Assembly: GCF_009800965.1 (NCBI RefSeq)
Contig: NZ_WUAF01000020.1
Coordinates: 1 to 64,000 of the forward strand
From: Cognatazoarcus halotolerans
GTDB taxonomy: Bacteria > Pseudomonadota > Gammaproteobacteria > Burkholderiales > Rhodocyclaceae
DNA: 64,000 nucleotides
Direction of reading: 5' to 3'
The notes below the pieces were generated by a model. It ran no database searches, had not been told where the DNA came from, and was given only the letters and a program-made list of their open reading frames with translations. Positions within the stretch are counted from its first letter, which is position 1. Every line of letters begins with the position of its first letter. Made by a program: the position numbers and the translations under genes. Below are positions 1-64,000 of this stretch, piece by piece.

Positions 1-222
1 CATCGCCCGTCCAAAAAGGCAGGAAACTACACAAATCGAGGCGCTGTGAACAGAGGTGCTGCAAGTGCATGATCGTCAACGACTTTCCTGTGAGGTCAAC
101 GACATGTGGGTAGCTGCGGGAGCCCTGCTGACTGAAGCCGTGCGCACGGACATTAAATATGCGAAAAACAGCGTCACTTTCTGTCCGTCGTAAATCCCCT
201 CCAGCGGATGCGAGCTGCTAGA
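1..222. other. Left-edge stretch with no recognised gene
   Basis: I see no supportable coding region here. The only structure noticed is a 9-bp direct repeat, GTCAACGAC, at 75-83 and 95-103, whose copies start exactly 20 bp apart. The stretch lies downstream of the integrase-linked gene and is probably still part of the accessory element, which continues beyond the window edge (inference). Confidence 0.4.
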
Positions 223-1011
223 TCAATCCGGAGAGTTTATAGAAACGCCTTGAAAACTGATCCGGTAGCTGATTTCACCGGATACGTGTTTGTCACCATG
301 GAGGTAGCATCTTTCCCCCTTACGCATCTTGCGAAGCATGGTTTTAGCGCGCTGAATACTGGTTACGGGGTTATCTCCCGCTTCGTGAAAGACTGCGGCC
401 AAGCAACGTACCGCGTCGGACTCCAGGACTTGGTCCCCCCGTTTTCTCTCTCTCCCGCTATTTGCAACGCCAAGCGTCCAACCAGCGATGTGGCAAATCA
501 AAACGAACTCCGCCGCGGTATCAAGCTCGGCGGTAAGTGATGGCCTACCTCTTTTGTTAGAAGCGAGCCCTTCTGCAATCATTTGAAGTGTGTGCAGGTT
601 GTGTCGGATCAGGACGTGCTCATGGCATTGTGCTGGTTCGATATTTAGCTCCGCCCACAACTGCTCGTCATCCGGCTCATTAGCTGCCGCATCAAGCGTG
701 CCTGACGACAAATATCGATTTTCCTCACTTAGGAGCCACTCGATTTCATCAGGCTTTAAACCCAGCAATGTTTCTTGCAGTAGGTGAACGGCTTTGGCAA
801 CGGCCTGGTAGCGTTTTTTTCTCTCTTCGTCTCTGAGGGGCTTGACTTGGTCCGCATGCCACTCCGCCAAAGTTTTGAGCTGACCGGAAAAAGCAGCGGG
901 GTCTCTGAAAACAGGAAGGCCACAATGGATTCTGCGGGCGAAAATCTCATATTCAATTTGACCGAGAGGGAGAAAAGCCTGCCCATCGCTTGATGTTGTA
1001 CTCGGCTTCAT
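223..1011 (-). CDS. Hypothetical protein coupled to the integrase gene
   Basis: A 262-residue protein that I do not recognise. It looks soluble and mostly helical, with many charged residues, no signal peptide and no membrane segment. I chose ATG 1011 rather than the upstream in-frame ATG at 1026. ATG 1011 overlaps the integrase stop as ATGA and has a good Shine-Dalgarno (GGAAGGGG) about 5 nt upstream, whereas 1026 has none. The 4-nt overlap implies translational coupling, so the protein may assist integration or excision, or be cargo of the element. By eye its codons look less GC-biased than the housekeeping genes, consistent with acquired DNA. No function is assigned. Confidence 0.7.
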   Translation of the reverse strand: MKPSTTSSDGQAFLPLGQIEYEIFARRIHCGLPVFRDPAAFSGQLKTLAEWHADQVKPLRDEERKKRYQAVAKAVHLLQETLLGLKPDEIEWLLSEENRYLSSGTLDAAANEPDDEQLWAELNIEPAQCHEHVLIRHNLHTLQMIAEGLASNKRGRPSLTAELDTAAEFVLICHIAGWTLGVANSGRERKRGDQVLESDAVRCLAAVFHEAGDNPVTSIQRAKTMLRKMRKGERCYLHGDKHVSGEISYRISFQGVSINSPD

Positions 1012-2180
1012 ACTTGCCCCTTCCATTCATCCAACTTGTCCGCCCATTCCTGCATCATGGCGCGACGTTCATCGAAATAGGTGGCGTGATTGTAGGTGCG
1101 ACGCACATTGTTCTGGTCGGCATGGGCAAGCTGCGCTTCGATGGCATCGGGACGGTAGCCCATCTCGTTAAGACGGGTACTGCCGCTGGTCCGCGTGGCG
1201 TGTGGGCTATAGGCGCCACTCCACCCCAAAACCTTGAGTGCCTGGCGAAGCGATGCGGCGGACATAGGGGCGTTGCGATCATCTCGGCCAGGAAACAAGT
1301 GCTTGCGGTTGCCGGTAATGGCATGCAGTCCTTTGAGCATCTCCACTGCCTGTCGTGGCAGAGGCACGACGTGCTCCTTGCGTGCTTTCATGCGCTGCGC
1401 CGGGATACGCCAAACAGCCTTCTCAAGGTCAAACTCATCCCAGGCCGCCTCGGCCACTTCGGTCGGTCGCGCCAGGGTCCACCACATCAGTTGCATGCAA
1501 TGACTTACCTGAAAGCTGCAGCGGTGGTTTGCGAAGTCGCTCAGCAGTTTGCCTATCTGCTCTTTACTCAGCGCCGGTTTGTGCTGGGTCTTGTTTGCTG
1601 GTAGCGCCTTGCGTACCGGCCAAACCGGATCGCTGTCGGCTCGCAGGGTGGCGACGGCGAACTCGAATACGGCGGACATGGTGCGCCGCGCCTCGGCGGC
1701 GACCGTGGGGGCGCCACGCTTTGCTGTTTTCTGCAGGATCTCCAGGACATGGGCTGGCGTTATTTCGCGAACCGGCATATTGCCGATACTGGGGAACACC
1801 ACGCGCTCCAACATATCCAGACGCCGGTTCTTGGTGACATCTTCCCAGTCCTTTGTCTGCAGCCACTCCTTGGCGACGATCTCGAAGGTGTTCTTAGCTT
1901 CGCTGGCTTGCCGGATGCGGTCGAGCTGCCTTTGCTGGGCGGGATTGATGCCTTGCTTGACCAGTTTGCGTGCGGCCTCGCTGCGTTCCCTGGCTTCAGA
2001 GAGCGTAACGGCAGGGTATTCGCCAAGCGCAAACATGCTGGCCTTGCCATCCAGTGTGAAGCGGTATCGCCAAGCCTTGACTCCGTTGGGCTTGACTTCG
2101 AGGTAGAGCCCGCGCTGGTCATTCAAGCGGTAGAGCTTCTCCCTGGGCTTGGCGTTGCGGCAGTGCGTGTCGGTAAGCAT
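1008..2180 (-). CDS. P4-type site-specific tyrosine integrase
   Basis: A 390-residue phage/genomic-island integrase. The N terminus (residues about 1-90) resembles the DUF4102 arm-binding domain, followed by a SAM-like core-binding domain (about 95-180) and the catalytic domain. Catalytic residues appear intact: R238 (LARPTE), K265 or K268, H327 and R330 (SPHATR), H353 (LAH) and Y363 (RRTYNHATY). These enzymes usually recombine at the 3' ends of tRNA or other conserved genes. Here the gene starts about 130 bp from the ychF terminator and is transcribed away from it. The attachment site is therefore probably between 2181 and 2398, but no duplicate att copy is visible. It is followed by a coupled unknown gene. 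Confidence 0.9.
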   Translation of the reverse strand: MLTDTHCRNAKPREKLYRLNDQRGLYLEVKPNGVKAWRYRFTLDGKASMFALGEYPAVTLSEARERSEAARKLVKQGINPAQQRQLDRIRQASEAKNTFEIVAKEWLQTKDWEDVTKNRRLDMLERVVFPSIGNMPVREITPAHVLEILQKTAKRGAPTVAAEARRTMSAVFEFAVATLRADSDPVWPVRKALPANKTQHKPALSKEQIGKLLSDFANHRCSFQVSHCMQLMWWTLARPTEVAEAAWDEFDLEKAVWRIPAQRMKARKEHVVPLPRQAVEMLKGLHAITGNRKHLFPGRDDRNAPMSAASLRQALKVLGWSGAYSPHATRTSGSTRLNEMGYRPDAIEAQLAHADQNNVRRTYNHATYFDERRAMMQEWADKLDEWKGQV

Positions 2181-2216
2181 GGTGGCTGACTCCCTAGCAT
2201 GGCGACAGCGTCACTA

Positions 2217-2267
2217 TACTCACTTATTCGTACACCATCCAAGTGCTGTACTCACTAGCGTACTCAG
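2217..2267. repeat. TACTCACT direct repeats upstream of the integrase
   Basis: TACTCACT occurs at 2217-2224 and again at 2249-2256, with a partial copy (TACTCA) at 2261-2266. The copies lie 37-87 bp upstream of the integrase start. They could be arm-type integrase sites or an operator; the sequence alone does not decide. Confidence 0.35.
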
Positions 2268-2310
2268 GCGCGCTTTGGCTGCTCGGGAAACGTGAAGCAG
2301 CGCTATGAAA

Positions 2311-2342
2311 CAATAAAACCGCGCAGCTGCGCGGTTTTATTG
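2311..2342. terminator. Perfect 32-bp palindromic terminator after ychF
   Basis: A 32-bp perfect palindrome, beginning CAATAAAACCGCGCAG at 2311-2326 and followed immediately by its reverse complement. The GC-rich core is flanked by an A-rich and a T-rich arm, so it reads as an intrinsic terminator in both directions. It lies 56 bp past the ychF stop and ends the minus-strand ychF operon. Confidence 0.85.
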
Positions 2343-2362
2343 GAATTTTCATACTTTCCCGG

Positions 2363-2376
2363 TGTTTCATGAAACA
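2363..2376. repeat. 14-bp palindrome TGTTTCATGAAACA
   Basis: A perfect palindrome between the ychF stop and its terminator. The half-site ATGAAACA (2369-2376) also occurs at 2305-2312 on the other side of the terminator, giving an 8-bp direct repeat around it. It could be a protein-binding site or a remnant of the element boundary. Confidence 0.4.
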
Positions 2377-2397
2377 TCAGGAAAACGGCTTGGTGGG

Positions 2398-3489
2398 TCA
2401 GACGTTGAACAGGAAATTCATCACGTCTCCGTCACGAACCACATATTCCTTGCCTTCCGCCCGCATCTTGCCGGCTTCCTTGGCGCCCGCCTCTCCCTTG
2501 TACTTGATGAAGTCATCGAAAGAAATCGTCTGCGCACGGATGAAACCTCGCTCGAAATCGGTGTGGATGACGCCAGCGGCCTGCGGAGCGGTATCGCCCA
2601 CGTGGATGGTCCAGGCACGCACTTCCTTGACGCCCGCGGTGAAATAGGTCTGCAGGCCCAGCAGCTTGTAACCAGTACGAATCAGCCGGTTCAGGCCGGG
2701 CTCCTCGAGCCCCATGCTGGCGAGGAAATCGCCCTTGTCTTCGTCGTCCAGATCGGCGATCTCGGCCTCGATCGCTGCACACAGGGCCACGACCGGCGCC
2801 CCCTCCGCATCGGCAAGGGCCTTGAGGCGATCAAGGTGCGCGTTGTTCTCGAAACCGTCCTCGGCCACATTCGCCACGTACATTGCCGGCTTTACCGTCA
2901 GCAAGCACAGCGGCCGGATGGTTTCCTTGTCGTCGTCCGAAAGGCCAAAACTGCGGGCAGGCTTGCCTTCGTTGAGATGCGGAAGCAGCTTCTCGAGCAC
3001 CGCGGCAAGTTTCTGCGCCTCCTTGTCACCGGCACGCGCCTTCTTGCTCTCTCGCGAGAGGGTTTTCTCGACCGTCGCGAGATCGGCAAGCGCCAATTCA
3101 GTGCTGATCGTCTCGATGTCGGCAATCGGATCGACGTGACCATTCACGTGCACGACGTTGTCATCTTCGAAGCAGCGCACCACGTTCACGATCGCATCGG
3201 TCTCGCGGATGTTCGCGAGGAACTGGTTTCCGAGCCCCTCGCCCTTCGAAGCCCCGGCCACCAGTCCGGCGATATCGACGAATTCCACGATTGCCGGCTG
3301 GATCTTCTGCGGCTTGACGATCTTCGACAGTTCATCAAGACGTACGTCCGGCACTTCGACGATACCGACGTTCGGCTCGATCGTGCAGAAGGGATAGTTT
3401 TCGGCCTGGATGCCGGCCTTGGTCAGCGCGTTGAAGAGCGTGGACTTGCCCACATTGGGCAGACCGACGATGCCGCATTTGAGACTCAT
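2398..3489 (-). CDS. ychF: Redox-regulated ATPase YchF (Obg-family)
   Basis: A 363-residue, full-length YchF/Ola1-type P-loop NTPase of the TRAFAC class, a translation-associated ATPase binding ribosomes. The G1 motif (GLPNVGKST) is at residues 8-16, the G3 region reads [14 protein letters not shown] with the family's typical insert, and a TGS-like domain closes the C terminus. The family prefers ATP despite its Obg-like fold. ATG 3489 lies 2 nt past the pth stop, the near-universal pth-ychF arrangement in proteobacteria, so the two are cotranscribed. An intrinsic terminator at 2311-2342 ends the unit. Confidence 0.97.
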
Positions 3490-3491
3490 GC

Positions 3492-4103
3492 TTACATGTC
3501 CTTCTGTTTACCCGCGCCCGCGGATCCTGCTCGCGCGTTCAATCGGGTGGTGGCGGCATTCCACTCGCCACGGCTAATCATTGACCAGGCGCCCAGCGCT
3601 CGATCGATCGATTCATCGATCAGATCCCGCTCTTCGCGACGCGGAGGCTTGAGCACGAAATTGACGACTTCGTTTCGATCGCCCGGATGACCGATACCAA
3701 TACGAAGCCGCCAGTAATCCGGCGTGCCCAGATGGGCAGTCGCATCCTTGAGACCGTTATGTCCGCCCGCGCCCCCGCCGAACTTGAGGCGGAGCTGACC
3801 GGGCGGAATATCGAGTTCGTCGTGCACCACGAGAACCTCGGCGGGCGAAATGCGGAAGAATCGCGCCATCGCGCCGATCGCCTGACCCGAGCGGTTCATG
3901 AACGTCTGCGGCATCAACAAATGAACGCCGGCGGCCCGCGACGTCGCCACGAAACCGTGGAAACGCGACTCGCGGCTGAAATCCGCGCCCAGTTCGCGTG
4001 CAAGACGCTCACAAAACCAAAACCCGGCGTTGTGCCGGGTCTCGGAGTAATCGGGCCCCGGGTTGCCGAGGCCGACGATCAGTTTGGGAGGCAGTTGAGC
4101 CAT
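3492..4103 (-). CDS. pth: Peptidyl-tRNA hydrolase
   Basis: A 203-residue Pth that releases peptides from prematurely dropped peptidyl-tRNA. Active-site residues are visible: N14 (GLGNPG), catalytic H24 (RHNAG), N70 (FMNRSG), D95 (VHDELD) and N116 (GGHNGL). It starts at ATG 4103, 63 nt after rplY, and is followed 2 nt later by ychF. The order prs-rplY-pth-ychF is a conserved translation-linked cluster. The C-terminal tail of about 20 residues is rich in Ala, Gly and Lys and probably disordered. Confidence 0.97.
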
Positions 4104-4166
4104 ATCGAGTTCCCTGAAGTTCCGGGTTCATACCGATCCGGCAAACCCACCTCCCGAAGGCCTTTG

Positions 4167-4778
4167 TCAGGCCGCGGCTTCGCCGCCTTCGTCGGTAGCG
4201 GCAGCTTCACCACCACCCGTCTTCAGCACCGTTGCCACAACCGGATCGCCTTCGCCATGGTGTACGACTGCAACACCGGCCGGCAGGACGAGTTCCGAAA
4301 GATGGATCGAATTGCCGGTGGCGAGATCCTTGAGATCCACCTGGATGAACTCCGGCAGATCCTTGGGCAGGCACTCAACATCGACTTCGGCCAGCACATG
4401 CGAAACCATGCCGCCCTCGAGCTTGACGCCCGGGCAGATCTCGTCGTTGACAAAGTGCAACGGCACCTTCATGTGCATCTTCTGACCACGCACGATGCGC
4501 TGGAAATCGATGTGCTGGACCTGAGCCCGGTAGGCGTGCCACTGGGTATCACGCAGCACGACTTCCTGCACTTCCCCCTCGACATCGATGTTCAGCACGG
4601 AAGCATGGAAGGCTTCCTTGTGCAGCAGGTGGTACAGCTCATTGTGATCCAGGGAGATCGGGGTGGCGTTCTGACCAGCACCATAAATGATGCCCGGCAG
4701 CTTGCCAGCGCGACGCAGGCGGCGGCTCGCACCCGATCCCTGAGCTTCGCGCTTCTCGGCTTTGAAAGAAATTTGCAT
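4167..4778 (-). CDS. rplY: 50S ribosomal protein L25/Ctc
   Basis: A 203-residue long-form L25 (general stress protein Ctc). It has the 5S rRNA-binding L25 domain at residues 1-90 and the C-terminal beta domain absent from the short E. coli L25. The tail is acidic and Ala/Glu-rich. A strong terminator-like hairpin stands between prs and this gene (4827-4853), so its expression depends on readthrough or on its own promoter. It is followed by pth. Confidence 0.96.
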   Translation of the reverse strand: MQISFKAEKREAQGSGASRRLRRAGKLPGIIYGAGQNATPISLDHNELYHLLHKEAFHASVLNIDVEGEVQEVVLRDTQWHAYRAQVQHIDFQRIVRGQKMHMKVPLHFVNDEICPGVKLEGGMVSHVLAEVDVECLPKDLPEFIQVDLKDLATGNSIHLSELVLPAGVAVVHHGEGDPVVATVLKTGGGEAAATDEGGEAAA

Positions 4779-4826
4779 GACTACTCCTGATGATTACGGC
4801 GCCGACCGCGACCAGTCGGCACCACG

Positions 4827-4853
4827 AAAAACGCTGCGGGCAAGCCCGCAGCG
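4827..4853 (-). terminator. Terminator or attenuator between prs and rplY
   Basis: A 10-bp perfect stem (CGCTGCGGGC at 4832-4841, GCCCGCAGCG at 4844-4853) is followed on the minus strand by five T residues (4831-4827). It begins 14 nt after the prs stop and ends about 50 nt before the rplY start, so it likely trims transcription between the two genes. Confidence 0.75.
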
Positions 4854-4866
4854 CAAAGAACAAGCA

Positions 4867-5817
4867 CTATTCCATGAACAGCGAACTGACGGATTCCTCG
4901 TTACTGATTCGCAGCATCGTATCCGCGAGCAGCGACGCCACCGAAACCTGACGGATCCGGCCGCATGCTCGTGCGTCATCGCGCAGCGGAATCGTGTCGG
5001 TGACCACCAACTCATCGAGTTCGGAATCGTTGATCCGACTCACCGCAGCCCCGGACAAGACCGCATGCGTGCAGTACGACAGAACGCGCTTGGCACCTTG
5101 CTCCTTGAGCGCCTGGGCGGCCTTGCACAGCGTCCCCGCCGTATCGACGATATCGTCCATGATCACACAGGTACGATCCTTCACTTCGCCGATGATATTC
5201 ATCACTTCCGACACATTGGCCTTGGGGCGGCGCTTGTCGATGATGGCGAGATCGCACTCCAGCCGCTTGGCGAAGGCCCGCGCCCGGACCACGCCCCCCA
5301 CGTCGGGCGATACGACCATCAGATCGTTGTACTTCTGGCGATCCAGGTCGCCCAGCAATACCGGCGCAGCATAAATGTTGTCGACCGCGATATCGAAGAA
5401 ACCCTGGATCTGGTCCGCGTGGAGGTCCATCGTGAGCAGACGCTGAACACCGGCGGCCTGAAGCATGTTTGCCACGACCTTGGCGGTGATCGGAACCCGC
5501 GCAGAGCGAGGCCGGCGATCCTGACGGGCGTACCCGAAATACGGGATCGCCGCGGTCACCCGTCCGGCAGACGCACGCTTGAGCGCGTCGACTAGAATGA
5601 CGAGTTCCATCAGGTTGTCATTGGTCGGCACACAGGTCGGCTGCAGCACGAAGACATCCTTGCCCCGGACGTTCTGGAGCAATTCGACATTCACCTCTCC
5701 GTCCGAGAAACGGCCCACGGTTGCCGAGCCAAGGGACATGCCAAGGCGCTTTACCACGTCGGCTGCCAGTTTGGGATTGGCGTTGCCGGTAAAGACCATC
5801 AGGCTGCCTGAAGCCAT
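4867..5817 (-). CDS. prs: Ribose-phosphate pyrophosphokinase
   Basis: A 316-residue class I PRPP synthetase that makes PRPP from ribose 5-phosphate and ATP for nucleotide, His and Trp synthesis. H133 sits in DLHADQ, K196 in DKRR, and the PRPP-binding loop DDIVDTAGT is at 221-229. I chose ATG 5817 because GGAG (5826-5829) is 8 nt upstream; the GTG at 5823 would be only 2 nt from it. tRNA-Gln and ispE lie upstream on the same strand, the usual betaproteobacterial order. Confidence 0.97.
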
Positions 5818-5860
5818 GATCACTGCTCCGATGCAGAAAGAATAATGCCGCTCAAACGAT

Positions 5861-5884
5861 TCGGGCAGGCCGAAGCCTGCCCGA
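5861..5884 (-). other. UUCG-capped hairpin between tRNA-Gln and prs
   Basis: A 10-bp perfect stem (TCGGGCAGGC / GCCTGCCCGA) whose minus-strand transcript carries a C(UUCG)G tetraloop, unusually stable in RNA. No T-run follows, so it is not a classical terminator. It could define the tRNA 3' processing boundary or protect the prs mRNA 5' end. Confidence 0.6.
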
Positions 5885-5890
5885 CTGATC

Positions 5891-5967
5891 TGGCTGGGGA
5901 GGAAGGATTCGAACCCTCGAATGCCGGAATCAAAATCCGGTGCCTTAACCGACTTGGCGACTCCCCA
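5891..5967 (-). tRNA. tRNA-Gln (anticodon UUG)
   Basis: A 77-nt tRNA with encoded CCA (complement of 5891-5893). The acceptor stem TGGGGAG pairs with CTCCCCA, the T-arm carries GGGTTCGAATCC, and the anticodon stem CCGGA/TCCGG encloses loop TTTTGAT, giving anticodon TTG. It lies 11 nt after the ispE stop and upstream of prs, so it is probably processed from the same transcript. Confidence 0.95.
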
Positions 5968-5978
5968 GTTACTTGCTG

Positions 5979-6830
5979 CTAATCGTCACCTGCCCACTCG
6001 CGCAGCGGATGGGACCCAGAGGATCTCGCACACCACGCCCGCCACGAGGAAGGACACGCCTCAACGATTCTTTTCGCTTCCGACTCGCTGGGCACCTCCG
6101 CAAACACGCAGGCACCCGAACCAGTCATGCGGGCCGGATAATACCGCCCCAGCCATGAAATTGCATCCCTGATTTCCGGAAAGCGGCTGCAGGCAACTGC
6201 TTCCAGATCGTTTCGGGTTGCAATCGAAGCGAAGTCCGCTATTTTGATAAGTTGAGTATTCCTCGTCAACTCCTCTGCCGAAAAAATTTTCGCGGTCGGT
6301 ACCGTGACGTTCGGGAAGAGGATCACATACCAGGCCTTCGGCAGGGCCACAGCCTGCATCGTCTCACCCACACCCTCGACAAAGGCATCCTGCCCAAAGA
6401 GGAAAAACGGCACATCCGCACCAAGCGTCAAGCCGATCCGCGCAAGCTGACCTCTGCTGTACCCGAGCCGCCACAGGCGATTGAGTCCGAGCAGGACGCT
6501 GGCCGCATCGGAACTACCACCGCCCAGCCCACCCCCCATCGGCACGCGCTTGATGACCGCGATATCGACGCCGAGCGCGCACCCAGAAAACTTCTGCAGT
6601 GCACGGGCGGCGCGAACTACGAGATCCTGATCGGCGGGAACCCCGGCGAGATCGCTTGAACGTGCGATAAGGCCATCGACACGTGGTGTCAGAAACACCT
6701 CGTCCCCCCAGTCGAGCAGCCTGAACACCGACTGCAGAAGGTGGTAGCCATCCGCCCGGCGCCCCACGACATGCAGGAATAGGTTCAGCTTGGCCGGAGC
6801 AGGACAGCGCAGCGCCCCGGATTCAGTCAT
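5979..6830 (-). CDS. ispE: 4-diphosphocytidyl-2-C-methyl-D-erythritol kinase
   Basis: A 283-residue GHMP kinase of the MEP isoprenoid pathway. The substrate lysine K14 lies in PAKLNLFL, the glycine-rich ATP loop [14 protein letters not shown] is at 97-110, and catalytic D139 lies in [11 protein letters not shown] 6830 overlaps the lolB stop as ATGA and has GGAG about 6 nt upstream, so it is preferred to the longer start at 6842. lolB and ispE next to prs is standard in beta- and gammaproteobacteria. Confidence 0.96.
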
Positions 6831-7408
6831 TCCGGACTCCATTCGTCAATTACCACACGAACCGAGACGTCACCCCGCTCGGCCTCGATTCTTCGCGGCA
6901 TCGCCGCCGACACCGGCGAAGCGTACTCGGGATAGGCGATCAGCCAGCCGTCTTCGGCAAGCAGCGCAATCCGGCCTCGATCGTCGCGGCGCTGCACCGT
7001 AGCACCGGCTCCCACCACAGCCTGCAACCAGTCGGCGAGCCTCGATACGGGGATTGCCGCGCCCACGACGCGGGCAGCCAATTCGTCCGCGGTCGCGGCG
7101 ACGGTACGGCGCCCGTCGGCCTCCTGCAGAACCGCACTATCGGGCGTGACACGAAGCTGCGCCAGCGTCTGACCGAGCGGCGTGTCGAAACTGATGAGAT
7201 CCTCGCCAGGGCGGCGATGCCAATAGACCCGCAGGTGGGCAGCGTGTGCGCCGTCGCTCACCGAAAGGCGACCCTGCATCTCGAAGCTTGCCGCGGCAGC
7301 CCGCACCACTACCGGCGCGCCCTGCATCTGCGATGGCGACAGCGTCGAACACGCTGCCAGCAAGGTGCAGGCAATCACGGCGGCGAACCCAGAAATGATT
7401 GCACGCAT
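6827..7408 (-). CDS. lolB: Outer-membrane lipoprotein LolB
   Basis: A 193-residue lipoprotein that accepts lipoproteins from LolA and inserts them into the outer membrane. The N terminus is a lipoprotein signal with lipobox LLAAC and acylated C20. A LolB beta-barrel fold follows. The ORF could extend to 7480, but ATG 7408 shares one base with the stop of the upstream TPR gene (TGATG) and gives a proper signal peptide. It overlaps ispE by 4 nt. Confidence 0.92.
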   Translation of the reverse strand: MRAIISGFAAVIACTLLAACSTLSPSQMQGAPVVVRAAAASFEMQGRLSVSDGAHAAHLRVYWHRRPGEDLISFDTPLGQTLAQLRVTPDSAVLQEADGRRTVAATADELAARVVGAAIPVSRLADWLQAVVGAGATVQRRDDRGRIALLAEDGWLIAYPEYASPVSAAMPRRIEAERGDVSVRVVIDEWSPE

Positions 7409-9126
7409 CAGTGCGCAAAACGTTTCATTACGTCGCCGAGCGCCTTGTTGTCCGGGAACTTCGTAGCGGCCTCCTGCCATACCCGATTCGCGTCATCGTG
7501 ACGATCCAGCGCCCACAGGACCTCGCCGATATGCGCTGCGATCTCGGGATCTGCCCGCAGTTTGTACGCTTCCTGCAGTGTCGCAAGAGCGGCCTTCGCA
7601 TCGCCGCGTCGGAAGCGGACCCAACCCTGACTATCCATGATGAAGGGGTCGTTGGGCGAAAGCGCCGCGGCCCGGTCGATGAGGGTCTGGGCTTCATCAA
7701 GGCGCTCGCCGCGATCAGCCAGTGAATAACCGAGCGCATTGAGCGCATGCGCGTTATCCGGCTCGAGGGCGATCAACTTGCGAAGCCGCCCCTCCATGAC
7801 CTCGTGGCGCCCCATGCGTTCCGCCAGCAGCGCGGACTCGTAAAGAAGATCGCCATCGTCCGGACGTGCTCGCAAGCCTTCGTCCAGCAGGTCGAGGGCC
7901 TCGGAATCCTTGCCCGCGTCCCGCAACACCTGGGCTTCCGCAAGACGCACGCGGTGCTGCACATCGGCATCGCCCTTGATCTCATGCAAGGCCTTGCGCG
8001 CACCGTTGATATCACCCCCGGCGGCCAGCAGATTCGCGAGACGAACCCTGGCCTGCATGTATTGATCGCCTTCGCCGACCTCACGATAGCGCTCGATTGC
8101 GAGGTCACGCTTGCCGCTGGCCTCGGCGATCTGGGCAAGATAGAAGCGCGTCCGGTCGGCGTCGTCGGGACGCAACTCGAGCAGCGTCGAAAACTGCCGC
8201 TCGGCTTCGTCCCAATCGCCGATCTGCATCGACAGCAACCCGACCGCATTGACCATGTCAGCGTCTTCCGGAGACTTGGCGAGCAGCGCCCGAAAGGCTT
8301 CGCGCGCCTCGGGGTAACGCTTTGCGGCGGCCAGGACGCGTGCCCGCGCCAGCAAGGCTTGGCGCGCATCCGGATGTCCCTTGAGGTATTCGTCCAGCAC
8401 TGCGAGCGACGCATCCACATCGTCACGCTGCAGCAACTGCGCTTTCATCAACACCGCCGGTTCCCAGTCCGGGCGCAACTGCAGTGCCTGGTCGATACGG
8501 GTCATGGCACTAAGTGCGTCACCGGCATTGAAGGCCGCATGCGCTCTCGCGAAATGTGCCTCGGGGTGATCCAGGTAGGGTTCCGTCACGCGCTCGACGA
8601 CAGCTCTTGCGGCCTTCTTGTCCTGCATCTGGCCGAGGGCCGCGTTCAGACCCAACAGATTCCGGCCGAGTTCATCCCCCGATTCCGCAAGCACCTTCGC
8701 AAGATGCGCCTGGGCCGCATCGACCGAAACACCGCCCCGGGACATCACACCCGCGAGAATCCTTTTCGCATCAGCTGATCCGGGATCCAGCCGAGCCCAT
8801 AGCTGTGCGGCCTCCGTCGCTGCAGGCATCTGCCGTGCGTAGATCGCCATCTCGGTCGCCCGTCTGGCGATCCGCGCATCCTGGGTACGTCGGGCAAGAT
8901 CGAGATATGCCGGAACCGCTACATCGAATTGACCGCGCGCGCCGGCAATCTCGGCCAGCAGATACTGATACAACACCTGAGGAGTGAGCCCGGTGTCGAC
9001 TGTCGCCGCGCTCGGCCGGGCTGCAGCGACCGTAGGCGCCGGCGTCTGGGCACGCGCGCCAGGCAGGGCAGCAATTGCCAGGGTTCCCGCGCCAAGAAGC
9101 ACGGCAAGACGATTGATGACAGGCAT
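7408..9126 (-). CDS. Secreted tetratricopeptide repeat protein
   Basis: A 572-residue TPR protein. The signal peptide (residues 1-27) ends at PGARAQ, predicting export to the periplasm or cell surface. From about residue 50 to the C terminus it is an array of TPR helices with repeated A-x-x-x-P spacing, for example LELRPDDADRTRFYLA. Such proteins scaffold envelope assembly; a TPR gene upstream of lolB is common in betaproteobacteria and suggests a role in lipoprotein or outer-membrane traffic (inference). The longest ORF begins at 9318, but only ATG 9126 yields the signal peptide. It is divergent from mutM. Confidence 0.88.
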   Translation of the reverse strand: MPVINRLAVLLGAGTLAIAALPGARAQTPAPTVAAARPSAATVDTGLTPQVLYQYLLAEIAGARGQFDVAVPAYLDLARRTQDARIARRATEMAIYARQMPAATEAAQLWARLDPGSADAKRILAGVMSRGGVSVDAAQAHLAKVLAESGDELGRNLLGLNAALGQMQDKKAARAVVERVTEPYLDHPEAHFARAHAAFNAGDALSAMTRIDQALQLRPDWEPAVLMKAQLLQRDDVDASLAVLDEYLKGHPDARQALLARARVLAAAKRYPEAREAFRALLAKSPEDADMVNAVGLLSMQIGDWDEAERQFSTLLELRPDDADRTRFYLAQIAEASGKRDLAIERYREVGEGDQYMQARVRLANLLAAGGDINGARKALHEIKGDADVQHRVRLAEAQVLRDAGKDSEALDLLDEGLRARPDDGDLLYESALLAERMGRHEVMEGRLRKLIALEPDNAHALNALGYSLADRGERLDEAQTLIDRAAALSPNDPFIMDSQGWVRFRRGDAKAALATLQEAYKLRADPEIAAHIGEVLWALDRHDDANRVWQEAATKFPDNKALGDVMKRFAH

Positions 9127-9335
9127 TGAAAACTCTCGAAACACGACGATTTGGGAGGGGCCACAGCTGCGCGCCGCAGCGGCACGTATCCGGTGGACGC
9201 CTGGGGCGTTGCGTACCGCAGCGAACTGCGAACCCGTGCCCACTTTGAGCGATGCAATACAATTCGGTTCGATCGATGTTAGGTAGTTTCCGTTGCCGGA
9301 GCAAGTTGGCCCCCTCACGTCCCCTCCCCACTACG

Positions 9336-10148
9336 ATGCCTGAACTCCCCGAAGTCGAAACCACCCGCCGCGGGATTGCGCCACACCTGACGGGCGGGCA
9401 CGTCAGCCGGGTGCTGATCCGCAACCCGAGGCTTCGACAGCCGATTCCCGCCGATCTGGCGGATATCATCGGAGACCGCACCCTTCACGCCATCAAGCGG
9501 CGCGCAAAGTACCTGTTGCTGGTATTCGAGCACGGCACACTGCTGATGCATCTGGGAATGTCCGGCAGTCTGCGGGTCATCGGCCGAGACACGCCACCAG
9601 GCAAGCACGATCATATCGATATCGAATTTGGCGATCGGGTCCTGCGGCTGCACGACCCCCGACGCTTCGGCCTCGTGCTTTGGCAACAGGGATCGCAAGC
9701 TCATCCACTACTGGCGCGTCTGGGCATCGAGCCGCTCGACACGGCTTTCGACGGGCACTGGCTATACGAGGCAAGCCGCGGACGGACAACGCCCGCGAAA
9801 CTCTTCATCATGGATGGCAAACACATTGTCGGTGTGGGCAACATCTATGCATCGGAAAGTCTGCATGCGGCGGGAATCGACCCGCGCACACCAATCGGCG
9901 CACTCGGTCCACGACGCACCGCACGGCTGGCCGAAGCGATCCGGCGCACGCTGCAAGTCGCCATCGACGCCGGCGGCAGCACCCTGCGCGACTTCGTGCA
10001 TAGCGATGGCAAGCCCGGATACTTCCAGCACCAGCATCAAGTTTACGGACGTGCCGGGCAACCCTGCGCACGCTGCGGCAACTCGATCCGAGTCATCCAG
10101 ATGGGGCAGCGCTCGACATACTTCTGTCCGACCTGCCAGCGTCGCTAG
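9336..10148 (+). CDS. mutM: Formamidopyrimidine-DNA glycosylase (Fpg)
   Basis: A 270-residue base-excision repair glycosylase/AP lyase removing 8-oxoguanine and FaPy. The mature enzyme starts at catalytic P2 (MPELPEVE), with E3 and K58 (RRAKYL) conserved. A C-terminal zinc finger has C244, C247, C264 and C267. The start must be ATG 9336 because the N-terminal proline is the nucleophile; the upstream extension to 9252 is not real. It is transcribed divergently from the TPR gene and followed 169 bp later by the dynamin-like gene. Confidence 0.97.
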   Translation: MPELPEVETTRRGIAPHLTGGHVSRVLIRNPRLRQPIPADLADIIGDRTLHAIKRRAKYLLLVFEHGTLLMHLGMSGSLRVIGRDTPPGKHDHIDIEFGDRVLRLHDPRRFGLVLWQQGSQAHPLLARLGIEPLDTAFDGHWLYEASRGRTTPAKLFIMDGKHIVGVGNIYASESLHAAGIDPRTPIGALGPRRTARLAEAIRRTLQVAIDAGGSTLRDFVHSDGKPGYFQHQHQVYGRAGQPCARCGNSIRVIQMGQRSTYFCPTCQRR

Positions 10149-10317
10149 CTATCAATCGGCATATTGCGCCGTCTATCGCCACAAGCTGCCTTACGGCGGC
10201 TAACCGCAGCGTGCCATTTCCAGCAGCCAGGATTGGGCCTATGCTGCATCATCCCGTGAATCCAGCGGGCAGCCCGCGGATCTACAGTTTCCGACGGCGT
10301 GCTCGTTAATACACTGC

Positions 10318-12282
10318 ATGAACCTGATCGACAGCTTTTCCGCTTACAGTCAGTGGCGTGACCGCTCCGCCGTCGCGGTCGAACGACTGCGAAGCTGGCT
10401 ACAGAACAATCGCCTGGGCGACGCCCAGGGAGAGATGCGGCTGCAGTACGCGCTCAATCGTCTGCGCGAAGATCAACTCACCGTTGCCTTCGTGGCGGAG
10501 TTCTCGCGAGGCAAGTCGGAGCTTATCAACGCAATCTTCTTTTCTGCCTATGGCGACCGCATTCTGCCGTCGAGCGCAGGGCGGACGACCATGTGCCCGA
10601 CCGAGCTGCAGTGGCGGCCGGGCGACACGCCGGGGATCGCGCTACTGCCGATCGACACCCGGTCGACGCATGCCAGCGTCGCAGAACTCAAGCGTTACCC
10701 CGAAGAATGGGTCTCCTGCGACCTCGATGCCGACTCTTCCGAAAGCCTGCGCAGCGCACTCGCCCGCGTCGGGGAAACGAGATGGGTCGATCGGGATCGC
10801 GCAATCGATCTTGGCTTCGCGATCGACGAACAGGGCAATACGGGCCTCAAGCCGACCCCGGATGGTCTGGTCGAGATCCCGAGCTGGCGCCACGCGGTCA
10901 TTCGCTTTCCGCACCCCCTGCTCGAAAAGGGTTTGGTGATCCTGGACACGCCGGGTCTCAATGCGATCGGCGCGGAACCCGAGCTCACATTGTCCCTGCT
11001 GCCCAATGCCCATGCAGTTCTCTTCGTTCTGGCCGCGGATACCGGCGTCACCCAGTCGGATCTTGCGGTCTGGCGGGAATACGTCAGTACCGGTCGCGGC
11101 AATCGTCGCGGCTGCCTGGTCGCCCTCAACAAGATCGATGGGCTCTGGGACGGGCTGCGGAATCAGACACGCATCGACGAAGAGATCGCTCGACAGGTCG
11201 AGAGCGTCTCGCGCACGCTCGACATCGATGCAACTCAAGTGTTTCCGGTCTCGGCCCAGAAAGCTCTGGTCGCCCGCATCGGACATGACGCAATCCTGCT
11301 GGCCCGCAGCGAACTCGAGCGTCTCGAGACCGCGCTGATAGAAGACCTGCTGCCGACCAAGCAGGAACTGGTGCGCGAAAACACCTTGGGCGAGGCGGAC
11401 GATCTTGTGCGCCAGACGCGCGAACTGTTGAATGCTCGACTGGCAGGCATTCGGGAACAATTGCAGGAACTCTCCGACCTGCGCGGCAAGAATCAGAGCG
11501 TCATCGAATACATGATGCGCAAGGTCAAGTCGGAAAAGGACGAATTCGAGCAGGGTCTGCAGAAATACTACGCGGTACGCAGCGTCTTCTCGAACATGAC
11601 CAACAGCCTGCTTGCGCACCTGGGCCTCGATGCCCTGCGCGACGAGACCCGGCGAACCCGGGAAGCGATGCTCGACTCGTCCTTTTCCAAGGGCCTGCGC
11701 GACGCCATGCTCAGCTTCTTTACAAGCCTGCGCGGCAATCTGCGCCGCTCTACCGATGAAATAGGTGAGATAACGCGCATGCTTGAAGCCATGTACAAGC
11801 GTTTCACCGTCGAGCATGGCCTGAAGCTCACCCCACCGAGCAGCTTTTCCACCCTGCGCTACGAAAAGGAGATCGATCGCCTGGAAAATGCCTTCAACAG
11901 CCAGTTCAATACGGTGCTGAACATCGTCACCACCGAGAAGCACGCGCTTACCCAGAAGTTCTTCGAAACCATTGCCGTGCAGGCGCGCCGCACCTTCGAA
12001 GTAGCCAATCGGGATGTCGAGAACTGGCTCAGGGCAGTAATGTCACCGCTGGAAACGCAGGTGCGGGAATATCAACTGCAGCTGAAGCGCCGTCTGGAGA
12101 GCGTCAAGCGCATTCACCAGGCGACTGACACGCTTGAAGAGCGCATTGTCGAGCTTCAACACTCCGAACAGGGGGTGCTGCAGGAGCTCGAAGAACTCAC
12201 GCGCATTTCGAACGAGATCCACATGGAACTCAATACCGCGGTGGTCGATCCCCAGCAAGCCTTCGAAACGCGCGCGGCCTGA
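10318..12282 (+). CDS. Dynamin-like GTPase
   Basis: A 654-residue bacterial dynamin-family protein. GTPase motifs: P-loop EFSRGKS at 61-67, a switch I threonine pair at 90-91 (GRTTMCPTE), DTPGL at 210-214 and NKID at 271-274. Residues about 340-640 are almost entirely helical with heptad-like coiled-coil stretches, as in the dynamin stalk. I see no obvious hydrophobic membrane paddle. Bacterial dynamins remodel or protect membranes; the substrate here is unknown. It stands alone rather than as the usual tandem pair, and a terminator follows at 12311-12334. Confidence 0.85.
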   Translation: MNLIDSFSAYSQWRDRSAVAVERLRSWLQNNRLGDAQGEMRLQYALNRLREDQLTVAFVAEFSRGKSELINAIFFSAYGDRILPSSAGRTTMCPTELQWRPGDTPGIALLPIDTRSTHASVAELKRYPEEWVSCDLDADSSESLRSALARVGETRWVDRDRAIDLGFAIDEQGNTGLKPTPDGLVEIPSWRHAVIRFPHPLLEKGLVILDTPGLNAIGAEPELTLSLLPNAHAVLFVLAADTGVTQSDLAVWREYVSTGRGNRRGCLVALNKIDGLWDGLRNQTRIDEEIARQVESVSRTLDIDATQVFPVSAQKALVARIGHDAILLARSELERLETALIEDLLPTKQELVRENTLGEADDLVRQTRELLNARLAGIREQLQELSDLRGKNQSVIEYMMRKVKSEKDEFEQGLQKYYAVRSVFSNMTNSLLAHLGLDALRDETRRTREAMLDSSFSKGLRDAMLSFFTSLRGNLRRSTDEIGEITRMLEAMYKRFTVEHGLKLTPPSSFSTLRYEKEIDRLENAFNSQFNTVLNIVTTEKHALTQKFFETIAVQARRTFEVANRDVENWLRAVMSPLETQVREYQLQLKRRLESVKRIHQATDTLEERIVELQHSEQGVLQELEELTRISNEIHMELNTAVVDPQQAFETRAA

Positions 12283-12310
12283 CCCCCGAGCCTACGGGTC
12301 ATCACTCAAC

Positions 12311-12334
12311 GAAGGGGCCGGTCGGCCCCTTTTT
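12311..12334 (+). terminator. Terminator of the dynamin-like gene
   Basis: An 8-bp perfect stem AGGGGCCG (12313-12320) / CGGCCCCT (12323-12330) is followed by a T-run on the plus strand. It begins about 30 bp after the dynamin-like stop. Confidence 0.75.
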
Positions 12335-12382
12335 CCATCCTGCGCCACCAATCCATCCGAAACCGGAGGATTCGCCCGCTCG

Positions 12383-15021
<2,639 letters not shown>

Positions 15022-15036
15022 GCAGCCGGTCTCCGC

Positions 15037-16410
15037 TCAGTGGCGCGCGCCGGCCGGACGGCCGCTGCGGGGTTTGTCATCGAGCGGTAGCGGGTCGAGC
15101 GTCGCCACCGAAAGTTTGCTGTCGGAAAAGTAGCGCTTTGCCACCGATTGCACCTCGTCCGCAGTGACGCTGCGGATCATCTCCATGATCTTCGGCTCAT
15201 CCCGCCAGGACAGGCCGACCGCCTCGAGCATGCCGATCTCCATTGCCTGGCCCATCAACGAGTCGCGCTTGTATACCTGTCCGGCGATGGCCTGCGCCTT
15301 GACCCGGCGCAATTCCGCCTCGCTCACTCCCTCCTGCTGGATGCGCGCGATCTCCGCCCGGAGCGCCTGTTTCACCTCGTCGACCGTGTGCCCCTTGGCG
15401 GGCGTGCCGTCCATGATGAAGAGCGACTCGCCGCGGGCAGTCCCGTCATAACCCGCGCCCGCCGACAAGGCCACCTGCGAGCCGCGTACCACGTTCCTTG
15501 AAAGCCTGGCGCCGTCGTAACCATCGAGCACCGCGGCGAGGACCTGCAGGGCATACACGTCGCGATCGCTATCGACATTGCGCAGCGTCGGCGCATGCCA
15601 GGCCATAGCCACGTACGGCAGATCCGCAGGCGCTCGTACCTCCGCCGTCCGGACACCGAGCTGCTCCGGCTCGATCACAGTTCGCCGGGCAGGCAACGGA
15701 TCGGCCTTGTAGCCGCCGTAGAGCCGGTTTGCCTCGGCAAACACCTTTTCGTGCTGCACGTCCCCGACCACCACGATATAGGCGTTGTTGGGTGCATACC
15801 ACTGGCGGTACCACTGGCGAGCGTCCGAAGACTTCATCTGGTCAAGATCGGTCATCCAGCCGATGATCGGCCGACGGTAAGGGTGAGCATTGAAAGCGGT
15901 TGCCATGAGTTGCTCGTACACCAGCGAGCGCGGCTTGTCGTCGGTGCGCATCCTGCGCTCCTCCTTCACCACCTCGAGCTCCTTGGCAAAATCCTCGTCC
16001 TCGAAGCGCAGATGACGCATGCGATCAGCCTCGAGGCCCATCATTTCACTCAAGCGCTCAGCCGGCACCTGCTGGAAATAAGCCGTGTAATCGCGGCTGG
16101 TAAAGGCATTGTCCCGCCCGCCGACCTTGGCCACACGCTTGTTGAACTCGCCGGGGCCAACCTCGTGCGTACCCTTGAACATCATGTGCTCGAGTACATG
16201 CGCAACCCCGGAGGTGCCGTCGATCTCGTCGATCGAGCCGACCCGGTACCACACCATGTTCACCACCGAAGGCGCACGCGGGTCCTCCTTGACGATCACC
16301 TTGAGCCCGTTGTCCAGCGTGGTCTCGAAAGGATTGGCCAGACTGGTTCCTGCCGCCAGCACACTCGCGCAGGCCACCACGGCCCGTCGCGCAAAGCTGC
16401 ATCGCATCAT
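15037..16410 (-). CDS. Periplasmic M16 zinc metallopeptidase
   Basis: A 457-residue PqqL/insulinase-like peptidase with a signal peptide (residues 1-25). The inverted zinc motif HVLEH is at 71-75, with a likely third ligand at E150 (VKEER). I chose ATG 16410 because AGGA precedes it at a good distance; the longest frame starts at 16425. It is the first gene of the minus-strand unit M16-M16-rsmD-coaD-fdx. The active and inactive subunits probably form a clamshell that degrades small peptides in the periplasm (family knowledge plus inference). Confidence 0.92.
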   Translation of the reverse strand: MMRCSFARRAVVACASVLAAGTSLANPFETTLDNGLKVIVKEDPRAPSVVNMVWYRVGSIDEIDGTSGVAHVLEHMMFKGTHEVGPGEFNKRVAKVGGRDNAFTSRDYTAYFQQVPAERLSEMMGLEADRMRHLRFEDEDFAKELEVVKEERRMRTDDKPRSLVYEQLMATAFNAHPYRRPIIGWMTDLDQMKSSDARQWYRQWYAPNNAYIVVVGDVQHEKVFAEANRLYGGYKADPLPARRTVIEPEQLGVRTAEVRAPADLPYVAMAWHAPTLRNVDSDRDVYALQVLAAVLDGYDGARLSRNVVRGSQVALSAGAGYDGTARGESLFIMDGTPAKGHTVDEVKQALRAEIARIQQEGVSEAELRRVKAQAIAGQVYKRDSLMGQAMEIGMLEAVGLSWRDEPKIMEMIRSVTADEVQSVAKRYFSDSKLSVATLDPLPLDDKPRSGRPAGARH

Positions 16411-16426
16411 TGACTTGTCCTGCATC

Positions 16427-16435
16427 TGTTAGAAT
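16427..16435 (+). promoter_or_regulatory. Putative extended -10 promoter for ftsY
   Basis: TGTTAGAAT fits an extended -10 (TG-n-TAGAAT) about 110 bp upstream of ftsY. No convincing -35 at normal spacing was seen. It lies in the divergent region between the M16 peptidase and ftsY. Confidence 0.4.
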
Positions 16436-16544
16436 CCGGAGCCTCTACCGCAAGCAGCGCCATGCCCGCCTGCGGTCGGTTGCGAGGCATCTTAGCGGCA
16501 TCGCGCCACGACTTCCAAAAACACCACTCTGACCGGACCTCCCA

Positions 16545-17663
16545 ATGTTTGGTTTCTTCAAGAAATCCGGCAAAACCTCGACGCCGGCAGACCAGCAGAC
16601 CGATGCGCCGATCGAGCCCGTGGCCCCGCCCCCGGCCGAGCAAGCCCCCATCGCCGAAACTGCGGTCCCGCCGGCAACACTGGATGCGGCCCCCGCAGCC
16701 GCACCGCCCGCCCCAGCGTCGCAACCCGCCGTCAAACGCTCGTGGGCGGATCGCCTCAAGGCCGGCCTTGCCCGCACCCGCAACCAGCTCGGCGGCGGCC
16801 TGTCGAGCCTGTTCGGGCGCCGCAAGATCGATGAGGACCTACTCGAGGAACTCGAATCGACCCTGCTCATGGCCGACTGCGGGATCGACGCGACACAGCA
16901 CCTGATCGATCAGCTGCGCACGCGCTGGAAAAAGGATCGACTCGAGACGGCAGACCAGCTGCAGCAAACACTTGCCGACGGCCTGGTGAAGATGCTCGCG
17001 CCGCTCGAACAGCCGCTCGACGTGACCACCCACAAGCCCTTCGTGATCATGCTCGCCGGGGTCAATGGATCGGGCAAGACTACCTCGATCGGCAAGCTCG
17101 CCAAGTGGTACCAAGCGCAGGGCAAGAGCGTGCTGCTAGCCGCCGGAGACACCTTCCGCGCGGCCGCCCGCGAACAGCTCCAGACCTGGGGCGAGCGCAA
17201 CGGCGTGGCGGTCATCGCCCAGGAAAGCGGAGATCCGGCGGCGGTGATGTTCGACGCGGTCAATGCCGCGCGGGCGCGCGGTATCGACGTCGTGCTGGCC
17301 GACACCGCCGGGCGCCTGCCGACACAGCTCCACCTCATGGAAGAGATCGCAAAGGTCAGGCGGGTCATCAACAAGGCCGACCCGAGCGCGCCGCACGAAG
17401 TCCTGCTGGTACTTGATTCGAACATCGGCCAGAACGCGCTGATGCAGGTCAAGGCCTTCGACAAGGCGATCGGCGTCACCGGGCTGGTGCTCACCAAGCT
17501 CGACGGCACGGCCAAGGGCGGCGTGGTCGCGGCGATCTCCCGCCAGTGTCCGAAGCCGCTGCGTTTCATCGGCGTGGGTGAAGGTATCGACGATCTGCAG
17601 CCCTTCAAGGCCCGCGAATTCGTCGACGCGCTGTTCTTGCCCGCCACGCAAAACCAGCGCTGA
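16545..17663 (+). CDS. ftsY: Signal recognition particle receptor FtsY
   Basis: A 372-residue SRP receptor GTPase that targets nascent membrane proteins to SecYEG. An Ala/Pro-rich acidic A domain (residues 1-70) precedes the N domain and the G domain. The P-loop GVNGSGKTT is at 172-180, with DTAGR and TKLDGTAKGG downstream. ftsE follows 33 nt later and ftsX overlaps ftsE, the conserved ftsYEX operon. The rpoH gene that follows in gammaproteobacteria is absent. Confidence 0.97.
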   Translation: MFGFFKKSGKTSTPADQQTDAPIEPVAPPPAEQAPIAETAVPPATLDAAPAAAPPAPASQPAVKRSWADRLKAGLARTRNQLGGGLSSLFGRRKIDEDLLEELESTLLMADCGIDATQHLIDQLRTRWKKDRLETADQLQQTLADGLVKMLAPLEQPLDVTTHKPFVIMLAGVNGSGKTTSIGKLAKWYQAQGKSVLLAAGDTFRAAAREQLQTWGERNGVAVIAQESGDPAAVMFDAVNAARARGIDVVLADTAGRLPTQLHLMEEIAKVRRVINKADPSAPHEVLLVLDSNIGQNALMQVKAFDKAIGVTGLVLTKLDGTAKGGVVAAISRQCPKPLRFIGVGEGIDDLQPFKAREFVDALFLPATQNQR

Positions 17664-17696
17664 AGGCTGCACGCCGACCAGCCCCACAGTGTTCAG

Positions 17697-18362
17697 ATGA
17701 TTGTCTTCGATCACGTAAGTCTTCGTTATCCCGGCACCTCGGGCGGCCTGCACGAAGCCAGTTTCAGCGTCAGCCAGGGCGAGTTGGTGGTGCTGTCCGG
17801 CCATTCGGGTGCAGGCAAGAGCTCATTGCTCAAGCTCATTCCGGCGATCGAACGCCCGACCGCGGGCCGGGTGCTGGTCGGCGACCAGGACGTCGGTCGC
17901 CTGCCCCGCCAGGCTATTGCCTTCCTCCGTCGGAAGATCGGCCTAGTGCTGCAGGAAAGTCGCTTGCTACTCGATCGAAGCGTTTTCGACAACGTCATGC
18001 TGCCTCTCATGATTACCGGCCACAACGCCGTCGATGCCGCAAAACGCGCCAATGCGGCGCTCGACCGGGTGGGTTTGTCGGGTCGTGGCAAGGAAATGCC
18101 GCTGGCACTTTCGGGTGGGGAGCAGCAACGGGCCGCGATTGCCCGCGCGGTGGTCAATCGCCCATCGATCCTGCTTGCCGACGAGCCTACCGCCCACCTC
18201 GATACCGCTTATGCGAGAGACATCGCCTCACTGTTCCAGTCGTTTCATGCAGCCGGTGTCACCGTAATCCTGGCCACCCACGACGCCGACCTCTTCTCGG
18301 ACATGCGACCAAGGCGGCTGACGCTCAATCAGGGCCGACTGAACGCGCAGGAGCCGGCATGA
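17697..18362 (+). CDS. ftsE: Cell division ATP-binding protein FtsE
   Basis: A 221-residue ABC ATPase of the FtsEX complex, which regulates peptidoglycan hydrolysis at the division septum. Walker A GHSGAGKS is at 35-42, signature LSGGEQQR at 138-145, Walker B ILLADEP ends at 164, and the switch histidine lies in ATHD. It overlaps ftsX by 4 nt (ATGA). Confidence 0.97.
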   Translation: MIVFDHVSLRYPGTSGGLHEASFSVSQGELVVLSGHSGAGKSSLLKLIPAIERPTAGRVLVGDQDVGRLPRQAIAFLRRKIGLVLQESRLLLDRSVFDNVMLPLMITGHNAVDAAKRANAALDRVGLSGRGKEMPLALSGGEQQRAAIARAVVNRPSILLADEPTAHLDTAYARDIASLFQSFHAAGVTVILATHDADLFSDMRPRRLTLNQGRLNAQEPA

Positions 18363-19255
18363 CCTGGCTCGGCGAACACTTCCTCGCATTGCGCAGTGCC
18401 GCGCGCCAACTCGGCAGCCACCCGCTCGGCAGCCTTCTCACTGCACTGGTCATCGGCATCGCACTGGCCTTGCCTGCCGGCGGGCTCTTGCTCCTCGACA
18501 ATGCCGGGCGAGCACTCGGTGAGACATCGGGCCGCCCGGAAATCAGCATATTCATGAACGAAAAGGCCGACCGCGCAGCGAGCGACGAGATCGCCAGACG
18601 TCTCGACAACGACCCGCGCGTAGCTTCGCAGCGCTTCGTGCCTCGCGACGAAGCGCTCAAGCAGCTGGCCGAAAGCGGGCTCGCCGACGTCATCAACGAT
18701 CTGCCGGGCAACCCGCTGCCGGATGCCTTCGTGGTCATGCCAAAGGGTGAGGACCCGGTCCTCTTCAACGATCTGCGCGAAACCTTCGCCGGCTGGCCCG
18801 AAGTCGCCCACGTGCAGCTGGACTCGGCCTGGATCGAGCGCCTGCACGCGATGCTGGAGCTCGGTCGGCAAACCGTCATGCTGCTGGCCTTCCTGCTCGC
18901 CTCCGCGCTGGTGATCGTGACCTTCAACACCATCCGCCTCCAGCTGCTTACCCAGCGCGCGGAGATCGAGGTGAGCCGCCTGCTGGGCGCAACCGACCGC
19001 TACATCCGCAGGCCCTTCCTCTGGCAGGGAGCACTCCAAGGCCTGCTCGGCGGTTTCATCGCCTGGGCGCTGCTCGGCGCAATGATCTCGGCGCTCTCCG
19101 AGCCGGTGGCGCGACTCGCCAATAGCTATGGGGCAATGTTCACGCTGCAACGCCCCGACGCGCTCCAGGTCGCCGCAATGCTCGGCATCGTTGCCGCACT
19201 CGGCCTGCTCGGCGCCCTGCTTTCGGCCAACCGGCACCTCAGGTTGGCCGACTGA
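18359..19255 (+). CDS. ftsX: Cell division protein FtsX
   Basis: A 298-residue FtsX permease-like subunit. One transmembrane helix lies near residues 25-45, then a periplasmic domain (about 50-155), then three more helices at about 165-185, 215-245 and 265-290. It couples FtsE ATP use to activation of septal amidases through the periplasmic domain. It ends 9 bp from the convergent tldD gene with no room for a separate terminator. Confidence 0.96.
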   Translation: MTWLGEHFLALRSAARQLGSHPLGSLLTALVIGIALALPAGGLLLLDNAGRALGETSGRPEISIFMNEKADRAASDEIARRLDNDPRVASQRFVPRDEALKQLAESGLADVINDLPGNPLPDAFVVMPKGEDPVLFNDLRETFAGWPEVAHVQLDSAWIERLHAMLELGRQTVMLLAFLLASALVIVTFNTIRLQLLTQRAEIEVSRLLGATDRYIRRPFLWQGALQGLLGGFIAWALLGAMISALSEPVARLANSYGAMFTLQRPDALQVAAMLGIVAALGLLGALLSANRHLRLAD

Positions 19256-19264
19256 AGCCTGCGC

Positions 19265-20710
19265 TCAGGCCGTCCCGCCGACCGTCAGGCCATCAATGCG
19301 CAGGGTCGGCTGTCCCACGCCAACCGGCACACTCTGGCCATCCTTGCCGCAGGTGCCCACCCCCGGGTCGAGTGCCATATCGTTGCCGATCATGCTGACT
19401 CTGGTCAGGGCATCCGGGCCGTTGCCGATCAGTGTCGCGCCCTTGACCGGCCGGGTGACCTTGCCGTCCTCGATGAGGTAGGCCTCCGCGGTGGAGAACA
19501 CGAACTTGCCCGAGGTGATGTCGACCTGGCCGCCGCCGAAGTTGGCTGCGTAGAGACCTTTCTTCACTGAGCGGATGATCTCCTCGGGCGCCTTGTCGCC
19601 ATTGAGCATGTAGGTGTTGGTCATGCGCGGCAAGGGCAGGTGTGCGAAGGACTCGCGACGGCCATTGCCGGTCGGCTTCATGCCCATCAGGCGCGCATTG
19701 AGCATGTCCTGCATGTAGCCGGTGAGGATCCCGTCCTCGATCAGCACGGTGTTGCTGGTCGGGTTGCCTTCGTCGTCGATCGTCAGCGAACCGCGGCGGT
19801 CGGCAATCGTGCCGTCGTCCACCACCGTCACACCCTTTGCGGCGACCTGTTGCCCCATGCGGCCCGAAAAGGCGGAACTGCCCTTGCGGTTGAAATCGCC
19901 TTCGAGGCCATGGCCGATCGCCTCGTGCAGCAGGATGCCAGGCCAGCCCGAACCCAGCACCACGGTCATGGTGCCGGCCGGCGCGGGCGACGCGTCGAGA
20001 TTGACCCGCGCCTGATGCACCGCCGCGCGGGCATACTCCTGCAGCCGCTGGTCGGTGAAATAGGCATAGTCGAAGCGTCCACCGCCGCCGCCGCTGCCCT
20101 GCTCCCGACGGCCCTTGTCATCCATGATGACGGTTACCGAAACCCGCACCAGCGGCCGTACGTCAGCGGCGAGATGGCCGTCGCTGCGCGCTACCATGAT
20201 GACTTCCCACGAGCCGACGATGTGCGCCATGACTTGGGAGACACGCGGGTCTTCGGCTCGCGCCATCGCCTCGAGCCGCTCGAGCAGTTTGACCTTGGCG
20301 GTATCCTCGAGCGAGGCCAGCGGGTCATCGCCGCGATAAAGCCTGGAGGAAGGCGGAGCCGCCCTGACGGCGATTTTCTGCTCGCCTCCCGCGGGACCGA
20401 TCGCACGAGTCGCCTCGGCAGCCGAAAGCAGCGCCGGCAAACTGATGTCATCGGAGTAGGCAAAAGCTGTCTTTTCGCCCGAAATCGCTCGCACGCCGAC
20501 ACCCTGGTCGATGTTGAAACTGCCCGACTTGACGATGCCCTCCTCAAGACTCCACGCCTCGGTGCGGTGGTACTGGAAATACATGTCCGCATAGTCGAGC
20601 TGACGGGTGAACAACTGACCGAACACCTTGTCGACCGCTGCGGTGTCGAGATCGAAGGGGCTCAGCAGATACGTATCGGCGACCTGTAGGGGATTCATTT
20701 CTTTGCTCAT
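19265..20710 (-). CDS. tldD: Metalloprotease TldD
   Basis: A 481-residue TldD, the catalytic half of the TldD/TldE metalloprotease that degrades unfolded peptides and processes microcin-type precursors in other bacteria. The zinc motif HEAIGH is at 262-267. The partner TldE/PmbA is not in the window. ATG 20710 was taken as the start; a second in-frame ATG four codons on is possible. It lies 36 bp after the nitrilase gene on the same strand. Confidence 0.96.
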
Positions 20711-20746
20711 GATGTTCTTTTCTCGATGCAGAAGGGCTGGCCCGCT

Positions 20747-21574
20747 TCAGGACAGCGTGCGATGCGCCAGCGCGGGAAGGCTTTGCCTGACGCGTGCGAT
20801 GTGTTGAAGATCGATGTCACCGGTCACCACCCCCGGCCCCTCGCGACGGCGTGCCACGACCTCGCCCCACGGGTCGATCAGCATGGTGTCGCCAAAAGTA
20901 CGGCGACCGCTCGGATGACGGCCACCCTGGGCCGGCGCCAGTACGTAGCACTGGTTCTCGATCGCGCGCGCGCGCAGCAGCACTTCCCAGTGCGCCTCGC
21001 CGGTGGTGTAGGTAAAGGCTGCCGGGAGGACGATCAGGTCAACCTTGCCCATGGCGCGGAAAAGCTCCGGGAAACGCAGGTCATAACATACCGACAGCCC
21101 GACCCGCCCGAAGGGGGCATCAAAGCTCACGACCTCGTTGCCAGGCTCGATCGTGGCGGACTCTTCGTAATGCTCCTCTCCCCGACGGAAGCCGAAGAGA
21201 TGAATCTTGTCGTAGCGGGCCACCTGCATACCCTGGTCGTCATAGACCAGGGTGGCATTGCGCACCTTGGTGGCGTCGTTGCTGACCAGCGGCACCGTAC
21301 CACCGATCAACCAGATGCCGTGACGTACCGCCGCCTCGCGCAGAAAGTCCTGCAGCGGCCCGCTGCCTTCGCGCTCGCGGATACGCACCTTGGCCTGTTC
21401 GTCGGGCGAGATAACCGCGAAATACTCGGGCAGGGCCACCAGGCGGGCCCCCAGATCGGCTGCCTGCGCAATCAACATCCCGACCTCCCTCAGATTGGCC
21501 TCGACCTCGGGGCCGGACACGGTCTGTACCGCGGCCACGCGGTACAGACTCTGATGAAGCGATGAAGCAGACAT
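20747..21574 (-). CDS. Nitrilase-family amidohydrolase (Nit1/Nit2-like)
   Basis: A 275-residue carbon-nitrogen hydrolase with the Glu-Lys-Cys triad: E50 (LPEY), K123 (YDKIHLF) and C163 (SVCYDLRFPE). The DLRFPE context is typical of Nit1/Nit2 proteins, which repair deaminated glutathione or hydrolyse omega-amides; the exact substrate is inferred. Start ATG 21574 follows GAGGAGA at good spacing, whereas the longer frame (21649) has none. It lies between yhdP and tldD, a recurrent betaproteobacterial order. Confidence 0.92.
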   Translation of the reverse strand: MSASSLHQSLYRVAAVQTVSGPEVEANLREVGMLIAQAADLGARLVALPEYFAVISPDEQAKVRIREREGSGPLQDFLREAAVRHGIWLIGGTVPLVSNDATKVRNATLVYDDQGMQVARYDKIHLFGFRRGEEHYEESATIEPGNEVVSFDAPFGRVGLSVCYDLRFPELFRAMGKVDLIVLPAAFTYTTGEAHWEVLLRARAIENQCYVLAPAQGGRHPSGRRTFGDTMLIDPWGEVVARRREGPGVVTGDIDLQHIARVRQSLPALAHRTLS

Positions 21575-21703
21575 GCGGAGATCTCCTCGCTTGTGATCGG
21601 TTGGCGGCACCGCAGCAGCGGCATCGCGGATTATCGCAGACTGGCGCACCAGGCTCCGCGGCGCAAGGCCAGGACCTGAAGAGCTGCCGCCAGCCGGACA
21701 AGT

Positions 21704-24700
21704 TCAGCGGGCACCGCCCTGCCCGGGTTTGTCCCGGGCGGCGCCCCCCTGACCGGCATCGGCTCCACTCACCCGCTTGACCTGCGGATCATCCCACTTA
21801 CCCGTAATACTGTACTCGAACGCAAAAAATCGTTCGACCGGGTCCTTGAGCATCTTCTGCGCAAGATAGGTGACCACACCAGCCACCGGATTGATCACCC
21901 CGGTGGCTGCATTGGCCAATGCGGCCCCCACCGCCACCGATTCCGACAGCGTGGGCTGCACCTTGACCCTCAGGTCCTGCGTTTCCGCCGGCAGGTCGAC
22001 ACTTCCCTGCATGAAGACCTTGGCGGCGGGCCCACGGATCTCCAGATCCGTCGTGCGCATCACCCCGTGCTCGATTCGCGCCGAACCAGCGACCCGGTCA
22101 AAGGCAAAACCTTCACTGAACACATCGCGAAAATCCAGCGTGATGCGTCGCGGCAAGGCCTGCAGGCTCAACACACCAAGCAATCGTCCGACACCGGGTT
22201 CGAGCTTGTTGAACTGCCCATCACTCGCTTCCACGTCGAATCGTCCCGACAGACTTGGATAGTCGATCTGCGTCGGCGGCCCCTGCCAGTCGAACTGCCC
22301 GGACAAGATCGCCTTGCCACGTCGCACCGCATCAGGGTAACCGAACTGCGCGAGGTACCGCCCCACATCCTTCGCCTCGACCTTCACCGATAACTCGCTA
22401 CGCTGGCCGGGGCGCCAACGCCCGTCGCCACGCAGACTACCCTCCGGGCCCTCGAGCGACACACCATCGAGCAGCCATACGCCTTCCCGATTGCGGGCCT
22501 GGAGTTCCAATCGACCCAGCTCCCTTCCACGCAACATGAAACGTTCGGCGACCACGTCGAGCGTGGGCAGACTCTTAGCCCCATTCCCGTGGGACGAGGA
22601 CTCCTGAACGCTCGAAGAAACGCCTTTCTCGACGGGGTCGATGGCGAGTCGCGAGAGGCGCGCCCGGAGTGTCCCCGCATCACGCCTTCGCCAGTCGAAA
22701 CTGCCGTCGGCCGACTCGCTGGAGACCACCCCCTTCCAGCCACCGGGGTCCGCCGTAGCACGCAGTTCGACCTTGCCAATCTGTTCGCCAAACACCTTCA
22801 GACCGTCAGCCTGGAGATTGACCCCTGCGATTGGCCAGGACGTTGCCATTACATCGTCGCGCCCCGCCACCTCGACCGATGTCCCGGCCTCGTCATCGAT
22901 CGCGCGCAGCCAGGCATCCACATCCAACTCAGGCAATCGGGCACTCACCAGAACACCACCGTCGGCCTGCCTGAGCGGTGCGCCAAGCGCCGCCCCACCG
23001 CGCTCGACGCGCCAGCCATCCGGGCTGCGCCGGCGCAACACTTCAGCCTTGAGGCTGTCACCGAGGCTCAGCACGAACGTCTGTACTGTCCCCTGTCCGG
23101 AAGGGGTCAGCGAAACGGCCAGCGGCAGCTTGTCCGTGGCGCTCTTGTTGAACGGTGCCGGCAGGCTCGAGGCAATCCCTTGCAGGTCGCTGCGCAATAC
23201 CACTTCGCTGCTGCGGCCTCGGACATTTATGTCAGTCTGCCAACTGGCACGCCCGGAAAGGTGGGCCAACAGGGGCGAAGGAAATGCCTTCGCAAGGGCC
23301 GCCGCGGCAAAACCGCCGGAAGCACGGATCGCTACGCCGCCGTCTGGCCGGCTGCCACCGGCAAGGCTGAGCGGCTCACCCAACATGCGTGCGGCACCAT
23401 CGGCGATATCGAGGCGCTCCGCGGTAAAAGCGATTCGCGCCGAGGCATCGGTCAGTGGCGGGAGCCCGGAGCCGATGCGTACCGCGTTCCCGACAAAACG
23501 GTATTCGCCCTTGACCTCGGTTTTTTCGATATCTCGAAGCGGCATCACCAGCGACAGAGACAGACTGCCCGCACCATCAGCCGTGATGTCCTCGGTAAAG
23601 CGATCGATCCGCTCACCGACCGGGCTCGAATTCACAAAGGCGAGAAAACCGTTGGTCGGCCCCGCAGCGCTACCCTTTATCGTCAGAATGTCGTCGCCAT
23701 CGAGATCAGGCAGTTCGGCAGTGACGCGACCAAGCTTGACACTGCCGATGTGCCCGCGATCGGCGGTGATCAGCATGCCGGCCCCTTCGAAACGGAGGGT
23801 GCCGTCGATACCGTCGATCGCTGGCCAGCCCGGCGCATACTCGAGGCGCCCATTCGAAATCTTTGCGGTAACGAGAAATTGCCCGTCCTTGCCATCGCGA
23901 AACGGAAAGTTCGCGAGATTGCCCCGCAACCTGAGCCGGGCGTCGGCAGCCTTGCCGGAAACGATACTCCGGTGCAACCAGTCGCGGGTCTCCTCGTTCA
24001 CTACCAGCGGCATGTAGCGCCACACCGCGGTTCCATCGGCACGCGTGAGCCGCGCCTGCAGATCGATTTCGCCAGGCCCGTTCTCATCCGGGATGAAACT
24101 GCCGCTGGCGTTGCCGGCAGCATCGGAGTTGGAGAACTCCGCCCTTTCGAGGTTCACCTCGATCTTTCCTTCGCGACGCGCCCAGCCGCCCCCCGCCTGC
24201 AGGGTTTCGAAGTCGAGCCGGGACTCGGCAAAAATGTCCGGCAGGTCAATGCTCGCCCCGCTACTCGCGAGCGTGAAACGGCCACTCTGGTCATTGCCCT
24301 CGATCTCCCCCGACAGGCCCGCCATGCCCGGCCACCCGCCACCTGCCGTGAAGCCGATACCATCAAACCGCGCCACGACGGACCACGACGGCGCCGCCTG
24401 GGCAGTCCCCTTCCAGTCCAGCGACACTCCGCTGAGCTGCCCGTCCGGTGCCAGTGCAGCCAATTGTCTGTGCAGCGCAGCGTCGAGGGGCAAGTACTGT
24501 GCAAGCCTCGCCAGCGCAGCGACGTCGAGCCGATTGACGGCGAAATGCCCAGCATTCGGCTGTCCGTCAGCGCCCCTCGAGATTCTCAGGTCGGCGTCCG
24601 TCCGGGGAAGATCGATCGAGCCATCCGCAAACGACATCGCGAGGCCCCGCGAACTCACCGAAAATCCCTCGGGGCCAAAATCACCGCCGATTCGCCCGTC

Positions 24701-25630
24701 GAGCCGCATGAGCTCGAGTGTCGGCAAGGTACCGTCAAGCTGCAACCTGACGGATCGCAGCGACAGGTCGATCAGCGAGCTGACGATCCGCGCACCATCA
24801 AAGGTCAACCAGGCATTGAGCGCGCCGCGTCCGTCTATTGAAACGGGATAATCGATCCAGCTGCGCCAACCACCAAGCGCAGCGCCTTCGAGCCGCGCAA
24901 ACAGCTGGCCGTGCCAACCTGAAAGAGACGCAGGATCTGCACCGACCAGATCGCCGCGCAGTTCGAGCAGACCCGCAAGTTCGTTGGATGGTCGGGCCGT
25001 GAGCCCGAAACGATGATGATCGTTCAGCGCATTCACAAGGCGGATCTGTACCTGCTCGAGCCCGAGCGGCGGTGCGCCACGTCGATCGTCGATCCAGGTC
25101 AGTCCGGCATCATGGATGACGATTTCGTCCTGCCCAAGCAGCCAGTCCGCAAATTGCCCGTTTTCACCGCCACCGGCGTCCACCGGCAAGCCCGCGATGA
25201 GGATTTTTCCGTCTGGCTCCCGGCGCACCTCGAGACTCGGCCCGAAAAACTCCAACAGGCGGAAATGCGGTGAGAGACGAAGCAAGGAACTCCAGGATAC
25301 CGTCGCATCGACCCGCGCAAGCTTCAGAGCCGCCCTTCCGGAACGGTCCCGCACCACCAGATCGGCCAGTTTCAGTCGTGGTCTGAATCCGCTCCAGCTG
25401 GTCTCGATCTCGCCGATCTCCACCGGCAGGCCGAGCGCACTGCCAAAGGCGGCAGCAATCTCGTCACGATAGTCGTTGGCTTTGGGGAGCAGCAGATAGC
25501 GGACGCCCAGGATGCCAACCGCGGAAACGAAATAGGCCAGCACGACTGCGCGCCACAGCCAGACGGCTGCGCGGCGCCATCGGGGTCGCCCGGGCGGGAG
25601 TGAAGGAGAAGGAATACTTTGAGGAATCAC
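21704..25630 (-). CDS. yhdP: AsmA/YhdP-family envelope protein
   Basis: A 1308-residue DUF3971/AsmA-like protein of the YhdP/TamB superfamily. A single N-terminal transmembrane helix (about 22-47) anchors it in the inner membrane. The rest is a long repetitive beta-rich periplasmic region, and the AsmA-like C-terminal domain ends with the FFAFEYSITGKWDDP segment. In E. coli, YhdP, TamB and YdbH carry phospholipids to the outer membrane. The length is typical. It is divergent from glnE with a 115-bp shared upstream region. Confidence 0.93.
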   Translation of the reverse strand: MIPQSIPSPSLPPGRPRWRRAAVWLWRAVVLAYFVSAVGILGVRYLLLPKANDYRDEIAAAFGSALGLPVEIGEIETSWSGFRPRLKLADLVVRDRSGRAALKLARVDATVSWSSLLRLSPHFRLLEFFGPSLEVRREPDGKILIAGLPVDAGGGENGQFADWLLGQDEIVIHDAGLTWIDDRRGAPPLGLEQVQIRLVNALNDHHRFGLTARPSNELAGLLELRGDLVGADPASLSGWHGQLFARLEGAALGGWRSWIDYPVSIDGRGALNAWLTFDGARIVSSLIDLSLRSVRLQLDGTLPTLELMRLDGRIGGDFGPEGFSVSSRGLAMSFADGSIDLPRTDADLRISRGADGQPNAGHFAVNRLDVAALARLAQYLPLDAALHRQLAALAPDGQLSGVSLDWKGTAQAAPSWSVVARFDGIGFTAGGGWPGMAGLSGEIEGNDQSGRFTLASSGASIDLPDIFAESRLDFETLQAGGGWARREGKIEVNLERAEFSNSDAAGNASGSFIPDENGPGEIDLQARLTRADGTAVWRYMPLVVNEETRDWLHRSIVSGKAADARLRLRGNLANFPFRDGKDGQFLVTAKISNGRLEYAPGWPAIDGIDGTLRFEGAGMLITADRGHIGSVKLGRVTAELPDLDGDDILTIKGSAAGPTNGFLAFVNSSPVGERIDRFTEDITADGAGSLSLSLVMPLRDIEKTEVKGEYRFVGNAVRIGSGLPPLTDASARIAFTAERLDIADGAARMLGEPLSLAGGSRPDGGVAIRASGGFAAAALAKAFPSPLLAHLSGRASWQTDINVRGRSSEVVLRSDLQGIASSLPAPFNKSATDKLPLAVSLTPSGQGTVQTFVLSLGDSLKAEVLRRRSPDGWRVERGGAALGAPLRQADGGVLVSARLPELDVDAWLRAIDDEAGTSVEVAGRDDVMATSWPIAGVNLQADGLKVFGEQIGKVELRATADPGGWKGVVSSESADGSFDWRRRDAGTLRARLSRLAIDPVEKGVSSSVQESSSHGNGAKSLPTLDVVAERFMLRGRELGRLELQARNREGVWLLDGVSLEGPEGSLRGDGRWRPGQRSELSVKVEAKDVGRYLAQFGYPDAVRRGKAILSGQFDWQGPPTQIDYPSLSGRFDVEASDGQFNKLEPGVGRLLGVLSLQALPRRITLDFRDVFSEGFAFDRVAGSARIEHGVMRTTDLEIRGPAAKVFMQGSVDLPAETQDLRVKVQPTLSESVAVGAALANAATGVINPVAGVVTYLAQKMLKDPVERFFAFEYSITGKWDDPQVKRVSGADAGQGGAARDKPGQGGAR

Positions 25631-25745
25631 AGATCAGGGCCGGATTTCAACCGACGCTTCGCCAAACGCTGCAGGTACCGCACGCCATTTCTGCCTTGCG
25701 CGCTCCAGGCTCGACTAAAATGCCCCATTCAGGAGCCGCACCGGA

Positions 25746-28478
25746 ATGCACGCGGCGTCGATGAGCAATTCTACCGAAGCGCCTTCAACCATGCCTCCCG
25801 ATCTCATGTCCCACGTCGATGCGATTCGCAAGACCGCTGAATTTTCACGCTTTTTCGAACGTCAGCTGAACGCGCGCCCATGGCTGGCATCGCAACTCGA
25901 AACCCATCTTGCGGGGCCACTCGAGTCCGCGGCAATGGCGACGTTCGTTGCCGGGCAGGGGCTTGACGAAGCCAGTCTTCCCGCCGTGTTGCGCCGGCTC
26001 CGTGCGTGGGTCATCAGCCATGTCATGGTGCGCGATCTGGCGGGTGTCGCATCGCTGACGGAAGTCACCGAGACGATGACCACCCTGGCCGATTTCACCG
26101 TGGCAACGGCATGCGATCTACTGCACGCCAAGCTGGCAAGACGTTATGGCGAACCGCTCGGCAGCGACGGGCGAACACAGCGCATGATCGTGATCGGCAT
26201 GGGAAAGCTGGGCGGGCGAGAGCTCAATGTGTCCTCGGACGTCGACTTCATCTTCGTCTACCCCGAAGACGGTGAGACGGACGGGCCGAAGTCGATCAGC
26301 AATTTCGAGTTCTTTGCCAGTCTTGGCAAGAAGTTGATTCAGTCCCTGAACGAGATCACCGAAGAAGGGCAGGTCTTCCGGGTAGACATGCGTTTGCGTC
26401 CGAACGGGGATTCGGGACCATTGGTATGCAGCTTCGACATGCTCGAAAACTATTTCATTACCCAGGGACGCGAGTGGGAGCGCTATGCGTGGATCAAGGC
26501 GCGGGCGATGCTGGGCGAGCGCACTGACGAACTCGCGTCGATTTCCCGCCCCTTCGTTTTCCGCAAGTACCTCGATTTCGGTGCGATCAATGCAATGCGT
26601 GATCTGCACGCCCAGATCCGCCGGGAAGTGGCACGCCGCGACATGGCCAACAACGTCAAGCTCGGGCCTGGAGGAATTCGCGAGATCGAATTCATCGCCC
26701 AGGTTTTCCAGCTTGTCCGCGGCGGGCGCGATCTCGCGCTGCAGGTCAAACCGACGCTGAAGGTACTCGAATTGCTCCCCGAGCGCGGAATACTGGACCG
26801 CGCTACCGTTACCCAGCTCTCCGCGGCCTACGACTTCCTGCGGCGACTCGAACACAGACTCCAGTACCTGGACGATGCCCAGACCCACAGCCTTCCCGAG
26901 AACGAACAGGACCAGATGCGCATAGCTGCGGCAATGGGCCATCGGGACTTCGACGAGATGATGGGCATCCTGGACACGCATCGGACGATCGTGAGTGCAA
27001 ACTTCGAGCACGTATTCGGAGACCCTACCGAAGATGCGCACGCGCTCGACGGCGCCTGGAGCGACGCGGGCGATCAGGCCGGTTGCGCCGACGTTCTCAC
27101 CAAACTGGGATACGCCGACCCCGACACGGCCTCGCGCCGCCTTGCCGAAATTCGGCGCAGTGCCCGATATCAGCAGATGCCCGCCCAGCACAAAGCCCGT
27201 TTCGACGGAATCATGCCACGAGCGCTGTCGATCGCGACCTCGACGCCAAACCCGGACCAGACGCTGGCGCGAATCCTCGACCTGATCGAGGCGATCAGCC
27301 GCCGCGGCGCCTACCTCGCCTTGCTGCAGCAGTATCCGCAGGCCTTGCAACGGGTTGCCGAACTCGTCAGTGCTTCGCGCTGGGCCGCGACCTACCTCGC
27401 CCGCCATCCCATCCTCCTCGACGAACTGCTCGATGCCAGGCAACTCGGACAGACCCCGGATTTGTCCGAGTTCCGCACGGAACTCGCTGCCGAGCTGGAA
27501 CGGGTCGAACCGGACATGGAACGCCAGATGGACGTGATGAGGGAGCGCCTGCACACTCAGGTATTCGGCATGCTCACCCAGGACATTGCGGGCAATCTCA
27601 CCGTCGAATCACTGGCCGACCACCTGTCCGCGCTGGCCGATACGATCGTCGAGCTCACGATCCCGATGTGCTGGCGCAGGCTCCGCAAGCGCCACCGCGA
27701 AACGCCCGCGTTCAGCGTGATCAGCTACGGCAAGCTCGGCGGCAAGGAACTCGGCTACTCCTCCGATCTCGACATCGTGTTCCTGTTCGACGACCCGGAC
27801 CCGGACGCGATGGAGCTCTATTCTCGTCTTGCCCAGCGTATCAACAGCTGGCTGTCGAGTCAGACCGCGGCCGGCATTCTCTACGAAACCGACCTGCGGC
27901 TTCGGCCCAACGGCGATGCCGGCCTGCTGGTCACGAGTGTCGAAGCCTTTCGCCAGTACCAGCTCGAATCGGCATGGACCTGGGAGCATCAGGCCCTGAC
28001 TCGCGCCCGCTTCACTGCCGGGGATCGGTCGATTGGCGAACGCTTCGAGGAAATCCGCATCGAAGTGCTGCGGCAGGCTCGCGACGCTTCGAAGCTGGCA
28101 AGCGAAGTGATCGAGATGCGCCGGAAGATGTACGAGAACCACGGCGGCAAGAGCGACCGGTTCGATCTCAAGCAGGACAAGGGCGGCCTGATCGACGTCG
28201 AGTTCATCGTCCAGTACCTGGTGCTGCGTCACGCGCATGAACACGCGGAGCTCTGCGGGAATCTGGGCAATATCGCGCTGCTAGGCATCGCGGCAAGGCT
28301 CGGTCTGATTCCGGCCGAACTCGCCGAAGGCGCAGCTGAAAGCTATCGCAGCTTCCGTCGCCATCAGCACCGGCTGAGGTTGGACACCGGCAGCTCGCGC
28401 ATCGAAGCGAACGCAGTCGAACAGGAGCGCCGCGTCGTCATCGCGTTATGGGAAGCGGTCTTCGGGGTTGATCGCTGA
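25746..28478 (+). CDS. glnE: Glutamine synthetase adenylyltransferase/deadenylase
   Basis: A 910-residue bifunctional enzyme that adenylylates and deadenylylates glutamine synthetase in response to PII. Two nucleotidyltransferase domains are present: GMGKLGGRELNVSSDVD at 151-167 and SYGKLGGKELGYSSDLD from residue 660. The first is the deadenylase, the second the adenylylase. ATG 25746 is preceded by AGGAG at 10 nt; internal ATGs at 25761, 25791 and 25806 are alternatives. A terminator follows at 28558-28583. Confidence 0.96.
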   Translation: MHAASMSNSTEAPSTMPPDLMSHVDAIRKTAEFSRFFERQLNARPWLASQLETHLAGPLESAAMATFVAGQGLDEASLPAVLRRLRAWVISHVMVRDLAGVASLTEVTETMTTLADFTVATACDLLHAKLARRYGEPLGSDGRTQRMIVIGMGKLGGRELNVSSDVDFIFVYPEDGETDGPKSISNFEFFASLGKKLIQSLNEITEEGQVFRVDMRLRPNGDSGPLVCSFDMLENYFITQGREWERYAWIKARAMLGERTDELASISRPFVFRKYLDFGAINAMRDLHAQIRREVARRDMANNVKLGPGGIREIEFIAQVFQLVRGGRDLALQVKPTLKVLELLPERGILDRATVTQLSAAYDFLRRLEHRLQYLDDAQTHSLPENEQDQMRIAAAMGHRDFDEMMGILDTHRTIVSANFEHVFGDPTEDAHALDGAWSDAGDQAGCADVLTKLGYADPDTASRRLAEIRRSARYQQMPAQHKARFDGIMPRALSIATSTPNPDQTLARILDLIEAISRRGAYLALLQQYPQALQRVAELVSASRWAATYLARHPILLDELLDARQLGQTPDLSEFRTELAAELERVEPDMERQMDVMRERLHTQVFGMLTQDIAGNLTVESLADHLSALADTIVELTIPMCWRRLRKRHRETPAFSVISYGKLGGKELGYSSDLDIVFLFDDPDPDAMELYSRLAQRINSWLSSQTAAGILYETDLRLRPNGDAGLLVTSVEAFRQYQLESAWTWEHQALTRARFTAGDRSIGERFEEIRIEVLRQARDASKLASEVIEMRRKMYENHGGKSDRFDLKQDKGGLIDVEFIVQYLVLRHAHEHAELCGNLGNIALLGIAARLGLIPAELAEGAAESYRSFRRHQHRLRLDTGSSRIEANAVEQERRVVIALWEAVFGVDR

Positions 28479-28557
28479 ACCGGAACGAAACAACCTCTTC
28501 CAGGTTTTGGGCGGCAGATCAGGCGGTCCGCATACGCCCTTGTCCGAGGGCCAAGAA

Positions 28558-28583
28558 AAATGCCACTCCGTGAAGTGGCATTT
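28558..28583. terminator. Bidirectional terminator between glnE and malate synthase
   Basis: A 10-bp perfect stem AAATGCCACT (28558-28567) / AGTGGCATTT (28574-28583) with loop CCGTGA. A- and T-rich flanks on both sides let it serve convergent glnE (plus) and glcB (minus). Confidence 0.8.
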
Positions 28584-28633
28584 CCTGTCTTTTGCCCGCC
28601 TCCGGCGCTACGCGCTGAGACGACCTTTCAGGC

Positions 28634-30811
28634 CTACGCCTGAGCCTTTGCAATCTGGCGATAGCGGTGCAACAACGGTTCGGTATAACCGCTTGGTTGG
28701 GAGCAGCCCTCGAACACCAACGCGCAGGCCGCCTGGAAGGCGACACTGTCGGCAAGGTTGGAAGCCATCGGCCGGTAGGCCGGATCGCCGGCATTCTGGC
28801 CGTCGACCACGGCAGCCATGCGCTGCATCGTCTCTTCAACCTGTTCGCGGCTCACCACGCCATGACGCAACCAGTTGGCAATGTGCTGGCTGGAAATCCG
28901 CAGCGTGGCACGATCTTCCATCAGACCAACGTTGTTGATATCGGGCACTTTCGAGCAGCCAACCCCCTGCTCCACCCAGCGCACGACGTAGCCGAGAATG
29001 CCCTGACAGTTGTTGTCCAGTTCCTGCTGGCGCTCGTTCGCGCACCATTCGGCACGCTCGACGACGGGGATGGTGAGCAGGTCGGGGAGCAGACGCTCGC
29101 TCTCCGCAGAAAGGTCGAGCTTCTCGATCTCCTGCTGCACCGCAGCCACACTGACCTGATGGTAGTGCAGGGCGTGCAGGGTCGCACCGGTCGGGGACGG
29201 AACCCAGGCCGTGTTTGCGCCAGCCTTGGGATGAGCGATCTTCTGCTCGAGCATGGCCGCCATGAGGTCAGGCATTGCCCACATGCCCTTGCCGATCTGG
29301 GCACGACCGCGCAGACCGCAATCCAGGCCGATGAGCACGTTGCGACGCTCATAGGCCTGGATCCAGGCGCTGTTCTTGATATCGCCCTTGCGCATCATCG
29401 GGCCTGCTTCCATGGCGGTGTGCATCTCGTCGCCGGTGCGATCGAGGAAGCCGGTATTGATGAATGCTACCCGGGCCGGCGCAGCGGCGATGGAGGCCTT
29501 GAGGTTGACGCTGGTACGACGCTCCTCGTCCATGATGCCGAGCTTGACCGTGTGGCGCGGCAGCTTGAGCAGATCCTCGACGCGACCGAACAGTTCATCC
29601 GCGAACGCGACCTCGGCCGGGCCATGCATCTTGGGCTTGACGATATAGATGCTGCCGCGGCGCGAATTGCCCTTGCGCTGAAGGTCGCGACTCGAGATCA
29701 GCGTGGTCACGACCGCATCGATGATGCCTTCCGGCACTTCGTTTCCGGCCTCGTCGAGAATGGCCGGGTTGGTCATCAGGTGGCCCACGTTGCGCACGAA
29801 CAGCAGCGCGCGACCGTGCAGGATCACGGGCTTGCCGTCAGCGCCGGTGTATTCGCGATCGGCGTTCAGGGTACGGGTAACCGACTTGCCACCCTTTTCG
29901 AACGTGTCGACGAGCGTGCCCTGCATCAGGCCAAGCCAGTTGCGATAAACCACGACCTTGTCGTCACCGTCGACCGCGGCAACCGAGTCTTCGCAGTCCA
30001 TGATGGTGGACAGTGCCGCTTCGATCAGCAGGTCATTCACGCCGGCAGCGTCCGAAGCACCGATTGCGCCCGAACGATCGATCTGGATCTCGATGTGCAG
30101 TCCGTTGTTCTTGAGCAGAACCGCTTGCGGCGCCGCCGCATCGCCCTGGTAGCCGACGAACTTGCCGGCATCGGCCAGCGCGGCGCTGGCACCGCTCTTG
30201 AGCGTGACGACCAGCGCGCCATTGCTCACCGAATAGGCGGTCGCATCGGCATGGGATGCACCTGCGAGCGGCGCAGCCTGATCAAGAACGCCACGGCCAA
30301 AGGCGATGACCTTCTGGCCTCGCACAGGGTTGTAGCCCTTGCCGCGCTCGGCACCGTCGGCATCGCTGATGGCATCGGTACCGTAAAGCGCGTCATAGAG
30401 CGAACCCCAGCGGGCGTTCGCCGCGTTGAGCGCGTAGCGTGCGTTCATGACCGGCACGACAAGCTGCGGACCGGCCTGCACCGCCAACTCGTCGTCGACG
30501 TTGGCGGTGCTGATCTTGACGTCCTTGGGGGTAGGAAGCAGATAGCCGACCGACTCGAGGAAGGCTCGATAGGCAGCCATGTCCCGTATCGGGCCCGGGT
30601 TCGCCCGGTGCCAGGCGTCGAGCTCGCTCTGCAAGCGATCCCGTTCGGCGAGCAGCGCCTTGTTCTTGGGTGCCAAGTCGTGAACCAGCTTGTCGAAGCC
30701 GCTCCAGAAAGTCGCTACATCGAGGCCGGTCCCCGGCAAAGCTTCTTCATCGATGAAGCGTTGCAGATTGTTGGCAACCTGCAGTCGCTGGCACTTGGTA
30801 CGTTCGGTCAT
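28634..30811 (-). CDS. glcB: Malate synthase G
   Basis: A 725-residue malate synthase G that condenses glyoxylate and acetyl-CoA to malate. The C-terminal part contains VGCSKVPDI with C619 and MEDRATLR with D633, matching the known catalytic Cys and Asp region of the G isoform. ATG 30811 gives the family-length protein; the frame stays open 84 codons upstream but that part is not conserved-looking. It lies 23 kb from glcDEF but completes the glycolate pathway. A FadR-type palindrome lies 201 bp upstream (31012-31022). Confidence 0.96.
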
Positions 30812-31011
30812 GGCTCTGGCTCTCTTTATAACTAAAACATTACGGTCAATTTGGTCTATGTGGCGCCGGCCCCCCGCCAACCGCAGTCGTGTTGCGCAGA
30901 GGCCACGCTTCATCGACGGTCCAAGCGCGTCGGGCCAGGGAATAACCTGAGCGCGCATCAGGCTGGAAGGGGCAACCCAAGCCACCGACCATGCACGCCG
31001 GTCCTCCAACC

Positions 31012-31022
31012 CTGTCCGACAG
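31012..31022. promoter_or_regulatory. Candidate FadR-family operator upstream of glcB
   Basis: CTGTC-C-GACAG is a perfect palindrome around a central base with core TGTCnGACA, the pattern bound by FadR-subfamily GntR regulators. It matches the site at 54902-54912 beside the glcDEF regulator except at the outermost and central positions. Confidence 0.45.
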
Positions 31023-31129
31023 GACGGAATCTTCAAGCAGCACAAGGTCCTTGGCTTCGCCAACCGTGAAGAATGGCGATGATTTTGGCCCGGGTCAATA
31101 CAAGAGCGGGTAGAACATGCGGTCTTTTA

Positions 31130-31140
31130 TTGCAGTGCAA
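31130..31140. promoter_or_regulatory. Palindrome TTGCA-G-TGCAA upstream of glcB
   Basis: A perfect 11-bp palindrome about 320 bp upstream of the glcB start. It could be an operator; no regulator is assigned. Confidence 0.25.
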
Positions 31141-31264
31141 CCACATTGTCGCCCGCCCCGATCAGGCCCAGGCGTCTAAGGCGTACTTGGCAAGGCTATC
31201 GAGAGCGGTAGGGATCGCCTCCCGGTCACATCCCGGCCGCACCTCAGCCAATGCCACGCAACAC

Positions 31265-31294
31265 AAAAAAGCCACTCCGAAGAGTGGCTTTTTT
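31265..31294 (-). terminator. Terminator after tRNA-Pro
   Basis: A 13-bp perfect stem AAAAAAGCCACTC (31265-31277) / GAGTGGCTTTTTT (31282-31294) with loop CGAA. It begins 11 nt past the tRNA-Pro 3' end in the direction of transcription. It could also stop plus-strand transcription. Confidence 0.85.
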
Positions 31295-31304
31295 GTCGGG
31301 ATAT

Positions 31305-31381
31305 TGGTCGGGGAAAGAGGATTCGAACCTCCGGCCCCTGCGTCCCGAACGCAGTGCTCTACCAGGCTGAGCTATTCCCCG
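31305..31381 (-). tRNA. tRNA-Pro (anticodon CGG)
   Basis: A 77-nt tRNA with encoded CCA (complement of 31305-31307). The acceptor CGGGGAA pairs with TTCCCCG, the anticodon stem CTGCG/CGCAG encloses TTCGGGA giving anticodon CGG, and the T-arm carries GGTTCGAATCC. It lies 16 nt downstream of ispB and is followed by a strong terminator. Confidence 0.95.
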
Positions 31382-31397
31382 TTCGCTGCATGCCCGA

Positions 31398-32366
31398 CTA
31401 GAAAGATCGGGCAACTGCAAAGTCCGACAATTGTAGCAGCGAGTTTTTGAAATTGGAAGCGGGAAGACACGACAGCGCTTCGATCGCGAGATTGGCTTCT
31501 GCCGTCGCATAGCGCCGGGTTTCCTCGAGCGCCCCGGAATTCTTTATGGCGTCGAGGACAGCAGCAAAATCCTCCCTACCCCCTTCTTCGATGGCGTGCC
31601 TCACTACCGCGGCCTGCTCGCTCGTTCCATGGTTCATCACATGAATAAGTGGCAGCGTCGGCTTTCCTTCCGCCAGATCGTCACCGAGGTGCTTGCCGGT
31701 TTCCGCCTCGTCGGCAGAGTAGTCGAGCACGTCGTCGATCAGCTGGAACGCGGTCCCGAGGTGCATGCCGAACGCTGCCATGCTTACCTCCTGTTCAGGC
31801 GTGGCACCACCAAGGATTGCACCGAGACGTGTGGCAGCCTCAAACAGCTTCGCCGTCTTGAAACGAATGACCTGCAGATAATCATCAACCGCCAGATCCG
31901 CGTCATGACAGTTCAGCAATTGCAGTACTTCGCCTTCAGCAATGGTGTTGGTCGCGTCGGCCAACACCTGCATCACCCGCATCTCGCCGACACCGACCAT
32001 CATCTGGAAGGCACGTGAATAGAGAAAATCCCCTACAAGCACCGACGCGGCGTTACCAAATAGTGCGTTGGCGGTCTTGTTGCCTCTGCGCAAATCAGAT
32101 TCGTCCACCACATCGTCATGAAGGAGCGTGGCGGTGTGGATGAACTCGATGACCGCCGCAAGCTCGTGATGATGCGTTCCTTGGTAACCGAAAGCGCCTG
32201 CCGAAAACAATGCCAGAGCCGGCCTCAGCCGTTTGCCACCACTGTGAATGATGTACTCGGCAACCTGTCGGATAAGAACAACGTCTGAATGCAGACGTTG
32301 GCGGATGACCGCGTCGACAGCCTTCATGTCGGCGTCGATCGGAGAGTATAGCTGTGCTAGGGACAC
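31398..32366 (-). CDS. ispB: Octaprenyl diphosphate synthase
   Basis: A 322-residue long-chain trans-prenyltransferase making the ubiquinone side chain. The first Asp-rich motif DDVVD is at 84-88 and the second DDVLD at 211-215. The chain length (octaprenyl) follows from family and lineage, not from the sequence alone. In many betaproteobacteria ispB sits beside rplU-rpmA; here those genes are 25 kb away and tRNA-Pro is the neighbour. Confidence 0.95.
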   Translation of the reverse strand: MSLAQLYSPIDADMKAVDAVIRQRLHSDVVLIRQVAEYIIHSGGKRLRPALALFSAGAFGYQGTHHHELAAVIEFIHTATLLHDDVVDESDLRRGNKTANALFGNAASVLVGDFLYSRAFQMMVGVGEMRVMQVLADATNTIAEGEVLQLLNCHDADLAVDDYLQVIRFKTAKLFEAATRLGAILGGATPEQEVSMAAFGMHLGTAFQLIDDVLDYSADEAETGKHLGDDLAEGKPTLPLIHVMNHGTSEQAAVVRHAIEEGGREDFAAVLDAIKNSGALEETRRYATAEANLAIEALSCLPASNFKNSLLQLSDFAVARSF

Positions 32367-32418
32367 GGCGCGGGGAAGGAAGGAAAACCGCGATGGTAGG
32401 GGCGCCGCACGAGCCGCG

Positions 32419-33171
32419 TCAAGGCGCGCTCAGTTTAGGCGCCTTGAGTACATCAGGCCGGTCGGTCACGAGCGCATCCGCGCCCGCTGCCCACCACTGT
32501 TCAGCCTGCACGGGGTCGTTCTCCGTGTAACCCAGCACGAACAGCCCAGCGGCCTTCGTCTCGCGGATCTGAGCCTCGGTCCACTCGCTCGCATCGGCAT
32601 GCAGCGAGATGCAACCCAGTCTTCGGCACCGAGCCACCGCGTCCTCAGGAATCCGCTCGACCAGCAGGCCGAGCGAAAGATCGGGCACAGCACTTCGGGC
32701 GGCAATCAATGCAGTTTCGGAAAAAGACGAGAGCAGTGGCGCCTTCACGTCTTCGGACCACAGTCGGGCCACCATCTCCGCAACGACTTGGCCTGTCACG
32801 GCTTCGTGGCCCGGCGCCGGCTTGATCTCGACGTTGGCAGCCAGCCCCAGGGCGATGCACAATCGCGCCGCGGCTTCGAACGCGGGCAATGGCTCGCCGG
32901 AAAAGGCTGGGTGACGTACGCAGCCGGCATCAAGCCGAAAAAGCTGGGCAGCGTTCAGGGTGGACACCCTGCCACAGCCGTTGGTCGTCCGATCAACCGT
33001 GTCATCATGAATCAGGACCGGCACCGAGTCCGCGGACAGCATGACGTCGAACTCGACAGCGGCGCAACCGATCGCCGCCGCCAGGCGTATGCCTGCAAGT
33101 GTATTTTCGGGCGCGAGCGCACCACCGCCCCGATGGGCAAAAACGGAAGGCCAGCGCCAATCGGCTCTCAT
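32419..33171 (-). CDS. ugpQ: Glycerophosphodiester phosphodiesterase
   Basis: A 250-residue cytosolic GDPD that hydrolyses glycerophosphodiesters to glycerol 3-phosphate and an alcohol. The TIM-barrel catalytic residues are visible: H13 and R14 (AHRGG), E22 (PENT), E40, D42 (VEFDV) and H55 (IHDD). There is no signal peptide. It starts 18 nt after the upstream binding-protein gene on the same strand, recalling ugpB and ugpQ of the E. coli ugp operon but without the ABC transporter. Confidence 0.93.
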   Translation of the reverse strand: MRADWRWPSVFAHRGGGALAPENTLAGIRLAAAIGCAAVEFDVMLSADSVPVLIHDDTVDRTTNGCGRVSTLNAAQLFRLDAGCVRHPAFSGEPLPAFEAAARLCIALGLAANVEIKPAPGHEAVTGQVVAEMVARLWSEDVKAPLLSSFSETALIAARSAVPDLSLGLLVERIPEDAVARCRRLGCISLHADASEWTEAQIRETKAAGLFVLGYTENDPVQAEQWWAAGADALVTDRPDVLKAPKLSAP

Positions 33172-33189
33172 GACGTGCCCGCAACTCCG

Positions 33190-34479
33190 CTAACAGCCCG
33201 AACAGCTGCCACCTGAACGAACGACGGCATTATCCAGCGCCTGCTTGGCGGCCTTGCTGTCAGCCCAGACCCCCCGCAGCTCTTCGGAAAGAATCGTACG
33301 CACGGCCAGGCTGCGCGGGAACGCGGAGGCACTGGAGTTCGCCGTGACCGGTCTGTTGGTAAGCTGGCTCACCGCGACACCGATGCTTGCCATCTCGGGT
33401 TGCAAGAGTTCGCTGCCCGATGCAAGAAGACCGGCACGATTGAGGGGGAGATATCCCGTATCACGCTGCCAGCTCACCTGAGCCTCCGGGCTGAGCCAGT
33501 AGTTCACGAGCTTCGCCACGCCACGATAATCCTGCTTGGAGAGCCCCTCAGCCACCCACAGGGATGGACCATCGGCGAGCGTGTTTTGCGGTGCCCCCGG
33601 GTAACCCTCATGGTACGGCAGGCGCGCAACGACGATATCGAAGGCCGTTTTGCCCCGAAAGTCGGCGTAGGCCGAAGACGACGCGGTGAGCACCGCGCAC
33701 TCTCCACTGGCGAAGCGTCGCTCAGCCTCACCCTCCCCCTCGAAAAGCTGCAGATAGCGGGCCCGATACCAGCTTGCCATCTTTGCAATGTGCTTGACCT
33801 GCAACATGCCGTTGGTGGCAAGCGTTACCTTCTTGCCGATCTGTCTCACGGTCGGCTCGTTGTGCCAGGCACTGGTGTTATCGATCAGGATCCAGTCGGG
33901 ATCGGCCGACGTGAAAGGGCACGCGAACCCCGCGTCCATGAGGCGGCCGAGGACCTCCTGCAGATCGTCCCATGTCTCCGGCACCCGCTCGGAATCCACC
34001 CCGATCTCGCTCAGCGCACGCTTGTTGAGATACATCACCGGCGTCGCAAGCGCCACGGGAAGTGCCAGCAAGCGCCCGCTCGAATCGACCGGCGTCGGCG
34101 TCACAAAAGCCTGGTGCCTGAAGGTCTTCAGAGGCAGGCCGGCGCCGGCCATGACCCGGTACAGGGAGCGATAACGCGGCTTTCCGGCAAGAAATCTTTC
34201 TTCTTCCTCATCGCCGAGCAAGAGCATTGCCGGAAGCTTGCCCTGGGTCCAATCACGCTCGCTCAATACGACCCGTTGTGCGGGAGCGCCCGCATTGTAA
34301 GCATCGACCAAACGCTGCAACTGTGCGGCCTTGCCTGGACTCAGGTGGTGAACAAGCTCCAGCTCCTTGTCAGGCTGGGGCTGTTTGCTGGCGCCGGAGG
34401 CAGCGCCCGCGAGGAGAAGACATGTCAGCGCGGCAATCGCCAGGCGCCCAACAAGCTTTTTCGAACAAGACGCGCTCAT
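33190..34479 (-). CDS. Periplasmic extracellular solute-binding protein (UgpB-like)
   Basis: A 429-residue family 1 solute-binding protein with a cleavable signal peptide (residues 1-32, ending GAASGA). Size, fold features (two lobes, the VMYLNKRAL segment) and linkage to ugpQ suggest glycerol-3-phosphate or glycerophosphodiester binding, as in UgpB; this is inference. ATG 34479 has GGAG 5 nt upstream; the longer frame (34533) does not. No permease or ATPase genes are adjacent. The C terminus carries an unusual SGGSCSGC with two cysteines. Confidence 0.88.
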   Translation of the reverse strand: MSASCSKKLVGRLAIAALTCLLLAGAASGASKQPQPDKELELVHHLSPGKAAQLQRLVDAYNAGAPAQRVVLSERDWTQGKLPAMLLLGDEEEERFLAGKPRYRSLYRVMAGAGLPLKTFRHQAFVTPTPVDSSGRLLALPVALATPVMYLNKRALSEIGVDSERVPETWDDLQEVLGRLMDAGFACPFTSADPDWILIDNTSAWHNEPTVRQIGKKVTLATNGMLQVKHIAKMASWYRARYLQLFEGEGEAERRFASGECAVLTASSSAYADFRGKTAFDIVVARLPYHEGYPGAPQNTLADGPSLWVAEGLSKQDYRGVAKLVNYWLSPEAQVSWQRDTGYLPLNRAGLLASGSELLQPEMASIGVAVSQLTNRPVTANSSASAFPRSLAVRTILSEELRGVWADSKAAKQALDNAVVRSGGSCSGC

Positions 34480-34621
34480 GGCACTCCATGTTTGATGAAT
34501 CGAAGAGCGAATTATAGGTGTGGCCGGGACCACGTGGCGAACCGCATCTGCAAGCTCAGATCAAGTTTTTCCCGTTGGCGACGTAACTCAGCAAGGACGA
34601 GTGATAGTTGAGCATGAAGAG

Positions 34622-35053
34622 ATGATCAATAAAGTGCTATGTACGGCACTGGTTGCCTTGAGCACACTTGCGGGGTGCGAGCAACTGGGAATCCCCGACC
34701 CGGCCAAGGAAGCCGCCGCCGCGATCGAGGAAGGCAAGGCGATAGGCGCTGCATGTCGCCACTCGGGCCGCGCCCTGGAAGACTGCTATGCGCTCAATCC
34801 CGGCGCTCACAAGGCAGCAATATTCGAAGGATGGCGCGCAATGAACGACTACATGACTGAAAACAAACTTGAAGTCGTTCCTCCGACGCTCCCTCCAACC
34901 ACCATGACACTCCCCACCCGTCACGCCGCACCCGACGAGCAGGCCGAGACTGCGAGCACCGAAGGCAATGGCGCAGAGCAGTCCGGGGAAAAGGATGGCG
35001 CCGCCAGCGAGCGTCGGTCGACACTGCGCACACGACGCGATGCGGCCCATTGA
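34622..35053 (+). CDS. Small lipoprotein of unknown function
   Basis: A 143-residue predicted lipoprotein. The signal peptide ends in lipobox STLAGC, with C19 as the acylation site. The mature part has a helical segment (about 25-80, including EAAAAIEEGKAIGAACRHSG) with a Cys pair and a charged, probably disordered tail rich in Thr, Glu and Arg. ATG 34622 is chosen because it yields the signal sequence and follows AAGAG closely; the frame is open upstream to 34520. It is divergent from the binding-protein gene and convergent with the EAL gene. I do not recognise a function. Confidence 0.7.
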   Translation: MINKVLCTALVALSTLAGCEQLGIPDPAKEAAAAIEEGKAIGAACRHSGRALEDCYALNPGAHKAAIFEGWRAMNDYMTENKLEVVPPTLPPTTMTLPTRHAAPDEQAETASTEGNGAEQSGEKDGAASERRSTLRTRRDAAH

Positions 35054-35062
35054 AACGCGCGT

Positions 35063-36856
35063 TCAGGAAAAACGACTGCGATACCAGCCAATCAAGTCTT
35101 CAAGCGGCATCGGGCGGGCGAACAGGTAGCCTTGCAGCAGATCGCACCCGGAAGCCACCAGGCGCCCGCGCGTCTCCTCGTCTTCGACGCCTTCCGCCAC
35201 GACTCTCAGTCCGAAACCATGGCCAAGACGGATGACCGCGTCGACGATCGCACGATCTCGCTCCGATCGATGCAGATTGCGCACGAACAGCTGATCGATC
35301 TTCAGCTCGGAGACGGGAAGGTTGCGAAGATACGCGAGCGACGAAAAACCTGTTCCGAAGTCATCCAGCGCGACATCGCAACCAAGTTCGCGAAGACGAA
35401 CAATGATTTCGCGCACGCGAACCTCGTCCGTCAGAAGCGCGGTCTCGGTAATCTCCAATGTCAATAACGAGGGGCTTACGCGCCAGGTCTGCAGTCCCTG
35501 AGCGATCAGGTCCGGCAACTCCTGGTCGCGCATATCCGCAGCGGTGAGATTCAGCGAAAGTCGCAATGGAATGCCCTGCGCGGTCAATTCGCTGATCATC
35601 CGCACTGAATGCATGACAAGCCATCGCGACAATTGCGGCAGTACACCGAGTCGGTCGGCAAGCAGAATGACTTCCGGCGGTGCAACCGATTCGCCGGACT
35701 CCCGGTGCCAGCGAAGGAGCAGCTCGGCCGACTCGCAACGTCCGGTCCGCAGATCGATCTGCGGCTGCAGCACGAGTTCGAACTGCTGAAGCTGGAGTGC
35801 CCGGATGAAATCACGTTCCTGATCAACATAGACCTGAACCGTGCTGGCGATGTCCTCACGATAGTCTTCGAACCCACGGCCGGTCTGCCGCGCCACGACC
35901 AGCGCAACCCTGGCAGCATGCTCCAGCGTCTCCGGATCCGCTCCATGCGCCGGACCTACCGCGCCGCCAGCGGCAATTCTTCCCCGCAACTGCCTCAACT
36001 CACCGTCGAGCAGGGATTCACACACTTCCACCAGGCGGTTGGCGGCCAGTCGAACCTGAGCGGGGCTGCGCAAACCCGGCATCAGCAGCGACCATTCGCT
36101 GTCGGCAGTCGCACAGAGCAAATCTCCAGGTCTGACCACGTCACGCAGTGCATCGGCGATGAGCAGGCGCAAACGATCCTGATCAGGCAACGGCAGATGT
36201 TGTACCGCCACGCCCCATTCGAGGGTCAGGACAACCAGCCCGATGCGCGCACTCTCCGGAGCGGTACCGAGCCAACTGCCGAGCAGGCGCATGAAGCGGC
36301 GGCGGTTGGGCAATCCGGTCACTTCATCGATTTCTTCAAGACGCGCACGGAGCGCCTGTTCGCGGTGCACCGCGGACGCCGTCAATACTGCAGCAACACC
36401 GAGCATCAAACGTTCGAGCGCAAACAGGATGTCCACCTCGAGCTGGTAGACCACCGCCCTTTCCCCAACCAGCCGGCGCCCGGCAGCCGCAAGCGTCGCA
36501 GCGCAGGCTTCAAGCACGAAACCGACATCCGTTCCGGCCTCGCAACACGCCAGCCACAATCGCATCAGCCTGTTTATCCACCCGGAGTCCGCCCCCCAGG
36601 CTTCCGCGTGCAGCAGCTCGGCACAAAACAGCGCCTCGCTTTCTGCAGAGGCCTCCGACACCACCGAATGGCTGCTGCGCGCCGCCATCATGACTGCGAA
36701 TTCGGCAGCCAGCTCCTTGTGATCAACAACTTTGGAGAATGCGCGGATCGCTGCGAGCTCAGCCGCATCGATCCCGAAACGTTCGCGCAAGGCACTGAGC
36801 GCCGCCTCGTCGAAACGGTCGATTTCCTCCTGCATCGTCGACGCAACAGAGTTCAT
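35063..36856 (-). CDS. Degenerate GGDEF - EAL domain protein
   Basis: A 597-residue cyclic-di-GMP protein. Residues 1-165 form a helical N-terminal region of unknown sensory type. The GGDEF domain (about 172-335) is degenerate, reading ADSEW at 251-255, so cyclase activity is unlikely. The EAL domain (about 345-597) keeps E378, N436, E468, D498, D499, K519, E555 and Q575, though EAL itself reads ELL, so phosphodiesterase activity is plausible. Its ATG overlaps the stop of the upstream HD-GYP gene by 4 nt. Confidence 0.92.
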   Translation of the reverse strand: MNSVASTMQEEIDRFDEAALSALRERFGIDAAELAAIRAFSKVVDHKELAAEFAVMMAARSSHSVVSEASAESEALFCAELLHAEAWGADSGWINRLMRLWLACCEAGTDVGFVLEACAATLAAAGRRLVGERAVVYQLEVDILFALERLMLGVAAVLTASAVHREQALRARLEEIDEVTGLPNRRRFMRLLGSWLGTAPESARIGLVVLTLEWGVAVQHLPLPDQDRLRLLIADALRDVVRPGDLLCATADSEWSLLMPGLRSPAQVRLAANRLVEVCESLLDGELRQLRGRIAAGGAVGPAHGADPETLEHAARVALVVARQTGRGFEDYREDIASTVQVYVDQERDFIRALQLQQFELVLQPQIDLRTGRCESAELLLRWHRESGESVAPPEVILLADRLGVLPQLSRWLVMHSVRMISELTAQGIPLRLSLNLTAADMRDQELPDLIAQGLQTWRVSPSLLTLEITETALLTDEVRVREIIVRLRELGCDVALDDFGTGFSSLAYLRNLPVSELKIDQLFVRNLHRSERDRAIVDAVIRLGHGFGLRVVAEGVEDEETRGRLVASGCDLLQGYLFARPMPLEDLIGWYRSRFS

Positions 36857-38409
36857 GAAAGGTAGAACTCCTGCGGATCTATGCCATAGGCGTTAGGCGG
36901 CAAAGCTCTGACCACGGCATAGGGCTCGCCGTCCGGGGCGGGCGGATCGTAGAGCAGATCGAGAATCGGTGGATGCGCATTGGGACTCTTGTCGGGCCCG
37001 AGCAGCACCATGACCCTCGGCTTGAGGCGGCGAACCCGATTCTGCCCGATCACGACGGCAACCTCACCACTGTTCAGCTCGACCAGCGAACCGACCGGGT
37101 AGATCCCGATGCATTGGACGAACTGATCGACCAACGTATCGCGAAAGACCCGATCCCGCATGCTGATCAGCTGCTCGAGCGCTTGCTGCGAGGTGTACAA
37201 CTCACCATAGCCACGCTCCCTGGTCATCGCACAGTAACTATCCACCAGACCGGATATTTCGGCATTCATGCCAATCGCATCCGCACGCAAGCCCTCGGGA
37301 TAGCCCGATCCATCGATACGTTCATGATGGCGACGCACGATTTGCAGGATGAGCTCGGTGCAGCCGGCACTCTCCTTCACGATCGCCAGCGAAAAATCGA
37401 CATGCGTCTTGAATATCTCGTATTCCAGGGGCGTGAGTCGGGCCGATTTCTGCAAGAGGCGCTGTGGCAAGCGGATCTTCCCGACATCCTGCATAAGGCC
37501 CGCAATGCCGAGCGCAGCCGTTGTCTCCTCGCCAAGACCAAGGCTGCGGGCGAAAATCATCATATGCACCGAAACGTCCAGCGCATGATCATAGGTATAT
37601 TGGTCGGTGCGCTTGAGGCGCGTCAGCCACAACAACGCGTCCGGATTTCGCGCAACACTGCGCACCATGTCTTCGACCCCCTCGCGCAGCTTGCCGAGAT
37701 CGGGGTTCAAGTTGCCGCGGACATCCTCGATGACCTGCTCAAGCACGACTTGGGTACGTGCGAACGACGGCACGACCCGCAGCAGCTCGTGCTCCACCGG
37801 AGTTGTCTCCGCTTCGCGCAACGGGTTCCGCCGGACAACGTCGTCGGTCAGCTCGCCAAGGTTGTCCGGCTCTCCCAGTCGCCGCGTGCTCGAACGGCCA
37901 AAGAGCCCGCGAAGCGGATTCAGGATACGCTCAAGCCCGCCTGTGACGGGAGCCGTTCCGACATCCCGCGCGGTGAATTTCGGGGTGCCGAACGCATCGC
38001 CTTCAGCCAAGCCAAGATGCCTGGCCTCGCCTGCCCGAAGCGGCGCATCGGTGATCGATGGCAGCCCCTCCAGGCGGCCCGATCGAATCAACCGCATGAT
38101 CTCAAGGAAATCCGGCAGACCACCCTCGTTGCTGCCACTACTTGTATCGTCCTCGCTGAGGATCGCGCTTCGCACGCTTCGTCCGACGCGGGAACTGACA
38201 TCCTCGGCGTCGGGGGCCCTGAAATGCTCGCCCACCGAACGCGTCCGGTCCACATACACGAAGCGGCACAGCGACTGCAGCTGGGCCAGAACCTCATCGT
38301 CCTCTATCAGGAACCCCTGCATGAGGAAAGGCGAATCCAGCCACGGGCGGTCAAGCTCGCATACAAACAGCCCCGGCCTCAAATCCGATGCGGCGACTAT
38401 TTCCTTCAC
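36853..38409 (-). CDS. HD-GYP domain protein with altered HD motif
   Basis: A 518-residue protein with an N-terminal DUF3391-like domain (1-65), a long linker and an HD-GYP domain (about 260-430). H275, HHE at 361-363, DGSGYP at 366-371 and D390 are conserved. However, the HD pair that names the fold reads Q307-D308 in MQDVGK instead of HD. Because that histidine is a metal ligand, cyclic-di-GMP hydrolysis may be weakened or lost. It is coupled to the EAL gene (ATGA) and follows an aldo/keto reductase by 36 nt. Confidence 0.92.
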   Translation of the reverse strand: MKEIVAASDLRPGLFVCELDRPWLDSPFLMQGFLIEDDEVLAQLQSLCRFVYVDRTRSVGEHFRAPDAEDVSSRVGRSVRSAILSEDDTSSGSNEGGLPDFLEIMRLIRSGRLEGLPSITDAPLRAGEARHLGLAEGDAFGTPKFTARDVGTAPVTGGLERILNPLRGLFGRSSTRRLGEPDNLGELTDDVVRRNPLREAETTPVEHELLRVVPSFARTQVVLEQVIEDVRGNLNPDLGKLREGVEDMVRSVARNPDALLWLTRLKRTDQYTYDHALDVSVHMMIFARSLGLGEETTAALGIAGLMQDVGKIRLPQRLLQKSARLTPLEYEIFKTHVDFSLAIVKESAGCTELILQIVRRHHERIDGSGYPEGLRADAIGMNAEISGLVDSYCAMTRERGYGELYTSQQALEQLISMRDRVFRDTLVDQFVQCIGIYPVGSLVELNSGEVAVVIGQNRVRRLKPRVMVLLGPDKSPNAHPPILDLLYDPPAPDGEPYAVVRALPPNAYGIDPQEFYLS

Positions 38410-38445
38410 TCCGGACAGTCTCCAAAAGTCGTTCGCATACCTTTC

Positions 38446-39483
38446 TCACGGGGCCGGGTTCGGAAAGCGCAGATGGATCTGCTCGATCTCATCAATCACC
38501 TCGGCGTCCGGTATCCAATCCCAAGCTGCAAGATTCTCAGCGAGCTGGGCGCGGTCCGTGGCACCGATGATCGTACTGCCCACGAACCAGCGTCTGTACA
38601 CAAATGCCAGCGCGAGTGTGGCCGGCGACACACCGCAGCATCTGGCAAGCGCCGCGTAGGCCTCGACCGCTTCGCCGACATTGGGCTTGGTGTATCGGGC
38701 GCCAAACCCCTTGAACCGGTTGATTCGACCGACCGCATCCGGGTGGTCCCGGTATTTTGCAGACAGATGTCCGAAAGCGAGAGGGGAATAAGCCAGCAGG
38801 CACACATCTTCACGATGGCACAGCTCGGCAATACCGAACTCGTATACTCGGTTTAGCAGGCTGTACGCATTCTGCACGGACACGACACGAGGCAGGGCGA
38901 ACTCGTCGGCCAGGCGCAGGAACTCCGAGATTCCCCAAGGATGTTCGTTGGAAAGGCCAATGGCGCGAACCTTGCCCTCGGCGACCAGCTCCGCGAGCGC
39001 CTCGAGCTGCGCCTTGATGCTAGTACCCGGGCGTTCGCGCGCCGGGTCATACTGCCATTGCCCGAACAACGGCTGATTACGCTCCGGCCAGTGCAACTGA
39101 TAGAGATCGACATAGTCGGTGCCAAGCCGACGCAGGCTTGCCTCAATCGCGGCGCGCAGGTTGGCTGCATCAAGCGCGAGCGGTCCTCCACGAATCCAGG
39201 TCAGATTACGTGATGGGCCGGCGGCCTTCGTCGCGAGCACAACGCTCTCGCGGGGCTTTCTCTTCAGCCAGTTTCCGACGATCGACTCACTCGCTCCGCT
39301 GGTCTGCTCTCGTGCAGGGACCGGATACATTTCGGCGGTGTCAATGAAATTGATGCCGCGCTCAAACGCCATGTCGAGCAGGGAATGCGCCTCGGTTTCG
39401 CTGTTCTGCTCGCCGAAAGTCATGGTTCCAAGGCAAACTGCCGAAACGTTCGGCCCGGATCTGCCCAACTGACGATAATCCAT
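38446..39483 (-). CDS. Tas-like aldo/keto reductase
   Basis: A 345-residue NADPH-dependent oxidoreductase of the Tas/YghZ branch. The tetrad D48, Y53, K86 and H131 is present (FIDTAEMY, ATKAAG, YQLHW). The substrate is unknown. ATG 39483 begins the conserved MDYRQLG N terminus; the longer frame from 39600 is not used. It heads a minus-strand unit with the HD-GYP and EAL genes and is divergent from rlmM. Confidence 0.92.
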   Translation of the reverse strand: MDYRQLGRSGPNVSAVCLGTMTFGEQNSETEAHSLLDMAFERGINFIDTAEMYPVPAREQTSGASESIVGNWLKRKPRESVVLATKAAGPSRNLTWIRGGPLALDAANLRAAIEASLRRLGTDYVDLYQLHWPERNQPLFGQWQYDPARERPGTSIKAQLEALAELVAEGKVRAIGLSNEHPWGISEFLRLADEFALPRVVSVQNAYSLLNRVYEFGIAELCHREDVCLLAYSPLAFGHLSAKYRDHPDAVGRINRFKGFGARYTKPNVGEAVEAYAALARCCGVSPATLALAFVYRRWFVGSTIIGATDRAQLAENLAAWDWIPDAEVIDEIEQIHLRFPNPAP

Positions 39484-39625
39484 AACCCAGAATGCTCCAC
39501 CGTTTCGGACCGCTGTCGATCGCGGCAAAATGCCGCCGGACCGCTTATCCTTCCTGCGCCGGCCAACGTCGCGAAGAACCCCGACGGCCGTCGAATTCAC
39601 CTATACAACCCATCATTCAATTCTA

Positions 39626-40720
39626 ATGGACTCCAGCAGCTCCACTCCGCGCGCAATCACGGGCATCGTGATCTGTTGCCGCCCCGGCTTCGAAAAGGAC
39701 GCGGCGGCCGAACTCACCGAGTATGCATTGATTCGCGGCCATGCGGGATACGTAACGACGACCGCGGAGAGCGGCTTCGTTGTGCTGAACCTCGATGAGG
39801 AATGCAGCTTCGAAACCATCAATCGGAACATTCGCCTCGCCGAGCTGATCTTTGCCCGCCAGCTCGGATTCCGTTTCGGTACCGCATCGCACATGCCCGA
39901 TGATGACCGGGTTTCTCCAATTATCGAGCTGGCACGGTGCGCCCCGTCCCGTTTCTCGAGCATCACCATCGAGACGCCCGACTCCGACGCGACGAAGCCA
40001 CTCTCCGGATTCTGCCGCCGACTCTCGGCGCCTCTCGGTCGGGCCGCCGAAAAGGCCAACGTGCTAAGACCGAAGAGGGTCCATCTGCCCAACCTTGCCA
40101 TCCTGTTCATCGGCCAGGGAAAAGCCTTTCTGGGTATCAATTCGGCAGACAATCGATCACCATGGCCATCGGGAATTCCGCGCCTGCGAATGCCCAAGGA
40201 TGCACCCAGCCGATCAACGCAGAAGCTCGCGGAGGCCTTCGTGACGCTGCTTAGCGATACGGAGCTCGAACAGCGGCTGCGGCCGGGACAGCGGGCAGTG
40301 GACCTGGGCGCTGCCCCGGGGGGCTGGACTTGGCAACTGGCATGGCGCGGACTGCGCGTAACGGCGGTGGACAACGGACCGATGGCTGCATCGGTGATGA
40401 AAACCGAGATGGTCACGCATGTTCGCGCCGACGGGTTCAAATGGCGTCCCCCGAGCGCGGTCGAGTGGATGGTCTGCGACATGGTCGAGCAACCCTCGAG
40501 AATCGCCGCACTGGTAGCCGACTGGGTGGCCTCCGGGCGCTGCCGTCACGCGATCTTCAATCTCAAACTGCCGATGAAGCGGCGCCACGAAGAAATCGGA
40601 CGTTGTCGCGAACTGATCGGCCAACGCTTTGCCAAAGCTGCACTTTCATACCGCCTCCGCCTCAAACAGCTCTACCATGACCGCGAGGAGATCACCGGAT
40701 TCCTTGAAGCGATTCGCTGA
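39626..40720 (+). CDS. rlmM: 23S rRNA (cytidine-2498-2'-O)-methyltransferase
   Basis: A 364-residue RlmM that 2'-O-methylates C2498 of 23S rRNA. An N-terminal THUMP-like region (about 10-170) precedes a Rossmann methyltransferase domain with SAM motif DLGAAPGGWTWQL from residue 226 and the NLKLPMK segment carrying the catalytic-type lysine. ATG 39626 is preferred over the upstream ATG at 39530. The gene is divergent from the aldo/keto reductase. Confidence 0.92.
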   Translation: MDSSSSTPRAITGIVICCRPGFEKDAAAELTEYALIRGHAGYVTTTAESGFVVLNLDEECSFETINRNIRLAELIFARQLGFRFGTASHMPDDDRVSPIIELARCAPSRFSSITIETPDSDATKPLSGFCRRLSAPLGRAAEKANVLRPKRVHLPNLAILFIGQGKAFLGINSADNRSPWPSGIPRLRMPKDAPSRSTQKLAEAFVTLLSDTELEQRLRPGQRAVDLGAAPGGWTWQLAWRGLRVTAVDNGPMAASVMKTEMVTHVRADGFKWRPPSAVEWMVCDMVEQPSRIAALVADWVASGRCRHAIFNLKLPMKRRHEEIGRCRELIGQRFAKAALSYRLRLKQLYHDREEITGFLEAIR

Positions 40721-40758
40721 CGGACCCGCTTGTACCGTGGAGATCGCCCCCCTGCGTG

Positions 40759-40764
40759 TATAAT
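40759..40764 (+). promoter_or_regulatory. Putative -10 element of the rhlE-type helicase gene
   Basis: A perfect TATAAT stands 155 nt upstream of the helicase ATG, between rlmM and rhlE. No good -35 at 16-18 bp was found. It implies a leader of about 145 nt that contains a small hairpin (GTGCC at 40877-40881, GGCAC at 40887-40891). Confidence 0.45.
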
Positions 40765-40918
40765 CCCGGCGATTGTCCACTGCATCCGCCCGGCCGGTTG
40801 GCGCCTGCATGCCCTCTCATCGGGCAATGGCCTCTTGGCGCAACATGAAAAGTATCGAATCGCGACCCCGCCGGCAGTGCCGTGGTGGCACCGGGCCGAT
40901 TCCGGAGCGAAAAACCCA

Positions 40919-42376
40919 ATGAAATTTGCCGACCTCGGGCTCATTCCCGAAGTTCAACGTGCGGTGGCGGAAGCCGGTTACACGGAACCGACCCCAATTC
41001 AGCGACAAGCCATACCGATCATCCTGCAAGGTAGCGACGTCATGGGCGGCGCCCAGACGGGTACCGGAAAGACGGCTGGTTTCACACTCCCGCTACTCAA
41101 CCGGCTGGCCCCGCTGGCGACTGCGAGCACATCGCCTGCGCGTCATCCCGTGCGGGCCCTTATCCTCGCCCCAACTCGCGAGCTTGCGATGCAAGTGCAC
41201 GAAGCGGTGCAGACCTACAGCAAGTACCTGCCCCTGCGTTCGACCTGCATCTACGGTGGCGTCGACATGAACGCGCAGATCCAGGAATTGCGCCGGGGCA
41301 TTGAAATCGTGATCGCAACACCCGGCCGCCTGCTGGACCACGTGCAGCAGAAGACCATCAATCTCGGTCAGGTGGATATGCTGGTGCTCGATGAAGCCGA
41401 CCGTATGCTCGACATGGGTTTCATTCCGGACATCCGGCGCATTCTCTCGCTGCTTCCCGCAAAACGGCAGAGCCTCCTTTTTTCGGCCACCTTCTCGGAC
41501 GAGATCAAGAAACTCGCCGATCAGATGCTCAAGAATCCGCAACTGATCGAGGTCGCGCGCCGCAACATGGTCTCGGAAGCCATCACCCATCGGGTCCACC
41601 CGGTCGCCAGTGGATTGAAACGCAATCTGCTTGCCCACCTGCTGCGTCACCAACCCGAGGACCAAGTGCTGGTGTTCGTCGACACCAAGTTCGCCTGCAG
41701 CCGACTGGCCAACTTTCTGGAACGCCACGGCATCGCAGCCGATTCAATCCATGGCGACAAGAGCCAGCAACAGCGCACCGACACACTGGATGCTTTCAAG
41801 TCGGGCAAGGTACGGGTGCTGGTGGCGACCGACGTTGCGGCCCGCGGCCTCGACATCGACGATCTACCCTATGTGATCAATTTCGAACTTCCCCACACGG
41901 CAGAGGACTACGTCCACCGCATCGGCCGTACCGGTCGTGCCGGACGCCAGGGCAACGCAGTCTCGTTCGTCTGCGCGGAGGAAAAAGGGCGTCTTGCCGA
42001 GATCGAAAAACTGGTCAAGCTGCAGATTCCGCAGGAGGTGGTGCCGGGCTACGACCCCGAGCCCGACTTCTTCGACGCCGGCCACAAGCGCAAACGTGGC
42101 GGCCGCCACAGTGATGCACCCACCGACACACCGCGCCCGTCGAAAAGCGACGAATCCCGCCGCCCTGCGCGCCAGGAGGCGCGTCGCGGCGGCTCGCCGA
42201 AATCCACCATGATTGCGGCAGACGGATTCGATTTCAGCAAACCTTACGAACCAGCCGGCAGGGCAGGCGAAAACGCGGGCACGCCGAACGTGCCGCCAGA
42301 ACCGAACGAACCGGCTCGCGCTCATCGCCACAAACGCCCGATCGCCTTTCTGCTCGGAGGCCTGGGGCGCAAGTAG
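40919..42376 (+). CDS. rhlE: DEAD-box ATP-dependent RNA helicase (RhlE-type)
   Basis: A 485-residue RNA helicase for ribosome assembly or mRNA turnover. The Q motif is at about 21-33 (YTEPTPIQ), motif I AQTGTGKT at 45-52, DEAD at 158-161 and HRIGRTGR at 333-340. A basic, low-complexity C-terminal tail (about 385-485) rich in Arg, Pro and Ser is probably an RNA-binding extension. ATG 40919 begins the conserved MKFADLGL; the frame upstream to 40730 lies in the leader. The RhlE assignment rests on overall organisation. Confidence 0.93.
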   Translation: MKFADLGLIPEVQRAVAEAGYTEPTPIQRQAIPIILQGSDVMGGAQTGTGKTAGFTLPLLNRLAPLATASTSPARHPVRALILAPTRELAMQVHEAVQTYSKYLPLRSTCIYGGVDMNAQIQELRRGIEIVIATPGRLLDHVQQKTINLGQVDMLVLDEADRMLDMGFIPDIRRILSLLPAKRQSLLFSATFSDEIKKLADQMLKNPQLIEVARRNMVSEAITHRVHPVASGLKRNLLAHLLRHQPEDQVLVFVDTKFACSRLANFLERHGIAADSIHGDKSQQQRTDTLDAFKSGKVRVLVATDVAARGLDIDDLPYVINFELPHTAEDYVHRIGRTGRAGRQGNAVSFVCAEEKGRLAEIEKLVKLQIPQEVVPGYDPEPDFFDAGHKRKRGGRHSDAPTDTPRPSKSDESRRPARQEARRGGSPKSTMIAADGFDFSKPYEPAGRAGENAGTPNVPPEPNEPARAHRHKRPIAFLLGGLGRK

Positions 42377-42478
42377 GCAGAACGGAATAGACCTTGTTTA
42401 ACCCTCTTTATCGGCCGAAGGGGATTGACTGGCAGGCGTAGATTCGCATTATCGCGAACTAGGCACAGACCCTGCCGA

Positions 42479-45181
42479 ATGGATTTCTCGCCCTTCCGCC
42501 GACCGCCCGCCGAGCCGTCCGAGCCCCTTGTCCCCGATCTCTCGGACGGGGCTGAGGCAGGGCTTTACCTTGCCCTCTTCGAGCTTGTCGAGGAAGGTCT
42601 GATCATCACCAGCGACGAGACGATCCTGGAGGTAAACAGCGCAGCCTGTGATCTGTTGCAACGCAGTTATCCTCAGCTTGTCGGAAAACCGCTGGCCGAC
42701 CTGTTTCCGAGCGAGGCAGCCTTCATCTCGGCGCGCGCCGCACTTTTCGTCGAGGGTGCCTCCCGGGGGTCCCTGCTTCTGGGCATGCCGGGCGGCGAGC
42801 GTCGTCGGCTGAGATGCCTGGCCGCCGCGCGGGTTCGCCCCGGCGTCCATGCGCTGGTCCTGAGCCCCGACCTTGCCGCGCTACCCGACCCGTTGGTCGA
42901 AGCGCCACCGCGTGACAACATATGGCCGCGTTTGGCGGCAGCGGTTCAACAACCGGTACTTGTCGTCGACCAACTCGGCCGGATCAGCGCGGCAAATGCA
43001 GCAGCGCAAGCAGCACTAAGCCGCGGCAAGGGGTCACTGGTCGGCTATTCCGCAGCAAGCCTCAGGCTCGAGGAGCGCACCCTTCGGCGCCTTCCCGGGC
43101 CGCAGGACGGCTGGGAAATCCTGATCTTCGGCGGGCATAACGATGCGGCACGCACCCAATCCAGGTCAGACGACGGACACTACCGCATCATTTTCGAACA
43201 CAGCCCGCTACCGACACTGCTTTGCTCCCGTGACGACTGGCGCATCGTCGAGGCGAATCTCGCGGCCGAAGCCGCCTACGGCTACAGCCTCGAGGAGTTC
43301 CGGCAACTGTCACTCAATGATCTCCGTCCGAACTCGGGACCCGGGGCAGATACGGCACGCAGCCATGCCGTGGAAGGCGTATGGCGACATCGCCGCAAGG
43401 ACGGAACACTGTTCCAGGCGGAGGTATTCTCGAGTGCGGTCGACGCAGGCGGCGGCGTGACTCACCTGCTGATCGCCCATGAACTTCCGCCCACACCGAA
43501 CGACGGTCTGCGCCTCAAGCTCTCGAGCGAGATTTTCGACGCCAGCAACCAGGCTATCCTGATCACCGACGCGAACAATCTGATCGTCGCCGCGAACACG
43601 GCCTTCTCGAGGATTACCGGCTATCAGAAGCACGAAGTCTTGGGCAAGAGCCCATCGATACTGAGTTCGGGACGCCAGGACGCAGAGTTCTACAGGCAGA
43701 TGTGGGCGACTCTCATCAAGGAGGATGCCTGGCAAGGGGAAATCTGGAATCGACGCAAGAACGGCGATATCTACCCCGAATGGCTGAGTATCAGCCGAAT
43801 TGCAAACCTGCGCGGGGAGACGCTGCACTATGTCGCGATGTTCAGCGACATGACCGAGAAAAAACGTACCGATGCACGCCTCGAATATCTTGCGAACTAC
43901 GACAAGCTCACCGGCCTGCCCAACCGCCAACTGCTGGACAGTTTCTACGCCGAATTCATTGCCCATGCGCGCAGGATGCGGCAGCAGTTGATACTGATGC
44001 TGGTCGATCTTGACCATTTCAAGAAGGTCAATGACGCACTCGGTCGATCGATGGGCGACGAGCTTCTGCGCGATGTAGCAAAGCGAATCTGCGATGCGCT
44101 GCCAGAAGACGTCGTCGTGGCACGCCATGGCGGCGACGAATTCCTTGTCCTCGCCCCTCACGTGGGCGGCAGCTCCGATCCCGCCGGCCTCGCCGAACTC
44201 GTGCGAGACACCTTTGCTCGCCCGTTCGGACTTGGCGGACGCGAACTCACCATCAGCCCCAGCATGGGCATCGCACTCTTTCCCGACGACGGCGTCGATC
44301 TCGACATCCTCATCCGCAACGCCGAGGCTGCCATGTACCAGGCAAAGCGCAACGGCCGGAACAGCTATCAGTTCTATACGGACGATCTGAACACCAGTGC
44401 GTTCGAGCGCCTGGCCTACGAGAGCAGCCTCCGCCGCAGTCTTGCCAACAACGAGATGCTGCTTCACTGGCAACCGCAGTTCGATCTTTCGACCGGTCGC
44501 CTGATCGGCGCCGAAGCATTGTTGCGCTGGCAACATCCCGATCTCGGCCTGGTTCCGCCCGGGAGGTTCATTCCAATCGCAGAAGAAAGCGGCCTCATCG
44601 TTCCGCTGGGCAACTGGGTGCTGGAAGAAGCCTGCCGGCAGATGAAGGAATGGCAGCAGCGCTTCGACCGCAGGATTCATGCGGCGGTCAACATCTCATC
44701 TCTTCAGTTCCGCCAAAGCGATTTCCTTTCACAAGTCAACGAAGTACTCGAGCGGACCGGACTTCCAGCGGAGTTGCTCGAACTCGAGATGACGGAAACC
44801 GTGGTGATGCACGACGACCGGGCGTCGACCGGCACCTTGTTCGCCCTGCAGGAGCTGGGCGTCCACCTTGCGATCGATGATTTCGGCACCGGCTACTCGT
44901 CGCTCGCCTATCTGCGCCGCTTTCCGATCCACACGCTGAAGATAGACCGTTCCTTCGTTGCCGAGATCGGCCGCAGCGATGACGGGGAAGCAATCGTCAG
45001 TGCAATCCTGAGTCTGGCGGGCAGCCTGCGTCTGAACGTCGTCGCTGAAGGTGTCGAAACCGAACTGCAGCGTAGTTATCTGCGGAATGCGGGCTGCAAT
45101 GCAGTCCAGGGATTTCTGCTCGCCCGTCCGATGCCGGCCGCGGATTTTGCCGCCCTTCTCGAGAGCTCGACCTGTAGCTAA
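42479..45181 (+). CDS. PAS-GGDEF-EAL cyclic-di-GMP protein
   Basis: A 900-residue cytosolic signalling protein with no predicted membrane helices. Up to four PAS-like domains occupy about residues 33-465, the last with a PAC motif ([14 protein letters not shown]). The GGDEF domain has an intact GGDEF at 551-555 and the EAL domain an intact EAL at 679-681 in [11 protein letters not shown]. Both activities are therefore possible. No RxxD inhibitory site directly precedes GGDEF. ATG 42479 was chosen; the longer frame (42425) is a weak alternative. It is convergent with pntB. Confidence 0.93.
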
Positions 45182-45198
45182 ACCGGCAGGGCAAAAAA

Positions 45199-45222
45199 AA
45201 CGGCCACCAAAAGGTGGCCGTT
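45199..45222 (-). terminator. Terminator of the pnt operon
   Basis: A 10-bp perfect stem AACGGCCACC (45199-45208) / GGTGGCCGTT (45213-45222). Reading on the minus strand it is followed by a run of T residues (complement of the A-run ending at 45200). It lies about 22 bp after the pntB stop. Confidence 0.85.
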
Positions 45223-45244
45223 CCACGGAACATGAAGGCTGCAC

Positions 45245-46621
45245 TCAGCCTTCCATCGATTTCACGTGCTGGATGACTTCGCCGATAGCCTGCTGGGCCG
45301 AGCCATAGAACATGCGGCAATTGTCCTTGTAGAACAGCGCATTCTCGATACCCGAGTAGCCAGATCCCTTTCCGCGCTTGACCACGATGACGTTCTGCGC
45401 CATGTCCGCATTGAGGATCGGCATACCGTAGATCGGACTGGACTTGTCGGTACGCGCCACCGGGTTCACCACGTCGTTGGCGCCGATGATCAGGGCCACG
45501 TCGGCTTGAGCAAAATCCGCATTGATCTCCTCGAGATCGAAGATCTTGTCGTACGGCACGCCGGCTTCGGCCAGCAACACGTTCATGTGACCCGGCATGC
45601 GCCCCGCCACCGGGTGGATCGCGAACACCACCTCGACCCCCGCTTCTTCGAGCAACTGGGTCATCTCCCAGACCTTGTGCTGTGCGCCGGCCACCGCCAT
45701 GCCATAACCTGGCACGATGATGACCTTGCTGGCGTAGCGCATGGTGGCTGCCGCATCGAGCGCACCGATTTCGCGCATCGTACCTTCGATCGCCTCACCC
45801 TCGACGGCCTCACCGGAGATCGGCGCGAAGATCACGTTCTTGATCGGCCGGTTCATGGCCTTGGCCATGAGCTGGGTGAGCAGCGTACCCGAGGCGCCAA
45901 CCACGATACCGGCCACAACCAGCGCCGGATTGCCGAGCACATAACCTTCGAAACCGACAGCCAGGCCCGTGAATGCGTTCAGCAGCGAGATCACCACCGG
46001 CATGTCGGCCCCGCCGATCGGGCTGGTGATGATCGCCCCGAGTGCAAGCGCGAGGATGAAGAACAGTCCGATCGAGAGCATCCCCGGATGGTCAGCAGTG
46101 ATGATCGCCAGCCCCAGGATCGCGGTGACCGCAGCCAGCGCCATATTCACCTGGTTCTGTGCCGGCAGCCGGAAGGCCTTTTTCATGATGCCCTGCAGCT
46201 TGGCGAAGGCAATGCACGAGCCCGAAAACGCGACCGAGCCGATCAATGCGCCCAGCACAGCGAGGATGGTCACCATGGTGCCGTGCACTTCACCACGGGC
46301 GAACTCGAGCGCCGCGATGGCCGCCGCCGCGCCGCCGCCCATGCCGTTGTAGATGGCCACCATCTGCGGCATGTCGGTCATCGCCACGCGCTTGCCCGAA
46401 ACCCAGGCCAGCGAGCCACCGATGACGATGGCGAGAATCATCCAGGCAAAGTTCTGCATCCCCGGCCAGAACAGCGTCACCAGGGTCGCCACGATCATCG
46501 CCCAACCCGCCCAGACGATGCCCTTGCGGGCCGTCACCGGCGAACTCATGGCCTTGAGGCCAAAGATGAAGACGACCGCAACGCCGACGTAGGCGAGATC
46601 AATGATCCATTTCATGGACAT
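45245..46621 (-). CDS. pntB: Proton-translocating NAD(P) transhydrogenase subunit beta
   Basis: A 458-residue PntB: about nine membrane helices in the first 270 residues, then a cytosolic NADP-binding domain III containing GYGMAVAGAQ. It transfers hydride from NADH to NADP using the proton gradient. Start ATG 46621 has AGGGGGG 6 nt upstream; a GTG at 46624 and ATG at 46615 are alternatives. ATG 46621 shares one base with the stop of pntAb. Confidence 0.96.
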   Translation of the reverse strand: MSMKWIIDLAYVGVAVVFIFGLKAMSSPVTARKGIVWAGWAMIVATLVTLFWPGMQNFAWMILAIVIGGSLAWVSGKRVAMTDMPQMVAIYNGMGGGAAAAIAALEFARGEVHGTMVTILAVLGALIGSVAFSGSCIAFAKLQGIMKKAFRLPAQNQVNMALAAVTAILGLAIITADHPGMLSIGLFFILALALGAIITSPIGGADMPVVISLLNAFTGLAVGFEGYVLGNPALVVAGIVVGASGTLLTQLMAKAMNRPIKNVIFAPISGEAVEGEAIEGTMREIGALDAAATMRYASKVIIVPGYGMAVAGAQHKVWEMTQLLEEAGVEVVFAIHPVAGRMPGHMNVLLAEAGVPYDKIFDLEEINADFAQADVALIIGANDVVNPVARTDKSSPIYGMPILNADMAQNVIVVKRGKGSGYSGIENALFYKDNCRMFYGSAQQAIGEVIQHVKSMEG

Positions 46622-46917
46622 CACTCACCCCCCTTCTTGCCGGACTTGAACATCGCCAGCATGCGCTCGGTCACCACGTAGCCGCCGGCGGCATTGGCCG
46701 CGCCAAGCAGCACTGCGATGAAGCCGATCACCAGTTCAAGCGGGCTGTCGGGATCGGCATGTCCCATCACCACCATGGCACCGATGAGCACCACACCGTG
46801 GATGAAGTTGGAGCCGGACATCAACGGCGTGTGCAGAATCACCGGCACACGCGAAATCACTTCGTAACCAACGAACGCGGCCAGCACGAAGACGTACAGA
46901 TAGACGATACCTTCCAT
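46621..46917 (-). CDS. pntAb: Transhydrogenase subunit alpha part 2 (membrane)
   Basis: A 98-residue membrane piece of the alpha subunit, with three predicted helices (about 3-20, 37-53 and 60-80). A split alpha subunit (Aa soluble, Ab membrane) is characteristic of alpha- and betaproteobacteria, whereas E. coli fuses them. It lies 15 nt after pntAa and abuts pntB. Confidence 0.95.
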   Translation of the reverse strand: MEGIVYLYVFVLAAFVGYEVISRVPVILHTPLMSGSNFIHGVVLIGAMVVMGHADPDSPLELVIGFIAVLLGAANAAGGYVVTERMLAMFKSGKKGGE

Positions 46918-46932
46918 GGTCGTGTCCTCCGA

Positions 46933-48057
46933 TCAAAGCCCGAGGGCTTGTTTGACGCCAGCGTGGCGCACTTCCCCACCATGGGTCAGGCAGGCCCCCG
47001 CCACCACTTCATCTTCCCAGTCGAGCGTGAGCGCCCCGTCCTTGATGAACGGGCTGATGAAGTTGAAGAGGTTCTTGGCGTACATTTCGGAGGCGTGCAC
47101 CGGCATCCGGCTCGGGATGTTGACCGGGCCGATGACCAGCACGTCGTTGATCCAGACCTTCTCGCCAGCGACGGTACCTTCGACGTTGCCGCCGGTTTCG
47201 GCTGCCATGTCGACCACCACGGCCCCCGCCTTCATGCGCGCAACCATGTCGGCAGTAATGATCACCGGCGCCTTCTTGCCCGGAATCGCCGCGGTAGTGA
47301 TCAGCGCGTCGCACTGAGCCACTGCCTTTGCCAGGCGTTCAGCCTGCTTGGCCTTTTCCTCGTCGGTCAGCTCGCGTGCATAACCGCCGCTGCCCGCAGC
47401 CGAAACGCCGGTGTCGACAAACTTGGCACCAAGCGATTCGATCTGTTCGCGCGTCTCGGGACGTACGTCATAGGCTTCGACCATGGCGCCGATCCGGCGC
47501 GATGTCGCGATTGCCTGCAGGCCCGCCACGCCGGCACCGATCACCAGCACCTTGGCTGGACGGATCGTCCCCGCGGCATAGGTCAGCATCGGGAAAAATT
47601 TGGGCGAATGGTCGGCCGCGATGAGCGCGCACTCATAGCCTGACACCGCACCTTGCGACGAAAGCACGTCCATGCTCTGCGCCCGCGAGATGCGGGGCAG
47701 GAGTTCGAGTGCAAAAGCGGTAATGTTCTTCTCAGCCAGTTGCTTCGCCCGCGCAGCGTCGGACCAGGGCTGCAGCAGCCCCACGAGAACGGTGCCCGGC
47801 TTGAGCAGGTCGATCTGCTCACGGCTCGGCGGCTGAACGCAGAACAGCACGTCGGCGCGTGCGATCACTTCGTCGGCCGTGGCGAGCTGTGACGCCCCGG
47901 CAAAATCCTCGTCACGAAAATGTGCGGGCCGGCCTGCACCGGCCTGCATCAGCACTTCCGCTCCGAGTCCCTGATACTTCTTGACCACGTCGGGCACCAC
48001 CGACAATCGGCGCTCTCCGACTACGGTCTCGGCTGTTACTCCGATGACCAGAGGCAT
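46933..48057 (-). CDS. pntAa: Transhydrogenase subunit alpha part 1 (NAD-binding)
   Basis: A 374-residue soluble domain I that binds NAD(H), an alanine dehydrogenase-like fold. A glycine-rich nucleotide motif (VIGAGVAGLQAIATSRRIGA) lies near residues 168-187. ATG 48057 follows a GGGAGG Shine-Dalgarno; the frame upstream to 48309 is not coding. It heads the pntAa-pntAb-pntB operon and is divergent from corA across 180 bp. Confidence 0.96.
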   Translation of the reverse strand: MPLVIGVTAETVVGERRLSVVPDVVKKYQGLGAEVLMQAGAGRPAHFRDEDFAGASQLATADEVIARADVLFCVQPPSREQIDLLKPGTVLVGLLQPWSDAARAKQLAEKNITAFALELLPRISRAQSMDVLSSQGAVSGYECALIAADHSPKFFPMLTYAAGTIRPAKVLVIGAGVAGLQAIATSRRIGAMVEAYDVRPETREQIESLGAKFVDTGVSAAGSGGYARELTDEEKAKQAERLAKAVAQCDALITTAAIPGKKAPVIITADMVARMKAGAVVVDMAAETGGNVEGTVAGEKVWINDVLVIGPVNIPSRMPVHASEMYAKNLFNFISPFIKDGALTLDWEDEVVAGACLTHGGEVRHAGVKQALGL

Positions 48058-48142
48058 GTAACCTCCCTGAAAAAAGTTGGATGGGATGGATATTGTTTGG
48101 CGTGACCGCGAATATTGTTGTGTTTTCTCCCTATCCCCGCAC

Positions 48143-48201
48143 CTGTTCGGTGCGCGGCTACGCTGTGGTGCATCATACTGAAATATGCGGGCACCGAACA
48201 G
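48143..48201. repeat. 11-bp inverted repeat in the pnt/corA divergent region
   Basis: CTGTTCGGTGC (48143-48153) and its exact reverse complement GCACCGAACAG (48191-48201) are separated by 37 nt. The right arm ends 36 nt before the corA start. In RNA it would form a long stem enclosing a possible inner GCAT/ATGC hairpin; in DNA it would be two half-sites about five helical turns apart. Confidence 0.6.
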
Positions 48202-48237
48202 CACGGGATAACCCCGACCTACCATCGGAGCAAGCCA

Positions 48238-49323
48238 TTGAAAAAAAACAGAAAACAAAAAACACACCCGAGCCGGAAGGTTGGTTTGCCGCCAGGGAGT
48301 CTGGTGCACGTCGGTGAAGTAAAGATAGACCGACCGGTCATTTCATTGATCGAATACGATGATCTCGGGCTCGACGAACAACGGTTCGGGTGTGTCGAGG
48401 ATGCCTATGATTACAAGCCTGCCCGTGAGCGGCTATGGCTCAATGTCCATGGGCTCAACGACGCGGACATGATGGCCGAGATCGGCCGACGGTTTCACCT
48501 TCATCCGCTCGCGATGGAAGACATCCTCAACACGCATCAGCGGCCGAAGATCGACGATTACGGTGATTACCTCTTTGTCGTGCTGCGCATCTTCGACTTC
48601 GACGAATCGTCCCATTGCCTAGTCTCCGACCAGCTCAGCATCGTCATCGGCAAACGCTTCGTGCTGACCTTTCAGGAACGCGCGCAGGGTATTTTCCAGC
48701 CCGTTCGGGAACGTCTTCGGGCATCCCGCTCGCCGATGCGTCAGCACGGTATCGATTATCTTGCCTACGCACTGCTCGATACCGTGATCGACCGCTATTT
48801 CGTGACGGCGGACCGCCTTGGTGAGGATGCGGAGACACTCGAAGACGACGCACTCAACCGTCCGACACCGGCGCTCCTGACCCGGATCAACCAAGCCAAG
48901 CGCGAGACCCTGCAGATGCGTCGTGCAGTATGGCCGCTACGCGATGTCATTTCGTCGATGCAACGTGCCGACAACGATTTCTTCACACCCGACACCCGTC
49001 TCTACCTGCGCGATATCCACGACCATACCCTGCACGTCATCGAATCGCTCGACGGCGGGCGCGAACTGCTTGGCGACCTGCTGGATATCTATCTCTCAAG
49101 CGTCAGCAACAGGCTCAACGTAGAAGTACGCACACTCACCGTGCTATCCATGCTGTTCATGCCGGCAACCCTCATCGCCGGAATATTCGGCATGAACTTC
49201 CACGACATGCCGCTGCTTGCCGAGCACGACGGATTCTGGGTATCCATGTTCATGATGGGCGCCTGCGCACTATTCATGGGCGGGCTGTTCTGGCGTCGCC
49301 AGTGGCTCCGACAGAACGTCTGA
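48238..49323 (+). CDS. corA: CorA-family magnesium/cobalt transporter
   Basis: A 361-residue CorA channel. A large cytosolic helical domain is followed by two C-terminal membrane helices, with the selectivity motif GMN at 318-320. I place the start at TTG 48238: GGAG lies 7 nt upstream, the protein then begins with a short basic stretch and the family-typical GLPPGSLVHVGE, and no in-frame ATG fits. It is divergent from pntAa and convergent with the PP2C gene. Confidence 0.9.
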   Translation: MKKNRKQKTHPSRKVGLPPGSLVHVGEVKIDRPVISLIEYDDLGLDEQRFGCVEDAYDYKPARERLWLNVHGLNDADMMAEIGRRFHLHPLAMEDILNTHQRPKIDDYGDYLFVVLRIFDFDESSHCLVSDQLSIVIGKRFVLTFQERAQGIFQPVRERLRASRSPMRQHGIDYLAYALLDTVIDRYFVTADRLGEDAETLEDDALNRPTPALLTRINQAKRETLQMRRAVWPLRDVISSMQRADNDFFTPDTRLYLRDIHDHTLHVIESLDGGRELLGDLLDIYLSSVSNRLNVEVRTLTVLSMLFMPATLIAGIFGMNFHDMPLLAEHDGFWVSMFMMGACALFMGGLFWRRQWLRQNV

Positions 49324-49347
49324 CAGCACGAAACGCGGGGAGCGCGG

Positions 49348-50103
49348 TCAGCGGGGCGGTGCTTCAACCAGCCTGACGATGGCCACCGAAATATTGTCGC
49401 CATAGCCATCGGAGCGTGAACGGGCTAGGGATATCAATGCCTGGGCCGCCTCTCGCGCGGTACGATTCGCCAGATGTTCGGCGATCTCATCCTCACCGAG
49501 GTCCCCCCACAGGCCATCCGAACACAACAGGAAAGTGTCCCCGGCTACCAGGCCCGCCTGGGTTGCATACTCGATCCGCGGCTCGCGTTCGGCGCCAAGG
49601 CAGGACACCAATACATTGCGCTGCGGATGCGAAAGCGCGGCGGCTGCACTGATCATCCCCTTGCGGCTGAGTTCTTCGACCAAGGAATGATCGACCGTAC
49701 GCTTGATCAAACGCCCCTCGCGAAAGTGATACAGGCGCGAATCACCGCAATGCACCCAATCCACTCGCCCCGGTTGCAGCAGCAGCACCACCGCGGTGCT
49801 GTGCGGATCCTGTTCACTGGTGAAACGCGTCAGCTTGATGACCAGATGGGATTCGGTGAGGATCCCACGGAGCAGTTTCTCCGCCGACTCTTCCCGTGGA
49901 GCAAACATCTCGAAGTTCTGCTTCGCCTTGAGCAATACCTGCTCGGCGGCCATCGCCCCCCCCGTGTGACCGCCCATCCCATCCGCCACCACAGCCATGA
50001 GCATGCCGGGCAAGGACGCATGACCGAAAATGCCGACGCGGTCCTGTTGCTCGGTTCGATCTCCGGTATGCCGCGCAACGCATGTTTCTACTGACAAGGC
50101 CAT
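49348..50103 (-). CDS. PP2C-family serine/threonine phosphatase
   Basis: A 251-residue soluble phosphatase with the metal-binding motifs ADGMGG (40-45), GDSR, CSDGLWG and DGYGDNIS, as in Stp1/PrpC. It would remove phosphate from Ser/Thr residues. No kinase gene is adjacent, unlike most PP2C genes of this type. The start is uncertain: ATG 50103 (MALSVET) fits family N termini, while the frame opens to ATG 50145; neither has a strong Shine-Dalgarno. Confidence 0.88.
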   Translation of the reverse strand: MALSVETCVARHTGDRTEQQDRVGIFGHASLPGMLMAVVADGMGGHTGGAMAAEQVLLKAKQNFEMFAPREESAEKLLRGILTESHLVIKLTRFTSEQDPHSTAVVLLLQPGRVDWVHCGDSRLYHFREGRLIKRTVDHSLVEELSRKGMISAAAALSHPQRNVLVSCLGAEREPRIEYATQAGLVAGDTFLLCSDGLWGDLGEDEIAEHLANRTAREAAQALISLARSRSDGYGDNISVAIVRLVEAPPR

Positions 50104-50242
50104 GAGGGTGTTCGGGGAAACGCAAATTTGCAGATCGCGCATCATATCAACGGGCGGCCGCTTCCGCCCGCGATTCGATCACATCATACGGCGGCCGGCC
50201 GCTCTCGCCGGAGCGGTCTGGCGCATGCAAATGGCAACCCGA

Positions 50243-51490
50243 TCAACCAGGCAGTGATTCCATTCGCGCTGCGAGCATTTCGATCCAGTGCCGTACGGGT
50301 GTAGCCGTCCCGGCCTCGAGATGCGTGATGCAGCCGATGTTGGCCGATGCAATGCATTTGGCTCCGCCTGCCTCCAGGGCCGCAAGCTTGTTGCTGCGCA
50401 ACTGCTTGGAGAGCGTCGGCTGAAGCAGCGAGTAGGTTCCCGCCGACCCGCAGCACAGATGGCTATCGGCGACCGGCGTGAGTTCGTAACCGGCGGCCTC
50501 CAGCAAGCGCTCGACTACGCCGCGGATTCTGAGTCCGTGCTGCAAGGTGCAGGGCGCGTGGAAAGCCAGCTTCTCCGCTGACGGCATCCGCTGCTTGCTC
50601 AGCACCGCCTCGAGGGCATCTGCCTCTCGCGCCACGATCTCCGATATGTCGAGCGTCAGTTCACTGATTCTGGCGGCTCTTTCGGCATAGACCGGATCGT
50701 CACGCAACAGGTAACCGTAATCCTTTACCTGAACACCGCAACCGGATGCCGTCATCACGATCGCTTCGACCTCGCCGCGCTCGACCGCCGGCCACCAGGC
50801 ATCGATGTTGCGCCGCGCATCCGCCAGACCGCCATCCTGATCGTTGAGGTGATAGCGCACCGCACCGCAGCATCCGGCGCCCGGCATTTCCACCAGCGAG
50901 ATTCCCAGCGCATCGAGCACCCGGGCCGATGCGGCGTTGATCGACGGTGCCATCGACGGCTGGGCGCAGCCTGCCAGCGCGATCATCTTGCGGCCATGCC
51001 GCGGCGTCGGCCAGGCGCCCGCCGGACGCGCGTCCGGCACCTTGTCCTTGAGCATCGCCGGCAGCGCGGGCTTTGCCATGCGACCGAGCGACATCGCCGC
51101 ACCGAAGATCCCGGCACGCGGCACGAACTCCTTGAGCAGCCAGCGACTCAGTCGGTCCGCCCCGCGTCGCGGAACCTGCCGCTCGACCACGTGCCGCCCG
51201 ATGTCGACCAGCCTGCCGTAACGAACACCTGACGGGCAGGTGGATTCACACGAGCGGCAAGTGAGACAGCGGTCGAGGTGTTGACGGGTTTTCTCGGTTG
51301 CCGGCCGTCCTTCGAGCACTTGCTTGATGAGGTAGATCCGGCCGCGCGGGCCGTCGAGTTCGTCACCGAGCAACTGGTATGTCGGGCAGGTGGCGGTACA
51401 GAAGCCGCAATGGACACAGGCGCGCAGGATGGACTCGGCTTCCCTGCCCTCGGGTGTGTCCTTGATGAAATCAGCGAGATTTGTCTGCAT
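50243..51490 (-). CDS. glcF: Glycolate oxidase iron-sulfur subunit
   Basis: A 415-residue GlcF. Two [4Fe-4S] motifs, C25-C28-C31-C35 and C75-C78-C81-C85, are followed by two cysteine-rich CCG domains (GCCGAVRYH and HLCCGSAGTYS). It passes electrons from GlcDE towards the respiratory chain. It is the last gene of the gntR-glcD-glcE-glcF unit. A weak hairpin without a T-run follows (50199-50216). Confidence 0.95.
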   Translation of the reverse strand: MQTNLADFIKDTPEGREAESILRACVHCGFCTATCPTYQLLGDELDGPRGRIYLIKQVLEGRPATEKTRQHLDRCLTCRSCESTCPSGVRYGRLVDIGRHVVERQVPRRGADRLSRWLLKEFVPRAGIFGAAMSLGRMAKPALPAMLKDKVPDARPAGAWPTPRHGRKMIALAGCAQPSMAPSINAASARVLDALGISLVEMPGAGCCGAVRYHLNDQDGGLADARRNIDAWWPAVERGEVEAIVMTASGCGVQVKDYGYLLRDDPVYAERAARISELTLDISEIVAREADALEAVLSKQRMPSAEKLAFHAPCTLQHGLRIRGVVERLLEAAGYELTPVADSHLCCGSAGTYSLLQPTLSKQLRSNKLAALEAGGAKCIASANIGCITHLEAGTATPVRHWIEMLAARMESLPG

Positions 51491-51509
51491 GGTCGGGATT
51501 CGCCGTCAA

Positions 51510-52571
51510 TCAGAGATCGGGATAAAGACGACCGCGGCCGAATACCGCAGCCGGATCAAAGGCATTCTTGAGGCGCCGGTGGATGGCTGCCAGCGGGCCG
51601 GCCAACGGTTGGAAAACACCGATCGCCTTGTCGCCGCCGCGGAACAGCACGGCATGACCGCCGGCAGCAGCGGCAACCTCGCGAATCTGCTTGGCCTCAA
51701 ACTCGGAGCGTAGCCAGCGCTGGGCGCCGCCCCACTCGATCGCGGTGACCCCGGGCAGATCCACCGGCGCCGCGTCGCTGGGCAGCGCCAGGCGCCAAAG
51801 CGGCCCATCACCGCTGAAGAACGAATGCCGCTGCTCACGCACTGCCAGCCATAGCGCAGTGGCCTCGTCTTCTTCGAGGCGCTCGCCGCCCAGACGGACA
51901 ACGGCCGCATCGACCGCAGCCCCGGCACCGGACAGCCGCAGTGTCAGCAAACCGTCGTGCCAGAACGATGCCGACACCGGCAGCGGCTGGCCGCCCCACT
52001 CGTTGAGTCGCAGCAACGCCGCCCGCTGATCCATCTCGAAGCGAAGCGTCGTCTCGGCCACCGGCCTCGGCAACACCTTGAGGGAAACTTCGGTGAGCAA
52101 CGCCAGTGTTCCGAGGCTGCCTGCAACGAGGCGCGATACGTCGTAACCGGCCACATTCTTCATGACCCGGCCGCCGAAGTTGAGGAGGTCCCCACGCCCG
52201 TCGATCAACTGAACGCCAAGCAGGAAATCCCGTACGCCACCGACCGCCTGCCGGCGAGGTCCAGCGAGCCCGGCAGCGACACAGCCGCCCGCCGTCGCGG
52301 CTCCGAAGCGCGGTGGCTCGAAGGCGAGGAACTGCCCCTTTTCGTGGAGCACCGCCTCGAGCTCATCGAGCGGCGTGCCGCTTCGCACCGTCACTACCAG
52401 CTCGGTAGGCTCATAGGCGACGATCCCGGCATGTTCGCGAGTGTCGAGCACCTCGCCTTGCGGCGCCTGACCGTAGAAGCGCTTGCTGCCACCCCCGCGG
52501 ATCTCCAGCGCCGAACCCTCCGCGGCAGCCTGGCGGATCCGCTCGACCCACCCGGATATCACTGCGTCCAT
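51510..52571 (-). CDS. glcE: Glycolate oxidase subunit GlcE
   Basis: A 353-residue FAD-binding subunit. It has the PCMH-type FAD domain with GGGCVAAGLAGPRR-like glycine-rich segment near residues 90-105 but is shorter than GlcD, as usual for GlcE. It forms the catalytic membrane-associated complex with GlcD and GlcF. It lies 42 nt after glcD and 19 nt before glcF. Confidence 0.94.
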   Translation of the reverse strand: MDAVISGWVERIRQAAAEGSALEIRGGGSKRFYGQAPQGEVLDTREHAGIVAYEPTELVVTVRSGTPLDELEAVLHEKGQFLAFEPPRFGAATAGGCVAAGLAGPRRQAVGGVRDFLLGVQLIDGRGDLLNFGGRVMKNVAGYDVSRLVAGSLGTLALLTEVSLKVLPRPVAETTLRFEMDQRAALLRLNEWGGQPLPVSASFWHDGLLTLRLSGAGAAVDAAVVRLGGERLEEDEATALWLAVREQRHSFFSGDGPLWRLALPSDAAPVDLPGVTAIEWGGAQRWLRSEFEAKQIREVAAAAGGHAVLFRGGDKAIGVFQPLAGPLAAIHRRLKNAFDPAAVFGRGRLYPDL

Positions 52572-52613
52572 TTGTCGAAATCCTCTTGTTCGGTATGGCT
52601 CATCAACGGGCGC

Positions 52614-54125
52614 TCAGAAGCGCTCGAGATCGGCATGTGGCAACTGCCCGTCATGGACATGCAGCTTGCCGTATTCGGCACAGCGGTTCAGGGTGGGGAT
52701 GGCCTTGCCCGGATTGAGCAGGCCGTCTGGATCGAACGCTGCCTTGATGCGGAAGAAGGCGGTGCGCTCGGCCGCCGAGAACTGGCTGCACATCTGGTTG
52801 ATTTTTTCCACCCCGACGCCGTGTTCGCCGGTGATGGTGCCGCCCAGCGACACCGACAGCTCAAGGATGTCCGCACCGAACGCTTCGGCGCGATCAAGCT
52901 CGCCCGGGACGTTTGCATCGAACAGGATCAAGGGATGCATGTTGCCGTCGCCAGCGTGGAACACGTTGATGCATCGCAGGCCGTATTTCTTTTCCATGCC
53001 CTGGATCGCCTCGAGCATCTCGCCCAACCGCTTTCGCGGGATGGTGCCGTCCATGCAGTAATAGTCGGCCGACAGGCGCCCCGCGGCAGGAAAGGCGGCC
53101 TTGCGGCCGGCCCAGAACTTGAGCCGCTCTGCCTCGTCGCGCGACACGCGGATCTCGCTCGCGCCGCTCTCTTCGAGTACCGCGCGGATCCGCCCGACCT
53201 CTTCGCTGACTTCCTCGGGCGTACCGTCCGACTCGCACAGCAGGATCGCCGCGGCCTCGAGGTTGTAGCCGGCATGCACGAACTGCTCCACTGCGGCCGT
53301 GGCCGGCTGATCCATCATCTCGAGACCGGCGGGAATGATCCCCGCCGCGATCACCGCGGCCACCGCATTGCCCGCGGTCACGACATCGTCGAACGAGGCC
53401 ATCACGCATTGCGCCAGTTGCGGCTTTGGCGTGAGCTTGACCGTCACCTCGGTGATCACCGCGAGCATGCCCTCGGAGCCATGCATCAGCGCCAACAGGT
53501 CATATCCCGGGGCATCCAGGGCGTGGCTGCCAAACTCGACGACCTCGCCATCGATCGTGAGGCCTCTTACCCTCAAGACGTTATGTACGGTAAGACCGTA
53601 TTTGAGGCAATGCACCCCGCCCGAATTCTCGGCCACGTTGCCACCGATGGTGCAGGCGATCTGCGACGAGGGATCCGGCGCATAGTAAAGCCCGTGCCTG
53701 GCCGCAGCTTCGGAGATTGCGAGGTTGCGCACACCTGGTTGCACGATCGCGAGACGCGCGACCGGATCCATGCGGACAATTTTCTTGAAGCGCGCCAGCG
53801 AGAGCAGCACGCCATGGGCATGCGGCAGCGCACCGCCCGACAACCCGGTACCCGCGCCTCGAGCCACCACCGGTACGCCCTGTTCGCTGCAGACTCCGAG
53901 CACGGCAGCGGCCTGCGCCTCGGTTTCGGGCAGGGCGACCACCATCGGCATCTGACGATAGGCGGACAGGCCGTCGCATTCGTAGGGTCTCAGATCTTCC
54001 TGATCGTAAAGAAGGCAGCCGGGCGGCAGAACCCGCGCCAACGCTTCGATCAGCCTGGCACGATCGACCCTCGAGAAATCGATCTCGTTCGCACCGGGCT
54101 CCATTGTCTCCACCACTTCACTCAT
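52614..54125 (-). CDS. glcD: Glycolate oxidase subunit GlcD
   Basis: A 503-residue FAD-linked oxidase that oxidises glycolate (and often D-lactate) to the 2-oxo acid. The FAD pyrophosphate loop GAGTGLSGG is at 90-98 and the C-terminal catalytic region contains GTITGEHGVG. ATG 54125 overlaps the regulator stop by ATGA, so the regulator and glcDEF are translated from one mRNA. Confidence 0.96.
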   Translation of the reverse strand: MSEVVETMEPGANEIDFSRVDRARLIEALARVLPPGCLLYDQEDLRPYECDGLSAYRQMPMVVALPETEAQAAAVLGVCSEQGVPVVARGAGTGLSGGALPHAHGVLLSLARFKKIVRMDPVARLAIVQPGVRNLAISEAAARHGLYYAPDPSSQIACTIGGNVAENSGGVHCLKYGLTVHNVLRVRGLTIDGEVVEFGSHALDAPGYDLLALMHGSEGMLAVITEVTVKLTPKPQLAQCVMASFDDVVTAGNAVAAVIAAGIIPAGLEMMDQPATAAVEQFVHAGYNLEAAAILLCESDGTPEEVSEEVGRIRAVLEESGASEIRVSRDEAERLKFWAGRKAAFPAAGRLSADYYCMDGTIPRKRLGEMLEAIQGMEKKYGLRCINVFHAGDGNMHPLILFDANVPGELDRAEAFGADILELSVSLGGTITGEHGVGVEKINQMCSQFSAAERTAFFRIKAAFDPDGLLNPGKAIPTLNRCAEYGKLHVHDGQLPHADLERF

Positions 54126-54889
54126 TTTGGCTCCTCTCGATTCTGGTCCGCTCCCGCGCGGTCGGTTGACGCCGTCGCGGATTCCTCGAACGCAATTCCC
54201 AGGCGCTTGGCTGCCTCACGCAGATGGCGCGCCGCGGCCTTTCGTGCGGCCGCCGCGTCGCCCATCTCGATTGCGCGATAAAGCGCCTCGTGCTCCGCCT
54301 GAGCGTCGCGGGCCCGCCCGGTGAGACGTCCCTCTTCGCTCCAGGTCGGCAGGCGTGACTCGGAGAACTGGGCACCCAGAAATTCTACGAAGCGCTCCAC
54401 CAGTGGATTGTGCGTGGCAGCGGCAATCGCGCGATGAAAGGCATCGTCGTCGGAGGCTGCTTCCAGGTCACTGCGAAGCGCATCGGCCATGCACGCCAGC
54501 GGCGCCTGCAAGGCATCAAGGTCGGCCGGCGTGCGGCGCTGGGCTGCCAACTCGGCACAACCCAGCTCGACGAGGTAACGCAATTCGAAAACATTGCGGG
54601 CGTGGTTCAGAGCCGAGGTCGACGTCTCCTGCAAGCGAAAGCTCCCACGGCCGGCTTCGGGCGCAACGAACGCCCCGGCCCCCTGCCGCGTCTCGACGTA
54701 ACCATCGGCCTTGAGCCGCGCAATCGCCTCCCTGACGACCGTACGGCTTACCGCAAACTGGTCGGCAAGCTGCTTCTCGGTTGGCAACTGGTCCCCCGGC
54801 GCAAGACGGCCGTCACGCAACCAACCTATGAGGTTGTGCGAAAGCAGTTCCGCAAGGCGCGGGGGACGAACGATGGCACTGGATAACAT
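54122..54889 (-). CDS. FadR-subfamily GntR regulator of the glc operon
   Basis: A 255-residue repressor or activator. The winged helix-turn-helix is at about 12-75 (recognition helix near VSRTVVREAIARL) and an FCD ligand domain at about 95-235 carries the metal-type D/H residues (DDDAFHRAI, AEHEAL, ARHLREA). FCD proteins sense carboxylic acids such as glycolate, lactate or pyruvate. The role parallels E. coli GlcC, but the gene is upstream of and overlapping glcD rather than divergent. Start ATG 54889 is preferred to 54937, which would run through the operator. Confidence 0.9.
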   Translation of the reverse strand: MLSSAIVRPPRLAELLSHNLIGWLRDGRLAPGDQLPTEKQLADQFAVSRTVVREAIARLKADGYVETRQGAGAFVAPEAGRGSFRLQETSTSALNHARNVFELRYLVELGCAELAAQRRTPADLDALQAPLACMADALRSDLEAASDDDAFHRAIAAATHNPLVERFVEFLGAQFSESRLPTWSEEGRLTGRARDAQAEHEALYRAIEMGDAAAARKAAARHLREAAKRLGIAFEESATASTDRAGADQNREEPK

Positions 54890-54901
54890 CGGGTAATCAG
54901 G

Positions 54902-54912
54902 TTGTCTGACAA
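54902..54912. promoter_or_regulatory. FadR-type operator TTGTC-T-GACAA
   Basis: A perfect palindrome around a central base, matching the GTCnGAC core of FadR-subfamily sites. It lies 13 nt upstream of the regulator start, about 12 bp downstream of a minus-strand -10 (complement of 54924-54929), and its left half is the -35 of a plus-strand promoter. Binding could block both directions. Confidence 0.65.
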
Positions 54913-54931
54913 ATTGTTCGAAAACTATAGT
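54902..54931 (+). promoter_or_regulatory. Plus-strand promoter overlapping the operator
   Basis: TTGTCT (54902-54907), an 18-bp spacer, and TATAGT (54926-54931) form a good sigma70 promoter with a start near 54938. A Shine-Dalgarno AAAGGAGG follows at 54950-54957. Confidence 0.55.
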
Positions 54932-54966
54932 TCGCATCCTCGTAGAGTGAAAGGAGGGTTTTCCCT

Positions 54967-55098
54967 ATGCGCCGACAGGGCCCGCGCAAACCGGTCGATG
55001 GAACCGCCTTTCCAGAAGCACGGCACGGTGCGTCCAAACCCTCCAGTCGACCGATGCCGCCCCACCGCCACGAGCAACCGACCCAACGGCCGGTGTAA
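54967..55098 (+). CDS. Candidate 43-codon small ORF
   Basis: ATG 54967 follows AAAGGAGG at 8-9 nt spacing, the strongest Shine-Dalgarno I found in the window, and lies about 29 nt past the predicted transcription start. The 43-residue product starts MRRQGPRKP, is basic and rich in Pro, Arg and His, and has no membrane segment. It ends 32 nt before the UPF0149 gene, so it may be a leader peptide or a real small protein. I recognise no family, and its low-complexity composition could also arise by chance in GC-rich DNA. Confidence 0.4.
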
Positions 55099-55130
55099 AC
55101 TGCCTGAATTCCCCTGCCGGGCTCCAGCGC

Positions 55131-55850
55131 ATGTCAACATCCACCCTCACCAGACCGCTCTCCGACACGGACCGCGACGAGCTGCACGCCTTTCTCGCCA
55201 GCCGGCCGGGTGCGCTCGACCCGGAGGCGCTCGACGGGCTGTTCTGCGCCTTGATCGTCGGTCCGGAGACAGTCGCCCCTGGCGACTGGATACCCCTCGC
55301 CCTGGGTGAGTCGGAGCTGGTCTGGGATGACGAAGCGCAGATGCGGCGCATCCTAGAGTTGCTGCTGCGCGAGTGGAACAGCATCGCCGGCGGATTCCAG
55401 GTCGACTGGCGTGACGTACCCGAACCGGAAATGCGCGACCGCATGTACTTGCCCAGTGTCGACCCCACCCATGAGGATCCCGAGCATCCGCTTGCCAGCC
55501 GCTGGGCCAAGGGATTCGGCAAGGGCCTCGCGGTCTTCGGTGACCAGGCCTGGGAAATCATCGACGGCGACGAGGAAGCGCTCGCCACCGCCAGTCTCAT
55601 CGCCGCACTGGACCACGGACGCAATGACACCGGGGAGGTTTTCGACCACGCCAGCCGCAAACAGCTGCTGGCCCACGTCGTTGTTGGCCTGCAACACCTC
55701 TATCGCCTCTTCCGGGACGAAACCAGCCATTCGGGCCGCAGCCACGCGCCCTATCGTGCGCCTCCGCTGCCTGGCAGAAACGACCCGTGCCCCTGTGGCA
55801 GCGGCCTCAAGTTCAAGAAATGCTGCGGCGCGCCCGAACGCCTGCATTAA
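55131..55850 (+). CDS. UPF0149/YecA-family protein with SEC-C motif
   Basis: A 239-residue protein. Residues about 10-190 form a helical UPF0149 (YecA) domain and the C terminus is a SEC-C zinc-binding motif [13 protein letters not shown] with C220, C222, C231 and C232, as at the C terminus of SecA. YecA-type proteins associate with ribosomes or SecA in E. coli; the precise role here is unknown. SulP follows 43 nt later on the same strand. Confidence 0.9.
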
Positions 55851-55893
55851 TTCCTGAAGTGTCGGGCATTCCGTTCCATCCACATCACCCGCG

Positions 55894-57609
55894 ATGAGCA
55901 CCGCACACAGCGCCATCGATCGACTGCTACCTTTCCTTCGCTGGCGACACGAACTCTCGGCCGCGAGTCTGCGCGCGGACCTTACCGCAGGGCTCACGGT
56001 TGCACTGCTGATGATTCCCCAGTCGCTGGCCTACGCACAGCTTGCCGGCCTTCCCGCCTACTATGGGCTGTACGCTTCGCTATTGCCGACCATGGTCGGG
56101 GCCCTCTTCGGATCGCTCGCCCAGATCTCCACCGGCCCCACCCCTCTGACCGGCCTGCTGACCGCGGCCAGCGTGATGACCCTCGCGGCACCGGGGAGCC
56201 CGCACTTCATCGCCGTCGTCGTGGCCCTTGCCTTGCTCTCGGGGCTCGTTCAACTGACCCTTGGCGCTCTGCGCCTGGGCTGGATCCTGAATCTGCTCTC
56301 GCACCCGGTACTAATGGGTTTCATCAACGCCGCAGCGCTGCTGATCTGCCTCTCGCAGCTGCCATCCCTGCTCGGCCTTTCGATGCCGCATGGTCCCCAC
56401 TTCCTGCTTGATGTAGTCGGCTTTCTGGGGCGCCTCGACCAGATTCGCGTCGCTCCGGCTGCGTTCGGCATCGGCGCCCTCATTGCCCTGATGCTTCTGC
56501 GCCGGCTGGCGCCTCGGCTACCAGGCGTATTGCTGGTCATCGCTGGCAGCATCGGCCTGTCAGCGTGGTCAGGCGCCGCCGATCTGGGCGTTCGCGTTGT
56601 CGGCGCCATCCCGGCCGGCCTGCCTGAATTTGCGATCCCTGACATTCGCTGGCCCTTACTCGTCGAGTTGCTGCCCACGGCCTTCGTCATCGCGCTCGTC
56701 GGATTCATGGAGGTCGCCTCCAACGCCAAGCTCATTTCGGCGAAAACACACAAGCCCTGGAACGAGAACCAGGAGCTGATCGGCCAGGGGCTCGCCAAGG
56801 TTGCGGCCTCGATCAGCGGCACTCACCCAGTCAGCGCATCGTTCTCGCGCTCGGCCGTAAATTTCGCGGCTGGCGCGCGGACCGGCCTTTCGTCCTTCTT
56901 CACCGCTGTCTTCGTGCTCCTGACACTGCTTTTCTTCACCCCTGCACTGTGGCACTTGCCCGTCGCGGCGCTCGCCGCGGTCATCATGCAGGCGGTCGGC
57001 GGCCTTCTCGACTTCAAGGCGCTTGGAAGAGCATGGCGAGCCAGCCGGGACGACGGCATCGCCGCAGCCTCGACCTTCGCGGCCACCCTGCTTTTCGCAC
57101 CGAACATCCAGAATGGCATCCTCACCGGTCTGCTGTTGTCGCTCGCAATCTACCTGTACCGCGACATGCGACCGAGGATTGCTCTGCTGGGGCTACACGA
57201 AGATGGCACCTATCGCGATGCAGAACGCTTCGATCTGCCGCACCCGCACCCCGACCTGGTCATTCTTCGCTTCGATGGCGCCCTGCATTTCATCAATGCG
57301 GCAAGCTTCGAGGACGCAGTGCTCAAGGCCGGACGGACTCGCCCCGGGGTGAAGGTCGTGCTGATCTCGTGCGCAGGCATCAACAGCATCGACGCCACCG
57401 GCCTGGAGGTGCTTGGCAGATTGCTCACTCGCACGAAGGCAGACGGCCAGACACTGAGCTTTTGCGGACTCAAGAAGCAGGTGATCGATCGCCTCCAGGC
57501 CACCGGGATGTGGCCCGCGATACAAGGCCATGCCACTTACCGTAACGAACACCAGGCGCTCGAAGCACTGCTGCCGGCACTTGACAACCCGGACGGAAAA
57601 GGGCTTTGA
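55894..57609 (+). CDS. SulP-family anion transporter with STAS domain
   Basis: A 571-residue SLC26/SulP transporter. About 10-14 membrane helices span residues 25-430, starting with the family motif AGLTVALLMIPQSLAYAQLAG, and a STAS domain occupies about 447-560. Family members carry sulfate, bicarbonate or C4-dicarboxylates (DauA). No sulfate assimilation genes are nearby, and the promoter upstream overlaps the glycolate regulator's operator, so a carboxylate substrate is possible (inference). It ends at the rplU promoter. Confidence 0.93.
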   Translation: MSTAHSAIDRLLPFLRWRHELSAASLRADLTAGLTVALLMIPQSLAYAQLAGLPAYYGLYASLLPTMVGALFGSLAQISTGPTPLTGLLTAASVMTLAAPGSPHFIAVVVALALLSGLVQLTLGALRLGWILNLLSHPVLMGFINAAALLICLSQLPSLLGLSMPHGPHFLLDVVGFLGRLDQIRVAPAAFGIGALIALMLLRRLAPRLPGVLLVIAGSIGLSAWSGAADLGVRVVGAIPAGLPEFAIPDIRWPLLVELLPTAFVIALVGFMEVASNAKLISAKTHKPWNENQELIGQGLAKVAASISGTHPVSASFSRSAVNFAAGARTGLSSFFTAVFVLLTLLFFTPALWHLPVAALAAVIMQAVGGLLDFKALGRAWRASRDDGIAAASTFAATLLFAPNIQNGILTGLLLSLAIYLYRDMRPRIALLGLHEDGTYRDAERFDLPHPHPDLVILRFDGALHFINAASFEDAVLKAGRTRPGVKVVLISCAGINSIDATGLEVLGRLLTRTKADGQTLSFCGLKKQVIDRLQATGMWPAIQGHATYRNEHQALEALLPALDNPDGKGL

Positions 57610-57634
57610 CTTCGAAACGCGGGCGCGTTAAACT
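57606..57634 (+). promoter_or_regulatory. rplU promoter
   Basis: TTGACT (57606-57611), a 17-bp spacer and TAAACT (57629-57634) fit sigma70. The -35 overlaps the sulP stop codon. The leader to the rplU ATG is about 35 nt. Confidence 0.55.
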
Positions 57635-57675
57635 GCCGCGTTTTGCAGCACCCATTCCATCAGTTGGAGCATTCC

Positions 57676-57987
57676 ATGTACGCGGTCATAAAAACCGGAG
57701 GTAAGCAGTATCGTGTTACCGCCGGCTACAAACTCAAAGTAGAACAGATACCGGCAGACGTGGGCTCAGAAATCACGCTCGACCAGATTCTCATGGTCGG
57801 CGAAGGCGAGTCGGTCCAGATCGGTACGCCAGTGGTTTCGGGCGCAGTCGTGAAAGCCACCGTTCTGTCCCATGGTCGTCACGACAAGGTCAAGATCTTC
57901 AAGATGCGTCGTCGCAAGCATTACATGAAGCATCAAGGCCACCGCCAGAACTACACCGAAATCCGCATCGACACGATTTCGGCCTGA
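57676..57987 (+). CDS. rplU: 50S ribosomal protein L21
   Basis: A 103-residue L21 beginning [14 protein letters not shown], the standard N terminus; GGAG precedes this ATG by 8 nt, so the longer frame from 57643 is rejected. It binds 23S rRNA near L20. It is followed 15 nt later by rpmA. Confidence 0.97.
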
Positions 57988-58002
57988 TCAGGAGAATAAG
58001 TC

Positions 58003-58266
58003 ATGGCACACAAAAAAGCTGGCGGCAGTTCACGCAACGGTCGCGACTCCGAATCGAAACGCCTCGGCGTCAAACGCTACGGCGGTCAGTTCGTGCTGGC
58101 AGGCAACATCATCGTGCGTCAGCGCGGCACCGAATACCATCCGGGTGAAAACGTCGGTATCGGCAAGGACCACACCCTGTTCGCGCTCACCAACGGAACT
58201 GTCCAGTTCCAGGTGAAGGGCGCCAACAAGCGTCGTACAGTCGTTATCGTACCCGCCGCCGAATAA
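58003..58266 (+). CDS. rpmA: 50S ribosomal protein L27
   Basis: An 87-residue L27 whose N terminus ([19 protein letters not shown]) reaches the peptidyl-transferase centre. It has no cleavable Firmicutes-type extension. It is cotranscribed with rplU, and a terminator follows at 58285-58316 before obgE. Confidence 0.97.
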
Positions 58267-58284
58267 GCCCGGCCGCGGAAACGC

Positions 58285-60603
<2,319 letters not shown>

Positions 60604-60698
60604 TGATCACCACGCCGATTGACACCTTCTTGCCCGAATGTTGATCTGGCGCGTTGTCTGGGCCCGAAGAGAGGCAGATACTTTGCGCAGTTCCCGAA

Positions 60699-60709
60699 TT
60701 GTCAGACAG
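60699..60709. promoter_or_regulatory. Third TGTCnGACA palindrome, upstream of the EF-G-like gene
   Basis: TTGTC-A-GACAG lies 10 nt before the EF-G-like start and touches its Shine-Dalgarno. It matches the core of the two FadR-like sites at 31012 and 54902. A chance match cannot be excluded. Confidence 0.3.
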
Positions 60710-60719
60710 GGAGGTGTTC

Positions 60720-62753
60720 ATGGTACCCACATCGGTTCACGACATTCGCAATCTGGGCATGCTCGGCCAGGCGGGCGCTGGCAAGACCCAGTTACTTGAA
60801 ACCCTGCTTGCCACCAGCGGTGCGATCACCAGCGTCGGCAGCGTGGAAAAGGGCGACACGGTCAGCGATTTCGATCCGCTCGAAAAGCAGATGGGCCACT
60901 CGATCAATGCCACCGTCACCCACATGGAGTGGGCCGGCCACTGGCTGAACGTGATCGACACGCCGGGAACGCCGGATTTCTTCGGACGTGCGCTTGCGGT
61001 ACTGCCCGCGGTGGAAACCGCGATGGTGGTGATCAACGCGCAGTCCGGGATCGAGCCGGTTGCACGGCGTGCGATGGAGGCTGCAGCCGGGAAATGCCGC
61101 CTGCTGGTGGTGAACAAGATCGATAGCGAGACCGCCGATCTTGCGGCGCTGATAAGCAGCATTGCCGAGGCTTTCGGCCCCGAGTGCCTGCCGATCAACC
61201 TGCCCTCGCCGGAGCGCGACCGCGTCATCGACTGCTTCTTCAAGCCCGACTACGATGCGCCCACCCTGCTCTCCTCGGTCACGGAGGCGCATGAGCGCAT
61301 TGTCGACCAGGTCGTCGAGGTTGACGAGGAATTGATGGCGCTCTATCTCGAGCAGGGCCAATCACTCGATCCGGAGCAACTGCACGATCCGTTCGAAAAG
61401 GCCTTGCGCGACGGCCATCTGGTGCCGATTTGCTTCGTTTCGGCCCGCAGTGGCGCGGGCGTCAACGAACTCCTGGACGTGCTCGGCCGCCTCATGCCGG
61501 ACCCCACGGAAGGCAATCCCCCGGAATTTCTCGTAGGTCAAGGGGCGACCGCGACGCCCGTGGCGCTGAGCACGGATGCCGGCGCGCATGTGGTTGCACA
61601 CGTCTTCCAGGTCAGCAACGACGCGTTCCGCGGAAAACTGGGAATCTTCCGGATACACCAGGGCACCATCACCCCGAACACCCAGCTTTTCATCGGCGAT
61701 GGCCGCAAACCCTTCAAGGTCGCCCACCTCTTCCGCCTGCAAGGCAAGAATCAGAGCGAAATTCCGGAGGGGGTATCAGGCGACATCTGCGCGGTCGCCC
61801 GTGTCGAGGAGATCCACCGGGATGCGGTACTGCATGATTCGCATGAAGAGGATTTCATCCACCTGCCGACACCGCTGTATCCGCAGCCGATCTTCGGTCT
61901 CGCGCTGACACCTCAGAAACATGGTGACGAACAGAAGCTGTCGGACGCACTGCACCGCCTCAGCGACGAAGACCCCTGCCTGCAGGTGGACTTCGATACG
62001 GTCAGCAAGGAAACCGTCGTTCGCGGGCTTGGAGAAGTACATCTGAAACTGGTACTCGAACAGTTGCAAAGCCGCTGGAACCTGAACCTCGACAGCCGGC
62101 CGCCGACCGTACCCTATCGCGAGACCATCACCACCGCCGCCGAAGCCCGCTACCGCCACAAGAAGCAAAGCGGTGGCGCCGGACAGTTTGGCGAAGTCGC
62201 CCTGCGCATCGAACCCCTGCCGCGTGGCAGCGGCCTCAAGTTCGAGGATGCCATCAAGGGCGGCGTGATTCCCGGGCAGTACATTCCGGCAGTCGAGAAA
62301 GGCATCCGTCAGGCAGCGGCCGAGGGCTTGCTGGCCGGATTCCCCCTGCAGGACCTGCGCGTCACCGTGGTTGACGGCAAATATCACACCGTCGACTCGA
62401 ACGAAATCTCCTTTGTCACCGCAGCGCGACATGCCTTGCACGAAGCCGTCCAGAACGCACGCCCGCAGTTGCTTGAGCCAATCCTCAATGTCACGGTCGA
62501 AACCGGGGAGGCGCATTTCGGCGACGTCAGTGCCGATCTGTCCGCGCGCCGCGGACGACTGACCGGCACCGACAGCACCCAACCGGGTCGGGCGGAGATC
62601 CTCGCCCAGGTGCCCATGTCGGAGATGGAAGGATTCGAGACCCGCATGACATCGATCAGTGGCGGCGACAGCCTGTGCAAGGTGGAGTTCAGTCACTACG
62701 AGGCGGTACCGGGGGAGTTGCAGCAACGGTTGATCCGCAAACAGGGGAGCTGA
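60720..62753 (+). CDS. EF-G-like translational GTPase
   Basis: A 677-residue EF-G paralogue. G1 GQAGAGKT is at 16-23, then DTPGTPDF and NKID; domains II-V follow, including the domain IV tip segment GKYHTVDSNE. The switch I motif that reads RGITI in canonical EF-G reads MGHSIN here, as in the divergent EF-G-like subgroup rather than FusA or TetM. It may act on ribosomes in a specialised role. ATG 60720 follows GGGAGG; the frame upstream to 60654 is not used. It lies 116 nt after proB. Confidence 0.88.
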   Translation: MVPTSVHDIRNLGMLGQAGAGKTQLLETLLATSGAITSVGSVEKGDTVSDFDPLEKQMGHSINATVTHMEWAGHWLNVIDTPGTPDFFGRALAVLPAVETAMVVINAQSGIEPVARRAMEAAAGKCRLLVVNKIDSETADLAALISSIAEAFGPECLPINLPSPERDRVIDCFFKPDYDAPTLLSSVTEAHERIVDQVVEVDEELMALYLEQGQSLDPEQLHDPFEKALRDGHLVPICFVSARSGAGVNELLDVLGRLMPDPTEGNPPEFLVGQGATATPVALSTDAGAHVVAHVFQVSNDAFRGKLGIFRIHQGTITPNTQLFIGDGRKPFKVAHLFRLQGKNQSEIPEGVSGDICAVARVEEIHRDAVLHDSHEEDFIHLPTPLYPQPIFGLALTPQKHGDEQKLSDALHRLSDEDPCLQVDFDTVSKETVVRGLGEVHLKLVLEQLQSRWNLNLDSRPPTVPYRETITTAAEARYRHKKQSGGAGQFGEVALRIEPLPRGSGLKFEDAIKGGVIPGQYIPAVEKGIRQAAAEGLLAGFPLQDLRVTVVDGKYHTVDSNEISFVTAARHALHEAVQNARPQLLEPILNVTVETGEAHFGDVSADLSARRGRLTGTDSTQPGRAEILAQVPMSEMEGFETRMTSISGGDSLCKVEFSHYEAVPGELQQRLIRKQGS

Positions 62754-63095
62754 TCATGATCCGGAGGGCGATGTTCGGCATCACGCCTCTTCGCCCCTGA
62801 GTGACATCCGATCCGGTTCCGGAGCAAGGCTCGAATCGCGGCGGGGACTGTTGTCGTCGCGAAGATATGGTGCGCGAATCTCGGTTGCTCGCAAGCGACA
62901 CCCGCGGTTCGTGCCCCTGCGCGGGAGGCCGCCGGATTCCGCACCGTGGCTGGCTCATGAATCCGCCGCCCGGCAATCCGCGCTTTGCCGAAACACCCCG
63001 TGGGCGATAACATCTCGCCCACCATCAATCCCGACGCACGCCGGCCACAGTACGACCCGACTGCCACCGCAAGCGGTCCGCATGCCCGGCCCTCC
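62754..63095. other. 342-nt gap before the DUF4212 gene
   Basis: No gene supported. It contains an 8-bp perfect inverted repeat GTGGGCGA (63000-63007) / TCGCCCAC (63015-63022) with a 7-nt loop and no T-run. An in-frame extension of the DUF4212 ORF to 62985 is open but lacks a Shine-Dalgarno. Confidence 0.45.
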
Positions 63096-63371
63096 ATGCC
63101 CGAACAACGCCCCGATCACCAAAACTACTGGCGCGCCACCCGGCGACTGACGCTTGCGCTGCTGGCCCTGTGGGGACTGGTGACCTTTGTACCGGCCTAC
63201 TTTGCGGCACCGCTCAATCGATACGATTTTCTGGGTTTTCCCCTGGGTTTCTATCTCGCCGCCCAAGGGACGCTATTGGCCTATCTCTTGATCGTTCACA
63301 TCTATGTGCGGACAATGAAAAAACTCGATCTCCGCTATGGCATGGGTGAGCATCAGGGACCGGAGATCTGA
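63096..63371 (+). CDS. DUF4212 protein, sodium:solute symporter small subunit
   Basis: A 91-residue membrane protein with two helices (about 17-36 and 46-68) and the DUF4212 pattern YWRATRRLT...Y.FLGFPLGFYLAAQG. Family members precede and partner an SSS-type large subunit that takes up acetate or related acids. Here no large subunit follows on this strand; the next gene is convergent. ATG 63096 is chosen from the family N terminus; its Shine-Dalgarno is weak. Confidence 0.8.
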   Translation: MPEQRPDHQNYWRATRRLTLALLALWGLVTFVPAYFAAPLNRYDFLGFPLGFYLAAQGTLLAYLLIVHIYVRTMKKLDLRYGMGEHQGPEI

Positions 63372-63382
63372 CGCCCGTTCCC

Positions 63383-63772
63383 TCATTCCCCGGTCTTTGC
63401 AGTCGGCTTCGGATCTTCGGACTTCTTGCGTCCCATCGGAATCGGATGGGCGTGGCGGCTCAATATGTAGTCCGCAAAGAACTTGATCCAGAGCGTACTT
63501 CCGGCAATCGCGCTCCAGGTCTCGTAGGCCAGCGCACCGAGCACCACCCCGATGATCACGAAGACGATCACACCCCCGGCAACGAGGTTGATCGCAGCAC
63601 AGAAGGGCGCGAATCTTTCGACGTTATCCGGTGGTTCTCCGCGCTTCAGCGCGACTTCGGAAAAATCCCGTTTGAAGATGATCCGGTAGGCCCGTCTGAG
63701 CCAGAAAAAGGCTATCGGGAAAAGCGCGAGAAAGAGCAGCCAGGTCATGGCTACGGTTACGTCAAAGACCAT
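63383..63772 (-). CDS. Small membrane protein of unknown function
   Basis: A 129-residue protein with two hydrophobic segments (about 7-25 and 58-83) and a polar C terminus ending KPTAKTGE. ATG 63772 is preferred because the longer frame to 63871 would run through the terminator at 63830-63862. It is convergent with the DUF4212 gene, 11 nt apart. I do not recognise a family; context suggests an accessory to a symporter (weak inference). Confidence 0.7.
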   Translation of the reverse strand: MVFDVTVAMTWLLFLALFPIAFFWLRRAYRIIFKRDFSEVALKRGEPPDNVERFAPFCAAINLVAGGVIVFVIIGVVLGALAYETWSAIAGSTLWIKFFADYILSRHAHPIPMGRKKSEDPKPTAKTGE

Positions 63773-63829
63773 TGAATACCTCGGTATGCCTGAACGGCAG
63801 CAATCGGGCCACCACCCTGCCACAGAACA

Positions 63830-63862
63830 AAAAACCCCGCCAGCGGCAGCGGCGGGGTTTTT
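63830..63862. terminator. Terminator upstream of the small membrane protein
   Basis: A 12-bp perfect stem AAAAACCCCGCC (63830-63841) / GGCGGGGTTTTT (63851-63862), T-rich on both strands. It is the probable end of the minus-strand gene entering from the right edge. Confidence 0.8.
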
Positions 63863-63864
63863 CA

Positions 63865-63902
63865 CCGCCATCGAACCCCGTCAGACGGGGGAGCGATGGC
63901 GG
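63865..63902. repeat. Interrupted inverted repeat beside the terminator
   Basis: CCGCCATCG (63865-63873) pairs with CGATGGCGG (63894-63902), enclosing CCCCGTC-A-GACGGGG (63876-63890). It would form a long two-part hairpin immediately before the terminator on the minus strand, in the 3' UTR of the edge gene. Confidence 0.6.
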
Positions 63903-63927
63903 TGTGTCACTACCGGTGACAGCGCGC

Positions 63928-64000
63928 TCAGTGTGCGCCGGTCACCACGGTGGAGCCGCGCGGCACGCGAACCGACTCGACCATGTGCTGGATGTGATCC
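63928..64000 (-). CDS. C-terminal fragment of a gene at the window edge
   Basis: The last 23 codons plus TGA of a minus-strand gene; the translated end reads about HIQHMVESVRVPRGSTVVTGAH. The terminator at 63830-63862 follows at the right distance. The IQHMVESVRVP stretch weakly resembles the tail of VC_2705-type sodium:solute symporters, which would fit the DUF4212 neighbour, but this is a guess from too few residues. Confidence 0.45.
   Translation of the reverse strand, partial: DHIQHMVESVRVPRGSTVVTGAH

Follow-up and report, generated by a model that had tools for sequence, protein, structure and literature searches.

The intergenic region examined here lies between a regulator gene followed by the glycolate oxidation genes glcDEF, read on the minus strand, and genes for a UPF0149 protein and a SulP transporter, read on the plus strand. 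The question it raises is whether a single FadR-type operator controls both sides. The window, a stretch of 64,000 nucleotides from Cognatazoarcus halotolerans, carries the palindrome TTGTC-T-GACAA (TTGTCTGACAA) at 54902-54912, exactly as the preliminary description had it, and read as TTGT-CTG-ACAA (unstranded) it fits TKGT-N3-ACMA, the operator consensus of the FadR subfamily (PMC4494728). A genome-wide pattern search found TTGTCNGACAA in a single copy in the whole 4.97 Mb genome, so its place between two divergent genes is not chance; a random occurrence in an intergenic region of about 240 bp would have a probability of about 1 in 10,000. Plasmid records queried with the intergenic region gave no match.

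The regulator gene, gntR (54122-54889, minus strand), encodes a FadR-subfamily protein of 255 amino acids, which by profile matches and alignment has an N-terminal GntR winged HTH (PF00392, E 1.5e-21) and a C-terminal FCD ligand domain (PF07729, E 2.2e-24). Within the FCD domain, D149, H152, H200 and H222 are conserved in the alignment, and these residues fit a metal-bound carboxylate ligand. Three genes follow on the same strand: glcD (52614-54125), which overlaps the gntR stop and scores just under cut-off against both PRK11230 (795 bits) and TIGR00387 (516 bits), glcE (51510-52571, above the NF008439 cut-off) and glcF (50243-51490, above the NF008434 cut-off). For the operator to lie upstream of gntR, ATG 54889 must be the translation start; in the longer ORF, which begins at 54937, the palindrome would be part of the coding sequence. 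Since the first in-frame start in relatives lies most often 12 nt past the palindrome, the same as ATG 54889 in the window, the gntR start is, by this comparison, best taken as ATG 54889. The gntR orthologue of the same-genus genome G002 (L002) has an in-frame TGA inside the matched stretch and may be frameshifted or carry an assembly error.

The relatives used for comparison include several metagenome assemblies, and their ORF calls are heuristic. In the 25 closest family loci the palindrome upstream of gntR is perfect in 23 and matches at 9/10 in one, and of 80 loci from named genomes 48 are glcD-linked, in every one of which the palindrome precedes the orthologous gntR with 9 or 10 of its 10 positions matching. 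A further set of 71 glc-linked regions was chosen for a palindrome of at least 9/10; the 25-locus and 80-locus counts were not so chosen. The distance from the operator centre to the gntR start codon has a median of 18 bp (IQR 18-24) and is uncorrelated with spacer length (r=0.27), whereas on the divergent side the distance grows as the spacer does (r=0.96, n=25). Where gntR has been replaced between glcD and SulP, by a hyi-like (hydroxypyruvate isomerase) gene in L156, L161, L163, L167 and L168 and by a LysR gene in L160, the intergenic palindrome is absent in 6/6 loci. The near-fixed distance to gntR and the loss where gntR is replaced indicate that the palindrome belongs to gntR-glcDEF. This supports the glycolate oxidation side of the earlier proposal, a FadR-type operator of gntR-glcDEF, conserved across Rhodocyclales.

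Promoters were sought in 1.2 kb, with sites scored as matches out of 12 hexamer positions, and exactly two sites reached threshold, both at 9/12, where 0.1 were expected. One is the candidate plus-strand promoter that had been described before, TTGTCT-18-TATAGT at 54902-54931, whose -35 (TTGTCT, 54902-54907) is the left half of the operator and is not conserved in glc-linked relatives. The other, missed until now, is a minus-strand promoter facing it, TTCACT-16-TATAGT at 54951-54924, with its -35 (TTCACT) at 54946-54951. Both use the same -10, because the perfect 10-bp palindrome AACTATAGTT (54923-54932) contains the plus-strand hexamer at 54926-54931 and the minus-strand hexamer at 54929-54924. 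Judged from this layout, the glc transcript would start near 54917 on the minus strand, putting the operator at about +6 to +16, and the plus-strand transcript would start near 54938, with the operator over that promoter's -35.

The two promoters fare differently among relatives. The glc-direction promoter, sigma-70-like, reaches at least 8/12 in 49/71 regions against 5.5% of shuffles. The plus-strand promoter is not conserved, the single region of the 71 with such a divergent -10 being that of this genome. Bacteria are known to have bidirectional promoters built on one symmetrical -10 (PMC12825309), and the present pair resembles them in that one palindromic -10 can be read by two opposed promoter-like sites. 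It differs in that the starts are only predicted, 21 bp apart, and that an operator overlaps one -35; the predicted spacing comes near the values reported most often, 18, 10 and 23 bp, without equalling any of them.

The reading that we favor, with a probability of about 0.85, is that the FCD-type GntR regulator uses TTGTCTGACAA as the operator for repression of its own operon, gntR-glcDEF, and that a shared -10 found in this lineage only could add a plus-strand promoter. The sequence itself shows the operator site, that it is conserved and in what position, its link with gntR, and a glc-direction promoter that is conserved too; from these we infer regulator binding, repression and a ligand. 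A regulator dimer on the operator, just past the predicted glc start, would block RNA polymerase, and its release would come with a small hydroxyacid, of which glycolate is the likeliest. The perfect palindrome at the -10, a feature of this genome only, would let the same 10 bp serve the plus-strand promoter as well, with the left half of the operator as its -35. An active plus-strand promoter would bring UPF0149-SulP under repression by the regulator too, with two polymerases in competition.

E. coli GlcC, likewise a FadR-subfamily regulator of a glc operon with a site of the TKGT-N3-ACMA type, is an activator, so the family alone does not settle the sign of regulation, and repression is taken here from the position of the operator. 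The gntR product also reaches only 78.8 bits against the GlcC equivalog model, whose cut-off is 301. It is far under the equivalog cut-offs of two further regulators as well, with 104.5 bits against 311 for LldR and a score far under the curated cut-off for PdhR. In the operators of LldR and PdhR, 3 nt separate the GT box from the AC box (PMC4494728), a pattern that TTGTCTGACAA fits, but those regulators serve another operon. GlcR of Paracoccus denitrificans is close as well: it belongs to the FadR subfamily, represses glcDEF and binds DNA less in the presence of glycolate (PMC11323563). There too a FadR-subfamily GntR gene stands beside glcDEF, and by analogy autorepression released by glycolate would be likely here; the difference is that the glc operon here begins with gntR, and the predicted autorepression site lies just before the gntR start.

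A second element may contribute to the glc promoter. The sequence GGGTTTTCCC (54956-54965, unstranded), of the form GGG-N4-CCC with an A/T-rich center, is a candidate activator site at about -43 from the predicted glc start. Activators commonly bind at about this distance from a transcription start. A 6/6 copy is present in 18/71 glc-linked regions (shuffle mean 0.8, maximum 4), all 18 copies lie 47-53 bp before the operator, and about a dozen further regions have 5/6 versions there. As a candidate marker of a genome-wide regulon, the pattern GGGWWWWCCC occurs 39 times in this genome and its reversed control 16 times, and most of the sites viewed are inside predicted ORFs. One copy precedes a ppsA-like ORF (L186) by about 70 bp.

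On the plus strand, a putative ORF of 43 amino acids, rich in Pro and Arg, occupies 54967-55098 and is probably not a conserved gene. It has no family match, and 60 relatives give only weak, low-complexity Pro/Arg-rich matches at unrelated places. The strength of its ribosome-binding site is weak evidence for a gene, because the Shine-Dalgarno sequence AAGGAGGG overlaps the conserved GGG-N4-CCC and no relative is convincing. Next comes the UPF0149 + SEC-C (YecA-like) gene at 55131-55850, followed by a SulP-STAS anion transporter gene at 55894-57609, identified by profile matches, and by rplU, whose own promoter TTGACT-17-TAAACT lies at 57606-57634, all on the plus strand.

The gene divergent to gntR varies among relatives. 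It may be rplU, SulP then rplU, UPF0149 then rplU (G003), haemerythrin-like genes or TRAP genes; rplU is directly divergent in the same-genus genomes G002 and G005 and in several Aromatoleum, and UPF0149 adjoins gntR only in this genome and in the sister species G003. The promoter of rplU is of the TTGAC(T/G) type in the window and in relatives, including those with rplU directly divergent. Relatives with a divergent SulP have an own promoter for it, TTTGCTAANAT, which precedes the SulP start by 31-62 bp and is 86-176 bp away from the operator. The search pattern for this promoter matched in 15/16 loci, a few of which have variants, TTTGCTACCAT and TTTGGTAAGAT among them; L063, the remaining locus, has TTTGCTAAGAT. 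In the window the motif was not found upstream of UPF0149 or SulP. In Candidatus Accumulibacter (L071, L074, L077, L084) a different SulP, with 29-31% identity to the one in the window, is divergent to gntR-glcDEF.

SulP was considered as a true partner of glycolate metabolism and rejected: it is often divergent to gntR-glc, yet it stays beside rplU without glc or gntR and occurs alone elsewhere, so shared synteny explains most of its linkage to glc. A literature search for SulP and glycolate gave nothing relevant among the matches listed.

How the palindrome and the plus-strand genes are related can be read in several ways. That the palindrome is a functionless chance inverted repeat is scarcely credible: 11-bp palindromes do arise by chance, and a few more copies are present in other genomes, but this one is conserved at a specific position in all 48 glcD-linked loci and across dozens of genera, and it is absent where gntR is replaced. 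A more serious proposal is that a single operator serves, in this genome, to repress gntR-glcDEF and UPF0149-SulP alike through the shared -10, with the palindrome as -35, and this we regard as possible but doubtful. The promoter overlapping the operator is the best candidate upstream of UPF0149 (9/12, the next best being 6/12), and the window scan found no terminator before UPF0149. Relatives have a conserved SulP promoter that is lacking here, which leaves dual control possible in this lineage. Support also comes from a sister regulator clade, linked to TRAP genes, that has TTGTCA-18-TAAAGT over the palindrome in 16/18 non-glc regions; the clade is monophyletic (100/99), so the geometry with the operator as -35 occurs elsewhere, and the TAAAGT at 18 bp from the palindrome makes it plausible as a working geometry for divergent promoters in this GntR regulator family. 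The clade (L070, L073, L081, L082, L085, L086, L090, L092, L099, L101, L114 and L116) has divergent DctP-type TRAP transporter genes, and in the tree it branches from within the glc regulators.

Against dual control, a divergent -10 of at least 5/6 at 16-18 bp from the palindrome appears in 1/71 glc-linked regions where shuffles predict 0.6, and G003, the sister species with UPF0149 divergent, has no such -10. The operator also lies 18 bp from gntR and 223 bp from UPF0149, whereas single operators shared by divergent genes usually sit mid-spacer (PMC4494728). The same chance-level frequency favors another reading, to which we give roughly even odds: the -10 symmetry has produced the plus-strand promoter as a side effect without function, and UPF0149-SulP is read from a weak, nearer promoter outside the operator, for example TAAACT at 55096-55101. 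Relatives do use promoters near SulP or rplU, and in G003 a TACAAT precedes the UPF0149 start by a few tens of bases, but the TAAACT candidate in the window reaches only 6/12 and is without an extended -10. Of the first proposal, that one operator could repress both transcripts, the operator on the glc side is supported; the UPF0149-SulP side is not conserved, and a second role there is lineage-specific, seen in this genome only and not established. A general link of UPF0149/SEC-C and SulP to glycolate metabolism is not supported, given the single divergent -10 in 71 regions, its absence from G003 and the own promoters of SulP and rplU. It is improbable that a gain of -10 symmetry brought UPF0149-SulP into the glycolate regulon as a glycolate-controlled divergon, with SulP moving glycolate or a related carboxylate.

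Autorepression of gntR-glcDEF remains the preferred reading. Both FadR-type repression of glcDEF and promoters with a shared -10 are already known kinds, and this locus is a new instance of them. It offers a clean operator for the control of glycolate oxidation across Rhodocyclales, including Azoarcus, Aromatoleum, Zoogloea, Accumulibacter and others, and by analogy it likely extends FadR-type repressor control of glcDEF beyond Paracoccus GlcR. The GGG-N4-CCC at the glc promoter is an unnamed element that can be tested as an activator site. The locus is also an example of how a repressor site together with a symmetrical -10 could put an unrelated neighbor under the same control.
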